This document shows positions 1 to 64,000 of a stretch of DNA of 64,000 nt, in pieces. The translations under genes were made by a program, and so were the position numbers. The notes beneath the pieces are model-generated. The model was not told the origin of the DNA, did no database searches, and saw only the letters and a program-made list of their open reading frames with translations. The first letter of the stretch is position 1. Every line of letters starts with the position of its first letter. Origin of the DNA: Streptomyces sp. TLI_105 (GTDB lineage Bacteria > Actinomycetota > Actinomycetes > Streptomycetales > Streptomycetaceae); assembly GCF_900105415.1 (NCBI RefSeq), contig NZ_FNSM01000001.1, forward strand, positions 1,798,001-1,862,000, given 5' to 3'.

Positions 1-1019
1 TCGAGTCCGGCGGCCAGGCCAACGGCCGCGCCCTCGCCTACCTCGCCCACGAGTACCTGGGCAGCGCCTTCGGCACGGTCTACGACGTCTCCACGATCGC
101 GATCCTCTGGTTCGCCGGTGCCTCGGCCATGGCCGGACTGCTCAACCTGATGCCCCGCTACCTGCCCAAGTACGGCATGGCCCCGCACTGGGCCCGCGCC
201 GTGCGCCCCATGGTCATCGTCTTCACCCTGGTCGCCTTCCTGGTGACGTGGATCTTCGACGCCGACGTCGACGCCCAGGGCGGTGCGTACGCCACCGGTG
301 TCCTCGTCCTGATCTGCTCGGCCGCCATCGCGGTGACCATCGCGGCCCGCAAGGCCGGGCAGAAGGGCTGGACGATCGGCTTCGGCGTGATCTCGGTGGT
401 CTTCCTCTACACCACCGTGGTCAACGTGATCGAGCGTCCCGACGGCGTGAAGATCGGCGCCTGCTTCATCGCCGGCATCATCCTCATCTCGCTCCTCTCC
501 CGGCTCGGCCGCGCCTTCGAGCTGCGCGTCACCCATGTCGAGCTCGACGAGACGGCCGAGCGCTTCATCCAGGACATCTCCCGCCGCGCCCCGCGCTTCA
601 TCGCCAACGAACCGGACAACCGGGACGTCGCCGAGTACCGCGACAAGATCGAGCAGATCCGCGCGGACAACGACCTGCCGACCACCGAGGACTTCGTCTT
701 CGTCGAGGTGACCGTCACCGACCCCTCCGAGTTCGAGGCGGGCCTGACCGTACGCGGCGAGGTCATGCACGAGCGCTACCGCGTCCTCACCGTCGAGTCC
801 TCCTCCGTCCCCAACGCGCTGGCCGCCCTCCTCCTCCACGCCCGCGACCTGACCGGCGTCCGCCCCCACATCTACTTCGAGTGGACCGAGGGCAACCCCT
901 TCGCCAACTTCTTCCGCTTCTTCCTCCTCGGCCGGGGCGAGGTCGCCCCCACCACCCGTGAGGTGCTGCGCGAGGCGGAGCACGACCGGGACCGGCGCCC
1001 CCGCGTCCACGTCGGCTGA
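1..1019 (+). CDS. APC-type permease, C-terminal part (5' end outside the window)
   Basis: An open reading frame runs in from the left edge in frame 3 and ends at the TGA before 1020; 338 codons are visible and the start is outside the window. The visible N-terminal half has about five strongly hydrophobic segments, separated by short loops such as [10 protein letters not shown]. The last ~160 residues are soluble, acidic and charged, rich in Asp/Glu/Arg. Membrane helices followed by a long cytoplasmic tail fit the large APC-superfamily (amino-acid/polyamine/organocation) permeases of actinomycetes. The substrate cannot be assigned. The first ATG inside the window is an internal Met, so it should not be used as a start. 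The family call rests on topology and overall resemblance, not on a diagnostic motif. Confidence 0.65.
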
Positions 1020-1088
1020 GCCGGGGCCGGCCGGGGCGCGGGCCGCTCCGGGACCTCACACGCGGTCGGGCCGGTCCGTGCGGCGGGT

Positions 1089-1126
1089 GTAACCCCCGGT
1101 GCTCCTGAGGTGTGACGGACCGAAAT
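1089..1126 (+). promoter_or_regulatory. Possible degenerate GlnR-type site upstream of the nitrate reductase
   Basis: GTAAC (1089-1093) and GTGAC (1112-1116) followed after five bases by GAAAT (1122-1126) resemble GTnAC-n6-GAAAC half-sites of GlnR, the known activator of nitrate assimilation in Streptomyces. The spacing is off by one base and the second GAAAC half is missing, so this is only a candidate. Confidence 0.2.
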
Positions 1127-1219
1127 TCGATCTTCCTACGGTGCTGGTCGTGGGGCCGTTCCGCCGCTGCGGCGCGGTCCCGGCTCTGGACGGCACGCGC
1201 ACCGTGAGGTGGGGTTTCG

Positions 1220-4200
1220 GTGGGATCTGACTCGAACGCCGGCGTGAACGACGGCAGCGTCCGCACCGTCTGCTCCTACTGCGGGGTCGGCTGCGGGATC
1301 GTCCTGGACGTGCGGCGGGACCCCGCCACCGGGCGCCGCCGCGCGGTGAAGGCGTCCGGGGACAGGGAGCACCCCGCCAACGCGGGCCGGCTGTGCACCA
1401 AGGGGGCGACGAGCGCGGACATGCTGGCGGCGCCCGGGCGGGCGGCGAAGGCGCTGGTCCGCCCCGAGCGGGGCGCGCAGCCGGTCGAGACGGACGTCGA
1501 CGAGGCGATCGCGTCGGTCGCCGCCCGGCTGAGGGCGGTCCTGGACGAGCACGGGCCGGACGCGCTGGCCTTCTACGTGTCGGGGCAGATGTCCCTGGAG
1601 GCGCAGTACCTGGCGAACAAGCTGGCCAAGGGATTCGTCCGCACCAGCAGGATCGAGTCGAACTCCCGGCTCTGCATGGCCTCCGCCGGGTCCGGCTACA
1701 AGCTGTCGCTGGGCGCGGACGGCCCGCCCGGCTCGTACGAGGACTTCGACCGCGCGGACGTGTTCCTCGTGATCGGCTCCAACATGGCGGACTGCCACCC
1801 GGTCCTGTTCCTGCGGATGATGGAGCGGGTCAAGGCCGGCGCCAAGCTGGTCGTCGTCGACCCGCGCCGCAGCGCCACCGCCGACAAGGCGGACCTCCAC
1901 CTGCCGATCAGGCCCGGCACCGACCTGGCCCTCCTCAACGGCCTGCTGCACCTGCTCGTCGAGAACGGCCACACCGACGAGGAGTTCATCGCCGAGTTCA
2001 CCGAGGGCTGGGAGCAGCTGCCCGGTCTCCTCGCCGACCACCCGCCCGCACGCGTCGCGGAGATCACCGGCCTCGCCGAGGACGACATCCGGCGGGCCGC
2101 CCGGTGGATCGGCGAGGCGGGCGCCTGGACGAGCTGCTGGACGATGGGCCTGAACCAGTCCGTCCACGGCACGTGGAACACCAACGCCCTGGTGAACCTG
2201 CACCTCGCCACCGGCGCGATCTGCCGCCCCGGGGCGGGCCCCTTCTCGCTGACCGGCCAGCCCAACGCCATGGGCGGCCGCGAGATGGGCTACATGGGGC
2301 CCGGCCTTCCCGGGCAGCGCTCGGTGCTCGTCGACGACGAGCGCGCCTTCGTCGAGCGGCTGTGGGACATCCCGGAGGGCTCGCTGCGCACCGAGGCCGG
2401 GGGCGGCACGATCGAGATGTTCGAGCGGATGGCCGCGGGCGAGATCAAGGCCTGCTGGATCATCTGCACCAACCCGGTCGCCTCCGTCGCCAACCGGAAG
2501 ACCGTCGTCGCCGGCCTGGAGGCCGCCGAACTCGTCGTCGCGCAGGACGTGTTCGCCGAGACGGAGACGAACGCGTACGCCGATGTCGTCCTCCCGGCGA
2601 CGCTGTGGGCGGAGTCCGACGGCGTCCTGGTCAACTCCGAGCGGAACCTCACCCTGGTCCGGGGCGTCGTCGACCCGCCGGGCCAGGCGCTGCCCGACTG
2701 GGAGCTGATCGCCCGGGTCGCCCGCGCCATGGGGTTCGCCGACGCCTTCGCGTACTCCTGTGCCGAGCAGGTCTTCGAGGAGCTCAAGCGGGCGTGGAAC
2801 CCCACGACCGGCTGGGACCTGCGGGGCGTCACGTACGAACGGCTGCGCGCCGCCCCGGTCCAGTGGCCGGCCCCGTCGGCCGACGGCCCGGACCGCAACC
2901 CGATCCGCTACCTCAACGACGGCGTCAGCCAGGCCCTCCTGGAGCGTGCCGACGGCACCCGCCCCCGGCTGGCCTTCCCGACGGCGAGCGGACGCGCCCG
3001 CTTCTTCGCCCGACCGCACCTTCCGGCCGCCGAACTCCCGGACGCCGACTACCCGTTCACCCTGAACACGGGCCGTCTCCCGCACCAGTGGCACACCATG
3101 ACGAGGACCGGCAAGGTCCCGAAGCTCGCCAGGCTCCACCCGGGCCCGTTCGTCGAGGTCCATCCCGAGGACGCCGGGAACCTCGGGGTCGCGGAGGGCG
3201 ACCACGTGGAGATCGCCTCCCGCCGCGGGCGCGCCGTCCTGCCCGCCGTGGTCACCGACCGGGTCCTGCCGGGGACCTGCTTCGCCCCCTTCCACTGGAA
3301 CGACCTGTTCGGCGAGTACGTCAGCATCAACGCCGTCACCCACGACGCCGTCGACCCCGTCTCCTTCCAGCCCGGGTTCAAGGCCTGCGCGGTCGCCCTC
3401 ACCAGGACGACCGCGCCCGTGACGGCGGAAGTCCCCGGCACGGGGACCGAGCCCGCGCCCGTGACGGCGGAAGCCCCCCGCACGAGCACCGCACCCGCGC
3501 CCGTCGCCGCCGCGGATCCCGTTCCCGCGCTCGCCGCGCTGTTCGGGATCGACGACCTCGCCCCCGTGCCGCTCGCCGGGCCGGAGCGCCGCTACCTCGC
3601 CGGCTATCTCTCGGGGCTCGCCCTCGCCCCGCCCGACGGACGCGTCCCGGTGCTGCCGCCCGACGCGCCGCTCGCCCCGGACCCCGCCGCCTGGGTCAAC
3701 GGGGTGCTCGCCGGCATGTTCTCCCGTACGACCTCTCCCACAGCGGCTTCCCCCGGGGAACCGGAGACCCCCGGCCGCCGGCTGCTGGTCCTGTGGGCCT
3801 CGCAGACCGGTACCGCCGAGGAGTTCGCCGCCACCGCCGCCGCGCGTCTGACCGCGGCCGGCCGGGTCCCCGAGCTGCTCCCCATGACGGAGGTCGAACC
3901 GGCCCGGCTCGGCCCCGGCACGGACCTCCTCGTCGTCACCAGCACCTTCGGCGACGGGGACGCGCCCGACAACGGCGCCGGCTTCTGGGAGGCGCTGTCC
4001 GCCCCGGACGCCGCTCCGCTGGACGGCGTCCGGTACGCGGTGCTCGCCTTCGGCGACACCGCCTACGACGACTTCTGCGGCCACGGCCGGCGCGTCGACG
4101 AACGGCTCGCCGCGCTCGGCGGCACCCGCCTGGTCCCCCGTACGGACTGTGATCCCGACTTCGAGGAGGCGGCCGAGAGGTGGCTCGGCCAGGTCGTCTC

Positions 4201-5389
4201 GGCCCTGGACGCGGCCGCGGAACGCCCGGCCGGCGCCACCGCCACCACGCTCACCACGTCACCGCCCGCCCCCACCAAGGCCTCGCCCTTCGCCACCCTC
4301 CTCATCGGCAACAGGCTGCTGAGCCTGCCCGGTTCGCAGAAGGAGGTGCGGGAGTTCGCCTTCGACACCCGGGACGGCGAGCTCGCCTACGAGGCCGGTG
4401 ACGCCCTCGGGGTGTGGCCGGTCAACGGCGCCGGGCTCGTGGCCGAATGGCTGGCCCTCACCGGCCTCGACCCCGCCGGGCCGGTGGACCCGGGGGACGG
4501 GACGCCGCTCCCCTTCGAGGAGGCCCTGCGCACCCGCCTGGACATCTCCCGCATCACCACCGAGCTGCTGAGGTTCCTGGCGGCGCGCACCGGCAGCCAG
4601 GAGCTGAAGCGGCTGCTGCGCCCGGACAACAAGGAGGCGCTCGCGAAGTGGAGTTGGGGCCGGCAGGCCGCCGACGTGGTCGCCGCGTTCCCCGTCCGGG
4701 CCTCCGCCGCGGAGTGGGCCGCCGCGCTCGGGCGCCTGCGGCCCCGTCTGTACTCGATCTCCTCCAGCCCCCTCGCGCACCCGGGCGAGGTGCGGCTCAC
4801 CGTCTCCGTGGTCCGCTACACGAACGACCTCGGCCGGGACCGCAGGGGGGTGTGCTCGACGTATCTGGCCGACTGCGCCGACGACGGCCCCGTGCAGGTG
4901 TTCGTGCGGCGCTCGCCGGGCTTCCGCCCGCCCGCCGACCCCTCGACGCCCATGGTCATGGTCGGTCCGGGCACGGGCGTGGCCCCGTTCGTCGGCTTCC
5001 TCCAGGACCGGCTGGCCCGTGGCCACACCGCCCCGAACTGGCTGTTCTTCGGCGAACAGCGCGAGGCCACGGACTTCTACCACCGCCGGGAGCTGGAGGC
5101 GTACCTGGACTCCGGCCATCTCGACCGTCTGGACCTCGCCTTCTCCCGCGACCAGCGGAACAAGGTGTACGTCCAGGACCGGATGCGGGAGAACGGCGCC
5201 CGGCTGTGGCAGTGGCTCCGGGACGGCGCCCACTTCTACGTGTGCGGCGACGCGGAGCGCATGGCCAAGGACGTCGACCGGGCCCTCAGGGACGTCGTCG
5301 CCTCCCACGGCGGCATGGACGCCGACGAGGCCGCCGCCTACGTCAGACGGCTCGCCACGGACAGGCGCTACGTCCGGGACGTCTACTGA
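1220..5389 (+). CDS. Single-chain assimilatory nitrate reductase fused to a CysJ-like FMN/FAD/NADPH reductase
   Basis: 1389 aa, GTG start preceded by a G-rich GAGGTGGGG ribosome site. Residues 1-60 hold a 4Fe-4S motif (C18, C21, C25, C59). A molybdopterin oxidoreductase domain follows, with the probable Mo-ligand Cys152 in NSRLCMAS and the molydopterin-dinucleotide-binding domain up to about residue 735. An Ala/Pro/Thr linker of ~110 residues contains a repeated APVTAE unit. Then come a flavodoxin domain (from ~853, [11 protein letters not shown]), an FAD domain with RLYSISSS (~1175) and an NADPH domain with GPGTGVAPF (~1250). The layout implies electron flow from NADPH through FAD, FMN and 4Fe-4S to Mo-bis-MGD in one cytoplasmic polypeptide reducing nitrate to nitrite. 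No nitrite reductase or nitrate transporter is adjacent. Physiological function is inferred from the domains. Confidence 0.88.
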
Positions 5390-5398
5390 CGGGGCCGG

Positions 5399-5785
5399 TC
5401 AGGGCAGCTGGACGAGCTGGATGAAGTTGCCGCAGGTGTCGTCGAGGACCGCGATGACGACCGGTCCCGCCTCCGTCGGCTCCTGGACGAAGCGGACCCC
5501 GAGGGCACTCAGCCGCTCGTACTCCGCGCGGACGTCGTCGACGGCGAAGGAGGTGGCCGGGATGCCGTCCTGGATCAGGGCCCTCGCGTACGCCTTGGCG
5601 GCGGGGTGCGCGTCGGGTTCCAGGAGCAGTTCGGTGCCCTCGGGAGCCTCCGGCGAGACGACGGTCAGCCAGCGGTAGTCGCCCAGGGGAACCTCCGTCT
5701 TCTTCACGAAGCCCAGCTTCTCGGTGTAGAAGCGGAGTGCCTTGTCCTGGTCGTCGACGAAGACACTGGTGACGTGGATCCGCAT
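5399..5785 (-). CDS. VOC-family (glyoxalase/bleomycin-resistance fold) protein
   Basis: 128 aa. ATG at 5785 is chosen because GGAGGAG lies about six bases upstream, and because the protein then begins with the typical VOC strand MRIHVTSVFVDD. Two beta-alpha-beta-beta-beta modules are visible: DKALRFYTEKLGF in the first, VRAEYERLSALGVRF and the terminal DTCGNFIQLVQ in the second. Such proteins are dimeric metalloenzymes (lyases, dioxygenases) or antibiotic-binding proteins; the substrate is not predictable. It converges tail-to-tail with the nitrate reductase gene with only nine bases between stops. Confidence 0.82.
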   Translation of the reverse strand: MRIHVTSVFVDDQDKALRFYTEKLGFVKKTEVPLGDYRWLTVVSPEAPEGTELLLEPDAHPAAKAYARALIQDGIPATSFAVDDVRAEYERLSALGVRFVQEPTEAGPVVIAVLDDTCGNFIQLVQLP

Positions 5786-5921
5786 GGCGTTCTCCTCCGG
5801 GGCGCCGGCCCGAGCCACCGCGTCACGGTGACTCGAGGGGTTCGGTGTCCGGCCACGTAACCACTTGCCCGGCGCCTCACGGGAACCCGACACGCCCCGC
5901 GCAGGAGCGTGTACCGGAGGG

Positions 5922-7169
5922 TCAGGAGAGGTCGAGCGGGTCGTTCGGGGCGAGCGCGGCCGCGATGCGCCGGGCGACCACCTCGGCCTGGTTGCCGTCG
6001 GGGGTGGTCGGGGTCTTCGTCGCGGAGACCGCGATGGCGAGCCGCTCGGACGGGAGGTACGCCTGGATCGCCGCGTACCCGGAGAACGACGGGTTCTGCA
6101 GCACCCACCCGTTGATGACGATGACGCCGAGGCCGAAGTGCTTGGCCTCGGTCTGCTTCAGGCAGATCGAGGCGGGGCACCTGGCCGTCCCTCCGCCGAG
6201 GCCGACCGTCCCCGGGTTCAGCAGCGTGCGGTACGAGCGGTACGAGAGGAGTTCACCGCTGCCGATCGCGCGCGCGGAGGTGGCGAGGTCGCAGATGTGG
6301 GTGGTGATGACCGCGCCCGGCGCAGTGGTCCACGAGGGGTTCCAGAAGGTGGACTCCTCGTAGAGGCCGCGCTCCGAGGTGAAGGCGTGCAGGACCGGAC
6401 GCGGGATGTCGGGCGTGAAGCTGTTCCGGGTGTCGCGCATGTGGAGGGGACCGGTGACCCGCTCCTTCACGAGCTTGTCGATCCGGGTGCCGGTGATCTT
6501 CTCCAGCGCTTGGACGAGGAGGAGGTAGTTGGCGTGCGAGTAGCTCCAGCTGGTGCCCGGCTCGTACCAGAAGGAGTGCTTGAGGGGGTAGGCGAGGAGC
6601 TGCGCCGGGGTCCACTGGCGGAAGGGGTGCGGCAGCAGCTCGGCGTCGAAGGCCGGGTCGGTGACGTAGTCGTGGAGGCCGGTGGTGTTGGAGGCCAGCA
6701 TCCGCAGGGTGATCCGGTTCGCCTTGGGCAGGTCGGGCAGCCACCGCTCCACGGTGTCGTCGAGGCCGACCCTGCCCTCCTCGACGAGCTGGAGGAGGAC
6801 CGTGCCGATGTGGGCGAAGACCACGGAGCCGGCCCGGAAGTGCATGTCCGGCTCGGCGGGGACGCCGGTCATGGACTCGCCGAGGGCGTCGGTGACGACC
6901 TCGTGTCCGTCGACGGTCACCCGCAGCTCGACGGACTTGAGCTTGAGCTCGCTCTTGGCCCTGCGGGTGATGTCCAGGATCCGGCGGGCCTTGCCGTCGA
7001 GGGGTCGCTCGGTCCGCACGCAGTCGCTCCTGCCGTGCCCCCCGGGGCCGCCGGGGCCCTCGGGGCCCGAGGCGAGCGCCGGGGCGGCGGCGGTCTGGAC
7101 GGTGAGGGCGAGGAGCGCGGCGCAGAGGAGGGCCCTGCGGGACCGGCTCCGTGTGGGGGTGGGTCTCAT
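5922..7169 (-). CDS. Secreted serine-beta-lactamase/DD-peptidase fold protein with degenerate active site
   Basis: 415 aa from the ATG at 7169. This start gives a clean Sec signal peptide: RSRSRR, a hydrophobic stretch, then AAPALASG. The mature part follows the class C beta-lactamase/serine-hydrolase fold; the segments FRAGSVVFAHIGTVLLQLVE and GLDDTVERWLPDLP align with the usual FRIGSVTK...LQLVEEGxLxLDDPVxxYLP. The catalytic signatures are altered: SxxK reads SVVF (Ser115, no Lys), YxN reads YSH, and the usual HxG region reads LQNPSFSGY. It may therefore be a non-catalytic binding protein or act by an unusual mechanism. Secretion suggests a cell-wall location. Family is clear, activity is doubtful. 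Confidence 0.78.
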   Translation of the reverse strand: MRPTPTRSRSRRALLCAALLALTVQTAAAPALASGPEGPGGPGGHGRSDCVRTERPLDGKARRILDITRRAKSELKLKSVELRVTVDGHEVVTDALGESMTGVPAEPDMHFRAGSVVFAHIGTVLLQLVEEGRVGLDDTVERWLPDLPKANRITLRMLASNTTGLHDYVTDPAFDAELLPHPFRQWTPAQLLAYPLKHSFWYEPGTSWSYSHANYLLLVQALEKITGTRIDKLVKERVTGPLHMRDTRNSFTPDIPRPVLHAFTSERGLYEESTFWNPSWTTAPGAVITTHICDLATSARAIGSGELLSYRSYRTLLNPGTVGLGGGTARCPASICLKQTEAKHFGLGVIVINGWVLQNPSFSGYAAIQAYLPSERLAIAVSATKTPTTPDGNQAEVVARRIAAALAPNDPLDLS

Positions 7170-7754
7170 GCCCCGCACTATGGCGGGAGGAAGCATGGCA
7201 AACCGGATGAACACTCCACAGTCGGGACGAGAGGCATCCATGTGGGGCAGAGGGAGGAGCCGCTCGGTCGTACCGCCCGGGAGCCGGGCTCGCCTACGAC
7301 CTCGGGGAACATCGGTACAGCCGTCGACGCCGAGACCGATCACGGTGGGCCGCGCGCCTTCACAGGACAGGGGCCGTTACGTGAAAACACAGGAGTCGTG
7401 GCAGCGGATGGTCGGCCTGAACAACCCCTGACCGCAGTCCGGCCAGGATTCCGCGGGGCCCTGCGGCCGCGGGCCTGCGGGGCCGGAGGCGGGCGGCGCC
7501 CGCGGTCCCGAGGAGCGCGAGGGCGCCGGGCCGGACGAAGGCGGCCCGGACCGTGACGGCACGGTCGTCCGCCGGGCCCCGTCCGAGGGCCGGCCGCGCC
7601 CGAGGTTCAGTCGCGCCAGGGTTCCCCGGTCACCTGGTGGTCGGCGCGACTGATCGCCTCGGCGACCAGACGCTTCGGGTGCCCGGACCACAGCGCCGCG
7701 AACCGGTGGCCCCGGCGGGCCGAGCGGTCTCCGCGCCCCGGGGCCCGGCCGGTG
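7170..7754. other. 585-bp interval without a secure gene
   Basis: Lies between the hydrolase start and the end of the cold-shock gene. It holds a possible 16-codon plus-strand ORF (7381-7431) and, at 7607-7750 on the minus strand, a coding-like tail with G/C-biased third positions ending in VTGEPWRD. I could not match either to a family. The rest is G+C-rich sequence with short palindromes and no recognisable promoter. Confidence 0.5.
7381..7431 (+). CDS. Candidate 16-residue ORF (uncertain)
   Basis: GTG start, 16 codons, TGA. AGGGG lies seven bases before the start, and 14 of 16 codons end in G or C. The peptide is MKTQESWQRMVGLNNP. There is no downstream gene on this strand for more than 1 kb, so an attenuator role is unlikely. 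It may be chance in a G+C-rich genome. Confidence 0.15.
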   Translation: MKTQESWQRMVGLNNP

Positions 7755-7961
7755 TCAGAGGCGCAGCTCCTTCGCCTCGAAGCGGCCCTCGCCGAGGACC
7801 AGGACGAAGGAGACCTGCTGCCCCTCAGAGACCGTCTGCTGCGCGCCCTCGATGTCCTCGGCCCTGAAGTACACCTGCTCCTCGGAGCCCACGGGGACGA
7901 CGAAGCCGTACCCGCCGAGTCGGTTGAAGGACTGCACGAACCCTTCGCTTCTGCCTTCCAC
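7755..7961 (-). CDS. Divergent cold-shock-domain (CspA-like) nucleic-acid-binding protein
   Basis: 68 aa, ATG start. The fold signature is a five-stranded OB barrel with the RNP1-like segment GGYGFV (canonical KGFGFI) and the RNP2-like segment VYFRAEDI (canonical VFVHxSAI). VSFVLVLGEGRFEAKELRL forms the last strands. Length matches CspA proteins (67-70 aa), but RNP1 lacks the usual Lys and the RNP2 His is Arg, so it belongs to a divergent actinobacterial subgroup. Expected role: single-stranded RNA/DNA binding, possibly as an RNA chaperone. Transcribed alone; a strong hairpin separates it from the upstream tetR. Confidence 0.8.
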   Translation of the reverse strand: MEGRSEGFVQSFNRLGGYGFVVPVGSEEQVYFRAEDIEGAQQTVSEGQQVSFVLVLGEGRFEAKELRL

Positions 7962-8117
7962 TGCGACCTCCTCGTCGTCACCGGCGACGCGGTCGGGGTG
8001 TCCGGCCCGGGTGGCCGTTTCCGCGTCTCAGGGGGAGGTGTACCCCGTCGGTCCGCCCTTCGCCACCGCCGCCGGACGTACGGAGCACCCCCGACGATCT
8101 AGTACAATGTTCAACAG

Positions 8118-8158
8118 AGGCCTGCTGTCGGAGATCCCCCGTGTCCGACAGCGGGCCT
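8118..8158. terminator. Hairpin terminator between tetR and the cold-shock gene
   Basis: A 15-bp stem with one G-T pair (8118-8132 against 8144-8158) encloses an 11-base loop. It lies just beyond the tetR stop on the minus strand. There is no long T run, as is common in streptomycetes. Confidence 0.7.
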
Positions 8159-8193
8159 CGCCCCTTCCCCGGCCGACGGGCGCGGGGCGCGCC

Positions 8194-8790
8194 TCAGGCG
8201 CGGCCGCCCGGGTAGGCGATCCGCGCCGTGATCCTGGCGATGCGCCGGGCCGACTCCTCCGGCGAGGCCACGGGCTGGACGATGTGGCTGACGGTGAGCC
8301 GCACGATCGTCTCGACGGCGAGCCCCCGGGACTCCTCGTCGACGTCGGGCCAGGCCTCGATCGCGTACGCGTCGAGCATCGCCATCGCCGTGCCGAAGAC
8401 CGGCTCCGGGCGGGTCGTGAGGTAGGCGAGGAGGTCGTCCTCGCCGCCGCGCGCCGCGAGCAGGACGCTCTTGATGAGGGGGTTGTCCACGGCCTGCTGG
8501 AGCGTGTAGCCCACGCCCGCCGCCGCTGCCGCCTCCAACTCGCCCCGGTGCGCGTCGAGTTCCCGCTGGATTCCGACGAGGAAGCCCTCCAGCTCGCGCT
8601 GGACCAGGGCGTTGCCGATGGCCTCCTTGGAGCCGAACTCGTTGTAGAGCGTCTGGCGGCTGATGCCGGCGGCCCGCGCGATGGCGGCCATGCGCAGCAC
8701 GCCCCAGCCGTCGGCGGCGACGAGCCGGTAGGCGGCGTCGAGCACCTGCTCGCGCAGGAGGGACCGAACACTCTCGCGGAAACGTGTCAT
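8194..8790 (-). CDS. TetR-family repressor, divergent from alkB
   Basis: 198 aa. The N-terminal helix-turn-helix is clear: LREQVLDAAYRLVAADGWGVLRMAAIARAAGISRQTLYNEFGSKEAIGNAL (described in parts: ARAAGISRQTLYNEFGSK is the recognition segment). The C-terminal ~140 residues are a helical ligand-binding domain. The gene is head-to-head with the alkane monooxygenase gene, 113 bases between starts, so it most likely controls alkB in response to an alkane- or fatty-acid-derived ligand. A palindrome at 8860-8885 is the natural operator candidate. Function as regulator is secure at family level; target and ligand are inferred from position. Confidence 0.85.
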   Translation of the reverse strand: MTRFRESVRSLLREQVLDAAYRLVAADGWGVLRMAAIARAAGISRQTLYNEFGSKEAIGNALVQRELEGFLVGIQRELDAHRGELEAAAAAGVGYTLQQAVDNPLIKSVLLAARGGEDDLLAYLTTRPEPVFGTAMAMLDAYAIEAWPDVDEESRGLAVETIVRLTVSHIVQPVASPEESARRIARITARIAYPGGRA

Positions 8791-8828
8791 CGTGCCCCCA
8801 CTTTATCCACCGGGCACCGTCCAGAGCA

Positions 8829-8885
8829 TTGACGTTCACCTATCGATCCGTCTATCAACTGGACAGTAGGCAAGGAAAGTGTCCA
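8829..8885 (+). promoter_or_regulatory. alkB promoter with overlapping inverted repeat
   Basis: TTGACG (8829-8834), an 18-base spacer, and TATCAA (8853-8858) form a good SigA-type promoter. Immediately downstream TGGACA (8860-8865) and TGTCCA (8880-8885) form a perfect 6-bp inverted repeat 14 bases apart, covering the expected transcription start. This is the likely TetR operator. Confidence 0.55.
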
Positions 8886-8903
8886 CTTCTTCGAGGAGCG
8901 GTC

Positions 8904-10073
8904 TTGGCCCTGCACAGCGACACCCCCGAAGCCCCCGCCGCCTGGCGCGACCCCAAGCGCTGGCTCTGGCTGCTCGGCCTGCTCATCCCGACCTTCCCCT
9001 TCTTCTCCTGGGGACTGGTGGCCGCCACCGGGCTCCGCGCCTTCTGGTGGACCGGGATCCTCGTCCTGTACGTGATCTTCCCGGTCGTCGACCACCTCAT
9101 CGGCAAGGACTCCGCCAATCCTCCGGACAGCGCGATCGCCCACCTGGAACAGGACCGCTACTACCGGTGGTGCACCTACCTCTACCTCCCCCTCCAGTAC
9201 GCCGGACTCGTCCTCGGCTGCTGGCTGATCACCCGGGGCGACCTCTCCCCCGTGGACAGGATCGGGCTGACGTTCACCCTCGGCGGGGTCGCCGGCATCG
9301 CCATCAACACCGCTCACGAGCTGGGGCACAAGACGGAGGCCCTGGAGCGCCGGCTCTCCCGGATCGCGCTCGCCCAGACCTGGTACGGCCACTTCTACGT
9401 CGAGCACAACCACGGCCACCACATCCGCGTCGCCACTCCGGAGGACCCGGCGAGCGCCCGGCTCGGCGAGAGCTTCTGGCGCTTCCTGCCCCGGACCGTC
9501 CTCGGCAGCCTCACCTCGGCCTGGCGCCTGGAGAAGCGCCGGCTCGCCCGCCGGGGCCGGTCCGCGTGGAGCCCGCACAACACGGTCCTCGGCTCCTGGG
9601 CGCTGTCGTTCGCGCTCTTCACGGGACTCGCGCTCGCCTTCGGGCCGGGGGTCCTGCCGTACCTCGCGGTCCAGGCGGTCTTCGGCTTCTGTCTGCTCGA
9701 GGTCATCAACTACACCGAGCACTACGGCCTCAAGCGGGAGCGCACCGAGAGCGGACGGTACGAGCGGTGCGCCCCGCGCCACAGCTGGAACAGCGACAAC
9801 GTCGCCTCGAACGTCTTCCTCTACCACCTCCAGCGGCACAGCGACCACCACGCCCACCCCACCCGGCGCTACCAGTCGCTGCGCCACTTCGACGAGGCCC
9901 CCGAGATGCCGACGGGGTACGCGGGGATGATCGTCCTCGCGTACGTCCCTCCACTCTGGCGCCGCGTCATGGACCCCCGGGTCCTCGCCCACTACGGCGG
10001 GGACGTGACCCGGGCGAACCTCCAGCCGTCCCGCCGGGCCCGCCTGCTCGCCCGGTACGGCACGGCCTCCTGA
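8904..10073 (+). CDS. alkB: Alkane 1-monooxygenase (AlkB family, membrane di-iron)
   Basis: 389 aa. TTG at 8904 is taken as start: GAGGAG lies five bases upstream, and the protein then begins MALHSDTPEAPAAWRDPKRW, while the upstream in-frame codons overlap the promoter. Six hydrophobic segments alternate with the histidine boxes of membrane fatty-acid-desaturase-like enzymes: HELGHK (~138), EHNHGHH (~166), the alkane-hydroxylase signature NYTEHYG (~269) and RHSDHHAHP (~312). It would hydroxylate the terminal carbon of n-alkanes at the cytoplasmic membrane using electrons from rubredoxin and its reductase. No rubredoxin gene lies next to it, which is atypical. Regulation by the divergent TetR is likely. 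Confidence 0.9.
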   Translation: MALHSDTPEAPAAWRDPKRWLWLLGLLIPTFPFFSWGLVAATGLRAFWWTGILVLYVIFPVVDHLIGKDSANPPDSAIAHLEQDRYYRWCTYLYLPLQYAGLVLGCWLITRGDLSPVDRIGLTFTLGGVAGIAINTAHELGHKTEALERRLSRIALAQTWYGHFYVEHNHGHHIRVATPEDPASARLGESFWRFLPRTVLGSLTSAWRLEKRRLARRGRSAWSPHNTVLGSWALSFALFTGLALAFGPGVLPYLAVQAVFGFCLLEVINYTEHYGLKRERTESGRYERCAPRHSWNSDNVASNVFLYHLQRHSDHHAHPTRRYQSLRHFDEAPEMPTGYAGMIVLAYVPPLWRRVMDPRVLAHYGGDVTRANLQPSRRARLLARYGTAS

Positions 10074-10145
10074 GGGGCCGGGAGGCGATGCTCGGGTCGG
10101 GGCCAAGGGCGGCGGGGTCACTCCGAGGCGATGCGCCGACCCGGC

Positions 10146-10163
10146 AAACCGAGTGTTCGGTTT
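10146..10163. promoter_or_regulatory. Autoregulatory-element-like palindrome 1 (AREs of GBL receptors)
   Basis: AAACCGAGTGTTCGGTTT is a perfect 7-bp inverted repeat with a 4-base centre and fits the AAACCGn(6)CGGTTT core bound by ScbR/ArpA-type receptors. It lies 175 bases upstream of the first receptor-like gene and 73 bases after the alkB stop. Confidence 0.65.
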
Positions 10164-10296
10164 AACGGGCCCCGCACCCCTCCTCGACCACGTCCGACGT
10201 GCGCTCTCACCGCCTCTTCCCGAAGCGATTCCGCCCTGATTTCACCCCAAGGAGGGGTTTACCCGCCGAAGAACCCCGCAGGCACCTCAACGCTCG

Positions 10297-10319
10297 TACA
10301 ATACCGAGCAGTCGGTTTA
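10297..10319 (+). promoter_or_regulatory. -10 box overlapped by autoregulatory-element-like palindrome 2
   Basis: TACAAT (10297-10302) is a good -10 hexamer; ATACCGAGCAGTCGGTTT (10301-10318) overlaps it and contains the inverted repeat ACCGA/TCGGT. The site ends about 20 bases before the GTG start of the receptor-like gene. This suggests autoregulation or cross-regulation by the second receptor. Confidence 0.6.
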
Positions 10320-10337
10320 CGGGTACGGGGGCCACGG

Positions 10338-10988
10338 GTGACCAAACAGGAGCGGGCCACGCGCACCCGCGACGCGCTGATCAGGTCGGCGGCCGAGGAA
10401 TTCGACCGGCACGGCTACGTCCTGGCCACGCTCTCCGCGATCAGCGCGGGAGCGGGCGTGAGCCCCGGGGCCCTCCACTTCCACTTCGAGAACAAGGCCG
10501 CGGTCGCCGAAGCCGTCGAGCAGGAGGCCTGCACCGCCCTGCGCCGGACCGCCCGGATCGTCTACGGCCGGCGGTCGAACGCCCTGCAGAACCTCACCGA
10601 CACCTCGCACGCCCTGGCCCGGCTGCTCCGCGACGACATCGTCGTCCGCGCCGGATTCCGGCTCAGCCGCGCCGACGGCTCCCGTACGGAGCTCAGCCTG
10701 CGCCAGGAGTGGCAGAGCTGTGTGCAGCAGCGGCTCGCGGAAGCGGCCGACGAGGGCCTGCTCGTCGCCGACGTCGGGCGCCGACAGGACCTCGCCCGCA
10801 CCGTCGTGGCCGCGACGATCGGCCTGGAGGCCCTCTGCCACGACAACGGCGAATGGCTCTCCCCCAGGACCGTCACGGGGCTGTGGCGCACCCTGCTGCC
10901 GATGCTGGCGACCCCGGAGTCGCTCGCCGGGCTCGATCCCGCGGGGAGCCCGGCCGCGACCGGCGACGCCCGCGTGCCCGTCGGCTGA
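10338..10988 (+). CDS. Gamma-butyrolactone receptor-like TetR regulator (pseudo-receptor type)
   Basis: 216 aa from the GTG at 10338. The N-terminus MTKQERATRTRDALIRSAAE and the recognition segment AGVSPGALHFHFENKAAV are typical of the ScbR family, and the HFHFENK form is the one seen in ScbR2/JadR2-type pseudo-receptors. The ligand-domain Trp conserved in butyrolactone receptors is present in RQEWQSC. Homodimeric DNA-binding repressor; pseudo-receptors bind antibiotics or butenolides rather than butyrolactones, but ligand class cannot be read from sequence. Two ARE-like palindromes lie upstream. It faces the AfsA operon tail-to-tail across a short hairpin. Confidence 0.82.
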   Translation: MTKQERATRTRDALIRSAAEEFDRHGYVLATLSAISAGAGVSPGALHFHFENKAAVAEAVEQEACTALRRTARIVYGRRSNALQNLTDTSHALARLLRDDIVVRAGFRLSRADGSRTELSLRQEWQSCVQQRLAEAADEGLLVADVGRRQDLARTVVAATIGLEALCHDNGEWLSPRTVTGLWRTLLPMLATPESLAGLDPAGSPAATGDARVPVG

Positions 10989-10995
10989 GCCTCCG

Positions 10996-11014
10996 GCCCC
11001 CGCCGCGAGGGGGC
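10996..11014. terminator. Short bidirectional hairpin between the receptor-like gene and the SDR
   Basis: GCCCCC and GGGGGC form a perfect 6-bp G/C stem around a 7-base loop, in the 44-base gap between two convergent stop codons. Confidence 0.5.
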
Positions 11015-11032
11015 ACCGCGGACGGCCGGGCG

Positions 11033-11797
11033 TCAGAGCTTGTAGCCGCCCGACACGTCCACGCACTGGCCCGTGATCCAGCGCGCGTCGTCGGAGACGA
11101 GGAAGCCGACCACGTCCGCGACGTCGGCCGGCGTCCCGAGCCGGTTGAGGACCGAGTGGGCCGCGAGGGCGGCGCTCGCCTCCGGCGTCGTGCGGCGGTG
11201 GGCGTTCATGTCCGTCGCGACATAGCCGGGGGCCACGGAGTTCACCGTGATCCCCCGGGGCGCCAGTTCCTTGGCGAGGGCCGGTGTCATCGTGTCGACG
11301 GCCCCCTTGGTCATCACGTAGGTGACGGATTCGGGGAAGGCGCGCTTCGTCGCCGCCGAGGAGATGTTGACGATCCGGCCGCCGTCGCGCATGCGGTCGA
11401 GGCCCCGCTGCACGAGGAAGAGCGGCGCCCTGACGTTGATCGCGAAGAGCCGGTCGAAGACCTCGGTGGTCAGCTCGTGGATCCGGCCCGAGCCGCTCGC
11501 CGCCGCGTTGTTGACGAGGATGTCGAACTCCGGACCGGCGCCCCGCTCCGCGAGCCCCGCGTCCAGGGCGGTGTAGAACGTGTCCACGGCGTCCGGCGTC
11601 TCCAGGTCCGCGTGGAACGCGAAGGCACGGCCGCCCGCCTCCCCGATGACCTTCACCGTCTCGTGGGCGGCCGCCTCGTTGTGGCCGTAGTGCACGGCCA
11701 CCAGGGCCCCGTCCCCGGCCAACCGCTCCGCGATGCCCCTTCCGATGCCGCGGCTCGCCCCGGTGACGATCGCGGTCTTTCCAGCCAACGCGGACAT
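11033..11797 (-). CDS. Short-chain dehydrogenase/reductase of the butyrolactone operon
   Basis: 254 aa, ATG at 11797. Classical SDR: cofactor motif TGASRGIGRG near the N-terminus, NNAA around residue 95, and the Ser...Tyr-x3-Lys triad in NISSAATKRA and TYVMTK. The C-terminal ITGQCVDVSGGYKL is typical. It is the third gene of the minus-strand operon behind afsA and an NAD-epimerase, the same gene combination as the jadW1-jadW2-jadW3 butyrolactone genes I recall from S. venezuelae. A role in reducing the keto group of the butyrolactone or butenolide precursor is therefore likely but inferred from context. NADPH use is expected but not proven. Confidence 0.83.
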   Translation of the reverse strand: MSALAGKTAIVTGASRGIGRGIAERLAGDGALVAVHYGHNEAAAHETVKVIGEAGGRAFAFHADLETPDAVDTFYTALDAGLAERGAGPEFDILVNNAAASGSGRIHELTTEVFDRLFAINVRAPLFLVQRGLDRMRDGGRIVNISSAATKRAFPESVTYVMTKGAVDTMTPALAKELAPRGITVNSVAPGYVATDMNAHRRTTPEASAALAAHSVLNRLGTPADVADVVGFLVSDDARWITGQCVDVSGGYKL

Positions 11798-11852
11798 GTC
11801 GGTGGTGCCTTCTTTCTTTCTGTTCGGAGACGGTTCCGCCCGAGGATCCGTC

Positions 11853-12800
11853 TCAGGAGCGGCCGAGGAGGTCCCGGTACCACGGCATGTGGTCCGCGAT
11901 CGTCGCGGCGAACCCCGGCCCCGGCTCCTGGCCCCACTCCCGCCAGGGGCGGTCGTCCTCGAACCAGTGGTCGGTGGCGAGCATGGCGAGGTGGTGCTGC
12001 GCGAAGGGGAGGTCCGCGAGCAGCGCCCGGGCCTCGGCGATGTCCACCGCCGGCCCCCGGGTCCCGGCCCGCCCGTCGACGAGCGTCTCGGCGACCGCGA
12101 GCAGTTCCGCCACCGGAACCGGCTCCGGATGGTTGACGTAGTGGGGGCCCGGCCGCGTCCGCGGGGAGAGCGCCGCACCGAGCAGGGCCCGCGCCAGGCT
12201 GTCCACGTCGATCAGGGAGTGCAGCGAGGAGCCCCCGTCGAGCGGGCCCGGCAGGGCGGCGAGCAGCCGGACCATGCCGGGCATCAGCTGCCGGTCGCCC
12301 GTCCCGTACACGAGGTGGGGCCGCAGGACGGTCCCGCCCGCGTCCAGGACGTACCGCTCCCCCGCCGCCCGGGTGCGGCTGGTCGCCGATCCCGGGGCGA
12401 GCGGAAGGGTGCCGGGGGCCGCCGCGCGGAACGGGCCGCGGCCGTGGACGGAGGCCGTGCTCAGGGAGACGATCCGGGTCACCCCGGCGCGCACGGCCGC
12501 GTCGACCAGGACACGGGTGCCCTCGTCGTTGACGGCGCGGGCCACGTCCTCCTCCGCGCCGATCGCCGAGGCGCAGTGGATCAGCACGTCGACGCCCTCG
12601 CAGGCGCGGCGCAGGGAGTCCGGGTCGCGGAGGTCACCGGTGACGACCTCGACCCCCTCGTCCTCCGGGCCGGACGGCGGGGTGAGCGGACGGCGGGCGA
12701 GCAGCCGTACGTGCGACGGTCCCGCCGATGCCGCGGCCGTCGCCGCCACCCGGCCGCCGATGAATCCGGTCGCGCCGGTGATCAGTGTGCGAAGCCCCAT
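11853..12800 (-). CDS. NAD-dependent epimerase/dehydratase-type reductase of the butyrolactone operon
   Basis: 315 aa, extended SDR with the Rossmann motif GATGFIGG at residues 8-15, TGDLRD and the conserved strand IVSLSTASVHGRG. The usual catalytic YxxxK is not conserved: the aligned segment is ATSRTRAAGE, with Thr/Arg in place of Tyr/Lys. This could mean a non-standard proton relay or loss of classical dehydrogenase chemistry. The gene starts 15 bases after the afsA stop, so the two are surely co-transcribed and perhaps coupled. Homologues accompany AfsA in several butyrolactone clusters and are required for signal formation; the exact step is not known to me. Confidence 0.8.
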   Translation of the reverse strand: MGLRTLITGATGFIGGRVAATAAASAGPSHVRLLARRPLTPPSGPEDEGVEVVTGDLRDPDSLRRACEGVDVLIHCASAIGAEEDVARAVNDEGTRVLVDAAVRAGVTRIVSLSTASVHGRGPFRAAAPGTLPLAPGSATSRTRAAGERYVLDAGGTVLRPHLVYGTGDRQLMPGMVRLLAALPGPLDGGSSLHSLIDVDSLARALLGAALSPRTRPGPHYVNHPEPVPVAELLAVAETLVDGRAGTRGPAVDIAEARALLADLPFAQHHLAMLATDHWFEDDRPWREWGQEPGPGFAATIADHMPWYRDLLGRS

Positions 12801-12815
12801 GGTTCCTGGTCTGTT

Positions 12816-13769
12816 TCAGCCCGCCAGGCGGCTGCCGAGGCCGGCTCCGGCCACCGTCAGGTCCCTGGACGGGGAGGTGAGCGTGGAGAGGAAGACGGGC
12901 CGGCCGTCCTGCAGACCGGTGACCCGGACGGTCGCCGTCCCGGGGGCGGCGCCGGGCAGGCCCTCGGCCTCGATCCAGCACGGGCTGTCGAGTTCTGCGT
13001 ACCGCGAGAAGGAGACGTCCATGGCGGTCGGCAGGTACGCGCCGCCGCCGAGCGTCAGCGTCGCCGCCTGCCGGGCGGCTTCGAGGAGCACCATTCCCGG
13101 TATGTGGTCGTTCGGACGCCGGAAGAGAGTGGGGTGCTGGGTGTTGATCCGCAGCTGCCACTGACCGGGGCGGGTGCCCGGGGCGAGGACGACGTCCTTG
13201 GTGTGCTCGCGGCCGACCAGCCGCGGGGCCACGCCCGGGATCAGCGGAACCGGCCGGCCGAGCGCGGCCATCCGGTCGCCGCGGACCCGGCGGTAGGCCA
13301 GGGCCGAGGTGCAGCGGGCCTCGGCGCCACCCGTGGCGAGGTACCTGCCGTCCCTGGTGAGGACCATGGTGGTGCGCAGGTTGCGGAGGCCGCCGCGGCG
13401 GCTGTCGAGGTCCGAGCAGACGACGTCGACGGTGACGTCCGAGGAGAGGCCGTTCACGGCGAGCGCCTCGGCGTCGGCGGTGTAGTGGAGGCCCCACATG
13501 ACGAACTGGTCCTCGACGGGTACCCCGAATTCGGCATGAGCGACGAGCATGGTGGTCTGGCGTATCGTCTCGGCCACCAGTACGGGGTCGTGCCGGTCCC
13601 CTGCCACCGGAGAGAAGAAGGGATGTGCGGCAGGCCAGTGAGCGGAGACGGAGAACCGGTTCTCTGCCAACTGGGCCCACCCCGTGGGGATGATGTCCGC
13701 GGGATCCGCTCGGTGAACGAACTCCCCGGGGACGCGTGTGGACGTCGCTCCTCGAAAGTTCTGATCCAT
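12816..13769 (-). CDS. afsA: AfsA/ScbA-type gamma-butyrolactone synthase
   Basis: 317 aa. ATG at 13769 is preferred over the one at 13784 because AGGGGGA precedes it directly. Two hot-dog (FabA/FabZ-like) halves are visible. The first runs VHRADPADIIPTGW and HPFF to VLVAETIRQTTMLVAHAEFG with its conserved Glu. The second contains NDHIPGMVLLEAARQAA, with the Arg reported to be essential in ScbA-type enzymes. AfsA condenses a beta-ketoacyl chain from an acyl carrier with dihydroxyacetone phosphate, the first step to A-factor-type signals. First gene of a three-gene minus-strand operon, divergent from the scbR-like gene; its promoter contains an ARE-like site. Confidence 0.9.
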   Translation of the reverse strand: MDQNFRGATSTRVPGEFVHRADPADIIPTGWAQLAENRFSVSAHWPAAHPFFSPVAGDRHDPVLVAETIRQTTMLVAHAEFGVPVEDQFVMWGLHYTADAEALAVNGLSSDVTVDVVCSDLDSRRGGLRNLRTTMVLTRDGRYLATGGAEARCTSALAYRRVRGDRMAALGRPVPLIPGVAPRLVGREHTKDVVLAPGTRPGQWQLRINTQHPTLFRRPNDHIPGMVLLEAARQAATLTLGGGAYLPTAMDVSFSRYAELDSPCWIEAEGLPGAAPGTATVRVTGLQDGRPVFLSTLTSPSRDLTVAGAGLGSRLAG

Positions 13770-13818
13770 GGATCCCCCTAGCATCCCCGCGCCCCCGGGC
13801 GGCGTATCCGCCCGACCT

Positions 13819-13848
13819 AGAATACGTACAGCCCGGTTTTCTTTTCAA
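13819..13848 (-). promoter_or_regulatory. afsA promoter with ARE-like site in the spacer
   Basis: On the minus strand TTGAAA (13848-13843), an 18-base spacer and TATTCT (13824-13819) form a strong promoter for afsA. The spacer is covered by ATACGTACAGCCCGGTTT (13822-13839 on the plus strand), which shares the outer halves and length of the palindrome at 10301-10318. Receptor binding here would block afsA transcription. Confidence 0.6.
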
Positions 13849-13897
13849 TGCTTCACGTCACACCACGAGCACAGACAGCGATACAGCGGGAGGCGCC

Positions 13898-14578
13898 TTG
13901 GCGCAGCAAGCGCGTGCAATCAAGACCCGGCAGGCGATCCTGCAGTCGGCCGCGGCCGTCTTCGCCGAGCGGGGCTACGAGCGCACGACCATCGGAGAGA
14001 TCCTGGTTCGCGCGGGGGTGACCAAGGGAGCCCTCTATTTCCACTTTGCTTCCAAGGAAGACCTCGCCCTCGGCGTGCTCGACGCGCAGATGCTCGACGT
14101 CCCGCTGCCCCCGCAGGCGATAAAGCTCCAGGAGCTCGCGGACCAGGCCTTCCTGCTCGCCCACCGGCTGCAGCGCGACGCGCTCGTGCGGGCGAGCGTC
14201 GCCCTGGCCCTGGACAGCGGCGCCACCGGCGTCGACCGGGTCGCCCCGTTCCAGGCGTGGATCGACCAGGTGTCGGAGATCCTGATGGTCGCGAAGGCGC
14301 GCGGCGAGCTGCTCGTCCACGTCGACGTGACGGACACGGCCTCGCTCTTCTCGGGCGCCTTCTCCGGGGTCCAGGCAATGTCCCAGATCCTGTGCGATCG
14401 CAAAGACCTGATCCATCGCGTCTCGGTCCTGCTCCGGCACTTCATGCCGAGCATCTGTACGCCGGCGCTGCTGCCCGGACTCGGCCTGACCGAGGAGTAC
14501 GGCCGGAAGCTCGGCGCCGAGTACGACGCGAACCGGCACCGCCGGGACCAGGCGAACTTCTCGGAAACCGACGATTAA
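13898..14578 (+). CDS. scbR: Gamma-butyrolactone receptor repressor (ScbR/ArpA type)
   Basis: 226 aa. TTG at 13898 is chosen: GGGAGG lies four bases upstream and the protein then begins MAQQARAIKTRQAIL, as in ScbR/ArpA proteins. The helix-turn-helix reads IGEILVRAGVTKGALYFHFASKEDLALGVLDAQ, in which GALYFHFASKEDLA is the true-receptor form. The conserved ligand-pocket Trp occurs in FQAWID. It is head-to-head with afsA, 128 bases between starts, the classic synthase/receptor arrangement. Expected role: homodimeric repressor released from AREs by the butyrolactone. A strong terminator follows the gene. Confidence 0.9.
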   Translation: MAQQARAIKTRQAILQSAAAVFAERGYERTTIGEILVRAGVTKGALYFHFASKEDLALGVLDAQMLDVPLPPQAIKLQELADQAFLLAHRLQRDALVRASVALALDSGATGVDRVAPFQAWIDQVSEILMVAKARGELLVHVDVTDTASLFSGAFSGVQAMSQILCDRKDLIHRVSVLLRHFMPSICTPALLPGLGLTEEYGRKLGAEYDANRHRRDQANFSETDD

Positions 14579-14580
14579 GA

Positions 14581-14598
14581 AAACCGACTCAACGGTTT
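14581..14598. promoter_or_regulatory. ARE-like palindrome directly after the scbR-like gene
   Basis: AAACCGACTCAACGGTTT, 18 bp with 6-bp perfect arms, has the same length and outer halves as the AREs at 10146 and 10301. It begins two bases after the scbR stop and precedes the terminator. It could be a receptor site or simply part of the 3' structure. Confidence 0.45.
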
Positions 14599-14601
14599 CT
14601 T

Positions 14602-14635
14602 GAGCGCCCCGACGCGGAACAGCGTCGGGGCGCTC
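14602..14635 (+). terminator. Strong hairpin terminator of the scbR-like gene
   Basis: Perfect 14-bp stem, GAGCGCCCCGACGC against its complement, with the 6-base loop GGAACA. Confidence 0.85.
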
Positions 14636-14643
14636 TGGCGTCA

Positions 14644-14681
14644 TGGCACTGAGTGTGTTTTGCTGAGGGTACTCAGTGCCA
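14644..14681. promoter_or_regulatory. Paired operator half-sites of the acyl-CoA dehydrogenase/ETF operon
   Basis: TGGCACTGAGT (14644-14654) and ACTCAGTGCCA (14671-14681) form an 11-bp perfect inverted repeat with a 16-base spacer. Each arm is most of a 15-bp palindrome found intact at 18200-18214. The pair lies 24-61 bases upstream of the ATG, that is over the expected promoter. Confidence 0.7.
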
Positions 14682-14704
14682 AAAGCGTCTAGGGGAGCTC
14701 CATC

Positions 14705-15856
14705 ATGGGTAAGGACTTCGACCTGTATCGGCCCTCGGAGGAGCACGACATGCTCCGGGAGTCGGTGCGTGCCCTCGCGGAGGCGAAGATCGCCCCGTTC
14801 GCGGCGGCGGTGGACGAGGAGGGCCGCTTCCCGCAGGAGGCCCTGGACGCGCTGGTCGCCAACGACCTGCACGCCGTGCACGTCCCCGAGAGCTACGGCG
14901 GCGCCGGCGCGGACGCGCTGGCCACCGTGATCGTGATCGAGGAGGTCGCCCGCGCCTGCGGTTCGTCCTCGCTGATCCCGGCGGTCAACAAGCTGGGCTC
15001 GCTGCCGGTGATCCTGTCCGGCTCGGAGGAGCTGAAGAAGAAGTACCTCGGCCCGCTGGCCAAGGGCGAGGCGATGTTCTCCTACGCCCTGTCCGAGCCC
15101 GACGCCGGCTCCGACGCGGCCGGCATGAAGACCCGCGCGGTGCGCGACGGCGACTTCTGGGTCCTCAACGGCGTCAAGCGCTGGATCACCAACGCCGGCG
15201 TCTCCGAGTACTACACCGTCATGGCCGTCACCGACCCCGACAAGCGCTCCAAGGGCATCAGCGCCTTCGTGGTGGAGAAGTCCGACCAGGGCGTGTCCTT
15301 CGGCGCCCCGGAGAAGAAGCTCGGCATCAAGGGCTCCCCCACCCGCGAGGTCTACCTCGACAACGTCCGCATCCCGGCCGACCGCATGATCGGCGCCGAG
15401 GGCACCGGCTTCGCCACCGCCATGAAGACCCTCGACCACACCCGCATCACCATCGCCGCCCAGGCCCTCGGCATCGCCCAGGGCGCCCTGGACTACGCCA
15501 AGGGCTACGTCACCGAGCGCAAGCAGTTCGGCAAGCCCATCGCCGACTTCCAGGGCGTGCAGTTCATGCTCGCCGACATGGCCATGAAGCTCGAGGCCGC
15601 CCGCCAGCTCACCTACGCCGCCGCCGCGAAGTCCGAGCGGGTCGACTCCGACCTGACCTTCTTCGGCGCCGCCGCCAAGTGCTTCGCCTCCGACGTCGCC
15701 ATGGAGGTCACCACCGACGCCGTCCAGCTCCTGGGCGGTTACGGCTACACCCGCGACTACCCCGTCGAGCGCATGATGCGCGACGCCAAGATCACCCAGA
15801 TCTACGAGGGCACCAACCAGGTCCAGCGCATCGTCATGGCCCGCAACCTCCCGTAA
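14705..15856 (+). CDS. Acyl-CoA dehydrogenase
   Basis: 383 aa, ATG with AGGGGAG upstream. Full-length flavoenzyme of the acyl-CoA dehydrogenase family. It has the FAD/substrate signatures FSYALSEPDAGSDAAGMKT and RWITNAGVSEYY, the dimer/FAD segment QLLGGYGYTRDYPVERMMRD, and the catalytic Glu in IYEGTNQVQR near the C-terminus. It introduces the alpha-beta double bond of acyl-CoA in beta-oxidation and passes electrons to ETF, encoded by the next two genes. Chain-length preference cannot be read from sequence. It is the first gene of the operon and carries the paired GGCACTGAGT operators at its promoter, so the TetR at 18301-19011 is the probable repressor. Confidence 0.93.
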   Translation: MGKDFDLYRPSEEHDMLRESVRALAEAKIAPFAAAVDEEGRFPQEALDALVANDLHAVHVPESYGGAGADALATVIVIEEVARACGSSSLIPAVNKLGSLPVILSGSEELKKKYLGPLAKGEAMFSYALSEPDAGSDAAGMKTRAVRDGDFWVLNGVKRWITNAGVSEYYTVMAVTDPDKRSKGISAFVVEKSDQGVSFGAPEKKLGIKGSPTREVYLDNVRIPADRMIGAEGTGFATAMKTLDHTRITIAAQALGIAQGALDYAKGYVTERKQFGKPIADFQGVQFMLADMAMKLEAARQLTYAAAAKSERVDSDLTFFGAAAKCFASDVAMEVTTDAVQLLGGYGYTRDYPVERMMRDAKITQIYEGTNQVQRIVMARNLP

Positions 15857-15884
15857 CCACCAGCTTCTCGAAAGGAGACAGGCC

Positions 15885-16670
15885 GTGACCCTGAAGATCG
15901 CTGTCTGTGTGAAGTACGTCCCCGACGCGACCGGCGACCGCGGTTTCGCCGACGACCTGACGACCGACCGCGAGGCCGTCGACGGGCTGCTGTCGGAGCT
16001 CGACGAGTACGCGGTCGAGCAGGCCCTCCGCATCTCGGAGGAGTCCGACGACGCCGAGGTCACCGTCGTGACGGTCGGCCCGGACGACGCCAAGGACGCG
16101 CTGCGCAAGGCGCTGTCGATGGGCGCCGACAAGGCCGTCCACGTCAACGACGACGACATCCACGGCTCCGACGTCATCGCCACCTCCGCGATCCTGGCCA
16201 AGGCCCTGGAGAAGACCGGCTTCGACCTGGTCGTCTGCGGCATGGCCTCGACCGACGGCACGATGGGCGTCCTGCCCGCGCTGCTCGCCGAGCGCCTGAG
16301 CCTGCCGCAGGTCACCCTGCTGTCGGAGCTCTCCGTCGAGGACGGTGTCGTGAAGGGCCGCCGTGACGGCGACGCCGCCACCGAGCTCCTGGAGGCCCCG
16401 CTGCCGGCCGTCGCCTCGGTCACCGACCAGTCCGGCGAGGCCCGTTACCCCTCCTTCAAGGGGATCATGGCCGCCAAGAAGAAGCCGGTCGAGGAGCTGG
16501 ACCTGGACGACCTGGGGATCGACGCCGACGAGGTCGGCCTCGCCGGGTCCTGGACCCTGGTCGACGCCGTGGCCGCCCGCCCGGCCCGCACCCAGGGCAC
16601 GATCGTCACGGACGAGGGCGACGGCGGCAAGCAGCTCGCCGCCTTCCTCACCACCCAGAAGTTCATCTGA
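15885..16670 (+). CDS. etfB: Electron transfer flavoprotein beta subunit
   Basis: 261 aa, GTG start with AAGGAG nine bases upstream, 28 bases after the acyl-CoA dehydrogenase stop. The opening MTLKIAVCVKYVPDA and the ETF signature VCGMASTDGTMGVLPALLAERLS (in parts: GMASTDGTMGVLPALLAE) identify the AMP-binding beta subunit (FixA). With the alpha subunit it shuttles electrons from acyl-CoA dehydrogenases to the respiratory chain through an ETF:quinone oxidoreductase, which is not encoded here. Length is standard. Confidence 0.93.
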   Translation: MTLKIAVCVKYVPDATGDRGFADDLTTDREAVDGLLSELDEYAVEQALRISEESDDAEVTVVTVGPDDAKDALRKALSMGADKAVHVNDDDIHGSDVIATSAILAKALEKTGFDLVVCGMASTDGTMGVLPALLAERLSLPQVTLLSELSVEDGVVKGRRDGDAATELLEAPLPAVASVTDQSGEARYPSFKGIMAAKKKPVEELDLDDLGIDADEVGLAGSWTLVDAVAARPARTQGTIVTDEGDGGKQLAAFLTTQKFI

Positions 16671-16703
16671 CCCACCGTCACACCACCTCAGGAGCAAGGA
16701 ATC

Positions 16704-17660
16704 ATGGCTGAGATCCTGGTTCTCGTGGACCACGCCGACGGTGCGGTCCGCAAGCCCGCCCTCGAACTGCTGACCCTGGCCCGCCGCATCGGCGAGCCCT
16801 CGGCGGTCGTCCTCGGCGCCGGCGAGGCCGCCGCCTCGATCGCCGCCACGGCCGGCGAGTACGGCGCGGCCACCGTGTACGTCGCGGACGGCGCCGAGTT
16901 CACCGAGCAGCTCGTCGTCCCGAAGGTCGACGCGCTCACCCAGCTCGCCCAGGAGAAGGGGGCGGCCGCCGTCCTGGTGACCTCCTCCGGCGAGGGCAAG
17001 GAGATCGCGGCCCGTGTCGCGCTCCGCCTCGGCTCCGGTCTGATCACCGACGCCGTCGAGCTGGAGGCCGGTGACAAGGGTCCGGTCGCCACCCAGTCCG
17101 TCTTCGCCGCCTCGTACCAGGTGAAGTCCACGGTCTCGCACGGCGTCCCGGTCATCACCGTGAAGCCGAACTCCGCCGCCCCGGAGGCCGCTCCGGCCGC
17201 CGGCACGGTCGAGAACGTCACCGTCGCCTTCACCGGCAACGCCGCCAAGGTCGTCTCGCGCACCCCGCGCGTCTCCACCGGCCGCCCCGAGCTGACCGAG
17301 TCCGCGATCGTGGTCTCCGGCGGCCGCGGTGTCGGCGCCGCCGAGGGCTTCGCGGTCGTCGAGAAGCTCGCCGACTCGCTCGGCGCGGCGGTCGGCGCCT
17401 CCCGGGCCGCCGTGGACGCCGGCTGGTACCCGCACTCCAACCAGGTCGGCCAGACCGGCAAGCAGGTCTCGCCGCAGCTGTACGTGGCGGCGGGCATCTC
17501 CGGCGCGATCCAGCACCGGGCGGGCATGCAGACCTCGAAGACGATCGTCGCGGTCAACAAGGACCCCGAGGCCCCGATCTTCGACCTGGTCGACTACGGG
17601 GTGGTCGGCGACCTCTTCGAGGTGCTGCCGCAGCTGACGGACGAGATCGGCGCGCGCTGA
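16704..17660 (+). CDS. etfA: Electron transfer flavoprotein alpha subunit
   Basis: 318 aa, ATG preceded by AGGAGCAAGGA. N-terminal domain I (AEILVLVDHADG). The FAD-binding C-terminal domain carries RPELTESAIVVSGGRGVG, then YPHSNQVGQTGKQVSPQLYVAAGISG and HRAGMQTSKTIVAVNKDPEAPIF; these are the diagnostic ETF-alpha (FixB) motifs. It forms a heterodimer with the preceding beta subunit and is the last gene of the acyl-CoA dehydrogenase operon, followed by two hairpins. Confidence 0.93.
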   Translation: MAEILVLVDHADGAVRKPALELLTLARRIGEPSAVVLGAGEAAASIAATAGEYGAATVYVADGAEFTEQLVVPKVDALTQLAQEKGAAAVLVTSSGEGKEIAARVALRLGSGLITDAVELEAGDKGPVATQSVFAASYQVKSTVSHGVPVITVKPNSAAPEAAPAAGTVENVTVAFTGNAAKVVSRTPRVSTGRPELTESAIVVSGGRGVGAAEGFAVVEKLADSLGAAVGASRAAVDAGWYPHSNQVGQTGKQVSPQLYVAAGISGAIQHRAGMQTSKTIVAVNKDPEAPIFDLVDYGVVGDLFEVLPQLTDEIGAR

Positions 17661-17671
17661 TCCGGTGACGG

Positions 17672-17697
17672 GCGGGATCGGCACGCGCCGATCCCGC
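17672..17697 (+). terminator. First hairpin after etfA
   Basis: GCGGGATCGGC and its complement form an 11-bp stem around the 4-base loop ACGC, 11 bases after the etfA stop. Confidence 0.65.
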
Positions 17698-17708
17698 GGC
17701 CGGAGAAA

Positions 17709-17745
17709 GAAGGGGCGGGTGGCACTCTGTGCCACCCGCCCCTTC
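17709..17745. terminator. Very strong bidirectional terminator between etfA and the DUF35 gene
   Basis: GAAGGGGCGGGTGGCAC pairs perfectly over 17 bp with its complement around the loop TCT. It carries A-rich and C/T-rich flanks and sits between two convergent genes. Confidence 0.88.
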
Positions 17746-17765
17746 CTCGTGTACGCGCCCGGCGC

Positions 17766-18149
17766 TCAGTACCAGCCGTCGAGCGGGACCTCCTCGCAGA
17801 GCCGCACGACCGGCCTGCGCCCGGCGGAGGCGGTGCCGGAGAGCTTGACCCGGGCCCCGGGGCGCACCGCGTGCAGCGGTCCGTCGACGCGGCAGCGGAC
17901 GACGAAGCCCTCCGTCATGTGGACCGGCCAGAGGTCGGCGTCGGCGGCCGCGACCCCGCGCCGTACGGATATCACGCCCTCGCCCCCGCTGAGTTCGGGC
18001 GCCAGGTCGGTCGACCCGCAGGTCGGGCAGAGCAGACGCTGGAACGTCGTGGTGTGGCACCAGCGGCAGCGCTGGAAGTACAGCTCGGACTCGGGGGCCG
18101 ACTCCTCGGCCTGGACGGCGGTCCCGCTCCTCATTCCCGTGTGGAACAC
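17766..18149 (-). CDS. Zn-ribbon/OB-fold DUF35-type protein
   Basis: 127 aa. GTG at 18149 is chosen because AAGGAG lies eight bases upstream; the ATG codons further upstream fall inside the operator palindrome and would give an unusual N-terminal extension. Residues ~25-45 form a zinc ribbon (CRWCH...CPTC). The remainder is an OB-fold with the usual DUF35 pattern GEGVISVRRGVA and GARVKLSG. Such proteins partner with thiolases or acyl-CoA-binding enzymes in lipid metabolism. Here the promoter carries the intact TGGCACTGAGTGCCA palindrome, which links it to the acyl-CoA dehydrogenase/ETF operon. Partner enzyme unknown. Confidence 0.82.
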   Translation of the reverse strand: MFHTGMRSGTAVQAEESAPESELYFQRCRWCHTTTFQRLLCPTCGSTDLAPELSGGEGVISVRRGVAAADADLWPVHMTEGFVVRCRVDGPLHAVRPGARVKLSGTASAGRRPVVRLCEEVPLDGWY

Positions 18150-18199
18150 GATGCCTTCTCCTTGCACTCGGCGGCTCGACCGTGCATGGAGCAAAGATA

Positions 18200-18214
18200 T
18201 GGCACTGAGTGCCA
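18200..18214. promoter_or_regulatory. Intact operator palindrome upstream of the DUF35 gene
   Basis: TGGCACTGAGTGCCA is a perfect 7-1-7 palindrome, about 50 bases upstream of the GTG start and in an AT-richer stretch likely to hold the promoter. It defines the motif shared with 14644-14681 and 19043-19080. Confidence 0.75.
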
Positions 18215-18300
18215 TCAAATAAAGACCTGAGTTCCCTCAATTCGAGATACCGAGAACCCTGAGGCCATTCGGTGACCCTCCGGAGATCCCCCGGTGACCC

Positions 18301-19011
18301 TCAGCCCTCGCCGAGGCTCGACTCCACCTCGCGCACCACGCGCCACATGGGGGTGGAGCGCTTGGTGATCACCACGACGACGTCCTCGGCCTCCTCGGCC
18401 GGTGCGTCCGTCGCCTGGCCGCCGGTGGCCCAGGTGGCGCGGACGAACTCCAGGGCCCCGTCGACCTCGGCCAGCGGGTCGCCCTCGCCGCCCGAGCGCA
18501 GCCAGTGCCGCAGGGCGTGGTTGTGGGCGGCGACCACGGCCGCCGCGACGACGTTGGCGCGCAGGGTGCCGTCCCTGCGGTCGGCCCAGCGGGTGCGCAG
18601 GTAGTCGCCGAGGGTCTTCTCGTACCGCCAGACCACCGACAGCTCGTACGTGCGCAGTCCGGCCACCTCGCGGGTGAGCCGGTAGCGCTGCACGGAGAAG
18701 GTGGGGTTCTCGGCGTACATCCGCATGACGAGCCGGGCGGCGTCGCAGACCCGGACCACCGGGTCGTCGGAGTCGGCGCTCGCGGCGAGGAAGCGGGTCA
18801 TGTCGGCGAGGCACTGCTCGTGGTCGGGGAAGACCACGTCCTCCTTGGACGGGAAGTACCGGAAGAAGGACCGCCGGCCGACGCCCGCGAGCGTGACGAT
18901 GTCGTCGACGGTGGTCTGCTCGTAGCCCCGCTCCAGGAAGAGCTGGAAGGCCGCGGCGATGAGGGAGTCCCGCATCGCGGGCTTCGTGGAGTTCGTCGAG
19001 GCTGTTCCCAT
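18301..19011 (-). CDS. TetR-family regulator, probable repressor of the acyl-CoA dehydrogenase/ETF regulon
   Basis: 236 aa, ATG start. Helix-turn-helix at residues ~15-60: AFQLFLERGYEQTTVDDIVTLAGVGRRSFFRYFPSKEDVV, recognition part GVGRRSFFRYFPSKED. The C-terminal domain is helical, with a ~30-residue acidic tail after residue 205. Two copies of the shared palindrome lie in its own upstream region (19043-19057 and 19066-19080), as expected of an autoregulated TetR. The same motif precedes the acyl-CoA dehydrogenase and DUF35 genes. I infer a local repressor of fatty-acid oxidation, probably relieved by an acyl-CoA. Confidence 0.82.
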   Translation of the reverse strand: MGTASTNSTKPAMRDSLIAAAFQLFLERGYEQTTVDDIVTLAGVGRRSFFRYFPSKEDVVFPDHEQCLADMTRFLAASADSDDPVVRVCDAARLVMRMYAENPTFSVQRYRLTREVAGLRTYELSVVWRYEKTLGDYLRTRWADRRDGTLRANVVAAAVVAAHNHALRHWLRSGGEGDPLAEVDGALEFVRATWATGGQATDAPAEEAEDVVVVITKRSTPMWRVVREVESSLGEG

Positions 19012-19042
19012 GGCCCGAACCTAACACCCCGGCGCCCCGCTG

Positions 19043-19080
19043 CGGCACTAGGTGCCGGAGAAATCCGGCACCGAGTGCTT
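19043..19080. promoter_or_regulatory. Two tandem operator copies upstream of the tetR
   Basis: CGGCACTAGGTGCCG (19043-19057) and CGGCACCGAGTGCTT (19066-19080) are variants of TGGCACTGAGTGCCA; their centres are 23 bases apart, about two helical turns. They lie between the SDR stop and the tetR start. Confidence 0.65.
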
Positions 19081-19126
19081 TCGCGGGGGTACGGAGGCCC
19101 CGGGGACGCCCAGGCCCGTCAGGGCC

Positions 19127-19888
19127 TCAGCGGGCGCTCATCCGGAGGGCGCCGTCCATGCGGATCGTCTCGCCGTTGAGGTAGTCGTGCTCGGCGATCA
19201 TCGTCACGAGCCGGGCGTACTCCTCCGGGCGCGCGAGGCGCTGCGGGAAGGTGACGCTCGCGGCGAGACCGGCCCGGACGTCCTCGCCGAAGCCGGCCAT
19301 CATCGGGGTGTCGACGATGCCGGGGGCGATGGTGACGACCCGGATGCCGAACTGCGCCAGGTCACGCGCGGCGGTGACGGTCATACCGGCGACGCCCGCC
19401 TTGGAGGCGGCGTACGCGATCTGTCCGACCTGGCCCTCGAAGGCGGCGATGGACGCGGTGTTGACGACGAGGCCGCGCTGACCGTGCTCGTCGGGCTCGT
19501 GGCGGGCGATGGCCTCGGCGGCGAGCCGCATCACGTTGAAGGTGCCGAGCAGGTTGACGTTGAGCACCGTACGGAACAGGTCGAGGTCGTGCGGTCCCTT
19601 GCGGCCCAGGATGCGGGCGGAGGGGGCGATGCCCGCGCAGTTCACGGCGAGCCGCAGCTCGGCGCCGTCGGCGTCGATCGCGGCGAGCGCCTCGCGGACC
19701 TGGCCCTCGTCGGTGACGTCCGCGGCGAGCAGCCGCACGCCCTCGGGCAGCGGCCCGGCGGCGGCCACGGCCTTGTCCAGGTCCAGGCCGTAGACGGTGG
19801 CGCCGCGCGCGGCGAGTGCGGCGGCGGTGGCGGCGCCGAGGCCGGAAGCGGCGCCGGTGACGAGAGCGGCGGAGCCGGCGATGTCCAT
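19127..19888 (-). CDS. SDR, 3-hydroxyacyl-CoA dehydrogenase type 2-like
   Basis: 253 aa, ATG start. Cofactor motif TGAASGLGAAT near the N-terminus with Asp after the second strand (GLDLDKA), which favours NAD. NCAGIAPSA and NTASIAAFEGQVGQIAYAASKAGV carry the Ser-Tyr-Lys triad. The insert around SARILGRKGPHDLDLFRTVLNVN and the ending LNGETIRMDGALRMSAR closely resemble HSD17B10/type-2 3-hydroxyacyl-CoA dehydrogenases. That would supply the third beta-oxidation step beside the acyl-CoA dehydrogenase and ETF. Lies upstream of the tetR on the same strand; whether it belongs to the regulon is open, since the palindromes are downstream of it. Confidence 0.85.
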   Translation of the reverse strand: MDIAGSAALVTGAASGLGAATAAALAARGATVYGLDLDKAVAAAGPLPEGVRLLAADVTDEGQVREALAAIDADGAELRLAVNCAGIAPSARILGRKGPHDLDLFRTVLNVNLLGTFNVMRLAAEAIARHEPDEHGQRGLVVNTASIAAFEGQVGQIAYAASKAGVAGMTVTAARDLAQFGIRVVTIAPGIVDTPMMAGFGEDVRAGLAASVTFPQRLARPEEYARLVTMIAEHDYLNGETIRMDGALRMSAR

Positions 19889-20171
19889 GGAACTCCTCGT
19901 TCGTGTCGTGCGGGTGCGACCCTGCCGCCGGGATGGCCGCCGGATCGGGCGCGTGCCCGCGAAGGACCGCGCGGTCCGCGCGATCTGCGCCGCCCACCAT
20001 AGAACCGTGTGCGCCGCCCCCGGAAGCGGAGGCCGAGCCGGGGGCCGGGCCGGGGGCCGGGCCCTCTTCGCCGAGCCGTACGGCGGCGGGGCCGCCCCGG
20101 CACCCCCGGGGCCGGTCGCCCGGCCCTCGGCGTCGAGGCGGCCCCGGCCGCCGCTCCTGTCCGAGTGGACG

Positions 20172-20642
20172 TCAGAAGGGCTTGGTCGGCAGGTACTTGC
20201 CGTCGAGGGTGATGACGGCGCGCTCGCCGCCCTCGGGGTCGGCGACCTTCTTCACGTCCAACTTGAAGTTGATCGCGGAGATGATCCCGTCGCCGAACTG
20301 CTCGTGCACGAGCTCCTTGAGCGTGGTGCCGTAGACCTGGAGCATCTCGTAGAAGCGGTAGATGGTCGGGTCGGTGGGGACGGCGCCGTCCAGGGAGCCG
20401 CGGGTGGGGATCGTCTGCAGCAGGCGCACCGCGTCCTCGTCGAGGCCGAGGAGCTCGGCGACGGCCCGGGCGGACTCCGCCGGCAGGGCGTGCTGGCCGA
20501 GGACGGCGGCGGTGGTGAAGGCGACGGAGAGGCCGGAGGCGTCCGCGATCTGCTGCCAGCTCAGGTCCTTGCGGATCTTGGCGTCGACGGCGGCGACCGC
20601 GAGGGCGCGGCGGGCGGTGGGGTCGAACTGGGCGTGCACCAT
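20172..20642 (-). CDS. cynS: Cyanate hydratase (cyanase)
   Basis: 156 aa, identical in length to the E. coli enzyme. N-terminal helical domain ([20 protein letters not shown]) and C-terminal catalytic domain. The active-site residues fall at the canonical numbers: Arg96 and Glu99 in YRFYEM and Ser122 in IISAINF. It converts cyanate and bicarbonate to ammonia and CO2 (via carbamate), in the cytoplasm as a decamer. The carbonic anhydrase upstream recycles the CO2 to bicarbonate, the classical cynT-cynS partnership; the two genes are 44 bases apart on one strand. Confidence 0.95.
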
Positions 20643-20686
20643 GAGAGGTACGTCCTTTCGTGAGGGGTGGCTCTTGCGGAGGGGGA

Positions 20687-21283
20687 TCAGGCGGCGAGCA
20701 CGGGGCTCGCCGTGGCGGGGAGTTCCTCGACGGTGCCGTCGGCGATGTCGAAGACCCAGCCGTGCAGCCGCACTTCGCCCGTGGCCAGGGCGCGGGCCAC
20801 CGAGGGGTGGGTGGCCAGGTTCGCCAGCTGCGCGGCGACGTTCTCGCGGACGAGGGCGGCCACGTCGACGGTCCCGCCGGCGGCGGCGCGGGCGAGGGAG
20901 GCGTCGGCGTGCCGCAGCCAGGCGGCGACGGCGGGCGCGGCGCTCAGGTCGTGGCCCTCGGCGAGCGCGGTCATCGCGCCGCAGGCGGAGTGCCCGCAGA
21001 CGACGATGTCCCGCACGCCGAGGACGGTGACGGCGTACTCGACACCGGCGGTGACTCCGTCGGCGCCCGGGGTGTGGGCGGGGACCAGGTTGCCGGCGGT
21101 GCGGATCACGAAGAGCTCGCCCGGATCGGCCTGGGTGATCAGTTCGGGTACGACACGGGCGTCCGAGCAGCCGATGAACAGCGTGCCGGGCCGGTGGGCG
21201 GTGGCCAGGCGGGCGAAGAGACCGGCCTTGGCAGGGAAGACCTCCCGCTGGAAGCGGGCGATTCCCTCGGCGAAGTGAGGCAT
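20687..21283 (-). CDS. cynT: Beta-class carbonic anhydrase of the cyanase operon
   Basis: 198 aa. The ATG at 21283 is preferred to a GTG five codons upstream because GGTGGGG sits just before it. Zinc ligands are in the beta-class motifs [11 protein letters not shown] (Cys and the Asp-Arg dyad) and [10 protein letters not shown] (His and Cys). Reversible hydration of CO2; in cyanate metabolism it keeps bicarbonate available for cyanase. First gene of the cynT-cynS operon, divergent from the LysR regulator. Confidence 0.92.
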
Positions 21284-21341
21284 GTCCCCACCGTGCACGA
21301 CCAGCGCCTATAGCGTCCAAGACCTGTTGCCGATATCTGCC

Positions 21342-21356
21342 ATAGATGAGATCTAT
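21342..21356. promoter_or_regulatory. Palindrome in the cynT/LysR divergent promoter
   Basis: ATAGATGAGATCTAT has perfect 6-bp arms around GAG and lies 11 bases before the LysR start, in the only AT-rich part of the 83-base intergenic region. Size and position fit a LysR recognition site. Confidence 0.5.
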
Positions 21357-21366
21357 AGTCGGCCGC

Positions 21367-22266
21367 ATGCAGCCGGAACTCCGCCATCTCCGCTATCTGC
21401 TCGCCGTCGCCGAGCACGCCAACTTCACCCGCGCCGCCGAAGAGCTCCGTATCGCCCAGCCCACCCTGTCCCAGCAGATCAAGCAGCTGGAGAAGGCCCT
21501 CGGGGCGCAGCTCCTGGACCGCACCGGCCGCACCGTGCGCCTCACGGACGCCGGGGAGACCTACGCGCGCTACGCCCGGCGGGCCCTGCGGGACCTGGCG
21601 GCGGGCGAGCGGGCGGTGCTCGACGTGCACGACCTGTCCCGGGGCCACCTCCGGCTGGCGGTCACACCCACCTTCACGGCATACCTCACGGGCCCCCTGG
21701 TCGCCGGCTTCCACGCCCGGCACCCGGGCATCAGCGTGGACGTGCGGGAGCTGCCCCAGGACCGCATCGAGGCCGAACTCCTCGCCGACCGGCTCGACCT
21801 CGGCATCGCCTTCCACGGCGGGCACCTTCCCGGCGTCGAGGCCACGGAGCTGTTCACCGAGACCCTCGGCCTCGTCGTGGGCCCCGACCACCCCTTCGCG
21901 GGACGGACGGAGCCGGTGCCGGCCGGGGAGCTGAGCAGCCATCACCTCGCGCTCCTGAACCGGGACTTCGCGACCCGGCTGCACATCGACGCGTACGTCT
22001 CCGAGCACCGCGTCCGGCCGGCGATCGCGGTGGAGGCCGACTCGGTGACCGCGCTCACCGAGATCGTCCGGCGCACCGCGCTGGCCACCGTCCTGCCCGA
22101 CGCCGTCACCCGGGACCACCCGTGGCTGAGCCCGGTGCCGCTCTCCCCCGCGCTTCCGTCCCGCGCCGTCGCCCTCCTGCGACGCGCGGCCGGCTACCGG
22201 AGCGCGGCGGCGGGGGCCTTCACCGAACTCGCCGCGCGGTGGGGAGAGGAGGTGCGGGGGCACTGA
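21367..22266 (+). CDS. cynR: LysR-family regulator, CynR-like
   Basis: 299 aa; ATG at 21367 gives the standard N-terminus [20 protein letters not shown], whereas the ATG seven codons upstream overlaps the palindrome. Winged helix: [23 protein letters not shown]. The remainder is a two-lobed periplasmic-binding-like effector domain. Divergent from cynT, 83 bases between starts, so it most likely activates cynTS in response to cyanate, as in E. coli CynR. Family assignment is firm; the effector is inferred from context. Confidence 0.87.
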
Positions 22267-22454
22267 CCCGCGCAGGACCTTCTCCTCGCGCGGGGTCAAC
22301 CGATCGGATGACCCCCGGGTCCCCCGTTGCGGGCGCCGGGCGCAGCCGGCACGACGACGGACGGCGGCAGGGTACGGCACCAGGATGGGAGACAGAGCGG
22401 GCCACGGCTCCCCGGCGGCCCCCGCGGTTCCCCGAGTTCACTGGAGCAGATCCC

Positions 22455-23030
22455 ATGAAGCACGTGAAGAAGGCCTCCTCGCGCACCCGTGTCGTGACCG
22501 GTGGCGCGATCGTCGCCGCCCTCGCCCTCGGCGGCTTCGGGGCCTACTCCGCGAGCGCCACCGGCGAGGACACGGCGGCCGCGCCGGCCGCCGCCACCGC
22601 CAAGGCGGACGCCAAGAACAAGAACACGACGCGCTCCACGCACCTGACGATCGAGGCGGCCACCAAGGCCGCGCAGGCGACCCTGGACGCCGCCGAGCAG
22701 GAGAACCAGCGGGTCTCCGTCGCGGTCGTGGACCGCAACGGCAACACCCTCGTCACCCTGCGCGGCGACGGCGCGGGCCCGCAGTCCTACGAGTCGGCCG
22801 TGAAGAAGGCGTACACCGCCGTCTCCTGGAACGCCCCCACCTCCGAGCTGGCCAAGCGCCTCACCAACGCACCGACCCTGAAGGACATCCCCGGCACCCT
22901 CTTCCTCGCCGGTGGCGCCCCGGTCACCGCCAAGGGCGCCCCGATCGCGGGCATCGGCGTCGCCGGCGCGCCCTCGGGCGACCTCGACGAGAAGTTCGCC
23001 CAGGCCGGCGTCGCCGCCCTCGCCAAGTAA
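22455..23030 (+). CDS. hbpS: GlcG/HbpS-family secreted heme-binding-type protein
   Basis: 191 aa. Starts MKHVKKASSRTR followed by a hydrophobic segment (GGAIVAALALGGFGAYSASA), a signal peptide or anchor. After an Ala/Thr/Lys-rich spacer the GlcG/HbpS domain begins at LTIEAATKAAQATLDAA and includes VAVVDRNGNTLVTLRGDGAG and the glycine-rich end GAPIAGIGVAGAPSGDLDEKFAQAGVAAL. In S. reticuli HbpS is an extracellular, octameric heme-binding redox sensor acting with SenS/SenR. No two-component genes are adjacent here, so only the family role, not the pathway, is supported. Confidence 0.8.
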   Translation: MKHVKKASSRTRVVTGGAIVAALALGGFGAYSASATGEDTAAAPAAATAKADAKNKNTTRSTHLTIEAATKAAQATLDAAEQENQRVSVAVVDRNGNTLVTLRGDGAGPQSYESAVKKAYTAVSWNAPTSELAKRLTNAPTLKDIPGTLFLAGGAPVTAKGAPIAGIGVAGAPSGDLDEKFAQAGVAALAK

Positions 23031-23067
23031 CTCCCAGGGCAGGCGCCCGCGTACGAGGAAACCCGCC

Positions 23068-23691
23068 ATGAACGCGCTCGACCACACCCTCCTGGCGGCC
23101 GCCGCGGACGGTGACACCGCCGCCGTCCGCGCGGCCCTCGACGCGGGCGCCCGTGTCGACGTCCGCGACCGGCACCGCCGCACCCCGCTGCTGCGGGCCG
23201 CGCTGCGCGACCACGTCCCCGCCGCGCGGGCTCTCCTCGCCGCGGGCGCCGACCCGAACGCGCAGGACGACCGGTCCGACAGCCCGTGGCTGGTCACCGG
23301 CGTCACGGGCAGCGTCGCCATGATGCGGGCCCTGCTCCCGGCGGGCCCCGACCTGAAGCTGACCAACCGCTACGGCGGCACCGCCCTCATCCCCGCGGCG
23401 GAACGCGGCCACGTGCCGTACGTCCGCGCCGTGCTCCGCGAGACCGCGATCGACGTCGACCACGTCAACCGGCTCGGCTGGACGGCGCTCTTGGAGGCCG
23501 TGATCCTCGGCTCGGGCGCCCGTGCCCACCAGGACGTCGTCGCCCTCCTGCTCACCGCGGGCGCCGACCCCGAGCTTCCCGACCCGTACGGCCGCACGGC
23601 GCTCCACCACGCCGAACGCCACGGCCTCACCGAGATCGCCGCGCTGCTCCGGGAAGCCGGGTCACGCGGGGTCCTCCGCGGCGCCGCCTGA
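23068..23691 (+). CDS. Ankyrin-repeat protein
   Basis: 207 aa, ATG 37 bases after the hbpS-like stop; a common transcript is likely. Five to six ankyrin repeats cover nearly the whole protein, with consensus turns such as DVRDRHRRTPLLRAALRDH, DPNAQDD, NRYGGTALIPAAERGH, NRLGWTALLEAVILG and DPYGRTALHHAERHG. There is no signal peptide, so it is probably a cytoplasmic protein-protein interaction module. Ankyrin proteins next to oxidative-stress genes are known in other bacteria, which fits an HbpS neighbour, but the partner is unknown. The 3' end overlaps the convergent CGNR gene by 30 bp. Confidence 0.85.
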   Translation: MNALDHTLLAAAADGDTAAVRAALDAGARVDVRDRHRRTPLLRAALRDHVPAARALLAAGADPNAQDDRSDSPWLVTGVTGSVAMMRALLPAGPDLKLTNRYGGTALIPAAERGHVPYVRAVLRETAIDVDHVNRLGWTALLEAVILGSGARAHQDVVALLLTAGADPELPDPYGRTALHHAERHGLTEIAALLREAGSRGVLRGAA

Positions 23692-24270
23692 GCCTCCGGC
23701 GGAGTGCCGGTCGCGGTGGGCCGCGACGCGCTCGCGGGTGGCACAACGACGGGAGCAGTAGCGGCGTTCCGGCCCGCTGCCCTGCGCCACGAAGACGTTC
23801 CGGCAGCTGCCGGACGCGCAGGTCCTGCCGGGCGGACGCTGCCGGTCCCAGACGAGGACGGCGAGCGCCATGCAGGACGAGGCGAGCAGCCACTCGGCCC
23901 AGGGGGCGTCGTCGTCCCGGTCGATGTGCGCGTGCCAGGGGGCGGTGCCGCCGTGCGAGGTCAGCCGGAGCGGACCGGTGTGCTCCCGCAGGAGCCGGTT
24001 CAGGACGGTGGCTGCCTCGTCGGCGGTCGCGGCGGCGAAGACCTCCCGCAGCAGGGCGGCGGCCCCGCGCATCTCGGCGACCTCGCGGGGGTCGAGGGCG
24101 AGGGGGCCCGGCTCCCCGTACGCCAGGAGCACGGCGGCGACCTCGCCCGGGTCGGGCCGGTCGTCGGCGAGCACGTTGACGAGGGCGGCGGTGCGGCGGG
24201 CCGTCGTCAGCACGGAGTGGCGGGTGGACCAGTCGTCCTCGGTGGCGGACACTCCCGGAATGTAACGCAT
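23662..24270 (-). CDS. CGNR zinc-finger family protein (ABATE-type stress regulator)
   Basis: 202 aa. N-terminal ~130 residues fit the ABATE domain (stress-induced transcription factor-like), followed by the short C-terminal zinc finger. The four cysteines are present in RTCASGSCRNVF and RRYCSRRCATR, but the eponymous CGNR is CATR. Likely a cytoplasmic DNA- or RNA-binding regulator. Divergent from the MFS gene with only 11 bases between starts, so the pair probably shares one promoter region and this protein may regulate the transporter. The 3' end overlaps the ankyrin gene. Confidence 0.8.
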   Translation of the reverse strand: MRYIPGVSATEDDWSTRHSVLTTARRTAALVNVLADDRPDPGEVAAVLLAYGEPGPLALDPREVAEMRGAAALLREVFAAATADEAATVLNRLLREHTGPLRLTSHGGTAPWHAHIDRDDDAPWAEWLLASSCMALAVLVWDRQRPPGRTCASGSCRNVFVAQGSGPERRYCSRRCATRERVAAHRDRHSAGGSGGAAEDPA

Positions 24271-24281
24271 CTTGCGGAGTT

Positions 24282-25646
24282 TTGAGTTACCTCCGTACCG
24301 TCCTGCCGGTGAGGAGACACGACGGGACCGGCACCTACCTGGCCGGAGCTCTGGTGGCCCGGGTCGGGGACGAGAGCGCCGGACCGGCGCTGCTCCTCGC
24401 CGGCTTCGCCCTGGCCGGATCCGCCGGCGAGGCCTCGGCGCTGCTCGCGGGCGTCAGCCTCTCCGCCGCGCTCGGCGGCCCCGTGCTCGGGGCGTTCCTG
24501 GACAGGGCGGCGCGACCGGGCCGTCTGCTCGCCGGAGCGCTCGTCCTGTACGCGGCGGGCCTGACGCTCGTCCTCGCGGGGCTCGGCCGGCTGCCGTTCG
24601 CCGTCACCGTGGCGACGGCGGTCCTCACGGGCCTGCTCGGCCCGGCCCTCTCGGGGGGCTGGTCCGCCCAGCTGCCCCGGGTGGCGGGCGGCCGGCTGCC
24701 CCGGGCGAACGCGCTGGACACGATGACCTTCGGCGCGGCGGCCCTGGCGGGACCGGCCCTCGCGGGCGGGACGGCGGAGGCGCTGGGCGCGCCGACGGCC
24801 GTGATCCTCGCGGCGACCCTCATCGCCTCGGCGGCACCTGTGGCGTGGGGGCTCCCCGTGCGGGAGCGGGCCGGGGGCGGACACACCACGCGGGCCCGGG
24901 ACGCACCGCCCGCTCGGGCCCGGGACGCACGGCCCACGCAGGCCGAGGGCGTGCCGACCACTCGGACCCCGGGCGTACCGCCCACGCAGGCCACGGATGT
25001 GCGGACCGCCCCGCCCCCGCTCGCACGTCCGCCCTCGGTGGTCCGCACCTTGGTCTCCGGGACGCGGGCCGTGCTCGGGAATCCTCGTCTCGCCCGGGCG
25101 ACCCGCACCTCGGTCGTCACCTGTGTCGCCCAGGGCATGCTGACGGCCTGCGTCCCGCTCCTGGGCGAGCGGGTCCTCGGCGGAGCCGGCCGTGGGGCGG
25201 TGCTGCTCTCCTGTGCGGCGGTCTCCGCCTTCGTGGCGAACGCCCTGCTCGCCCGGTTCCCGCTCGCCCTCTCTCCCGACGCGCTCGTACGGGCCGGGGC
25301 GCTGGTCCAGGCGGCCGCGCCCGCCCTCGCCCTGACGGGCGGGCCCGTGGCGCTGGTGGCCGCCTTCCTCGTCGCGGGCCTCGGCGAAGGCCCCCAGCTC
25401 ACCGCCCTGTTCGCGGTGCGGCACCGGGAGTCCCCGGAGCATCTGCGCGGTCAGATCTTCACCACCGGCGCCAGCCTCAAGATCACCGGCTTCGCCCTCG
25501 GGGCCGCGGCCGCCGGCCCCCTGGCGGCGCGGTCGCTCCCGGCCGCCCTGGCGGCGGCGACGGCCACGGCGCTGCTCGCGGCGGTCGGGGGCGGGCGGGA
25601 GCGGACGGACTCGGGGGTCACGCCGTCCGGGCGAGTCCCCGGCTGA
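24282..25646 (+). CDS. MFS transporter
   Basis: 454 aa from TTG at 24282 (GGAG two bases before, a tight spacing); a GTG at 24309 that would give MRRHDGTGTYLAG is a reasonable alternative. About twelve hydrophobic segments, with the MFS loop 2-3 LGAFLDRAARPGRLL. The central cytoplasmic loop (residues ~203-248) is extended and low in complexity, encoded by ~24-bp tandem repeats. Exported substrate unknown; drug-type efflux is likely. The 3' end overlaps the convergent acyl-CoA dehydrogenase gene by 29 bp. Confidence 0.78.
   Translation: MSYLRTVLPVRRHDGTGTYLAGALVARVGDESAGPALLLAGFALAGSAGEASALLAGVSLSAALGGPVLGAFLDRAARPGRLLAGALVLYAAGLTLVLAGLGRLPFAVTVATAVLTGLLGPALSGGWSAQLPRVAGGRLPRANALDTMTFGAAALAGPALAGGTAEALGAPTAVILAATLIASAAPVAWGLPVRERAGGGHTTRARDAPPARARDARPTQAEGVPTTRTPGVPPTQATDVRTAPPPLARPPSVVRTLVSGTRAVLGNPRLARATRTSVVTCVAQGMLTACVPLLGERVLGGAGRGAVLLSCAAVSAFVANALLARFPLALSPDALVRAGALVQAAAPALALTGGPVALVAAFLVAGLGEGPQLTALFAVRHRESPEHLRGQIFTTGASLKITGFALGAAAAGPLAARSLPAALAAATATALLAAVGGGRERTDSGVTPSGRVPG
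24892..25008 (+). repeat. Imperfect ~24-bp tandem repeat inside the MFS gene
   Basis: About five degenerate units of 24 bases, each near GGGCCCGGGACGCACCGCCC with variants, encode repeats of the type TRARDAPPARARDARPTQ in the central loop. In-frame length (24 = 8 codons) means unit gain or loss would keep the frame. Confidence 0.6.
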
Positions 25647-26769
25647 TCACCAGGCGCTGGATCTGGTTCGTCCCTTCGAAGATCTGCATGATCTTCGCCT
25701 CGCGCATGTAGCGCTCGACCGGGAAGTCGCGGGTGTAGCCGTAGCCGCCGAAGACCTGGACGGCGTCCGTGGTGACCTTCATCGCCGTGTCGGTGGCGAT
25801 GAGCTTGGCCGCGCTGGCCTGACGGCTGAAGGGGCGGCCGAGGTCGCGGCGGCGGGCCGCGTCCAGGTAGGTGGCGCGGGCCGCGTCGACGGCGGCGGCC
25901 ATGTCGGCGAGGAGGAAGCCGAGGCCCTGGTGGTCGACGATCCGGCGGCCGAAGGTGGTGCGCTCGTTGGCGTACGCCACGGCGGCGTCCAGCGCGGCCT
26001 GGGCGAGGCCGGTGGCACAGGCGGCGATGCCGAGGCGGCCGCTGTCGAGGGCGCTGAAGGCGATCTGGAGGCCCTGGCCCTCGTCCCCGATGCGCCGGTC
26101 CTCCTCGATGAGGGCGCCGTCCCAGTACGCGGCCGTCGTCGGCACGGCCTGGAGGCCCATCTTGCGCTCGGGGGCGCCGAAGCTCAGGCCCTCGGTGGCG
26201 CCGGGGGCGAGGAAGCAGGACACGCCGTGGCTGCCGGGGGCGGTACGGGCGAAGAGGGCGTAGAAGCCGGCCTTGCCGCCGTGGGTGATCCAGGCCTTGG
26301 TGCCGGTGACGCGGTAGCCGCTGCCGTCGTCCTGGCGCTCGGCCTTGCAGGTGAGGGCGGCGGCGTCGGAGCCGGCCTGCGGCTCGGAGAGGCTGTAGCC
26401 GCCGATGCTCCGGCCCTCCAGCATCGCGGGGAGCCAGCGCTCCTTCTGCTCCGGGGTGCCGAAGGTGTGGAGGGGGTGGCAGGCGAGGGTGTGGACGCTG
26501 GTGGCGACGCCGACGGCGGCCCAGCGGGCGGCGAGCTCCTCCAGGACCTGGAGGTAGACCTCGTAGGGCTGGCCTCCGCCGCCGTGCTCCTCGGGGTACG
26601 GGAGGCCGAGGAGCCCGGCCTCGCCGAGGGTGGCGAAGAGCCCCTCGGGATAGGTCTCGGCGGCCTCGTGCTCGTCCACCCGAGGAGAGAGCTCCTTGTC
26701 GGCGATCTCCCGGGTGAGGGCGATGAGGTCCGCTGCCTCGGGGGTGGGAAGCAGGCGGTCGACATCCAT
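25618..26769 (-). CDS. Acyl-CoA dehydrogenase (second in window)
   Basis: 383 aa, ATG at 26769. Motifs: GYSLSEPQAGSDAAALTCKAE and KAWITHGGKAGFYALFAR for FAD and substrate, VFGGYGYTRDFPVERYMREAK, and catalytic Glu in IFEGTNQIQRLVIS. Clearly paralogous to the 14705 gene but with no ETF genes, so it probably uses the ETF encoded there. Divergent from a TetR gene with a perfect 14-bp palindrome between them. The physiological acyl-CoA is unknown; short/branched-chain or isovaleryl-type substrates are possible. Confidence 0.92.
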   Translation of the reverse strand: MDVDRLLPTPEAADLIALTREIADKELSPRVDEHEAAETYPEGLFATLGEAGLLGLPYPEEHGGGGQPYEVYLQVLEELAARWAAVGVATSVHTLACHPLHTFGTPEQKERWLPAMLEGRSIGGYSLSEPQAGSDAAALTCKAERQDDGSGYRVTGTKAWITHGGKAGFYALFARTAPGSHGVSCFLAPGATEGLSFGAPERKMGLQAVPTTAAYWDGALIEEDRRIGDEGQGLQIAFSALDSGRLGIAACATGLAQAALDAAVAYANERTTFGRRIVDHQGLGFLLADMAAAVDAARATYLDAARRRDLGRPFSRQASAAKLIATDTAMKVTTDAVQVFGGYGYTRDFPVERYMREAKIMQIFEGTNQIQRLVISRGLARTA

Positions 26770-26805
26770 GGCGACTCCAGCGGCGCGCAAAGTGGTACTG
26801 GGAAA

Positions 26806-26819
26806 GGTACTGCAGTACC
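26806..26819. promoter_or_regulatory. Operator palindrome between acyl-CoA dehydrogenase and tetR
   Basis: GGTACTGCAGTACC is a perfect 14-bp palindrome, and a further half-site GGTACTG lies just upstream at 26793. It sits between divergent genes, 37 bases from the dehydrogenase start, and is the likely TetR operator. Confidence 0.65.
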
Positions 26820-26884
26820 GCTGAGCGTAGCGCAGAAGGGTGCCGACGTAACCCCCCGGAACGACGGCCTGGAATACTGGCGGG

Positions 26885-27490
26885 GTGATCGAGACCTCCG
26901 CCGCCGACGCCCTCAAGCTGACGGGCCGCGGAGCGGCACGCCGCTCCGCCCTCTTCGAGGAGCTCGTCGCCCTCCTCGTCGGCGAGGGCTTCGCCCGACT
27001 GACCCTCGACGATCTCGCCGCGCGGCTGCGCTGCTCGAAGCGGACCCTGTACGGCCTGGCCGACAGCAAGGAGCAGCTGGTCCGGGCGGCGGTCGTGCAC
27101 TTCTTCCGGCGCGCCACGGCCCGGGTCGAGGCGGTGCTCGCCGCCGCGGCGGATCCGGCCGAGCGGCTCGCCGCCTATCTGCGGGCGGTCTCGGCCGAGC
27201 TGGCGCCCGTCTCGCCGCAGTTCTTCGACGACGTGGCGGCCTTCGAGCCGGCGGCGGAGGTGTACGAGCGGAACACCCGGGCGGCGGCGGGCCGGGTGCA
27301 GCAGCTCATCGAGGAGGGCGTGCGGGCCGGCGTGTTCCGCGAGGTGCACGTGACCTTCGCGGCCGACGTCATCTCCTCGGTGATGGTCCGCATCCAGCGG
27401 CGCCAGGTGGCCGCGGCGACCGGCCTCGCCGACGCCGAGGCCTACGAGCAGCTGGCCGAGCTGCTGCTCAGCGGCCTCCGGAAGGCCTGA
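26885..27490 (+). CDS. TetR-family regulator of the second acyl-CoA dehydrogenase
   Basis: 201 aa, GTG start. Helix-turn-helix LTLDDLAARLRCSKRTLYGLADSKEQLVRAAVVHFF, with recognition part RCSKRTLYGLADSKEQ. The C-terminal half is typical of TetR_C regulators of lipid genes: a run of helices ending in SSVMVRIQRRQVAAATGL. Divergent from the acyl-CoA dehydrogenase. Local repressor with a shared operator is the simplest model; the ligand, perhaps an acyl-CoA, is inferred. Confidence 0.83.
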   Translation: MIETSAADALKLTGRGAARRSALFEELVALLVGEGFARLTLDDLAARLRCSKRTLYGLADSKEQLVRAAVVHFFRRATARVEAVLAAAADPAERLAAYLRAVSAELAPVSPQFFDDVAAFEPAAEVYERNTRAAAGRVQQLIEEGVRAGVFREVHVTFAADVISSVMVRIQRRQVAAATGLADAEAYEQLAELLLSGLRKA

Positions 27491-27510
27491 GGGACAACCC
27501 CGTACACGGG

Positions 27511-27552
27511 CCGCGCCCGGCTCCGTCCTCGGAAGGACGGGGCCGGGCGCGG
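27511..27552. terminator. Bidirectional terminator between tetR and the GH1 gene
   Basis: CCGCGCCCGGC and its complement make an 11-bp stem continued, after one mismatch, by a further 6 bp; small loop. It lies between convergent genes. Confidence 0.8.
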
Positions 27553-27648
27553 GTTGCCGGGGCGGGCGGGGACGGTCGGGGTCCCGGCGCGTCCGAGCGG
27601 GCTCGTACGGACCGGTCCCCCGCGCCCGCCTCCGGGCGCTGCGGGGCG

Positions 27649-29007
27649 CTACCGGGCGTGCGGCGCGCGGTGGGCGGCGACGATCTCCGCGTACCGCCGC
27701 CCGCTCGTCTTCACGGTCCTGCGCTGGGTCGCGTAGTCGACGTGGACGAGCCCGAAGCGCTTGTCGTAGCCGTAGGCCCACTCGAAGTTGTCGAGCAGGG
27801 ACCAGGCGTAGTACCCGGCGAGCGGGACGCCCTTGCGCAGGGCGCGGGCGCAGGCGGCGAGGTGCTCCTCCAGGTAGCGGGTGCGCTCCGGGTCGTGGAC
27901 CTCGCCGTCGGGGCCGGTGGTGTCGGGGAAGGCCGAGCCGTTCTCGGTGACGTACAGCTCGCGCACGCCGTAGTCCTCGGTGAGCCGCAGCAGGAGGGCC
28001 TCCAGTCCGCCCGCGTCGATCTGCCAGTCCATGCCGGTGCGGGGCACGTCGGGGAGGCGGACCTCTCGGGCGTGCGGGACGGGGCCCGTCGGGTCGTCGG
28101 CGACGGTGACCGGGAAGTAGTAGTTCAGTCCGTGCCAGTCGAGGGGGGCGGCGATGGCCTCCATGTCGCCCTGCCGCTCCGGGAGTTCGACGCCGTACAG
28201 CTCGCGCATGTCGGTGGGGAAGCCGCGCCCGAAGACCGGGTCGAGCCACCAGCGGTTGGTGTGGCCGTCCATGCGGGCGGCGGCGGCGACGTCCTCGGGG
28301 CGGGTGCTCGCGGGCGCGACGGTGGAGTGGTTGGTGACCAGGCCGACCCGGGCGCCGGGGGCGGCGGCGCGGACGGCGGCGGTGGCGAGGCCGTGGCCGA
28401 GGAGCAGGTGGTACGAGGCGCGGACGGCGGCCGTGAGGTCGGTGAGGCCCGGCGCCATCCGGCCCTCCAGGTGACCGATCCAGGCGGAGCAGAGGGGCTC
28501 GTTGAGGGTGGCCCACCGGGTGACGCGGTCGCCGAGGCGCTCGGCGACGACGCCGGCGTAGGCGGCGAGGTGTTCGGCGGTGTCGCGGACGGTCCAGCCG
28601 CCGCGGTCCTGGAGGGCCTGCGGCAGGTCCCAGTGGTAGAGGGTGACGGAGGGGGTGATCCCGGCGTCGAGGAGGCCGTCGACGAGCCGGTCGTAGAAGT
28701 CGAGCCCGGCCTTGTTGACGGGCCCGTCGCCGCCGGGGACGACGCGCGGCCAGGCGACGGAGAGCCGGTAGGCGTCGGTGCCGAGGCCCTTCATGAGGGC
28801 GATGTCCTCGGGCCAGCGGTGGTAGTGGTCGCAGGCGGTGTCGCCGTGGTCGCCGTTGTCGATCGCGCCGGGGACGCGGGAGAAGGTGTCCCAGATGGAG
28901 GGGGCGCGGCCGTCCTCGGCGACGGCGCCCTCGATCTGGTACGCGGAGGTGGCGGTGCCCCAGGCGAAGGACGGGGGGAAGGCGGCGAGGTCGAGCGGTT
29001 CTGACAC
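27649..29007 (-). CDS. Family 1 glycoside hydrolase (beta-glucosidase)
   Basis: 452 aa. GTG at 29007 with AAAGGA five bases upstream; the protein starts [20 protein letters not shown], the usual GH1 N-terminus. Acid/base Glu170 lies in ATLNEP and the nucleophile Glu355 in YVTENGSAF. No signal peptide, so it cleaves imported beta-linked disaccharides in the cytoplasm. It is the last gene of an operon with an ABC sugar importer (26 bases after the permease stop), similar in order to cebEFG-bglC of streptomycetes. Cellobiose or a related beta-glucoside is the likely substrate, not proven. Confidence 0.92.
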
Positions 29008-29033
29008 GGGAGTCCTTTCGGGCCGGGAGGTCG

Positions 29034-29909
29034 TCACTTGACCGCGCCCGCGGTGAGGCCGGTGACGAGGTAGCGCTGGAGGAGCAGGAACCCGGCGACG
29101 ACGGGGACGCTGACCACGAGGGAGGCGGCCATCACCTGGTTCCAGTAGACGTCGTTCTGGGTGGCGTAGCCCTGGAGGCCGACGGCGAGGGTGCGGGTGG
29201 TGTCGGTCGTCATGACGGAGGCGAAGAGGACCTCGCCCCAGGCCGTCATGAAGGCGTAGACGCCGACGGCGACGATGCCGGGGATCGCGGCGGGGACGAC
29301 GACCCGGAGGAGGGCGCCGAGCGGGCCGCAGCCGTCGACCTTGGCGGCTTCGTCGAGGTCGCGCGGGACGGCGTCGAAATAGCCGATGAGCATCCAGATG
29401 GAGAACGGCAGCGAGAAGGTCAGATAGGTGAGGATCAGACCTCCGCGCGAGCCGAAGAGCGCGATGCCGGTGGCGTTGCCGATGTTGACGTAGAGGAGGA
29501 AGAGCGGCAGCAGGAAGAGGATGCCGGGGAACATCTGGGTGGAGAGCACCGTCACGGTGAAGACGCGCTTGCCGCGGAAGGCGTAGCGGCTGACGGCGTA
29601 GGCGGCGAAGACCGCGACGGCCAGGGAGCAGACGGTGGCCGTGCCCGCGACGACCAGGGAGTTCACGAAGTAGTCGGCGAGCGGGACGGTCCGCCAGATG
29701 TCGAGGTACGGGCGGAGGGTGAGCCCGGAGGGGATCCACTGGAACTTCCCCGAGACGTCCGCGAGCGGTTTGAGGGAGCTGGAGACCATCACGTACACCG
29801 GCAGCAGGACGAAGCCGGTGAGCAGGGTCAGGAAGATCCGTCGGCTCCAGAGGAAGGAGCGGGGCGCGGCCATGGGCGAGCGCGGGGGCCTGCGAACGGT
29901 CTCAGGCAT
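29034..29909 (-). CDS. Carbohydrate ABC transporter permease, MalG/CebG type
   Basis: 291 aa with six membrane segments. The cytoplasmic EAA loop [21 protein letters not shown] contacts the ATPase (binding part [10 protein letters not shown]). The gene overlaps the preceding permease gene by 8 bases, indicating translational coupling. No ATPase gene is present; streptomycetes usually supply MsiK from elsewhere. Forms the channel with the MalF-type partner. Confidence 0.92.
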
Positions 29910-30897
29910 CGCTCGCCTTCCTTCCCCGGGTGGTGAGCAGCAGGTAGGTGCCCGTGACGGCGAGCAGGAACAGCAGGAGCAGGACCGACATCGCCGAGCC
30001 GGTGCCGAAGTTCCAGGTCTGGAACGAGGACTGGTAGATGTGCAGGGAGATCAGGTCGGCGGATTCGGGGGCCGCCTTGCCGAAGAGGACGAAGGGGGTG
30101 TTGAAGTCGTTGAAGGTCCACAGGAACAGGACGAGGACGAGGACCTGGTTGACCGGCCGCAGGGACGGCAGGGTGATGTGGCGGATCTGCTTCCACGTGC
30201 CCGCGCCGTCGAGGGCGGCGGCCTCGTAGGTCTCCCGCGGGATGTTCTGGAGTCCGGCCATCAGGACGAGGAAGGCGAAGGGCCAGCCCTTCCAGACGGA
30301 GACGACGAGCAGGGTGACGAAGGCGTTGTCGCCGATGAGCCAGAAGGCGGGGCTGTCGCCGATGCCGAGCTGGTCGTGGAGGACGTGGTTCACCAGGCCG
30401 TTGTCCCGTTGGAACATGAACGCCCAGGTGATGACCGCCGCGTAGACCGGCAGGGCGTACGGGACGAGGAAGAGCGCGCGCAGGAAGCCCCGGCCGCGGA
30501 AGGTCTCCTGCATGAAGAGGGCGGCGGCGGTGCCGAGGAGCCAGCACAGGCCGACGGAGCAGAGGGTGAAGAGGCAGGTCGTGAGGAACGACTTCAGGAG
30601 TGCTTCGCCGACGGGGGCGTCGAAGTCGACCGAGACCGTGTAGTTGTCGAGTCCGGCCCAGGGCGCGGCCGTCCAGTCGCGGATGAAGAACTGGGTGAGC
30701 TCCTTGAAGCTCATCACGATGCCGATGAGCATCGGCACGAGGTGGACGAGGAGTTCGAGGAGGAGGGCCGGGAGGAGCAGCAGGTAGGGCAGGCCGCGGG
30801 CCCGGAGCCGCCCGGGGCGGCGCCGGCGCGGGGCCGCCCCGGGGGTGTGCCGCTGCCCGGTCCGCCCGTGGGGCTTCTCGATGGCGGTGGTGGTCAT
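29902..30897 (-). CDS. Carbohydrate ABC transporter permease, MalF/CebF type
   Basis: 331 aa. A basic, Pro/Arg-rich N-terminal cytoplasmic tail (~35 residues), then six membrane segments and the EAA loop EAAALDGAGTWKQIRHITLP. The stop overlaps the start of the MalG-type gene; it begins 13 bases after the binding-protein stop. Partner of the MalG-type permease in importing an oligosaccharide delivered by the upstream lipoprotein. Confidence 0.92.
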   Translation of the reverse strand: MTTTAIEKPHGRTGQRHTPGAAPRRRRPGRLRARGLPYLLLLPALLLELLVHLVPMLIGIVMSFKELTQFFIRDWTAAPWAGLDNYTVSVDFDAPVGEALLKSFLTTCLFTLCSVGLCWLLGTAAALFMQETFRGRGFLRALFLVPYALPVYAAVITWAFMFQRDNGLVNHVLHDQLGIGDSPAFWLIGDNAFVTLLVVSVWKGWPFAFLVLMAGLQNIPRETYEAAALDGAGTWKQIRHITLPSLRPVNQVLVLVLFLWTFNDFNTPFVLFGKAAPESADLISLHIYQSSFQTWNFGTGSAMSVLLLLFLLAVTGTYLLLTTRGRKASDA

Positions 30898-30910
30898 GGT
30901 GGTGTCCGGC

Positions 30911-32227
30911 TCACTTCTTGGGCATCTGCTGCTGGGCCTTGTCGAGCTTGGCGCGTACGGACTCGGTGGTGACCGGGCGGCCGGCGGCCGCGTCGGCGAA
31001 GAGCTCCTTGACGGCGGTGCCGACGACGGTCTCGAACTGGGACTCCTCGGGAACCTGCGGCAGGGCGGCGGCGCTGGTGGCGAGGGTCTGCTTGAGGACG
31101 GTGACGGTGGGGCCGGCGAAGGCGGGGTCCTGCTGGGCGCTCTCGACCGGGGGGATGGAGCCGTAGGCGTGGTTGAGCGTCTTCTGCTCGGTGTCGCCGG
31201 TCATGAACTTCACGAACTTCAGGGCACCTTCGCGGTTCTTGGTGTTCTTGAAGACGGCGAGGTTGATGCCGGCGACCATGGAGTTGATGCCCGTGCCCTG
31301 GCCGGGGGTGCCGGAGGGTACGGGGGCGGGGGCGACGCCCCACTCGTCGGGGCCCATGCCCTGGGCCGCGAAGGTGGTGCCGGGGGTCTGCCAGAGGACC
31401 ATGGCGGTGCGGTCCTTGGCGAAATCGGCGAGGGACTGGTTCTGGGCGTACTCGGCGTTGCCGGGGGCGACGATCTTGTGGGCGGCCATGAGGTCGACGT
31501 ACTGCTTGACGGCGGCGACGGCGCCGTCGGAGGTGAAGTCGGCCTTGCCGTCGGGGGTGAAGAAGTCGGCGCCGTGCTGCTTTCCGAGGACGAAGACCTG
31601 GTGGATGTTGTTGGCGAGGTTGCCGCCCTCGACGCCGATGGCGGACTTCCCGTCCTTGCTGAGCTTCTTGCCGTCGGCGATCAGCTCGTCCCAGGTGGCC
31701 GGCGGCTTCGCTATGCCGGCGTCCTTGAACATCTTCTTGTTGTAGTAGAGCGCGTAGGCCATGGAGTAGAGCGGGACGGCGGCGGGGTCCTGGCCGACGG
31801 CGCCGGTGGAGCCGAGCGCGGAGGCGACGAAGCGGTCCTTGCCTCCGATGGCCTCGAAGTTCTTCGCGTCCCAGGGCAGCAGTGCGCCGGTGGACTGGAG
31901 GGAGGCGCTCCAGGTGTTGCCGATGTTGAGGACGTCGGGGCCCTGGCCGGAGGTGGCTGCGGTGAGGATGCGGTTGAGCAGGTCGGACCAGGGGATGACC
32001 TCCAGCTTGACCTTGATGCCGGTCTCCTTCTCGAAGCGGTCGAGCTCCGGCTGGAGGACCTTCTTGTCGACCTCCAGGCTCGCGCCCTGGTTGGAGGCCC
32101 AGTAGGTGAGGGTCTTGCCGCCGCCGGAGCCGGAGCCGTCGGCCGGGGAGCCTCCTCCGCAGGCCGCGGCGGTGAGGACGAGGGAGAGGGTGACGGCACC
32201 GGCGGCCGCGGCTCTGATTGTGCGCAT
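30911..32227 (-). CDS. Extracellular sugar-binding lipoprotein of the ABC importer
   Basis: 438 aa, ATG start. The N-terminus is a lipoprotein signal: MRTIRAAAAG, hydrophobic stretch, then LTAAACGGG with the lipid-attached Cys. A Gly/Ser-rich tether follows. The body has the family 1 solute-binding fold, with TLTYWASNQGAS at its start and GINSMVAGINLAVFKNTKNREGALKFVKFM (in parts) near the end. Captures the oligosaccharide outside the membrane. First gene of the operon binding protein-MalF-MalG-GH1, divergent from the ROK regulator. Confidence 0.92.
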   Translation of the reverse strand: MRTIRAAAAGAVTLSLVLTAAACGGGSPADGSGSGGGKTLTYWASNQGASLEVDKKVLQPELDRFEKETGIKVKLEVIPWSDLLNRILTAATSGQGPDVLNIGNTWSASLQSTGALLPWDAKNFEAIGGKDRFVASALGSTGAVGQDPAAVPLYSMAYALYYNKKMFKDAGIAKPPATWDELIADGKKLSKDGKSAIGVEGGNLANNIHQVFVLGKQHGADFFTPDGKADFTSDGAVAAVKQYVDLMAAHKIVAPGNAEYAQNQSLADFAKDRTAMVLWQTPGTTFAAQGMGPDEWGVAPAPVPSGTPGQGTGINSMVAGINLAVFKNTKNREGALKFVKFMTGDTEQKTLNHAYGSIPPVESAQQDPAFAGPTVTVLKQTLATSAAALPQVPEESQFETVVGTAVKELFADAAAGRPVTTESVRAKLDKAQQQMPKK

Positions 32228-32345
32228 GGCTCCTCATGGCCCTTTCGGGGAGTGGCGGGGAGCTGGGGAGGGCGGGGTCGGCGGTCGCGTCCCGCGTTCA
32301 GGAGGTGAAGGCTTCGACAGCCCCTCCCCGGCTTATTTCAGGACG

Positions 32346-32376
32346 TGAGTTAAACCTCAAGAGAAGGTCGCGTCAA
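32346..32376 (-). promoter_or_regulatory. Promoter of the sugar operon with operator-like repeat
   Basis: On the minus strand TTGACG (32376-32371), a 17-base spacer and TTAACT (32353-32348) form a good promoter. The repeat TGAGTTAAACCTCA (32346-32359, TGAG/CTCA arms) covers the -10 box and is a plausible ROK operator. It also lies upstream of the ROK gene itself. Confidence 0.5.
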
Positions 32377-32428
32377 GGGTCCCGGCAGCGGTATGTTGCG
32401 GTCAGGACTACTTCCCCAGGGGGCCCAA

Positions 32429-33739
32429 GTGACCATGCGGAACGGCCGCACCGTGCGTGACCTGCGACGCGAGAACCGCACCGCCGTCCTCCAGCGCCTG
32501 TACTTCGACGGCCCCATGAGCCGCTTCTCCCTGGGCCCGGCCACCGGGCTGAGCTCCGGCTCCGTCAGCAACGTGGTCGCGGAGCTCGTCGCGGAGGGCC
32601 TCGTCGAGGAGGCGGGCAGCGTCGACTCGGCCGGCGGGCGTCCCCGCACCCTGCTGCGGATCACCCCCGGCAGCGGCTGCATGATCGGCGTGGACGTCGG
32701 CGAGACCCGGGTCCGGATCGAGCTGTTCGACCTCACCCTCACCGAACTCGCCCGCACCGAGCGCCCCTTGGCGGTCGAGAGGCCGAACCCGCACGACCGG
32801 TACGAGGTGGGGGTCGTCGTCGACCACGTCCGGGCCGGCATCGCCGAGGTGCTCCGGACCGCGGGCGTCCCCGCCGAGCGGCTGCTCGGCGTCGGCGTCG
32901 GCGTGCCCGGCATCGTCGCCCGCACCGCCGAGGAGGGCGCGGTGGTGCACGGCCAGACCATCGGCTGGGACGCCGTCCCGCTGGAGCGGCTGCTGCGCGA
33001 GAGCGTGGACCTGCCGGCCTCGGTGCCGTACTGGATCGACAACGGCGCCAAGACCCTCGGCCAGGCCGAGATGTGGTTCGGCGCCGGCCGGGGGGCGCGC
33101 AGCGCCGTGGTCGTGCTCTTCGGCTCGGGCGTCGGCGCCTGTGTGGTCACCGACCCGATGGGGCCGGGCCGGGCGCTCGAATGGGGCCATCTGACGGTAC
33201 GGGTCCGGGGCCGCCGCTGCCGCTGCGGCGCCCGGGGCTGCCTGGAGGCGTACGCGGGCGCGGAGGCCCTCCTGGAGCGCTGGCGGGAGGCGGGCGGACG
33301 GCCTCCGGCGGGCGCGGACGAGGAGACGGCCCTGACGGCGATGCTGGCGGCCGCGTACCCGGCGGACCCCGGCACGGGTCCCGACGCCACCGCCCTGGCC
33401 GTCCTGGAGGAGACCGCCGAGTACCTGGGCGCCGGTTTCGCCGATCTGATCAACCTCTTCCAGCCCGAGCGCATCCTCGTCGGCGGCTGGGCGGGCCTCC
33501 AGCTCGGCGCCCGCTTCCTGGAGACGGTGAAGGGGTACGCGGCCGAGTACGCCCTGAGGTACCCGGCGGCCCGGGTCGGCATCGGCATGGGCACCCTGGG
33601 TCCGGACGCGGTGACGGTCGGCGCGGCGATCCTGCCGCTCGCGGACTTCTTCGCCCGGGGCGGGCGGCGGGCCGAGGCGGAGCCGACCGAGGAGCAGCCG
33701 GCGTGGGCGTCGACCGTACGGGAGAGGGCGGCGCACTGA
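32429..33739 (+). CDS. ROK-family transcriptional regulator
   Basis: 436 aa. GTG at 32429 is preferred (AGGGGGC at proper distance); an ATG two codons later is possible. N-terminal winged helix (RRENRTAVLQRLYFDGPMSRFSLGPATGLSSGSVSNVVAELV, HTH part GLSSGSVSNVV). The ROK/sugar-kinase-like domain starts at GVDVGETRVRIEL. The zinc/ROK motif is CRCGARGCLEAY. Divergent from the sugar importer and beta-glucosidase operon, so probably its repressor. A ROK regulator here replaces the LacI-type CebR usual for ceb operons. Confidence 0.88.
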   Translation: MTMRNGRTVRDLRRENRTAVLQRLYFDGPMSRFSLGPATGLSSGSVSNVVAELVAEGLVEEAGSVDSAGGRPRTLLRITPGSGCMIGVDVGETRVRIELFDLTLTELARTERPLAVERPNPHDRYEVGVVVDHVRAGIAEVLRTAGVPAERLLGVGVGVPGIVARTAEEGAVVHGQTIGWDAVPLERLLRESVDLPASVPYWIDNGAKTLGQAEMWFGAGRGARSAVVVLFGSGVGACVVTDPMGPGRALEWGHLTVRVRGRRCRCGARGCLEAYAGAEALLERWREAGGRPPAGADEETALTAMLAAAYPADPGTGPDATALAVLEETAEYLGAGFADLINLFQPERILVGGWAGLQLGARFLETVKGYAAEYALRYPAARVGIGMGTLGPDAVTVGAAILPLADFFARGGRRAEAEPTEEQPAWASTVRERAAH

Positions 33740-33752
33740 GCGTGCGCCGCCC
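33726..33752. terminator. Hairpin overlapping the ROK stop codon
   Basis: An 11-bp perfect stem (GGGCGGCGCAC against its complement) encloses the 5-base loop TGAGC, which contains the ROK stop codon. It lies between convergent genes. Confidence 0.65.
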
Positions 33753-33773
33753 TCCGGCCCACCCCCTGGGGGG

Positions 33774-35951
<2,178 letters not shown>

Positions 35952-36179
35952 GACTCGATCTCCTCGTACGTGAGGGGGAGTTGGGGAAGGGGAGCGCGCT
36001 CTCCGCAGCAGATGCTGGCGGTTGGCCCTCACGGGGGTCAAGGCATCCGACACGACTTTTCTTTTGTCTTGCATTAAGTATCGAGGGAGAGGTGGGGACG
36101 CCTCCTCGGGGAGGGGCGCGCACGCCGGGGCTCCGGACGGGCCACCCCGTCCGGACAGGCGAGCGGCGACGCCCCGGGA

Positions 36180-38552
36180 CTAACGACGGGGAGAGACGGG
36201 TGACGGGGCCGTCACCATCAGACCTCCGGTCAGGCCCGCGGCCAGCAGGAAGAGCACCGCCCACCAGGGCGGACCGCCCTGGCTTGCGTACAGCGCCGTC
36301 CCGAAGCCCGCGCCCACCGTCTGGGCCGTGACGACCGCGGCCGAGGCAACCCCCGTGTGCCTGCCGAGGCCCGTGTCGACCACGACGGCGAAGAGCGGCA
36401 TGAAGGCCAGGCCGATGCCCAGGCCCGCGAGGAGCATGGCCGGGAGCAGCGCCGCGTATCCGCCGCCGCTCTCGATGCCGGTGATGGTCAGCGCCAGGCC
36501 GAGGGGCGTGACCACCAGGCCCGACACGAGGAGGACACGGGGCGCCACGCCACGCGCCAGCAGACGCGGGGAGATCTCGACGGCGCCGGCGGCGATCGCG
36601 GCGACCATCGGCAGCATGGCGAGGCCCGTCGTGGACACGGAGAACCCGAGGTTCATCATCAGGATGAACGCCAGCGGCGGCAGCAGCGCGAGGATCCCGG
36701 CGCCGGCGAGGAGCATGGTGAGGAAGCCGCCGAGCCGGCTGCGGTCCTTGAGGACGGACGGGGGCAGCAGCGGGTTCGACCCGGCGCCCTGCCGTCCCAG
36801 GAAGGCCGCGAGCAGGACCGCGCCTCCCGCGACCAGGCCCAGGACCAGTGGGGTTCCCCAGCCCGGAGCCGCCTTGACGGAGCCGTACAGCAGCAGGGCG
36901 ACCCCGAACCCGCCCAGCAGGACTCCGGGCAGGTCGAAGCGGGCGCCGGGGCGGTCCGGCCGGTCGTGCGGCAGGACGCGGCTCCCGGCCAGGGCGATCA
37001 GGGCGAGGAGCGCGATGACGACCAGCACCGGGCCCCGGCCCATGAGCCCGGTCGAGGCCCCGACGGCCGGGCCGCCGACAGCGACCGTGGCGTAGACGCC
37101 GAAGGCCCTGACCCGCGCCTTCGGTTCCGGGAAGACGGTGGCCACCAGGGCCGGCGCCGCCACTGTCACCAGCGCGCCGAAGCCGCCCTGGAGGACCCGG
37201 GCCGCGATCAGAGCCGCGGGAGCGAACTCGCCGGCCGAGCCGCCGAGCACACAGGCCCCCACGAGCCCCGACAGACCGACGACCAGCGTCCGCCGGCCGC
37301 CGACCCGGTCGACGAGATGGCCGCCGAGCAGCAGCAGCGCGGCGAAGGGGACCGCGAAGGCGTACGACTGCGGGCTCTCGCCGCTGAGATCGAAAGGATC
37401 CCGCGTCACCCCGAGCAGCACCGCCAGCTGTGCGAGAACGATGACCGCCAGTCCTCCACGGCGGCGCGGTGACGCAACGGGAACCCGGTGGGCCGGAGCC
37501 GTGGGGGTGTACGCGGGCGCCGGGGCCTGCGCCTGGGCCGGGACCCCGGCTCGGGGCGCCGTCTCCGTCACCGGCTGGGCGGCGGGCGTTCCGGCGTGGG
37601 GCGCCGTCTCCGTCACCGGCTGGGCGGCGGCCGTTTCGGCTCGGGCAGCGGGTACGTAGTCGAGCAACTGCGCCGCGTGCCTGCCCAGTTGGACCAGGAC
37701 CTCGCCCGGCAGCCAGACACCGCCCTCGTCCCCGCCGGTGAGGGCCGCGATCCGTTCGGGGGTGGGGCGCGCCGCCGGGTCCTTCTCCAGGCAGGCGCGG
37801 ACGAGGCCGAGCAGCGACTCCGGTACGCCCGTGAGGTCGGGCTCCTCCTCGGCGACCCGGAAGAGGTGGGCGTTCAGGCCGGTGTCGGTGGCGCCGAAGA
37901 GGAGACGCCCGGTGGCGGCGTACACGAGGACGGCACCGAGGCAGAACACGTCGCTGGCGGGGGTGAGTTCGAGGCCGCGGACCTGCTCCGGGGACATGAA
38001 GCCGGGCGAGCCGATCAGCATGCCGGTGCGGGTGTGCAGGCTGTCTCCGGCCAGGCTGTCCATGGCGCGGGCGATGCCGAAGTCGATGACGCGGGGCCCG
38101 TCCACCGTCACCAGGACGTTGGACGGTTTGAGGTCGCGGTGGATCAGGCCCGCCTCGTGCACGACCCGCAGCGCGAGGGCGAGACGGTTGGCGAGGACGC
38201 GGACCGAATGCTCGGGCAGCGGCCCGAAGTCCCGGGCGACGACGGTGGTCAGGTCGGGCCCGGCGATGTACTGGGTGGCCACCCAGGGCACGGCGGCCGT
38301 GGTGTCCGTGTCGGCGTCGAGGACGTCGGCGGTCCAGCTCCCGCCCACCCGCCGGGCGGCCGCCACCTCGCGGGCGAAGCGCTTGCGGAACTCCGGGTGG
38401 GCGGCGTACTCGGGCTGCACGACCTTGACCGCGACCGTACGGCCGACCTCGGAGCGGCCGAGGTAGACCAGACCCATCCCGCCCGCCCCGAGACGGGCGA
38501 TGAGGCGGTAGGGGCCTACGTGCGTCGGGTCTTCGGCGATCAGCGGGTCCAC
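36180..38552 (-). CDS. Ser/Thr protein kinase fused to an MFS transporter
   Basis: 790 aa, start GTG/ATG at 38552 giving MDPLIAEDPTHVGPYRLIAR. Residues ~14-270 are a complete Hanks-type kinase: glycine loop LGAGGMGLVY, Lys43 in VAVKVV, catalytic HRDLKPSN (Asp140, Asn145), DFG (Asp157), SPEQ. A linker (~280-370) is rich in Ala/Pro/Thr with a tandem repeat of QPVTETAPxAG. From ~370 follows a DHA2-like MFS domain of about twelve or more hydrophobic segments with DRVGGRRTLVVG and GPAVGAS. The first membrane segment lacks the usual Asp-containing start of DHA2 proteins. A kinase as N-terminal domain of a transporter implies phospho-control of transport or transport-linked sensing; no PASTA sensor is present. 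Confidence 0.85.
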   Translation of the reverse strand: MDPLIAEDPTHVGPYRLIARLGAGGMGLVYLGRSEVGRTVAVKVVQPEYAAHPEFRKRFAREVAAARRVGGSWTADVLDADTDTTAAVPWVATQYIAGPDLTTVVARDFGPLPEHSVRVLANRLALALRVVHEAGLIHRDLKPSNVLVTVDGPRVIDFGIARAMDSLAGDSLHTRTGMLIGSPGFMSPEQVRGLELTPASDVFCLGAVLVYAATGRLLFGATDTGLNAHLFRVAEEEPDLTGVPESLLGLVRACLEKDPAARPTPERIAALTGGDEGGVWLPGEVLVQLGRHAAQLLDYVPAARAETAAAQPVTETAPHAGTPAAQPVTETAPRAGVPAQAQAPAPAYTPTAPAHRVPVASPRRRGGLAVIVLAQLAVLLGVTRDPFDLSGESPQSYAFAVPFAALLLLGGHLVDRVGGRRTLVVGLSGLVGACVLGGSAGEFAPAALIAARVLQGGFGALVTVAAPALVATVFPEPKARVRAFGVYATVAVGGPAVGASTGLMGRGPVLVVIALLALIALAGSRVLPHDRPDRPGARFDLPGVLLGGFGVALLLYGSVKAAPGWGTPLVLGLVAGGAVLLAAFLGRQGAGSNPLLPPSVLKDRSRLGGFLTMLLAGAGILALLPPLAFILMMNLGFSVSTTGLAMLPMVAAIAAGAVEISPRLLARGVAPRVLLVSGLVVTPLGLALTITGIESGGGYAALLPAMLLAGLGIGLAFMPLFAVVVDTGLGRHTGVASAAVVTAQTVGAGFGTALYASQGGPPWWAVLFLLAAGLTGGLMVTAPSPVSPRR
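37556..37640 (-). repeat. 45-bp tandem duplication in the kinase-MFS linker
   Basis: A 29-base identical core (GGCGCCGTCTCCGTCACCGG and following) occurs twice 45 bases apart, encoding two copies of AAQPVTETAPxAG. In-frame expansion of a flexible linker. Confidence 0.7.
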
Positions 38553-38597
38553 CCGGGAAATCTAGCCGAGGCCCCGGCGGCCGTCCCGGAAACGGAG

Positions 38598-39734
38598 CTA
38601 CGCGACCGAACCTATGCGCCCGTCCGGCTCGCGGGGCCCCTCGTGGTGGATCGGGGTGTGGGCGCCCGTGAGGGAGACCCCGCTGCCGCCCCGGCGGTTG
38701 GCGACGATCTCGGCGCCGATCGAGAGGGCGGTCTCCTCGGGCGTGCGCGCGCCGAGGTCGAGGCCTATCGGGGAGCGCAGGCGGGCGAGTTCGAGTTCGG
38801 TGACGCCGACGCCGCGGAGGCGCTCGTTGCGGTCCTCGTGGGTGCGGCGGGAGCCCATCGCGCCGATGTAGGCGACGGGAAGCTTGAGGGCGGCCTGGAG
38901 GAGGGGCACGTCGAACTTGGCGTCGTGCGTGAGGACGCACAGGACGGTGCGGCCGTCGACCTCGGTCGACTCCAGGTAGCGGTGGGGCCATTCGACGACG
39001 ATCTCGTCGGCCTCGGGGAAGCGGGCGGGCGTCGCGAAGACGGGCCGCGCGTCGCAGACGGTGACGTGGTAGCCGAGGAACTTGCCGACCCGGACGAGGG
39101 CGGCGGCGAAGTCGATGGCGCCGAAGACGATCATGCGGGGGGCGGGGACGGAGGACTCGACCAGGAGGGACAGCGGCTGTCCGCAGCGGCTGCCGTCCTC
39201 GCCGATCTCCACGGTGCCGGTGCGGCCCGCGTCGAGCATCGCGCGGGCCTCGCCGGCCGCGGTGCGGTCCAGCTCGGGGTGGCCGCCGAGCTTCCCCTCG
39301 TACGAGCCGTCGGGACGGACCAGCAGCGCCTGCCCCAACAGGTCCGCCGGCCCGTCCACGATCCGGGCCAGGGCCGCCGCCTCCCCCGTGGCGGCGGCCG
39401 CGAGCGCGGCGGGGAAGACCCCGCCGCGGACCGGGGTGACGAGGATGTCGATGATGCCGCCGCAGGTCAGGCCGACCGCGAAGGCGTCCTCGTCGCTGTA
39501 GCCGAAGCGCTCGACGACGGTCTTCCCGTCTTCGAGGGCCTGGACGCACAGGTCGTAGACCGCGCCCTCCACACACCCGCCGGAGACCGATCCGATCGCC
39601 GTGCCGTCGCCGTCGACGGCGAGTGCGGCTCCCGGCTGCCGGGGCGCGCTGCCGCCGACCGCGACCACGGTGGCGACGGCGAACGTGCGTCCCTGCTCGA
39701 CCCACCGGTGCAGCTCTTCGGCGATGTCCAGCAT
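38598..39734 (-). CDS. xdhC: XdhC-type molybdenum-cofactor maturation protein
   Basis: 378 aa, ATG start. N-terminal XdhC_CoxI domain (VATVVAVGGSAPRQPGAALAV, GSVSGGCVEGAVYD, FGYSDEDAFAVGLTCGG) and C-terminal Rossmann-type XdhC domain (RMIVFGAIDFAAALVRVGKFLGY, VLTHDAKFDVPLLQAAL, YIGAMGSRRTHEDR). It receives Mo cofactor, promotes its sulfuration and inserts it in xanthine dehydrogenase. Last gene of the minus-strand purine block, after the NCS2 permease. Usual Gly-x-Gly in the Rossmann motif reads FGAIDF, a mild deviation. Confidence 0.9.
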   Translation of the reverse strand: MLDIAEELHRWVEQGRTFAVATVVAVGGSAPRQPGAALAVDGDGTAIGSVSGGCVEGAVYDLCVQALEDGKTVVERFGYSDEDAFAVGLTCGGIIDILVTPVRGGVFPAALAAAATGEAAALARIVDGPADLLGQALLVRPDGSYEGKLGGHPELDRTAAGEARAMLDAGRTGTVEIGEDGSRCGQPLSLLVESSVPAPRMIVFGAIDFAAALVRVGKFLGYHVTVCDARPVFATPARFPEADEIVVEWPHRYLESTEVDGRTVLCVLTHDAKFDVPLLQAALKLPVAYIGAMGSRRTHEDRNERLRGVGVTELELARLRSPIGLDLGARTPEETALSIGAEIVANRRGGSGVSLTGAHTPIHHEGPREPDGRIGSVA

Positions 39735-39771
39735 GTCGGTCTCCTTGGGTGTACGGAGGGCGGGTGGGGCG

Positions 39772-41244
39772 TCAGCTGACGCCCAGCCAACCCTCGATCG
39801 GGTGAAGGGCGAAGAACACGATGAAGATCGCGGTGAGGGCCCACATGAACGCGCCGACCTCGCGCGCCTTGCCCTGCGCCACCTTGATGACGGTGTAGGC
39901 GATGACGCCGGCCGCGACGCCCGGGGTGATGCTGTAGGTGAACGGCATCAGGACGACGGTCAGGAAGACCGGGATCGCGACGGAGCTGTCGCCCCAGTTC
40001 ACGTGCTTGGCGTTCATCATCATCATCGCGCCGATGACGACCAGGGCGGCGGAGCCGACCTCACGGGGCACGATCTGGGTGATCGGGGTGAAGAAGATGG
40101 CGGCCGCGAAGAACAGGCCGGTGATCACCGAGGAGAAGCCCGTGCGGGCTCCCTCGCCGACGCCGGTGGCGGACTCCACGAAGACGGTCTGGCCGGAGGC
40201 GCCGGTGACGCCGCCGATCGCGCCGCCCGCGCCGTCGATGAACAGCGCCTTGGACAGGCCGGGCATCCGGCCCTTGTCGTCGGCGAGGTTGGCCTCGGTG
40301 CCGACGCCGATGATGGTGGCCATCGCGTCGAAGAAGCCGGCGAGGACCAGGGTGAAGACGATGACGCCGACGGTGATGTAGCCGACGTCGCCCCAGCCGC
40401 CGAAGGAGACGTCGCCGAAGAGCGAGAAGTCCGGGCTGGAGACCGCGCTGCCCTTGAGCTCCGGGGCGCCGTTGGCCCAGGAACCCGGGCCCTTGGCCGG
40501 GACGTCGGCGACCGCGTTGACGATCAGCGAGATGACGGTGCCGGCGACGATGCCGATGAGGATCGCACCCGGAATCTTGCGGGCCTGGAGCGCGAAGATC
40601 GCGAGCAGGGTGACCGCGAAGATCAGTACCGGCCAGCCGACGAGTTCGCCGCCGGCGCCGAGGGTGATGGGCGGGCCGAACTGCGGGCCGGCGCCCACGA
40701 AGCCGGCCTTGTTGAAGCCGATCAGCGCGATGAAGAGGCCGATGCCGATGGTGATGCCGTGCTTGAGCGGCAGCGGGATCGCGTTCATGATCATCTCACG
40801 GAGACCGGTGACCACCAGGAGGCAGATCACCACACCGTAGACGACGCACATGCCCATGGCCTGCGGCCACGTCATCTGGGGCACGACCTGGGTCGCCAGC
40901 ACACCGGAGACGCTGAGCCCCGCCGCGAGGACGAGCGGGACCTTGCCGAGGAAGCCCATCAGCAGGGTGGTCACCGCCGCCGCGAAGGCGGTCGCCGTGA
41001 TGACGGCGGAGGTGGCGAGGACGTGCTTGTCGACGTCCGGGCCGCCGAGGAGGATCGGGTTGAGCAGGAGAATGTACGCCATCGCCATGAAGGTGGTGAC
41101 GCCGCCGCGGATCTCCGTCGCGACGGTGGATCCTCTCTCCGAGATGTGAAAGTACCGGTCGAGCCAAGAGCGCCCGGCGGGGGTGCGCGAGCCGGAGCCC
41201 GCGTCCTCAGCGGCGGTCTTGGGCTCCACAGACGACTGGGTCAT
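39772..41244 (-). CDS. NCS2/AzgA-type purine permease
   Basis: 490 aa from the ATG at 41244 (GGGAG upstream). Twelve or more membrane segments. Motifs typical of the AzgA/GhxP branch of NCS2: RGGVTTFMAMAYILLLNP near the N-terminus, TEANLADDKGRMPGLSKALFIDGAGGAIGG and SGQTVFVESATGVGEGARTGFSS in the middle. Probable proton symport of hypoxanthine, guanine, adenine or xanthine. It lies between the xanthine dehydrogenase genes and xdhC on the same strand, consistent with uptake of the enzyme's substrate. Confidence 0.9.
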   Translation of the reverse strand: MTQSSVEPKTAAEDAGSGSRTPAGRSWLDRYFHISERGSTVATEIRGGVTTFMAMAYILLLNPILLGGPDVDKHVLATSAVITATAFAAAVTTLLMGFLGKVPLVLAAGLSVSGVLATQVVPQMTWPQAMGMCVVYGVVICLLVVTGLREMIMNAIPLPLKHGITIGIGLFIALIGFNKAGFVGAGPQFGPPITLGAGGELVGWPVLIFAVTLLAIFALQARKIPGAILIGIVAGTVISLIVNAVADVPAKGPGSWANGAPELKGSAVSSPDFSLFGDVSFGGWGDVGYITVGVIVFTLVLAGFFDAMATIIGVGTEANLADDKGRMPGLSKALFIDGAGGAIGGVTGASGQTVFVESATGVGEGARTGFSSVITGLFFAAAIFFTPITQIVPREVGSAALVVIGAMMMMNAKHVNWGDSSVAIPVFLTVVLMPFTYSITPGVAAGVIAYTVIKVAQGKAREVGAFMWALTAIFIVFFALHPIEGWLGVS

Positions 41245-41482
41245 GGGGCCTACTCCCAAGGTTCAAAGGGGCACCCGCATCAGACTTCTAAGCTCTGACG
41301 GTGAAGCTGCGGGATTTGGGATATTTCGTTGGCTGCACGACCCGGGGGACGGCCCGAGACGAACGGGGTGCTGCGGGTGAAGCGGTACTGCGGTGATGCG
41401 GGTTTCCCGAGAGGGAGTGCTCCGGGCGGTGCGGGCGGTGGAAGTGTGACGTTCCTGGGAGGCACGCACCGCCCGGAGAGTC

Positions 41483-43882
41483 CTACAGGGTGCCGGTGAG
41501 CGCCTCGGGGCGGACCGGCGTCTTGTTGAGCTCCAGGCCCGTCGCCGCCCGGATCGCCGCGAGGACGGCCGGGGTGGACGACAGGGTCGGGGCCTCGCCG
41601 ATGCCCCGGACGCCGTACGGCGCGTTGGGGTCGGCCAGCTCGAGGTAGTCGACCGGGATGGTCGGCGTGTCGAGGATGGTCGGGATCAGGTAGTCCGTGA
41701 AGGAGGGGTTGCGCACCTTCGCGGTCTTCGGATCGACGATGATCTCCTCCATCACCGCGACGCCCAGGCCCTGGGTGGTGCCACCCTGGATCTGGCCGAC
41801 CACGGAGAGCGGGTTGACCGCCTTGCCGACGTCCTGCGCGCAGGCCAGCTCGATCACCTTCACGAGGCCGAGCTCGGTGTCCACCTCCACGACCGCGCGG
41901 TGCGCGGCGAAGGCGTACTGGACGTGGCCGTCGCCCTGGCCGGTGACGAGGTCGAAGGCCTGGGTGGGCCGGTGGCGCCACTCCTCCTCGACCTCCACGA
42001 CCTCGTCCTCCAGGACGTCCGCGATGCTCGCGAGGGCCTCGCCGGCGTCGGTGACGACCTTGCCGCCCTCCAGGAGGAGCTCGGCGTTGGCCCAGGCCGG
42101 GTGGTACGAGCCGAACTTGCGCCGGCCGATCTCCAGGACCTTCTCGCGGACGATCCCGCAGGAGTTCTTGATGGCGCCGCCGGTCATGTACGTCTGGCGG
42201 CCCGCGGAGGTCGAACCGGCCGAGCCCACCTGGGTGTCGGCGGGGAGGATGGTGACCTGCTGGACGCCGAGCTCCGTGCGGGCGATCTGGGCGTGGATGG
42301 TGATGCCGCCCTGGCCGACCTCCGCCGCGGCGGTGTGGACCGTGGCGACGGCCTCGCCGTTGATGACCTCCATGCGGATCCTGGCGGTCGAGTAGTCGTC
42401 GAAGCCCTCGGAGAAGCCGACGTTCTTGATGCCGACGGCGTAGCCGACGCCCCGCACGACGCCCTCGCCGTGCGAGGTGTTGGACAGCCCGCCCGGCAGC
42501 GCGCGGACGTCCGCGCCCTCGCCGGCGGTCTCCCACTGGCGCTCCGGCGGCATCGGGCGGGCCTTGACCCGGCGCAGCAGCTCGGCGACCGGGGCCGGCG
42601 AGTCCACGACCTGGCCGGTCGGCATGATCGTGCCCTGCTCCATGGCGTTGAGCTGGCGCAGCTCCACCGGGTCCATGCCCAGCTTGGCCGCGAGCTTGTC
42701 CATCTGGGCCTCGTAGGCGAAGCAGGCCTGGACCGCGCCGAAGCCGCGCATGGCGCCGCAGGGCGGGTTGTTGGTGTAGAGGCCGATCGCCTCGATCTCG
42801 ACGTCGTCGACGACGTACGGGCCGATCGAGAGGGAGGAGGCGTTGCCGACGACCGAGGCCGTGGACGACGCGTACGCGCCGCCGTCGAGCACGATCTTGC
42901 ACTTCACGTGCGTGAGCTTGCCGTCCTTGGTGGCGCCGTGCTCGTAGTAGAGCTTCGCCGGGTGCCGGTGGACGTGCCCGAAGAAGGACTCGTACCGGTT
43001 GTAGACCATCTTGACCGGCTTGCCGGTGCGCAGGGCCAGGATCGAGGCGAGGATCTGCATGGAGATGTCCTCGCGGCCGCCGAAGGCGCCGCCGACACCG
43101 GCCATGGTCATCCGGACCTTCTCCTCGGGCAGGCCGAGGCAGGGGGCGATCTGCTTGAGGTCCGAGTGCAGCCACTGGGTGGCGACGTACAGGTCGACGC
43201 CGCCGTCCTCGGCCGGTACGGCGAGGCCGGACTCGGGGCCGAGGAAGGCCTGGTCCTGCATGCCGAAGGTGTACTCGCCCTTGACGATGACGTCGGCGCG
43301 CTTGGCGGCCTCGTCGGCGTTGCCGCGGATGATCGGCTGGCGGTGCACGATGTTGGGGTGCGGGACGTGACCGGAGTGGTGGTCGTCGCGGTTCTCGTGG
43401 ACGAGGATCGCGTCCGGGGCGAGCGCCGAGGCCTCGTCGGTGATGACGGGCAGCTCGCGGTACTCGATCTTGATCTTCGCGGCGGCGCGGCGGGCGGTCT
43501 CCGGGTGGTCGGCGGCCACGAGGGCGACCGGCTCGCCGTGGTGACGGACCTTGCCGTAGGCGAGGACCGGGGTGTCCTGGAACTCCATGCCGTAGTTCTT
43601 CGCGGCCGGCAGGTCCTCGTGGGTCAGGACGGCGTAGACGCCGTCCATCGTGAGGGCCTCGGAGGTGTCGATGGAGACGATCTCGGCGTGCGCGACGGTG
43701 GAGCGCAGGATCTGGCCCCACAGCATGTCTTCGTGCCACATGTCCGAGGAGTAGGCGTACTCGCCGGTGACCTTGAGGGTGCCGTCGGGGCGGAGGGTGG
43801 ACTCGCCGACGCCGCCCTTGACGTGCTTCTGGGTGACCTCGGTGGGCGTACCCGCCGGAACGGTGCGTGTGTTCTGAGCCAT
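41483..43882 (-). CDS. Xanthine dehydrogenase, molybdopterin-binding subunit
   Basis: 799 aa, ATG two bases after the 2Fe-2S subunit stop. Contains the xanthine-oxidase Mo domains: ALTMDGVYAVLTHEDLP, GGAFGGREDIS (Mo-cofactor loop), RGFGAVQACFAYE (substrate-channel Arg region), and the active-site Glu in YGVRGIGEAPTLSSTPAV. Oxidises hypoxanthine to xanthine and xanthine to urate, passing electrons to the Fe-S and FAD subunits encoded just upstream. Length is normal for a separate Mo subunit. The 200-base gap to the permease may hold a processing or promoter site. Confidence 0.93.
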   Translation of the reverse strand: MAQNTRTVPAGTPTEVTQKHVKGGVGESTLRPDGTLKVTGEYAYSSDMWHEDMLWGQILRSTVAHAEIVSIDTSEALTMDGVYAVLTHEDLPAAKNYGMEFQDTPVLAYGKVRHHGEPVALVAADHPETARRAAAKIKIEYRELPVITDEASALAPDAILVHENRDDHHSGHVPHPNIVHRQPIIRGNADEAAKRADVIVKGEYTFGMQDQAFLGPESGLAVPAEDGGVDLYVATQWLHSDLKQIAPCLGLPEEKVRMTMAGVGGAFGGREDISMQILASILALRTGKPVKMVYNRYESFFGHVHRHPAKLYYEHGATKDGKLTHVKCKIVLDGGAYASSTASVVGNASSLSIGPYVVDDVEIEAIGLYTNNPPCGAMRGFGAVQACFAYEAQMDKLAAKLGMDPVELRQLNAMEQGTIMPTGQVVDSPAPVAELLRRVKARPMPPERQWETAGEGADVRALPGGLSNTSHGEGVVRGVGYAVGIKNVGFSEGFDDYSTARIRMEVINGEAVATVHTAAAEVGQGGITIHAQIARTELGVQQVTILPADTQVGSAGSTSAGRQTYMTGGAIKNSCGIVREKVLEIGRRKFGSYHPAWANAELLLEGGKVVTDAGEALASIADVLEDEVVEVEEEWRHRPTQAFDLVTGQGDGHVQYAFAAHRAVVEVDTELGLVKVIELACAQDVGKAVNPLSVVGQIQGGTTQGLGVAVMEEIIVDPKTAKVRNPSFTDYLIPTILDTPTIPVDYLELADPNAPYGVRGIGEAPTLSSTPAVLAAIRAATGLELNKTPVRPEALTGTL

Positions 43883-43884
43883 CG

Positions 43885-44481
43885 TCAGACCGCCTCTCCC
43901 TGACGCTCCTGGCGAGCGGCCGCGAGGCGGACCGCGTCGAGGATCTTCTCGTAACCGGTGCAGCGGCAGAGGTTGCCGGAGAGCGCCTCGCGGATGTCCG
44001 CGTCCGTCGGGGACGGGTTGCGCTCCAGCATCTCGTCGGCCGCGACGAGCAGACCGGGGGTGCAGAAACCGCACTGGACGGCGCCGGCGTCGATGAACGC
44101 CTGCTGGATCGGCGAGAGTTCGACGCCTTCGCCGGTCTGCGAGTCCTGGGCGGGCTTGGCCTCCCACTTCTTGGCGGCGTCGACCGAGGTGCCGCAGGCA
44201 CCGCTCGCGCAACCGCCGTGCGCCTCGCGCTCCTTGGCGTACTCCGCCAGGCCCTCGACGGTGACGACCTCGCGGCCCTCGACCTGACCGGCGGCGACCA
44301 GGCACGAACACACCGGCACGCCGTCGAGGCGGACCGTGCAGGAGCCGCACTCGCCCTGCTCGCACGCGTTCTTGGAGCCGGGCAGACCCAGGCGCTCACG
44401 CAGAACGTAGAGGAGGGACTCGCCCTCCCAGACGTCGTCGGCTTCCTGCGGACGACCGTTGACCGTGAAATTGACGCGCAT
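43885..44481 (-). CDS. Xanthine dehydrogenase, 2Fe-2S subunit
   Basis: 198 aa. Plant-type ferredoxin domain with CEQGECGSC and later VCSC; the C-terminal [2Fe-2S] domain has CGFCTPG and CRCTGY. Between them lies an insert of ~40 residues (AHGGCASGACGTSVDAAKKWEAKP, partly GGCASGACG) with two extra cysteines that are not in the compact family members. It relays electrons from Mo to FAD. Tightly packed between FAD and Mo subunits (2-base gaps). Confidence 0.93.
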   Translation of the reverse strand: MRVNFTVNGRPQEADDVWEGESLLYVLRERLGLPGSKNACEQGECGSCTVRLDGVPVCSCLVAAGQVEGREVVTVEGLAEYAKEREAHGGCASGACGTSVDAAKKWEAKPAQDSQTGEGVELSPIQQAFIDAGAVQCGFCTPGLLVAADEMLERNPSPTDADIREALSGNLCRCTGYEKILDAVRLAAARQERQGEAV

Positions 44482-44483
44482 GG

Positions 44484-45374
44484 TTATGCAGCTCCCTCAA
44501 GCGTGCGGCCGGCGCCGCGGTACTGCTCCCAGGTCCAGCCGAGCTGGCGGCGAGCCATGATGCCGACGGCGTGGCGCCGGTACTTGGCGGTGCCGCGGAC
44601 GTCGTCGATCGGGTTGGCGGCGGCCGAGCAGAGGTCGGCGAACTGCTTCGCGATCGAGGGGGTGATGATCTTGCCGTTCTCCCAGAAACCGCCCTCCTCC
44701 AGAGCCGCGTTCAGGAAGGCCTCGGCCTCCTTGGCGCGGATCGGGGTCGGCGCGGCGGAGCCGATGCCGGTGCGCACGGTCCGGGTCTCCGGGTGCAGGG
44801 CCAGGCCGAAGGCGCAGACGGCGATGACCATCGCGTTGCGGGTGCCGACCTTGGAGTACTGCTGGGGGCCGTCCGCCTTCTTGATGTGGACGGTCTTGAT
44901 GAGCTCGTCGGGCTGGAGCGCGTTGCGCTTCACGCCCGTGTAGAACTCGTCGATCGGGATGAAGCGGTTGCCGCGCACCGACTCGACCTCGACCTCGGCA
45001 CCCGCGGCGAGCAGGGCCGGGTGGGCGTCGCCGGCGGGCGACGCGGTGCCGAGGTTGCCGCCGACGCCGCCGCGGTTGCGGATCTGCGGGGAGGCGACCG
45101 TGTGCGAGGCCAGCGCCAGACCCGGGAGCTCTGCGCGCAGGTGCTCCATGATCTGCGTGTACGGAACGGAGGCGCCGAGGCGCACGTTCTCCTCGCCGAC
45201 CTCCCACTCGCGCAGCAGCTCGATACGGTTCAGGTCCAGGAGGTACTCGGGGCGTCGGTGGTCGAAGTTGATCTCGACCATGACGTCGGTACCACCGGCG
45301 ATGGGCACGGCCGTGGGGTGCTCGGCCTTGGCGGCGAGCGCCTCCTCCCAGCTGGCGGGGCGAAGGAAGTCCAT
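44484..45374 (-). CDS. Xanthine dehydrogenase, FAD-binding subunit
   Basis: 296 aa, ATG at 45374. N-terminal FAD motif VPIAGGTDVMVEINF, then RNRGGVGGNLGTASPAGD, the second conserved FAD-site segment of CO-dehydrogenase/xanthine-dehydrogenase flavoproteins. Final electron transfer to NAD. First gene of the operon; divergent from the PucR-like regulator. Confidence 0.93.
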   Translation of the reverse strand: MDFLRPASWEEALAAKAEHPTAVPIAGGTDVMVEINFDHRRPEYLLDLNRIELLREWEVGEENVRLGASVPYTQIMEHLRAELPGLALASHTVASPQIRNRGGVGGNLGTASPAGDAHPALLAAGAEVEVESVRGNRFIPIDEFYTGVKRNALQPDELIKTVHIKKADGPQQYSKVGTRNAMVIAVCAFGLALHPETRTVRTGIGSAAPTPIRAKEAEAFLNAALEEGGFWENGKIITPSIAKQFADLCSAAANPIDDVRGTAKYRRHAVGIMARRQLGWTWEQYRGAGRTLEGAA

Positions 45375-45679
45375 GGTGGCTCTCTTCTAGTGATTCTGGT
45401 GATCGGGGGTCGAGCTAGGGGGTCCGGGGGGACGGCCGGCCCTCGACGTCGTGTTCATGTGCTGTTCACGCGGTGTGTGGCCTAGTACACAAGCCACTGT
45501 CGCCCGGGGTGCAGTCACCGAAAACATGAAGGAGTTGGCTGGTGCCCGTCGTCGTCTTGTAGATTCGAACGAACGGTGGAGAACAGAAACCTCTCCGTTT
45601 CCCCCTGGAAACGGTGGCACCGCGCCACCGTCGACAACGCGACACCACCATCACCGAACGAAGGAACGGCGGCGACACG
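45375..45679. promoter_or_regulatory. xdh/pucR divergent regulatory region with nested hairpins
   Basis: 305 bases. Near the pucR end CCGTTTCC/GGAAACGG (45595-45614) form an 8-bp stem with a 4-base loop, directly followed by GGTGGC/GCCACC (45613-45629). TAGATT (45560-45565) after TTGGCT (45535-45540) is a weak promoter candidate for pucR. The repeats may be PucR sites or an mRNA leader structure. Confidence 0.35.
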
Positions 45680-47374
45680 ATGCGGCTGCGCGCACTGCTG
45701 GAGAACGACGCGCTCGGGCTGCGCCTGCTCGGCGGCGAGGACGAGCTGGACCGGACCGTCCGAGGCGTCATGACGACGGACCTCAAGGACCCCAGCCGGT
45801 ACCTGTCCGGCGGCGAGCTGGTGCTGACCGGCCTCGCCTGGCGGACGGACCCGGCCGACGCCGAGCCCTTCGTCCGGATCCTGGCCTCGGCCGGGGTGGC
45901 GGCCCTCGCGGCGGGCGAGGCCGAGCTCGGCGACATTCCCGACGATCTCGTGGAGGCGTGTTTGCGCCACCGGCTGCCGCTGTTCGCAGTGAACGAGTCC
46001 GTTGCGTTCGCGACGATCACCGAGCACGTTGTTCGACAGGTCTCCGGCGAGCGGGCCGGCGACCTGGCGGCCGTCGTCGACCGGCACCGGCGGCTCATGA
46101 CCTCCGGACCGGCGGGCGGCGGACCCGAGGTCGTCCTCGACCTCCTCGGCTCCGACCTGGACCTGCGGGCCTGGGTCCTCTCCCCCACCGGCCGCCAGAT
46201 CGCGGGCGCGGGCGAGCCCCTGGAGGCCGGGCTCGCCGCCACCCTGGCCGGCGAGCACCTGGCCGCCACCCGCACCGGCCGGCGCGGTCCGCACCGGCTG
46301 AGCGTCGCCGGAACGGCGTACTCCCTCTTCCCGATCCGCAACACCGGCCGGGGCGCCGCGCCCGCCTCCCGGGACGTGCGCGAGACGGTCCTGTCGGACT
46401 GGCTGCTGGCCGTCGAGGCGGACGCCGGGGACTGGCCCGCCGCCCGGCTCGACCTGCTCCAGGGCGTCACCCAGCTGATCGCCGTCGAGCGGGACCGGCG
46501 CGACGCGGCCCGTACGGTACGGCGCCGGCTCGCCCAGGAGGTCCTGGAGCTGGTGCAGACGGGTGCCGCGCCCGCCGAGATCGCGGCCCGCCTGCGGGTC
46601 GCCGCCCCGGTGCTGCTGCCCGGGCTCGGCACGGCCCCGCACTGGCAGGTGGTCGTCGCCCGCGTGGAGTGGGACCAGGAGGCCGGTCAGGCCCCCCTGG
46701 ACAGCGGACCGGTCGCCCAGTCGCTCCTGGAGGAGGTCCTCGTCGACCCGGCGACCGTCGGCGCCGAGTCGGCCGACCGGATCGCGGTCGCGCACAGCGG
46801 CGACGAGGCGATCGCCCTGGTCCCGCTGGCCGCGGGCCCGCTGCCGGAGAGCGAGGACGAGGGCCCGGCCCCCGCCCTCGGCCTCCACGCGGACGCGCTG
46901 CTCGCCTCCGTACGGGCGCCGCTCTCCGCGGGCCTCGACGGCGACGGGCGCCTCACGCTGGGCGTCAGCGCCGCCGTGCACTCGGCGGAGGGCCTGCGCG
47001 GGGCCCTGGAGGAGGCCCGGCACGCCCGCCGGGTGGCCGCCGCCCGCCCGGGCCGGGTCTGTGCCGCGGGCCACCACGAGCTGGCCTCGCACGTGCTGCT
47101 GCTGCCGTTCGTCCCGGACGACGTCCGGCGCGCCTTCACGGCCCGGCTGCTCGACCCGCTGCGCGACTACGACCGGCGCCACCGGGCGGAGCTCATCCCG
47201 ACCCTGGAGGCCTTCCTGGACTGCGACGGCTCCTGGACCCGCTGCGCGACCCGCCTCCACCTGCACGTGAACACGCTGCGCTACCGGGTGGGCCGGATCG
47301 AGCAGCTCACCGGCCGCGACCTCTCCCGCCTGGAGGACAAGCTCGACTTCTTCCTGGCGCTGCGCATGAGCTGA
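45680..47374 (+). CDS. PucR-family transcriptional regulator of purine catabolism
   Basis: 564 aa from the ATG at 45680, which gives the family N-terminus MRLRALLENDALGLRLLGGEDELDRTV. N-terminal PucR ligand/sensor domain (~10-125), a middle GGDEF-like region (~280-430), and the C-terminal PucR helix-turn-helix (HLHVNTLRYRVGRIEQLTGRDLSRLEDKLDFFLAL, in parts LHVNTLRYRVGRIEQLTG). Divergent from the xanthine dehydrogenase genes, hence the likely regulator, in the manner of PucR of Bacillus. A leader with hairpins precedes it. Confidence 0.9.
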   Translation: MRLRALLENDALGLRLLGGEDELDRTVRGVMTTDLKDPSRYLSGGELVLTGLAWRTDPADAEPFVRILASAGVAALAAGEAELGDIPDDLVEACLRHRLPLFAVNESVAFATITEHVVRQVSGERAGDLAAVVDRHRRLMTSGPAGGGPEVVLDLLGSDLDLRAWVLSPTGRQIAGAGEPLEAGLAATLAGEHLAATRTGRRGPHRLSVAGTAYSLFPIRNTGRGAAPASRDVRETVLSDWLLAVEADAGDWPAARLDLLQGVTQLIAVERDRRDAARTVRRRLAQEVLELVQTGAAPAEIAARLRVAAPVLLPGLGTAPHWQVVVARVEWDQEAGQAPLDSGPVAQSLLEEVLVDPATVGAESADRIAVAHSGDEAIALVPLAAGPLPESEDEGPAPALGLHADALLASVRAPLSAGLDGDGRLTLGVSAAVHSAEGLRGALEEARHARRVAAARPGRVCAAGHHELASHVLLLPFVPDDVRRAFTARLLDPLRDYDRRHRAELIPTLEAFLDCDGSWTRCATRLHLHVNTLRYRVGRIEQLTGRDLSRLEDKLDFFLALRMS

Positions 47375-47699
47375 CGCCGTCCGGGTGAACCGGACCGGAT
47401 GTGCCAGGGCCCGGCGGGGCCTCGATGATTCACTCCTTCGGGCGAGTCCGGAGGAGTGGCGAACGGGGCCGCGGCGGGCCCTTCGGCATGGGGGCCGCGG
47501 ACCGGGCCCGGGCCTGATCACCGGCGTGATCACGGGCCGATCGGCCGTCCGACGCCCGGTCGGAACGGGCCGGGGCGGGGGTCCGCACCCCCTGCGGACT
47601 CTTGTGAAATTTTTCACCCGACCCCTTGGCCGGGTGCTCCCATCCGTGCTGAGATGCCGTCCTACTCAACAGCTCGATGGCGCGCTCGGGGAGGGCAAT
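47375..47699. promoter_or_regulatory. Intergenic region with palindromes upstream of the TPR gene
   Basis: 325 bases. TGATCAC/GTGATCA (47515-47532) make a perfect 7-bp inverted repeat with a 4-base centre. GTGAAATTTTTCAC (47604-47617) is a 14-bp palindrome (6-2-6) in the only AT-rich block, about 85 bases before the next gene. These are operator candidates for an unknown regulator. Confidence 0.4.
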
Positions 47700-48503
47700 G
47701 TGGCGGATACCGCCATGTCTGGTTCCGAATCAAGGGGTGGCGAAGATCCGTCCCTCGCCTACGGCAAGGAGACACCCGTGGAGACCGCCATATGGCGGCT
47801 CCGCTCCCGAGGTTGCTGGACGGACGCGGCCGCGCTGCTCGCGCCGCACGCGTCCGAACCGGCGGCCGCACTCGAAAGGGCCGCGCTGCTCATCGAGCGC
47901 TGCCTCTACACCGAGAAGGGCTGGGCCGACGCCGAGGAGGCACTGAGGGCGGCCGAGGCCGTCGCCGGCACCGACGAGGAACGCGGGGCCGCGGCCTGCG
48001 AACGCGGCTATCTCGCCTACGCCTCCACGCTGTTGGGCGTACGCGACCGGGCCGACGAGGCCCGGATGGCGCTGGGCCGGGCGGCGGCGCTGATCAGTCC
48101 CTCCGCCGACGGCCGCCCCCTCCTGGACTTCCGGCGCGGGCTCGTCGCCCAGAACCTCGGCGACTCCCCGCAGGCGGCCCGCGCCGCGTACCGCAGGGCG
48201 CACGAGGGGGCGACCGCCCGGGGCGACGCGCTCCTGCTCTCCTTCACCTGGCGGCACCTCGCCGGACTCGCCCTGCGCGAGGGGGAGTTGGCGGAGGCAC
48301 GGCACGGCTTCGCGGAGTCCCTGCGGATCCGCGAGGAGCTGGGCTACCTGGTCGGCACGGCCCCGGCGCTCACCGCCCTGGCGACCACGGAGACCGAGCC
48401 GGAGGCGGGCCGTCTGCGCGCCGAGGCCCGGCGCCTCTTCCAGTTGCTCGGCGGGGTGCCGACCTGGCTCTCGGCCCAGCTGACGCCCCGGGGCGCCACC
48501 TGA
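47700..48503 (+). CDS. Tetratricopeptide-repeat protein
   Basis: 267 aa. GTG at 47700 with GGGGAGGG four to five bases upstream. Roughly five helical TPR-like units: AIWRLRSRGCWTDAAALL, TEKGWADAEEALRAAEAVA, DRADEARMALGRAAALI, NLGDSPQAARAAYRRAHEGA, REGELAEARHGFAESLRIREELG. No signal peptide or catalytic motif, so probably a cytoplasmic scaffold protein. Its partner and pathway are unknown. Confidence 0.72.
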   Translation: MADTAMSGSESRGGEDPSLAYGKETPVETAIWRLRSRGCWTDAAALLAPHASEPAAALERAALLIERCLYTEKGWADAEEALRAAEAVAGTDEERGAAACERGYLAYASTLLGVRDRADEARMALGRAAALISPSADGRPLLDFRRGLVAQNLGDSPQAARAAYRRAHEGATARGDALLLSFTWRHLAGLALREGELAEARHGFAESLRIREELGYLVGTAPALTALATTETEPEAGRLRAEARRLFQLLGGVPTWLSAQLTPRGAT

Positions 48504-48508
48504 AGTCG

Positions 48509-48543
48509 CCCGTACGGGACGTCTTGTGACGTCCCGTCACGGG
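48509..48543. terminator. Bidirectional hairpin after the TPR gene
   Basis: GGGACGTC TTGT GACGTCCC with a further CCCGT/ACGGG extension past a small bulge; it ends at the stop codon of the convergent gene. Confidence 0.75.
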
Positions 48544-50196
48544 TCAGCTCCTCGGTGCGAGGCACACCAGGCTCTCGTCGGTGCCGACGAGCAGGGAGCC
48601 GGCGCCGGTGACCGCGACCGCGCGGACCGGGGGGCCCGGGCGGAAGGAGAGCGTCGGGCCGCCCTCCGGCCGGTGCAGTTCGACCAGGCCGTCGGCCCAG
48701 GCGGCGGCGACCAGCGGGCCGTGCGGGGTCTCGGTCGCGTGCAGGGAGACGACCGGCGAGGAGCGTTCGGCGAGGGGCTCGGGGCGCGCGGTGCTGCCCG
48801 GCGTCCAGAGCCGGACGCTCCCGTCCGCGCCGCCGGAGCAGACGAACGGGGCCTCGGACTCGACCGCAGCGACGGCCGTGACCCGGCCGCTGTGCGCGGC
48901 CGACTGGTGAAGGCCCGTCAGGCCGAAGGCGTGGACGGAGCCCAGCCGGTCCCCCACCACCACCGAGCCGGCGATCGCCGCGAGGGCCGTCCCCGGGTGG
49001 CGGGCCAGGGTCGCCGAGACCGCCTCGGTGAGCCGCTCCAGGTACGGGGGCCGGGGCGCCGTTCCCCGTACGGCGTGCAGCCGGCCCCGGTCGTCCAGGA
49101 GCAGCACCGTGCCGTCGGGCGCGGGCGCCAGCGCGGTGATCCGGCCGGGGACGGTGTGCGCGAGCCGGCCGGCCGGGCTCGCGTCGGCCTCGTGGAGCAG
49201 ACGCACGGTGCCGGTGGGGTCGCCGACGAGGAGGGTTCCCTCCAGGGGGCCGCCCGCCGCGCCGAGCACGGTGACCGGGCCCGGCCAGGGCGGCGTCAGG
49301 TCGCCGCGGTGACGGGCCCACCGGACCCGCCACGGCGCGGCTTCCGCGAGATCGGCGAGCGCGGGGCGGAGCCGGGGGTCGGCGCCGTCGCCCAGAGCGG
49401 CGAGCAGGACCAACGCCCTGTCCGACGGGGCCTGTTCGCGGCAGAGCGACTGCCCGGCGCGCATCCAGGCGGTCCGGAGCCCGCCGTGCTCGTCGACGGC
49501 GCCCTCGCCGGGGCGGGCGGACGGCTCGGGCCCGTCGAGGGTGCCGGGCACCCCGGCGAGGGCGGCGCCGGTGACGTACGCCGTGGTGACGAGCAGCGGG
49601 TCGGCCGCGCAGACGGCGGCCGGGTCGGAGAGGTCCGGCAGCGGCGGGGCCGGCTCCGCCCGGGCGCCGTCGGCGGACTCGGGCCCGCCGTCCAGGTCGA
49701 CGACGGCGATCCGGCGTTCGGCGCGCAGGACGGCCGGGGCCGGGGTGTCGCTCCGGGCCTCGACCACGAGGCGGATCCTCCCGACTCCGGCGAGCTCCGC
49801 GATGAGCCGGGTGAGCGCGGCGGGTTCGGCGGCGGCGTGGAGGTCCGCGAGGAGGAGGACGGCCCCGCCGGCGGGCCGCGGCTCGCTGGTGGCGAGGGCG
49901 TGGACGAGGTCGCCGGGCGACCGGGCCACGACACCGAGGCGGTCGGCGATCGTCCAGGCCGCGCCGAGGGCGCTCTGCCCGGCGAGCGGGACGAGCACCC
50001 GGGGCGTCCGGCGGCGGGAGCGTCCGGAGCGCGGGCCGTACGCGGCGAGCCAGCCGAGGAGGGCCGTCTTGCCGCTGCCCGGGGCACCGGTGACGAGACA
50101 GAGCCGGGGCGCCTCGGGATCGGTGAGCCAGCCGAGCAGCGCGGCGGCCTCGGCTTCCGTACCGCCCCATGCCGGGGACGGGCTCGCGGACGGCAT
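48544..50196 (-). CDS. P-loop ATPase with C-terminal WD40-like propeller
   Basis: 550 aa, ATG start. Walker A GAPGSGKTALLGWL at ~37-45, a Walker-B-like strand GGAVLLLADLHAA and VVEARSD, typical of AAA/NACHT-type STAND ATPases but with a small regulatory region. From ~300 to the end WD40-like repeats follow, of which SGGADGSVRLWTPGS is the clearest. STAND-type proteins act as ATP-driven switches that assemble on a signal. The propeller would be the sensor or docking part. No effector domain is recognisable, so the role is unknown. Alone on its strand between terminators. Confidence 0.72.
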   Translation of the reverse strand: MPSASPSPAWGGTEAEAAALLGWLTDPEAPRLCLVTGAPGSGKTALLGWLAAYGPRSGRSRRRTPRVLVPLAGQSALGAAWTIADRLGVVARSPGDLVHALATSEPRPAGGAVLLLADLHAAAEPAALTRLIAELAGVGRIRLVVEARSDTPAPAVLRAERRIAVVDLDGGPESADGARAEPAPPLPDLSDPAAVCAADPLLVTTAYVTGAALAGVPGTLDGPEPSARPGEGAVDEHGGLRTAWMRAGQSLCREQAPSDRALVLLAALGDGADPRLRPALADLAEAAPWRVRWARHRGDLTPPWPGPVTVLGAAGGPLEGTLLVGDPTGTVRLLHEADASPAGRLAHTVPGRITALAPAPDGTVLLLDDRGRLHAVRGTAPRPPYLERLTEAVSATLARHPGTALAAIAGSVVVGDRLGSVHAFGLTGLHQSAAHSGRVTAVAAVESEAPFVCSGGADGSVRLWTPGSTARPEPLAERSSPVVSLHATETPHGPLVAAAWADGLVELHRPEGGPTLSFRPGPPVRAVAVTGAGSLLVGTDESLVCLAPRS

Positions 50197-50388
50197 GGGG
50201 ACACCTCACGGGTGACGCGACACGGCAAACGGCTGACGCCTCCGACCTTAGCCGTCCGAACCGCGACCGGTACCCCACCGACGAAACCGCCTCACGAAGC
50301 GACGCGGAACACCGGAACCTCGCCGGGCCCACCGACCCCTCTCAGGCCGCCGCCGAGGCGGACGGGCCCGGGCGGAGCCGCGTGCCTC

Positions 50389-51261
50389 CTAGCACTCCGA
50401 GCCGGTGAAGTGCTCTCGTACCAGGGTCTGGACGACGGTGAGGTCCTGGGCGATCAGGGCGTCGAGCAGGGCGGTGTGCTCGGCGGCGTCGGCGACGAGG
50501 TCGCCGTGGCGGAGGGCGGGGGCGCTGATCAGGGGCCACTGCGAGCGGCGGTGGAGGTCGTCCGCGACGGCGAGCAGCTGCTCGTTCCCGGCGAGGGAGA
50601 GGACGGCCCGGTGGAAGGCCCGGTCGGTCTCGGCGTAGTGGGCGCGGTCGCCCTGGGCGGCGGCGGTCGCGGTGGCCTCGGCGAGCGGCCGGAGCTCGGC
50701 CCAGCGGGCGGCCGGGACCGTGCGGGCGAGCCGCAGCATGACGGGGACCTCGATGAGCGCGCGGACCTCGGCGAGTTCGGCGAGCTCGCGGGGGGTGCGC
50801 ACGGTGACGCGGAAGCCGCGGTTCGGCACGACCTCGACGGCCCCCTCGACGGCTAGGCGCTGCATGGCCTCGCGGACGGGGGTGGCGGAGACGCCGAAGC
50901 GCTCGGCGAGGACGGGGGCGGAGTACACCTCGCCGGGGCGGAGTTCACCGCCGACGAGGGCGGTGCGGAGGGCTTCGAGGATCTGGCCGCGGACGGAGTG
51001 CCTGCGCACGGTGCGGGGGCCGGGGTCCGCCGGTTCGCCGTGGGTGTGCTCGCCACGGGCGTGCTCGGGGCCGCGGCCCGGCTCCGTGCCGCGCGTCTGC
51101 TCCGGGACCCGTACGGACTCCGTGTGCGGCGGCTCCGGACGTAGGGACGCCGTGCGGGCGGACTCCGGACGCGCCGGCTCCGGACGTACGGCCCCCGTGG
51201 CGTCGCCGAAGGGCGGGGACGGCCTCTCCGTCGCCCGCTCGCGCGCTGCGCCCTGCTCCAC
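50389..51261 (-). CDS. GntR-family regulator (FadR/FCD subfamily) with disordered N-terminal extension
   Basis: 290 aa from GTG at 51261, selected for the perfect AGGAGG seven bases upstream; GTG at 51009 would give the compact family form but lacks a ribosome site. Residues ~1-85 are Arg/Pro/Glu-rich and low in complexity. Winged helix ~88-150: SVRGQILEALRTALVGGELRPGEVYSAPVLAERFGVSATPVREAMQRL. FCD effector domain follows (RALIEVPVMLRLA, HYAETDRAFHRAVLSLAGN with metal-binding Asp/His). Probably controls carboxylate or sugar-acid genes not located here. Confidence 0.85.
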   Translation of the reverse strand: MEQGAARERATERPSPPFGDATGAVRPEPARPESARTASLRPEPPHTESVRVPEQTRGTEPGRGPEHARGEHTHGEPADPGPRTVRRHSVRGQILEALRTALVGGELRPGEVYSAPVLAERFGVSATPVREAMQRLAVEGAVEVVPNRGFRVTVRTPRELAELAEVRALIEVPVMLRLARTVPAARWAELRPLAEATATAAAQGDRAHYAETDRAFHRAVLSLAGNEQLLAVADDLHRRSQWPLISAPALRHGDLVADAAEHTALLDALIAQDLTVVQTLVREHFTGSEC

Positions 51262-51410
51262 CCGGGTCCTCCTGCGGCCTCGTGCCGGGCCCCGCTCGCG
51301 TCGCCGGGGTCCTCTGTGCACCATAGGCGAACGGGCCGACATCCGGGGCATACGGGCTGCCCCGCAGGTGGGAGGGGTTCTCCGGCGGTGAGAGACCACC
51401 CCGAATCGGG

Positions 51411-51429
51411 TAAGGTAAGGCTAACCTGC
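51411..51429. promoter_or_regulatory. Iron box (DmdR/IdeR type) upstream of fhuF
   Basis: TAAGGTAAGGCTAACCTGC matches 15 of 19 positions of the DmdR/IdeR consensus TTAGGTTAGGCTAACCTAA, including an exact central GGCTAACCT. It ends 26 bases before the start codon, so iron-loaded repressor would block transcription. Confidence 0.8.
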
Positions 51430-51454
51430 CAACGCTCGCGATTCGGTGGTCCGC

Positions 51455-52333
51455 ATGACCGTCCCCGCCCTGCTGCCCGCCCCGCCGCCCGCTCCCCTCA
51501 CCTCGCCCGTCGCGGCCTCCTACGCCCGGCTCGCCGAGGTCTTCCCCGGCCTGCGGGCAGAGGAGCACGCCCGGGACGAGCGGCTGCCCAGCGGCGCGGG
51601 CTGGGTCGGCGCGGACGAGCTCGCGGTCGGCGGCCCCCGCCTCGACGCCTTCCTCGCCTGGGACGACGCGCAGGTGCTGCGGGACCACGGCACCCGGGCC
51701 CGCCCCGACGTCGTCGCGAGCTTCGGACTGCACCGGTACGCCTGGCCCGCCTGCCTCCTCGTCACCCTCCCCTGGTTCCTGGACCGCAGGGTGCCCCGCC
51801 TGCCCGTCCGGAACGTGGCCTTCCAGCGGGCGCTCGGCCGCATGGCGGTCCGGGTGGAGGAGTTCGCCTGCCTGCCGGGCGACCCCGCGGCCGCCCTCCC
51901 CGGCGCCCGGGTCGTCGCCGACGAGGAGGCGCTGCGCGCCGAGGTGCGCGCCTCGCTCGCCGAGCACTTCGAGGCCGTCCTCGACGGCTTCGGCCCCCGG
52001 ATGCGGCGCGGCCGCCGGGCCCTGTGGGGGATGGCGACGGACGAGATCGTCGAGGGCCTCTGGTACGTCGCGGCCCTCCTCGGCGAGGAGCGGCGGGCGA
52101 TGGCCGAGCTCGAACTCCTCCTGCCGGGCACCCCCAAGCCGTACGAGCCGTACGCGGGCGGGGCGGGCTTCCGCGAGCTGGCCGGCACCGAGGGGGCGGA
52201 CGGCGCTCCGCACGCCACCCGCGACCGGGCCACGTGCTGCTTCTTCTACACGCTGCGCCCCGAGGACACCTGTCTCACCTGTCCGCGCACCTGTGACGCC
52301 GAGCGCGTCCGCCGACTGACCGCGACCGCCTGA
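51455..52333 (+). CDS. fhuF: FhuF-type siderophore-iron reductase, [2Fe-2S]
   Basis: 292 aa; ATG at 51455, with GTG at 51446 as alternative because neither has a clear ribosome site. The C-terminal 2Fe-2S motif of the ferric-iron reductase FhuF family is present: CCFFYTLRPEDTCLTCPRTC supplies the C-C-x10-C-x2-C cysteines. FhuF proteins reduce ferric siderophores in the cytoplasm to release iron. An iron box in the promoter region supports induction on iron starvation. No siderophore biosynthesis or uptake genes flank it. Confidence 0.88.
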   Translation: MTVPALLPAPPPAPLTSPVAASYARLAEVFPGLRAEEHARDERLPSGAGWVGADELAVGGPRLDAFLAWDDAQVLRDHGTRARPDVVASFGLHRYAWPACLLVTLPWFLDRRVPRLPVRNVAFQRALGRMAVRVEEFACLPGDPAAALPGARVVADEEALRAEVRASLAEHFEAVLDGFGPRMRRGRRALWGMATDEIVEGLWYVAALLGEERRAMAELELLLPGTPKPYEPYAGGAGFRELAGTEGADGAPHATRDRATCCFFYTLRPEDTCLTCPRTCDAERVRRLTATA

Positions 52334-52546
52334 GGCCCCCGGGACGCGGCCGCGATTACGCCACCCGTTCGGGTGACATGAATCGAACTCAAACCCCTTT
52401 CCCTGCACGGGTGTTCGAGCAGATCGCACCTATTCGTATGCCCCGCGCCCCCGATGGCGTGCTCTTGCCCCGAAACCCCTTGAGCACCCCGCGGGGTCGG
52501 CCAGTATGGGCCGCCAAACGCCCTACTGCGATGCAAGGGACACCGC

Positions 52547-53659
52547 ATGAGACTGACCGACATATCGCTGGACTGGCTGCTTCCGGGCGGCGTGATGGTG
52601 GCCGGAGTCCTGACGGCGGTGGCGGTGCTCGCGCGCGGGAAGCGCGCCGGTGACCAGGCCGCGGCCGACGACTCCTGGGAACGCAGCGAGGAGCGCCGCA
52701 GACGCAAGGAGGCCGTCTACGGATTCGCCTCGTACGGGCTGCTCTTCCTCTGCGCGGCCGTCGCGGCGGCGCTCTCCTTCCACGGCCTCGTCGGCTTCGG
52801 CCGGCAGAACCTGAACCTCGCCGGGGGCTGGGAGTACCTCGTCCCCTTCGGCCTCGACGGCGCCGCCATGTTCTGCTCGGTGCTCGCGGTCCGCGAGGCC
52901 AGCCACGGCGACGCGGCCCTCGGCTCGCGCCTGCTCGTCTGGCTGTTCGCGGGCGCGGCGGCCTGGTTCAACTGGGTGCACGCACCGCGCGGCATGGGCC
53001 ACGACGGCGCTCCGCACTTCTTCGCCGGCATGTCCCTCTCGGCGGCGGTCCTCTTCGACCGGGCGCTGAAGCAGACCCGCAGGGCCGCGCTGCGCGAGCA
53101 GGGCCTGGTGCCCCGCCCGCTGCCGCAGATCCGTATCGTGCGGTGGCTGAGGGCTCCCCGGGAGACCTTCGCGGCCTGGTCGCTGATGCTCCTGGAGGGC
53201 GTACGGACCCTGGACGAGGCGGTCGACGAGGTGCGCGAGGACCGGCGGGAGAAGGAGCAGAACCGGCTCCGCCGGCGCGACCAGGTCAAGCTGGACCGGG
53301 CGAGGCTCAAGGCGATCAACCGTCAGCACCGTGCCTTCGGGCTCGGCCGCGGCGGTGGTCGCCAGGTCGAGATGGCGGCCCTCGGCACCTCGTCCGGTAC
53401 GGGTACCGGCCCGGGTGCGGGCGGCGGTTCGGGCTCCGCGACGACGGCCGTGCAGGCCGCCGTCGCGGAGCCCGCCATAGCGGACCCCGGACAGCTGCCG
53501 CTTCGACCCCGGCCCTCCCTGCAAGCCGTGAGGGGCGATGAGCCCCGCCCCGGCGAGTCCCGGACGGTGGACCTCACCGCCGAGGACGACACCCAGGCGC
53601 TGCCCCGTCTCGACTCCCTGGAGCGCAAGCTCAAGGATCTGGAGCAGCAGTTCGGCTGA
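52547..53659 (+). CDS. DUF2637 membrane protein
   Basis: 370 aa, ATG. Four hydrophobic segments (~9-31, ~58-85, ~100-122, ~130-150) with AVYGFASYGLLFLCAAVAAALSF and EYLVPFGLDGAAMFCSVLAV typical of DUF2637, a family also found in actinomycete plasmid and integrative elements (SpdB-like). The C-terminal half is cytoplasmic, highly charged (EVREDRREKEQNRLRRRDQ) and then Gly/Ala-rich. It ends with a coiled-coil-like SLERKLKDLEQQFG. No mobile-element genes are next to it, so it appears to be a chromosomal member. Function unknown. Confidence 0.8.
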   Translation: MRLTDISLDWLLPGGVMVAGVLTAVAVLARGKRAGDQAAADDSWERSEERRRRKEAVYGFASYGLLFLCAAVAAALSFHGLVGFGRQNLNLAGGWEYLVPFGLDGAAMFCSVLAVREASHGDAALGSRLLVWLFAGAAAWFNWVHAPRGMGHDGAPHFFAGMSLSAAVLFDRALKQTRRAALREQGLVPRPLPQIRIVRWLRAPRETFAAWSLMLLEGVRTLDEAVDEVREDRREKEQNRLRRRDQVKLDRARLKAINRQHRAFGLGRGGGRQVEMAALGTSSGTGTGPGAGGGSGSATTAVQAAVAEPAIADPGQLPLRPRPSLQAVRGDEPRPGESRTVDLTAEDDTQALPRLDSLERKLKDLEQQFG

Positions 53660-53680
53660 GCGGGGGAACAGGAAGGAAAT

Positions 53681-53712
53681 CGGCGGGGCCGCCTCTTCAG
53701 GCGGCCCCGCCG
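53681..53712. terminator. Bidirectional terminator between DUF2637 and HATPase genes
   Basis: Perfect 14-bp stem CGGCGGGGCCGCCT with a CTTC loop; its far arm includes the stop codon of the HATPase gene. Confidence 0.85.
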
Positions 53713-54167
53713 TTCAGTTCGAACCACACCACCTTGCCCACCCCGTTCTCCTCGACCCCCCAGGAGTCGGCGAGGGCCTGGACGAGGACGAGTCCCCGGC
53801 CGTGCGTACCGTCGTCGGCGGGCGGTGCGTGCGGCTGCTTGAGTCCGGGCACGAAGTCGCGGACCTCGACCCTCAGCTGCTCGGGGACGACCGTCGCGGT
53901 CACGACGGCCCCGTGCTCGGTGTGGACCAGGGCGTTGGTCACCAGTTCGCTGGTGAGCAGTTCGGCCACGTCGGAGGCGCCCGGTCCGCCCCACCTCCGC
54001 AGCAGTTCACGCAGGGCATGCCGTACCTCCGGCACCGCGGTGAGATCGGCGCATCCCACCTTTCTGAGCAGTTGAGTCGGCTGTCGTGCCTCCCCGGCCA
54101 TATCCCCCACCCACAGGTCGCGTCGAACAGGCTCACGGAGATGCATGCCCCACATCACCGTCCGCAT
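53697..54167 (-). CDS. HATPase_c ATP-binding protein, RsbW/anti-sigma-like
   Basis: 156 aa (ATG at 54167; ATG at 54146 is also possible). Motifs of the GHKL/HATPase_c family: N-box ELLTSELVTNALVHT, G1 region RVEVRDFVPG, G2 region HGRGLVLVQALADSWGV. Streptomycetes have many such small anti-sigma-factor kinase homologues. It begins nine bases after the poxB-like stop on the same strand, so likely co-transcribed with it. Target sigma or anti-anti-sigma factor unknown. Confidence 0.82.
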   Translation of the reverse strand: MRTVMWGMHLREPVRRDLWVGDMAGEARQPTQLLRKVGCADLTAVPEVRHALRELLRRWGGPGASDVAELLTSELVTNALVHTEHGAVVTATVVPEQLRVEVRDFVPGLKQPHAPPADDGTHGRGLVLVQALADSWGVEENGVGKVVWFELNGGAA

Positions 54168-54176
54168 TCATGAGGG

Positions 54177-55919
54177 TCAGGGCCGCGGGACGTTGCGCAG
54201 GTTGGAACGGGCCATCTGGAGCATCCGGCCCACGCCGCCGTCCAGGACGATCTTGCTGGCGGAGAGCGCGAAGCCGGTCACCATGTCGGCGCTGATCTTC
54301 GGCGGGATGGAGAGCGCGTTCGGGTCGGTGACGACGTCGACCAGGGCCGGCCCCTTGTGTCTGAAGGCGTCCTTGAGGGCGCCCGCGAGCTGCTTGGGCT
54401 TCTCGACCCGGACGCCGTGGGCCCCGGCGGCACGGGCGATGGCGGCGAAGTCGGGGTTCTTGTTCGTCGTCCCGTACGAGGGGAGCCCGGCGACCAGCAT
54501 CTCCAGCTCGACCATGCCCAGCGAGGAGTTGTTGAAGAGGACGACCTTCACGGGCAGGTCGTACTGGACGAGGGTCAGGAAGTCGCCCATCAGCATCGAG
54601 AAGCCGCCGTCGCCGGAGAGCGAGACGACCTGGCGGTTCCGGTCCGTGAACTGGGCGCCGATCGCCTGCGGCAGGGCGTTCGCCATGGAGCCGTGGCTGA
54701 ACGAGCCGATGATCCTGCGCCGCCCGTTGGGCGAGAGGTAGCGGGCCGCCCAGACGTTGCACATGCCCGTGTCCACGGTGAACACGGCGTCGTCGGCGGC
54801 GAGGTCGTCGAGGACGGAGGCGACGTACTCGGGGTGGATCGGGACGTGCTTCTCGACCTTGCGGGTGTAGGCCTTGACGACGCCCTCCAGCGCGTCGGCG
54901 TGCTTCTTCAGCATCTTGTCGAGGAAGCGGCGGTCGGTCTTCTCCCGGACCCGCGGGATCACACAGCGCAGCGTCTCGCGGACGTCCCCCCAGACGGCCA
55001 GGTCGAGCAGGGAACGGCGGCCGAGGTGCTCGGGCCGGACGTCCACCTGCACGATCTTGACGTCGTCGGGCAGGAAGGCGTTGTACGGGAAGTCGGTGCC
55101 GAGCAGGATCAGCAGGTCGCACTCGTGGGTGGCCTCGTAGGCGGCGCCGTATCCGAGCAGACCGCTCATGCCGACGTCGTACGGATTGTCGTACTGGATC
55201 CACTCCTTGCCCCGCAGGGCGTGGCCGACCGGCGCCTTGACCCGCTCGGCGAACTGCATCACCTCCGGGTGCGCCCCCGCCGTGCCGCTGCCGCAGAACA
55301 GCGTCACCCGGTCGGCGGCGTCGATCATCCGGACCAGGGCGTCGATCTCGGCGTCACCCGGGCGGACGGTGGGCCGGGTGGTGACGAGCGCGGTCTCCAC
55401 CGCCTTCTCCGGGGCCGGCTCGGAGGCGATGTCGCCGGGCAGCGAGACGACGCTGACGCCGCCGCGGCCGACGGCGTGCTGGATCGCCGTCTGGAGCAGC
55501 CGGGGCATCTGCTTCGGGTTGGAGATCATCTCGCTGTAGTGGCTGCACTCGCGGAACAGCTGGTCGGGGTGGGTCTCCTGGAAGTAGGAGAGGCCGATCT
55601 CGCTGGACGGGATGTGCGAGGCGAGGGCGAGGACCGGGGCCATGGAACGGTGGGCGTCGTACAGGCCGTTGATGAGGTGCAGATTGCCCGGACCGCAGGA
55701 GCCCGCGCAGGCGGCGAGGCCGCCGGTGATCTGGGCCTCGGCGCCCGCGGCGAAGGCGGCGGTCTCCTCGTGCCGCACCTGGATCCAGTCGATCCCGCGG
55801 GTACGGCGGATCGCGTCGACCACCGGGTTCAGGCTGTCGCCGACGACGCCGTACAGGCGCCGCACGCCGGCGCGCACGAGGATGTCCACGAACTGTTCCG
55901 CCACGTTCTGTTTGGCCAT
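54177..55919 (-). CDS. poxB: Thiamine-diphosphate enzyme of the pyruvate dehydrogenase (quinone)/PoxB type
   Basis: 580 aa, ATG start. N-terminal TPP domain VRRLYGVVGDSLNPVVDAIRR with catalytic Glu in VRHEETAAFAAGAEAQ. Central domain (CGSGTAGAHPEVMQFAERV). C-terminal TPP domain GDGGFSMLMGDFLTLVQYDLPVKVVLFNNSSLGMVELEM supplies the metal-binding GDG...NN. The family converts pyruvate to acetate and CO2 with electrons to quinone at the membrane face, or acts as an acetolactate-type enzyme; length and the sequence GSFSHGSMANALPQAIGAQ favour PoxB. Confidence 0.88.
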   Translation of the reverse strand: MAKQNVAEQFVDILVRAGVRRLYGVVGDSLNPVVDAIRRTRGIDWIQVRHEETAAFAAGAEAQITGGLAACAGSCGPGNLHLINGLYDAHRSMAPVLALASHIPSSEIGLSYFQETHPDQLFRECSHYSEMISNPKQMPRLLQTAIQHAVGRGGVSVVSLPGDIASEPAPEKAVETALVTTRPTVRPGDAEIDALVRMIDAADRVTLFCGSGTAGAHPEVMQFAERVKAPVGHALRGKEWIQYDNPYDVGMSGLLGYGAAYEATHECDLLILLGTDFPYNAFLPDDVKIVQVDVRPEHLGRRSLLDLAVWGDVRETLRCVIPRVREKTDRRFLDKMLKKHADALEGVVKAYTRKVEKHVPIHPEYVASVLDDLAADDAVFTVDTGMCNVWAARYLSPNGRRRIIGSFSHGSMANALPQAIGAQFTDRNRQVVSLSGDGGFSMLMGDFLTLVQYDLPVKVVLFNNSSLGMVELEMLVAGLPSYGTTNKNPDFAAIARAAGAHGVRVEKPKQLAGALKDAFRHKGPALVDVVTDPNALSIPPKISADMVTGFALSASKIVLDGGVGRMLQMARSNLRNVPRP

Positions 55920-55946
55920 GGCTCCATCAACACACGGCCCGGCGGG

Positions 55947-57815
55947 TTACGCCTCCCAGACGGCCACCCCCGTACGGTCGTCGGCGTAACCGGTCACCCT
56001 CAGCTGGGTGTCGGCGAGGAAGGCGGCGAGGCCGGGCGGCTCGGCGTCGGCCCAGCGGGCGGCGAGCTCGTGGGCGAGGGCGGGTTCGCCGCGCATCGGC
56101 TCGGCGAGTCCGGGCGAGGCGAGGAGCAGGGTGTCACCCGGGCGGGCCACGGACGCGCGGAAGCGGAACGGCTCGGCGGGCGGCGGCACGGGCTCCTCGA
56201 CGAGCGGCGGCGCGGTGGTGATGCCGAGGTCCATGGTGAGCCTGTCCCCCTCCTCGGTCGCCTCCGGGACGGGCGGCGGCGAGCCGAAGCCGACGACGGG
56301 GGCGCCGGTGACGGCGGCCGGTTCGGGCAGGAGGGGTTCGAGGTCCTGCCAGGAGCCGTCGCGGAGCCGGAAGAGACCGCCGCCGCCGATGCCGAAGAAG
56401 ACACGGGTGCGGCACTCGGGGTCGGCGGGGACGAGGAGGCAGCGGAGGGTCGCGGTGTACTCCTCGGGGGCGAGGCCCCGCTCGGCGGCGCGGGCCCGCA
56501 GCTTGCCGTATGTCCGGTCGGTGAGCCGGTGGAGGCCGGACTTGAGGTCGCCCCGGCGGCCGGACCTGATGTCCTCGGAGAGCCGGGCGTGGCTGCGGCA
56601 GACGGCCTCGGCGATCCAGTGGCAGGCGTCGGCGGCGGCGAGGTGGGCGTCCTCGGCGGCGCGGGAACCCGCGGCGACGGCGACGAGGACGAGCGCGGTC
56701 TCGTCGTGGCCGAAGCGGGCGGTGAGCAGGGCGTCCCGGCGGGGCTCGCCCCGGAAGCGGGCGGAGTCGCCGCGTACGGAGGCGGCGCGCAGGGTGCAGG
56801 TGCCGTAGCGGGCGCCGTCGAGGACGGTGTCGGCGACCAGTTCGGCGAGCTCGCCGGGGCGGGCGACTGGCAGCGCGGTGGGCTCGGCCTCGTAGGTGGG
56901 CGGTCTGCTGCCGATGAACCCGCTCCTCGGGCGGGGCACGGACACGGGCACGGGCACGGGCACGGGCACGGGCACCTCGACGGTGAGGTCGGGGCCGGGT
57001 TCCGGCTCCTCGGGAGCAGCCTCCTCGGGCAGCGGCACCTGAACGGTGGGCGTCTCGACGGGCGCGGCAACCGGCGGAGGCGGCGGGGCCGGGAACGTCC
57101 GCGGCCCGCCCCCCTCGGGCGCCTCCCAGGGCGCCGAACCGGGCACGGGGGGCACCTGCCGGGACACGGGCGGCGCGGGGGGCGCGCTCGACGCGGAGGC
57201 CACGAGGGGCACGCTCGGCGCGGAGGCCACGGGCGGCTCGGGAGTCACGGACGGCCGGGACGGAAGGAGCGGCACGCTCGGCGCGGGAGCCACCGGCGGC
57301 ACGGGCGGCACGCTCGCCGCGGAGGCTGCGGAGGGCGCGGAGGCCGCGGGCGGCGCCGGGACTGCGGGGGGCGCGGGTGGCGCGGGCGGCGCCGGGGTCA
57401 CGGGCGGCGCAGGGACCGCGGGGGCCACGGGCGGCGCCGGGGGCGCGGGGGCCACGGGCGGCGCCGGGGGCGCGGGTGAAGCGCCCGGCGCGGGTGGCGC
57501 CGGGCGCTTCGGCGGCTCCGGGGGGCCGCTCGGCCTGGGGGCCGACGGGGGCGCCGGCGATGTGGGCGCCGTGGCCCCGGACGGTGCCGGGGGCGGACCG
57601 GACGGCACGGGTGCCGTGGCCCGGGCCGGCGGCGCGGCCTCCGGGTCCGGCTTCGGCGCCCGGTCCGCCCGGTCCGTCCGGTCCGTCCGGGTCGGCGTCG
57701 CGCGGGGTGTCGTGTCGAAGTGGTCGTCGAGCGTGTCACCCGAGACCGTCGGGGCCGTGTCCGGCGCCGACTCGTCGTAGAGCTTGTCCCACCAGTTGTC
57801 CCCCTGCTGAGTCAT
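55947..57815 (-). CDS. PP2C-like protein with long proline-rich domain, metal site degenerate
   Basis: 622 aa. ATG at 57815 gives the conserved streptomycete N-terminus MTQQGDNWWDKLYDESAPDT. Residues ~45-330 are low-complexity Pro/Ala/Val, with a VPVPVPVPVP block from a hexanucleotide repeat. The C-terminal ~260 residues follow the PP2C fold: RGDSARFRGEPRRDALLTARFG, ALVLVAVAAGSRAAEDAHLAA at the usual DGMGG position, and the terminal YADDRTGVAVWEA. The canonical Asp of DGxGG is replaced by Ala, so phosphatase activity is doubtful. Possible role: phosphoprotein binding or weak Ser/Thr phosphatase. Confidence 0.75.
   Translation of the reverse strand: MTQQGDNWWDKLYDESAPDTAPTVSGDTLDDHFDTTPRATPTRTDRTDRADRAPKPDPEAAPPARATAPVPSGPPPAPSGATAPTSPAPPSAPRPSGPPEPPKRPAPPAPGASPAPPAPPVAPAPPAPPVAPAVPAPPVTPAPPAPPAPPAVPAPPAASAPSAASAASVPPVPPVAPAPSVPLLPSRPSVTPEPPVASAPSVPLVASASSAPPAPPVSRQVPPVPGSAPWEAPEGGGPRTFPAPPPPPVAAPVETPTVQVPLPEEAAPEEPEPGPDLTVEVPVPVPVPVPVSVPRPRSGFIGSRPPTYEAEPTALPVARPGELAELVADTVLDGARYGTCTLRAASVRGDSARFRGEPRRDALLTARFGHDETALVLVAVAAGSRAAEDAHLAAADACHWIAEAVCRSHARLSEDIRSGRRGDLKSGLHRLTDRTYGKLRARAAERGLAPEEYTATLRCLLVPADPECRTRVFFGIGGGGLFRLRDGSWQDLEPLLPEPAAVTGAPVVGFGSPPPVPEATEEGDRLTMDLGITTAPPLVEEPVPPPAEPFRFRASVARPGDTLLLASPGLAEPMRGEPALAHELAARWADAEPPGLAAFLADTQLRVTGYADDRTGVAVWEA
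56946..56975 (-). repeat. Hexanucleotide repeat (GGGCAC)5
   Basis: Five perfect copies of GGGCAC on the plus strand, flanked by imperfect copies; on the coding strand this is GTGCCC, encoding the Val-Pro run of the PP2C-like protein. In-frame length change is expected by slippage. Confidence 0.85.
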
Positions 57816-57883
57816 GCCCTTATTGTCCACCGCTCGCGGCGCCCGAAAACGGGACATCAGGAAAACCGTTGCTGCAAATGGGT

Positions 57884-57931
57884 GGTCCGCCGGGCGACCC
57901 CACCCCCCACGGGAAGGACGCCCGGCGGACC
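57884..57931 (-). terminator. Terminator of the subtilase gene
   Basis: GGTCCGCCGGGCG (57884-57896) pairs with CGCCCGGCGGACC (57919-57931), a perfect 13-bp stem around a 22-base loop. It starts eight bases after the stop codon at 57939. Confidence 0.75.
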
Positions 57932-57938
57932 GGCGTGA

Positions 57939-60900
57939 TCAGCGCACGTCGTAAGCGCGGACCACGGTCTGGGTGACGGAGTTGCCGTCGGCGTCCGTCA
58001 GTTCGGCCTTCAGGGTGACCTGCTTGCCGGTCGCGCCCGCGTGGTTCACGGTCGCGGTCCAGCCGCCGCCCTGCTGAGAGACCCGCGCTTCGGTCCAGGT
58101 CGTACCGCCGTCGTAGGAGTACGAGAGCTTCACCGAGGTGAGCGCCGCGGGGGTGTAGCCCGCGTGACCGGTCGCGGTGAGGCCGATGTGCTGGCCGTCG
58201 GTCGCGGTGAGGGTCTTGAGTCCGTCCTCCGGAAGGTCGTACCGGGGGAAGAGAATCGGGATGCCCTGAGAATAGACGCTCTCATCGAGCTTGGAGGTGA
58301 ATTTCCACACCGAGTTGACGGACGTGGAGCGGGCCCACACCTTGCTGCCGATCTTCATGGTGTTCTGTTCGAGCGTGTACGTACCGGCTTCGGCGGGCAC
58401 CTCGAAGACGCCGGACGGCCAGCTGCTCTCGCCGAGGAGCTCGCCGTCGCGGCTCAGGCGCAGGTTGCCGATGTCGCCGAAGGAGCCGGGCTCGGCGTGG
58501 TGGGTGCGGTCGCCCCACATGGCGTCGGCGAAGCCGATGAGGTTGCCCTGCCGCTCGGAGACGAGGACCGGCTTCCCGGTGGTGTCGCGCGGCGCCGTGG
58601 GGGCGATGACGCCGTCGTACCACTTCTCGGTGCGCTTCTCGCCGGGCGTGTACGCGTGCCGGGCGCCGATCATGAGCTCCCCGAACGGGAAGCTGCTGTT
58701 GACCATCTGCTGCCAGGCGGTGTCACCGGCGGAGTAGTACTCGGTGCGGGTGCCGGGCGCCGGGACGGTCTCGAGCGAGCCGAAGGAGACGCCGACGCCG
58801 TTCGGGCGGTAGGCGGCCGGGAAGTCCGTGAAGTCCGTGGTGACGCCGGCCGAGCCGTAGGTCGATTCGGTGCGGCCCAGCCGGGAGTCGCGGACCCGGT
58901 AGTCCTTGTCGTCGCGGATCGCGCCGGTCTCGGGGAAGGCGAGGTTGTAGAGGTAGGGGCTCTTCGCGGTGGCCCGCCAGTCGAGGGCGACCTCGCCGGC
59001 CGCCAGCTTGCCGAGGAGCGCGGTGGCCTCCGTGGAGGGGACGGAGAGGACGGGGAGGCCGAGGCCGGTGAAGCCTCCGGCCGGGTACCAGCGGCCGGGG
59101 GCCTGGTGGTACGTGACGACGGCGACGGCGCCGGCGGCCTTGGCGTTGCGGGCGAGGGTGCTCGCGTTGGTGGAGTCGTCCGGGAGTCGGACGAGGGCGA
59201 TGCGGCCCTGGACCCCGGCGGCCTTGAGCTCGTCCGGCGTGCCCGTTCCGGCGTCGACGAGGCGGGCGGAGCCGGTGCCGTCGAGGTTGTCGGAGCCGGT
59301 GGAGGCGGTGAGGGGGTGGAGGGTCAGGCCGTCGTTCGTGCGCAGCGAGGTGACCTGCGGGGCGGCGGCCCGCCAGTAGCTGCCGAACTCGAAGTCGCCC
59401 TCGTCGGCCGCGCCTTCGACCGAGGCGTAGTAGCCGCGGATGGTGCGCGGTCCCGCGGCGGTTCCGGCGTGCAGCCAGAAGTCGTCCCAGGAGCGGGCGA
59501 ACGCGAGGGTGGCGCCGCGGAGTTCGGAGGCCCGGTCGGTGCTCACCGACAGCTTGTGGGCCTTGCGGGCGTCGAGGACGACCGTGGTGTCCTTCTTCAG
59601 CTCCACCTGCGGGCGGCCGAGGTAGCTGAGCGAGTCGTTCAGCGTGGCGCCCTCGCCCGCGTCGGGCGTGGTGACGAAGGAGGAGAGGAAGTAGCTGCCG
59701 GGGCGCAGGCGGTAGACCTGGTCGGCGGCCCCGTCGTTGAAGCGGCGCTCGCCGGTGGCGTCGTCGGTGCCGATGACATCGAGGGAGGAGGCGCCGGAGG
59801 CGGGCGCCCCCTGACGGTCGATCAGCTTGACGCGCAGGGTGACGGTCTCGGGCTCCACGTACAGCGAGAACGGGGTGGAGACGTGGACGCCGCCCTCACC
59901 GGTGGCGACGACGCGGCCGGTGACGTCGCCGTACTGGGCGCGCTCCAGGCGGGCGTCGGGGTCGAGGTCGAGCGGGACCTCGACGGTGGCGCCGGCCGGG
60001 ACGGTGACGGTGCGCTTGCCGAGGCGGGCGACGGTCGACCGGACGGCGGAGCCGTCGTTGCCGGTGACCTTCTCGACGGCGAGGTTCAGGGTGACCGGTG
60101 CGTCGGAGGTGTTGGTGTACGGCACGGAGACCGTGGTGCGGTCGCTCTTGCCCTGCGGCCAGGCGAAGGTGCCGCCCTGGACGGCGGGGGCGCCGAGGAC
60201 CGTCTGGTCGATCGCGGCCTTGACGTCGAGGCGGCCGCCGCCGACCTCGCGGACGTCGCCGGGGACCGCGCTGTCGGCGGAGGCGACGAGCGCGGACTTG
60301 ACCTGCTGGGCGGTCCAGTCGGGATGGCGCTGCTTGACGATGGCGGCGGCGCCCGCGACGTGCGGGGTGGCCATCGACGTACCGGACATGGACTGGTAGG
60401 CGTAGACGCCCCGGCCGCCGGCCGCCGCGGCGGAGATGCCGACGCCGGGCGCGGCGATCTCGGGCTTGAGGGTGTGGTTCACGATCGTCGGGCCGCGGCT
60501 GGAGAACCACGCGGTGGAGTCGTCGCGGTCGGTGGCGCCGACGGTGAGCACGCCGGGCGCGCAGCCGGGCGAGGAGACGGTGTCGAGCGCGGGGCCCGAG
60601 TTGCCGGCGGCGATGACGAACAGCGTGCCCTCGTTCCGGGCGAGTTCCTCGGCCGCGACGCTCATCGGGTCGGTGCAGTCGGTGGGTACGGGGCTGCCGA
60701 GGCTCATGGAGACGACGTCGGCGCCCTGCGCGACGGCCCATTCCATGCCCGCGATGATCCAGGAGGCGGCGCCGGAGCCGGAGTCGTTGAGGACCTTGCC
60801 GTTGAGGAGGTCCGCGCCGGGGGCGACGCCCTTCTTCTTTCCGCCGCTCGCGGCGCCGGAGCCGCCGACGGTGGAGATGGTGTGGGTGCCGTGGCCCTGG

Positions 60901-61706
60901 TGGTCGTCGGTGGTGTCGGAGTCGGTGAAGTTCTCCGAGGCGACGATGCGGCCCTTGAGGTCGGGGTGCTCGGCGTCGGCGCCGGTGTCGAGGACGGCGA
61001 CCTTGGTGCCCTTGCCGTCGTAGCCGGCGGCCCAGGCCTCGGGGGCGTGGATCTGCCGGGTCGACTGCTCCAGGGTGGCCTCGACCTTGCGGTCGAGCCA
61101 GAGCTTCTTCAGGCCGGAGGCGGAGCGGGCGGCCGGGGCGGCGATGTCGGCCCAGAAGGTGGCGGCCTGCTTCTTCTCCGCCTTGAGCGCGACGCCGTCG
61201 ACGGCCTTGAGGACCTGGCCGCGCCGGGCGCCGCGGGGGGCGGCGGGGACGGAGCGGGCGAGGTCGGAGCCGTAGACGGCGATGAGGGGCAGCGTGGTGG
61301 TGGCGGCGTCGTCGTAGCCCTGGCGGATCAGGCCGGTGACGTTGAAGAGTTCCTCGTCGACGCGTCCGGCGGCGAGCGCGGCGGTGGCGTCCTCGGGGTA
61401 GACGTACAGGTCCTGTCCGGAGCGGCGGGTCTGGACCAGCGGGACCGTCCCGTCCTCGCGGGGCAGGGCCGTGGCCGCCGGGTTCCCTTCGGCGTCCCGG
61501 GTGACCAGGACGCGGTCGCCGGTGACCAGGGTCACCGTGGCGGTCCTGGTTCCGTCGTCGGCGCGGGCCGAGGCCTCGCTGCCGACCAGCGGTCGCTTGC
61601 CGGCCGTGTCGTCCTGCGGCTCATCGGCCATGGACGGCGCGACCGCGGTGACGGCCAGGGCGACGGCGGTCGCCGCCCCCAGGGCCGTACGCGAAATCGG
61701 GCGCAT
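57939..61706 (-). CDS. Secreted subtilisin-family (S8) serine protease, large
   Basis: 1255 aa. ATG at 61706 with GGGGAG four to five bases upstream. Signal peptide MRPISRTALGAATAVALAVT and APSMAD. A pro-region (~30-210). Catalytic triad: Asp240 in AVLDTGAD, His272 in HGTHT, Ser444 in GTSMATPH. After the protease domain come beta-rich domains: a protease-associated (PA)-like segment near GVQGRIALVRLPDDST and Fn3-like modules to the end (HAGATGKQVTLKAELTDADG). Extracellular protease with substrate-binding C-terminal domains. Divergent from a TrmB/LuxR-type regulator, 233 bases between starts. Confidence 0.9.
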   Translation of the reverse strand: MRPISRTALGAATAVALAVTAVAPSMADEPQDDTAGKRPLVGSEASARADDGTRTATVTLVTGDRVLVTRDAEGNPAATALPREDGTVPLVQTRRSGQDLYVYPEDATAALAAGRVDEELFNVTGLIRQGYDDAATTTLPLIAVYGSDLARSVPAAPRGARRGQVLKAVDGVALKAEKKQAATFWADIAAPAARSASGLKKLWLDRKVEATLEQSTRQIHAPEAWAAGYDGKGTKVAVLDTGADAEHPDLKGRIVASENFTDSDTTDDHQGHGTHTISTVGGSGAASGGKKKGVAPGADLLNGKVLNDSGSGAASWIIAGMEWAVAQGADVVSMSLGSPVPTDCTDPMSVAAEELARNEGTLFVIAAGNSGPALDTVSSPGCAPGVLTVGATDRDDSTAWFSSRGPTIVNHTLKPEIAAPGVGISAAAAGGRGVYAYQSMSGTSMATPHVAGAAAIVKQRHPDWTAQQVKSALVASADSAVPGDVREVGGGRLDVKAAIDQTVLGAPAVQGGTFAWPQGKSDRTTVSVPYTNTSDAPVTLNLAVEKVTGNDGSAVRSTVARLGKRTVTVPAGATVEVPLDLDPDARLERAQYGDVTGRVVATGEGGVHVSTPFSLYVEPETVTLRVKLIDRQGAPASGASSLDVIGTDDATGERRFNDGAADQVYRLRPGSYFLSSFVTTPDAGEGATLNDSLSYLGRPQVELKKDTTVVLDARKAHKLSVSTDRASELRGATLAFARSWDDFWLHAGTAAGPRTIRGYYASVEGAADEGDFEFGSYWRAAAPQVTSLRTNDGLTLHPLTASTGSDNLDGTGSARLVDAGTGTPDELKAAGVQGRIALVRLPDDSTNASTLARNAKAAGAVAVVTYHQAPGRWYPAGGFTGLGLPVLSVPSTEATALLGKLAAGEVALDWRATAKSPYLYNLAFPETGAIRDDKDYRVRDSRLGRTESTYGSAGVTTDFTDFPAAYRPNGVGVSFGSLETVPAPGTRTEYYSAGDTAWQQMVNSSFPFGELMIGARHAYTPGEKRTEKWYDGVIAPTAPRDTTGKPVLVSERQGNLIGFADAMWGDRTHHAEPGSFGDIGNLRLSRDGELLGESSWPSGVFEVPAEAGTYTLEQNTMKIGSKVWARSTSVNSVWKFTSKLDESVYSQGIPILFPRYDLPEDGLKTLTATDGQHIGLTATGHAGYTPAALTSVKLSYSYDGGTTWTEARVSQQGGGWTATVNHAGATGKQVTLKAELTDADGNSVTQTVVRAYDVR

Positions 61707-61939
61707 CGCTCTCCCCATCTGAATCCGGAAAAAGGGCATAAAGTGCCCTCTGCCGGAGGCTGTTGGTGCTGCGGTGGCGCCACATTGGCAGAGGTGAGGG
61801 CGGTACAGGGATGATGGGAGAGGCGGGAATACGCCGTGGCCGTTTCCCGCCAGGTCACCAACGGAACGAATGCCTCCGGTGCATGTCCCTGGAAGATCCG
61901 GGACCGCCCGCCGGAGGTGCGGCGAGGGGTGGGGCATCC

Positions 61940-62923
61940 ATGCTGGGAGCGATAGGGCTCGACGAACGTCAGGAGTCCGCGTACCGCGCCCTGGTCGCGC
62001 TGGGCGCGGCCGAGGTCACCGATCTCGCGCACCGGCTCGCGCTGCCCGAGCAGGACACCGAGCGGGCGCTGCGCCGTCTGGAGTCGCAGGGGCTCGCGGC
62101 CCAGTCCTCGGCCCGCACCGGCCGGTGGGTCGCGGCGCCGCCCGGGGTCGCGCTCGGCGCGCTGCTCACCCAGCAGCGGCACGAGCTGGAGCAGGCCGAA
62201 CTGGCGGCCAAGCTGCTCGCCGAGGAGTACCGGGCGGAGGCCGCGGAGGCGGCCGTGCACGACCTGGTGGAGGTCGTGGTCGGCGCGAGCGCGGTGACCC
62301 ATCGCTTCCTCCAGCTCCAGCTGGGCGCCCAGGAGGAGGTCTGCGCCCTGGTGACGGGCAAGCCGATCGCGGTCTCCGGTCTGGAGAACCACGCCGAGGA
62401 GCAGGCTGCCGGGCGCGGGGTCCGCTACCGGGTGGTGATCGAGCGCGAGGTGCTCACGCTCCCGTCGGGGCTGCTCGAACTCTCCGCGGCGCTCGGCCGC
62501 GAGGAGCGGATCCGGGTCGCCGACCGGGTCCCCACGAAGCTGGTCGTCGCCGACCGGTCCCTGGCCATGGTCCCGCTGACCGGCCGGGGCGCCGAGCCGG
62601 CGGCGATCGTCGTGCACGCGAGCGGGCTCCTCGAATCGCTGATGGGCCTCTTCGAGTCGGTGTGGCGGGAGGCGCTGCCGCTGCGGCTCGGGGCGGGCGC
62701 GCAGATCACGGAGGACGAGGCGCCGGGCCCGGACGCGATGGACCTGGAGATCCTGTCGCTGCTGCTCGCCGGGATGACGGACGCGAGCGTGGCCAAGCAG
62801 CTGGATCTGGGGCTGCGGACCGTGCAGCGGCGGGTGAAGGGGCTGATGGAGCTGACGGGGGTGACGACCCGGCTGCAGCTGGGCTGGCACGCCTACGAGA
62901 AGGGCTGGGTCGCCCGCGGCTGA
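61940..62923 (+). CDS. TrmB-type/LuxR-HTH transcriptional regulator
   Basis: 327 aa from ATG at 61940 (GGGGTGGGG upstream), giving MLGAIGLDERQESAYRALVA. N-terminal winged helix of the TrmB type (ALGAAEVTDLAHRLALPEQDTERALRRLESQG). A ~170-residue middle domain follows, and a C-terminal LuxR helix-turn-helix: MDLEILSLLLAGMTDASVAKQLDLGLRTVQRRVKGLMELTGV. The HTH-pairing at both ends is typical of a streptomycete regulator group of which many sit beside secreted proteases. Being divergent from the S8 gene it likely controls it; direction of control unknown. Confidence 0.82.
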   Translation: MLGAIGLDERQESAYRALVALGAAEVTDLAHRLALPEQDTERALRRLESQGLAAQSSARTGRWVAAPPGVALGALLTQQRHELEQAELAAKLLAEEYRAEAAEAAVHDLVEVVVGASAVTHRFLQLQLGAQEEVCALVTGKPIAVSGLENHAEEQAAGRGVRYRVVIEREVLTLPSGLLELSAALGREERIRVADRVPTKLVVADRSLAMVPLTGRGAEPAAIVVHASGLLESLMGLFESVWREALPLRLGAGAQITEDEAPGPDAMDLEILSLLLAGMTDASVAKQLDLGLRTVQRRVKGLMELTGVTTRLQLGWHAYEKGWVARG

Positions 62924-62992
62924 CGCGGGGGCGTATGGAAAGGTGAGCGGCCGATTCCGCTTGCCCCTTCACCCTCCAGGAGCTCCGCCCCC

Positions 62993-63427
62993 ATGAACGG
63001 ACGACGCCGTCGCGCCCTGCTGACCGCCGTGACCCCGATGCTGGAGCCCGGGGAGCGGGTCGAGGTGACGTGCGTCGTCAACCTGAGCACGGTCTCCGTA
63101 CGCCGGACCGCCGCGTTCGGCGTGGCCTCGGCCGTCCTCAGCGGCGGCGCGATGGCGGTCATACCGACGCCGGTCCCGATGTACCTGGCGATGACCGACC
63201 GCCGGCTCTTCGTCTTCCGGGCGGATCCGGTGTTCGCCAAGCCGGTCGAGCACACCATGACGATCCCGCGCGACGGCCTGGTCCGCTCGGCGATCAAGGA
63301 ACGGATCCTGAACTCCTCCTTCGTCCTCTCCTCGCCGTACGGCGAGACCGCCCTGAAGATCATCTTCCCGCTGATCAGCCGCAAGGAGCGGAACCTCGTG
63401 GCCGCCGCCCTGCCCCCGGCGGCCTGA
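62993..63427 (+). CDS. Protein of unknown function, possible PH-like domain
   Basis: 144 aa; AGGAG about ten bases before the ATG. Central TVSVRRTAAFGVASAVLSGGAMAVIPTP is mildly hydrophobic. The following MTDRRLFVFRADPVFAKPVEHTMTIPRDGLVRSAIKE has the beta-strand pattern of bacterial PH-like (bPH) proteins, in which a strand with MTDRRL is common. No catalytic motif. I do not recognise a function. Confidence 0.65.
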   Translation: MNGRRRRALLTAVTPMLEPGERVEVTCVVNLSTVSVRRTAAFGVASAVLSGGAMAVIPTPVPMYLAMTDRRLFVFRADPVFAKPVEHTMTIPRDGLVRSAIKERILNSSFVLSSPYGETALKIIFPLISRKERNLVAAALPPAA

Positions 63428-63511
63428 CCCCGGCGGCCCGCCCCTCCCGCCGCTTACCCCGTCCGCCCCGCGCGACCTGCGGAGATCCCGGTCGTCGTGC
63501 ACGCTGGCAAC

Positions 63512-63994
63512 GTGGGTGTGTGGCAGCTCCTGATGATCGGGACGGTGATGCTGCTCGGCCTGTTCGGGGTGCTCGCGCCCGGCGTGCCGGGGACGTGGCT
63601 GGTGTGGGCGGCGATGCTCTGGTGGGCGCTGCACGAGCGCACGGACCTGGCCTGGATCCTGCTGGCCTCCTCGACCGGCCTGCTGCTCCTCACCCAGGTG
63701 ATCGTCTGGCAGCTGCCGCCGCGCCGTCTCAGGGGCGTCGGCATCACCCGGCGCATGGTGACGTACGCGGGGGTGGGCGCCGCCCTGGGCTTCGTCCTGA
63801 TCCCGGTGGTCGGCGCGATCCCCGGCTTCGTCGGCGGGATCTACCTCTCGGAGCGGCTCCGCCTCGGCGGCCACGGCCAGGCCAGGGCGGCGACCCGGAC
63901 GGTGATGCGGGCGGCCGGCACGAGCGTGCTCGTCGAGCTCTTCGCCTGCCTGCTGGTCGTGGGCGCCTGGGCGGCCGCGGTGATCTGGGGCTGA
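63512..63994 (+). CDS. DUF456 membrane protein
   Basis: 160 aa from GTG at 63512; a GTG five codons upstream at 63497 is equally open. The start at 63512 gives MGVWQLLMIGTVMLLGLFGVLAPGVPGTWLV, matching DUF456 N-termini. Four to five membrane segments: VLAPGVPGTWLVWAAMLWWAL, LLASSTGLLLLTQVIVWQLP, VTYAGVGAALGFVLIPVVGAIPGFVGGIYLSE with its glycine-rich motif, and LVELFACLLVVGAWAAAVIWG. Function not known; stops six bases before the window end. Confidence 0.82.
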   Translation: MGVWQLLMIGTVMLLGLFGVLAPGVPGTWLVWAAMLWWALHERTDLAWILLASSTGLLLLTQVIVWQLPPRRLRGVGITRRMVTYAGVGAALGFVLIPVVGAIPGFVGGIYLSERLRLGGHGQARAATRTVMRAAGTSVLVELFACLLVVGAWAAAVIWG

Positions 63995-64000
63995 GGGCGG

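Follow-up and report, generated by a model that had tools for sequence, protein, structure and literature searches.

A palindrome shared by an MftR-like TetR locus and the acetyl-CoA assimilation genes of Streptomyces

Results

Genes and operator-like sites at the locus

The window, meaning the whole 64,000-base stretch of DNA that was analyzed, holds an acyl-CoA dehydrogenase (ACAD) gene followed by etfB and etfA, and on the other strand a DUF35 gene and a tetR gene that we call tetR1 (Table 1). A candidate DNA site with the consensus palindrome TGGCACTNAGTGCCA (core TGGCAC-N3-GTGCCA) lies, together with paired variants, upstream of three units: the ACAD-EtfBA operon, the DUF35 gene and tetR. 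A previous sequence-only reading had placed the intact palindrome at the DUF35 promoter, and the site there is an exact match to TGGCACTGAGTGCCA, adjoining a TATCTT hexamer at 18199-18194. The copies that it had seen over the ACAD promoter at 14644-14681 are two 15-mers, TGGCACTGAGTGTGT and GGGTACTCAGTGCCA, 23 bp apart, each with one good arm and one degenerate arm; the two variants that it had reported before tetR, at 19043 and 19066, were recovered with the same 23-bp spacing. A promoter consensus scan found nothing.

Table 1. Genes, candidate operators and hairpin at the locus (positions in the window)
Feature	Position	Strand	Score or evidence
Distal operator, ACAD-etfBA promoter, TGGCACTGAGTGTGT	14644..14658	+	matrix score 13.9
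Proximal operator, ACAD-etfBA promoter, GGGTACTCAGTGCCA	14667..14681	+	matrix score 19.6
Acyl-CoA dehydrogenase (ACAD)	14705..15856	+	Pfam Acyl-CoA_dh_1/N/M
Electron transfer flavoprotein beta (EtfB)	15885..16670	+	Pfam ETF
Electron transfer flavoprotein alpha (EtfA)	16704..17660	+	Pfam ETF_alpha, ETF
Terminator-like hairpin, convergent etfA/DUF35	17709..17745	.	17-pair stem, 3-base loop
Operator-like 15-mer at hairpin tip, TGGCACTCTGTGCCA	17720..17734	.	matrix score 19.2
DUF35-type zinc-ribbon protein, 127 aa	17766..18149	-	Pfam zf-ChsH2 29.3 bits, cut-off 23.2
DUF35 promoter operator, perfect palindrome, TGGCACTGAGTGCCA	18200..18214	.	exact match
tetR1, MftR-like TetR regulator, 236 aa	18301..19011	-	Pfam TetR_N, TetR_C_14
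Proximal operator, tetR1 promoter, CGGCACTAGGTGCCG	19043..19057	.	matrix score 12.8
Distal operator, tetR1 promoter, CGGCACCGAGTGCTT	19066..19080	.	matrix score 11.8

TetR1 carries the N-terminal TetR helix-turn-helix (PF00440, 58 bits against a cut-off of 24) and a TetR_C_14 domain (23.7 bits, cut-off 22.7). Its best NCBIfam model was that of MftR (TIGR03968), at 91.2 bits far under the cut-off of 224.9 for membership. The predicted structure (pLDDT 88) has the all-helical TetR fold; the top-ranked structures were TetR proteins, with whole-chain TM values of 0.4-0.6 by query length, and MftR (8x0a) and SCO3201 were among the solved structures nearest to the model. The tetR1 promoter pair, spaced 22-23 bp, was found in 77 of 80 loci, or in 73 of 80 when the second site was required to score >5.

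The DUF35 protein contains a rubredoxin-like zinc ribbon with two CxxC motifs, in which C41 and C44 are invariant and C28 and C31 are kept in at least 90% of 31 rows. Pfam gave no OB-fold match, and for some relatives the source annotation reads Zn-ribbon OB-fold protein. The DUF35 promoter site was present in 74/80 loci, in 67 of them exactly and in 7 with a single mismatch; one genome has the DUF35 gene with a perfect site, yet no TetR1 match. The sequence-only reading had regarded the DUF35 gene as an unexplained member of the locus. The gene proved to be the usual neighbor of TetR1, even at loci that lack ACAD-ETF. No thiolase partner was present among the ten proteins scanned with Pfam between 12816 and 21298.

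The 23-bp operator pair occurs in all 17 covered ACAD promoters that adjoin a TetR1 orthologue. Among 22 ACAD copies in 20 chosen genomes, the pair was present in 2/2 TetR1-linked copies and in 0/20 unlinked ones. The ACAD in the window probably represents an additional, regulated copy of a core ACAD.

Standing of the motif in the window

We counted eight matches to the consensus in the window with ≤3 mismatches on both strands, against 1.53 expected, and 1 of 100 shuffles reached eight. The full matrix at a score of ≥11.5 returned seven sites, every one within 14644-19080, compared with a mean of 0.8 and a maximum of four in 60 simulated windows of the same dinucleotide frequencies. A non-local matrix, trained only on promoters from this genome and its relatives, namely those of citrate synthase, malate synthase, pyruvate phosphate dikinase (PPDK), CoA-transferase and ccr, ranked the same seven positions highest in the window, including all five sites of the earlier reading. 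Loose counts over the whole genome showed no excess over the reversed-pattern control (12 versus 17 at ≤2 mismatches, 134 versus 194 at ≤3), so that single weak sites are little proof. Nine of 12 motif sites lay outside genes, against five of the 10 that were fetched from the 17 control sites, a weak comparison given the crude gene calling. The seventh matrix site, at 17760, coincides with the GWY-stop end of the DUF35 coding region; as its match scores >10 in only 3 of 39 relatives, a fourth having a weak match elsewhere, we treated it as chance.

Perfect sites and a TetR paralogue across the genus

In 61 Streptomyces genomes, we recovered 54 perfect sites, compared to 2 for the reversed pattern. 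Four places account for 52 of the 54: PPDK (20), the TetR1/DUF35 locus (18), isocitrate lyase (8) and CoA-transferase (6). Across the genus, the motif also fronts main genes for growth on acetate and fats, and it is found at acetyl-CoA assimilation genes in genomes without a TetR1 match as well. The PPDK promoter site was present in 17/17 cases, a conserved variant at -67/-68 of the citrate synthase promoter in 17/17, a conserved malate synthase variant in 15/16, and the CoA-transferase site in 5/16 rows.

A TetR1 paralogue, TetR2, is 44-49% identical to TetR1 and adjoins ccr in this genome. With the two assigned by identity band, TetR2 was found in 60 of the 61 genomes and TetR1 in 36, leaving 25 without a TetR1 match. 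The recognition helix is nearly alike in both paralogues (GVGRRSFFRYF, GVARRTFFRHF). Other TetRs with KR for RR before FFRYF seemingly have TGTCAC/TGCCAC near their own start, in the few cases seen (L288, L086). Between TetR2 and ccr, a site pair exactly 22 bp apart was present in 15 of 18 TetR2 loci, the exceptions being L106, L114 and L117. The TetR2 search also returned 12 weaker relatives (L119-L130), of which ten belong to a different family within the order, one to a third family and one, L130, to genome G008; none had the core within two mismatches except L120, with two.

Discussion

A probable regulon with one operator and two candidate repressors

Judging from sequence, we consider it probable that two MftR-like TetR paralogues share one operator, from which an acyl-CoA would probably release them, TetR2 serving a genus-wide acetyl-CoA assimilation regulon and TetR1 serving itself, DUF35 and the linked ACAD. 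The sites, their pairing and conservation, the downstream genes and the paralogy are direct observations, from which we infer binding, repression as the direction of control, the ligand and the paralogue acting at each target. TetR1 would bind the site pairs of its own promoter and of ACAD-etfBA, the members of which lie two helical turns apart, as well as the strong single site at the DUF35 promoter, and would repress all three units until an acyl-CoA signalling fat or acetate breakdown frees it from DNA. TetR2, encoded beside ccr, may read the same site throughout the genus and thereby control acetyl-CoA assimilation, with the ethylmalonyl-CoA pathway, citrate synthase, malate synthase, isocitrate lyase, PPDK and CoA-transferase as predicted targets. 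The site fits both paralogues, and assigning targets to TetR1 or TetR2 is therefore a guess.

The ethylmalonyl-CoA pathway, the glyoxylate enzymes, citrate synthase and PPDK belong to pathways that also feed polyketide antibiotic extender units. Among the matches listed from the open-licence literature, in the parts available, we found no joint controller of these in Streptomyces. One operator with two candidate repressors makes the question of joint control directly testable.

The hairpin between etfA and DUF35

The hairpin between the convergent etfA and DUF35 genes folds at -42.2 kcal/mol (z -6.75), and its lower stem shows covarying pairs across 39 relatives. A terminator pattern scan, which demands a T run, did not list it. 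The operator-like site at its tip, absent from the earlier reading, has TGGCAC-N3-GTGCCA invariant in 39/39 loci having both etfA and DUF35; the search pattern fixed the tip itself, at the cost of no locus having both genes. The tip site could be part of an RNA hairpin only, with no operator role, and we rate this at a little short of an even chance: the site sits within a 17-pair stem, and its center departs from the operator center TNA in 38 of the 39 relatives. Against this, the lower stem changes with compensation and the flanks average 49% identity, yet all 39 share the same six tip pairs. It is also possible, though we offer it tentatively, that the single acetyl-CoA assimilation regulon of the two MftR-like TetRs includes this copy in the tip of a two-way terminator, where a repressor sitting on the site could couple termination, convergent transcription or DNA looping to the repression of promoters on either side.

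Other candidate binders

The genus-wide sites might instead be bound mainly by a third regulator from a different family, for instance one of the IclR type. In E. coli, the IclR site TGGAAATNATTTCCA has the same frame as the motif and IclR controls glyoxylate genes, so that both targets and frame are similar; in addition, the sites at citrate synthase, malate synthase and PPDK persist in G008, where neither TetR1 nor TetR2 was matched. However, ccr in G008 begins 174 bases from a contig end and TetR2 may be missing there for that reason, so that G008, which looked like a genome lacking a regulator, may or may not be one. The site pair in the tetR1 promoter, the sites between TetR2 and ccr, and the same frame in the published sites, as excerpted, of three TetR proteins (MftR, SCO3201 and SCO7222) make an IclR-type binder unlikely.

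The sequence-only reading had proposed a three-promoter regulon forming a closed local circuit. Taken strictly, this would mean that TetR1 governs nothing beyond itself, DUF35 and ACAD-ETF, and that any sites elsewhere serve another system. One operator at three promoters, with the tetR product as its natural binder, stands. The closure is favored by the ACAD pair occurring only where TetR1 is linked and by the 25 of 61 genomes missing a TetR1 match, but it fails because three of the four places that hold nearly all perfect sites lie outside the TetR1 locus; the matrix built from non-local promoters also recovers the local sites. We therefore regard closure as quite improbable, and what was taken for a local circuit looks like a small part of a far wider control network. 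CIRCE-like elements of the heat-shock repressor HrcA (CIRCE being GCACTC-N9-GAGTGC) share a resemblance in the half-site GGCACT, but the palindrome center of one base rather than nine, the 22-23 bp spacing of the pairs and the carbon-gene targets leave this identity with practically no chance, and it was rejected on spacing.

Comparison with known regulators

The following comparisons draw on excerpts of the cited papers. Mycobacterial MftR resembles TetR1 in its TetR fold, TetR_C_14 C-terminal domain and acyl-CoA link, its effectors being long-chain acyl-CoAs (PMC8728441). The MftR operator is T-N2-GGCA-N5-TGCC-N2-A, and its core GGCA-N5-TGCC is contained in TGGCACTGAGTGCCA (PMC8728441). Unlike MftR, the paralogues described here have acyl-CoA and acetate genes as predicted targets and operators paired 22-23 bp apart. 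The three published 15-bp sites of the S. coelicolor TetR SCO7222, TGGAACGNCGTTCCA, share the frame of TGGCACTNAGTGCCA with unlike inner letters (PMC3511530). S. coelicolor SCO3201, another TetR, has the published site TGGCAGATTCTGCCA, with outer arms as in the motif but a different center, and is a different protein; many targets were reported on its over-expression (PMC7324645).

AccR of Streptomyces is a TetR repressor of short-chain acyl-CoA genes, but its published site is GTTAA-N6-TTAAC and its genes are others; SAV7471 is mentioned in that review as a further TetR acting on acyl-CoA genes (PMC10933834). CcrR of Methylobacterium extorquens, going by title, is a TetR-family regulator of an ethylmalonyl-CoA pathway gene but an activator. 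RamB of Paracoccus denitrificans ties the glyoxylate cycle to the ethylmalonyl-CoA pathway via CoA-ester ligands and two binding boxes, but the description of its sites places them with ScfR-type rather than TetR sites (PMC10370305). In some Streptomyces, a RamB-like gene is divergent to isocitrate lyase, with the motif between the two.

Operator-like sites at the TetR1 locus

A sequence-only reading had placed one palindrome before the acyl-CoA dehydrogenase (ACAD)-EtfBA operon, a DUF35 gene and the gene of a TetR regulator (TetR1). We confirmed in the window the exact palindrome TGGCACTGAGTGCCA (core TGGCAC-N3-GTGCCA) at the DUF35 gene and similar paired sites upstream of the ACAD operon and tetR1, and found an additional site, absent from that reading, between etfA and the DUF35 gene. 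Scanning the window with the full matrix, built from eight promoter groups, yielded seven sites scoring at least 11.5, every one within 14644-19080, compared to simulated windows (n=60) that averaged 0.8 sites and never exceeded 4. The same seven sites took the top ranks with a second matrix built only from citrate synthase, malate synthase, pyruvate phosphate dikinase (PPDK), CoA-transferase and ccr promoters. With as many as 2 or 3 mismatches allowed, counts in the window's own genome were not above control. Of the seven sites, the one at 17760 was discounted as an operator, being the coding end of DUF35.

Features of the TetR1 locus (window positions)
Feature	Position	Strand	Remark
Synthase-receptor gene pair	12816-14578		ScbA/AfsA-type and ScbR-type
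ACAD site pair	14644/14667		upstream of ACAD-EtfBA
ACAD	14705-15856	+
Hairpin	17709-17745		17 pairs, between convergent etfA and DUF35
Site in hairpin	17720-17734		15-mer
DUF35 gene	17766-18149	-
TATCTT	18199-18194		adjoined by DUF35 site
DUF35 site	18200-18214		exact palindrome
TetR1	18301-19011	-	TetR match, 58 bits
TAGGTT	19023-19018		six bases ahead of tetR1 ATG
tetR1 site pair	19043/19066		upstream of tetR1

Across 80 loci carrying a TetR1 orthologue, a site lies in the tetR-DUF35 interval in 74, exact in 67 and one mismatch away in 7. Three of the six exceptions (L040, L041 and L042) stop at tetR or close to it, and DUF35 was not matched in the other three (L043, L044 and L049). A second tetR1-promoter site, spaced 22-23 bp from its partner, is present in 77/80 loci and scores above 5 in 73 of those. 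The ACAD promoter has a pair wherever its start is covered (17/17), although the pair is weaker in the two loci from Kitasatospora (L044 and L049). At the DUF35 promoter the best second site lies at 22 bp in 35/74 loci and is weak in the window's own clade. A perfect operator also lies at a DUF35 gene in G039 (L150, G039:C1:3702313), a genome with no TetR1 match at E 1e-35. L021, titled Microtetraspora glauca, has a version of the locus resembling that of Streptomyces, with 89% identity in the TetR, and is possibly mislabelled.

Duplicated ACAD genes provided a natural control. Twenty genomes of our choosing yielded 22 close ACAD copies; the two adjacent to TetR1 (L305 and L318, in genomes holding both copies, with EtfB not adjacent to ACAD) have the site pair, and the remaining 20 have none, the best single match being 7.6 (two copies). 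The window's ACAD, whose genome is not among these 20, is probably a second copy. All 20 genomes (L305-L326) contain a core ACAD that shares 90-95% identity with that of the window. Many draft contigs stop just within the ACAD operon, perhaps due to the repeat.

Sites across the genus

The palindrome, once read as marking a closed local circuit, occurs in its exact form 54 times, in 39 of 61 Streptomyces genomes, compared to 2 for the reversed pattern. These copies lie at the PPDK promoter (20), the TetR1/DUF35 locus (18), the isocitrate lyase/RamB-like promoter (8), a CoA-transferase (6) and elsewhere (2). In the relatives searched, sites were present in citrate synthase promoters at -67/-68 (17/17), in PPDK promoters 263-350 bp upstream of the start (17/17), in malate synthase promoters (at least one in 15/16, two in 14/16) and in 5/16 CoA-transferase rows. 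Orthologues outside Streptomyces had no site (citrate synthase 0/2, malate synthase 0/2, PPDK 0/9), nor did eight more distant Streptomyces malate synthases (L198-L205) upstream of their own starts; two of these (G005, G016) follow an isocitrate lyase gene that has a site in its promoter. L228 and L229 have a perfect motif between isocitrate lyase and a divergent RamB-like XRE regulator gene.

Candidate regulators

The genome of the window encodes a TetR1 paralogue, TetR2, between genes that we take, by sequence resemblance, to be 3-hydroxyacyl-CoA dehydrogenase-like and ccr; the next genes are, on the same basis, meaA-like, citE-like and mcd-like. At 15/18 TetR2 loci, own genome included, the ccr promoter carries two sites spaced by exactly 22 bp; in G014, one of the three exceptions, ccr is located elsewhere and the pair is present there. 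TetR2 (trimmed) is 49% identical to TetR1, or 44-49% in homology searches, with a nearly identical recognition helix.

TetR1 is found in 36/61 genomes, and a 44-49% identical relative, taken as TetR2, in 60/61; the ccr neighbourhood was examined at 18 TetR2 loci. Of the 25 genomes lacking a TetR1 match, 13 contain 16 perfect sites between them, so TetR1 cannot be the sole binder; TetR2 is the simplest candidate. An IclR-type protein is a possible binder. The published sites of three TetR-family proteins share the frame of the window motif and support a TetR: MftR (core GGCA-N5-TGCC; responsive to long-chain acyl-CoAs; PMC8728441), and Streptomyces SCO3201 (TGGCAGATTCTGCCA; PMC7324645) and SCO7222 (TGGAACGNCGTTCCA; PMC3511530). 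MftR is the top NCBIfam model for TetR1, scoring well under cut-off, with a marginal TetR_C_14 (MftR C-terminal) match of 23.7 bits. The predicted TetR1 structure (pLDDT 88) is nearest to 2rae, SCO0337, MftR and SCO3201, and a sequence search with TetR2 also matches the MftR structure. By analogy with MftR, and from the genes controlled, the signal would be an acyl-CoA.

Both paralogues have a similar C-terminal tail (DVVVVITKRSTPMWRVV, DVVVAVARTDAPLDEVM) extending past the usual TetR domain; in TetR1 (residues 205-236) it holds a predicted helix. Variant palindromes TGGCACAGACTGCCA, TGCCACTGAGTGGCA and TGTCACCGAGTGTCA lie near the starts of other TetR genes (L085, L086, L288, L290), and a similar recognition helix was seen in L085, L086 and L288; KR in place of RR in such TetRs may change the third operator letter.

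SCO6474 may be TetR2, given its position next to the FadB-like SCO6475; the accessible text of PMC7324645 mentions it once, with expression unchanged. TetR control of acyl-CoA supply (AccR, PccD, SAV7471 and others) is reviewed in PMC10933834, and the sites given in its accessible text differ from the motif. Among the matches listed from the open-licence literature searched, the accessible text names neither the motif nor its regulons.

Promoter and terminator context

Read directly, about 20 bp separate the end of the proximal tetR1 site from TAGGTT downstream of it, and since this hexamer lies only six bases before the ATG, a leaderless tetR1 message is suggested. The site positions at the tetR1 and DUF35 promoters fit repression, and pairs about two helical turns apart fit two dimers on the same DNA face.

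The etfA-DUF35 hairpin was compared across L001-L039, the loci with both genes, which are related and so not 39 independent cases. Its tip is TGGCAC-N3-GTGCCA in 39/39 (the search pattern fixed the tip; 0/39 loci were lost by it), while stem pairs 9-21 differ between loci through compensating changes, and identity in the flanks averages 49%. The tip centre is AGA or TCT in 37/39, whereas operators have TNA; the structure looks like an operator-like 15-mer set within a two-way terminator.

Immediately upstream of the ACAD operon lies a gamma-butyrolactone signalling pair, both members over NCBIfam cut-offs, which is retained there in several relatives.
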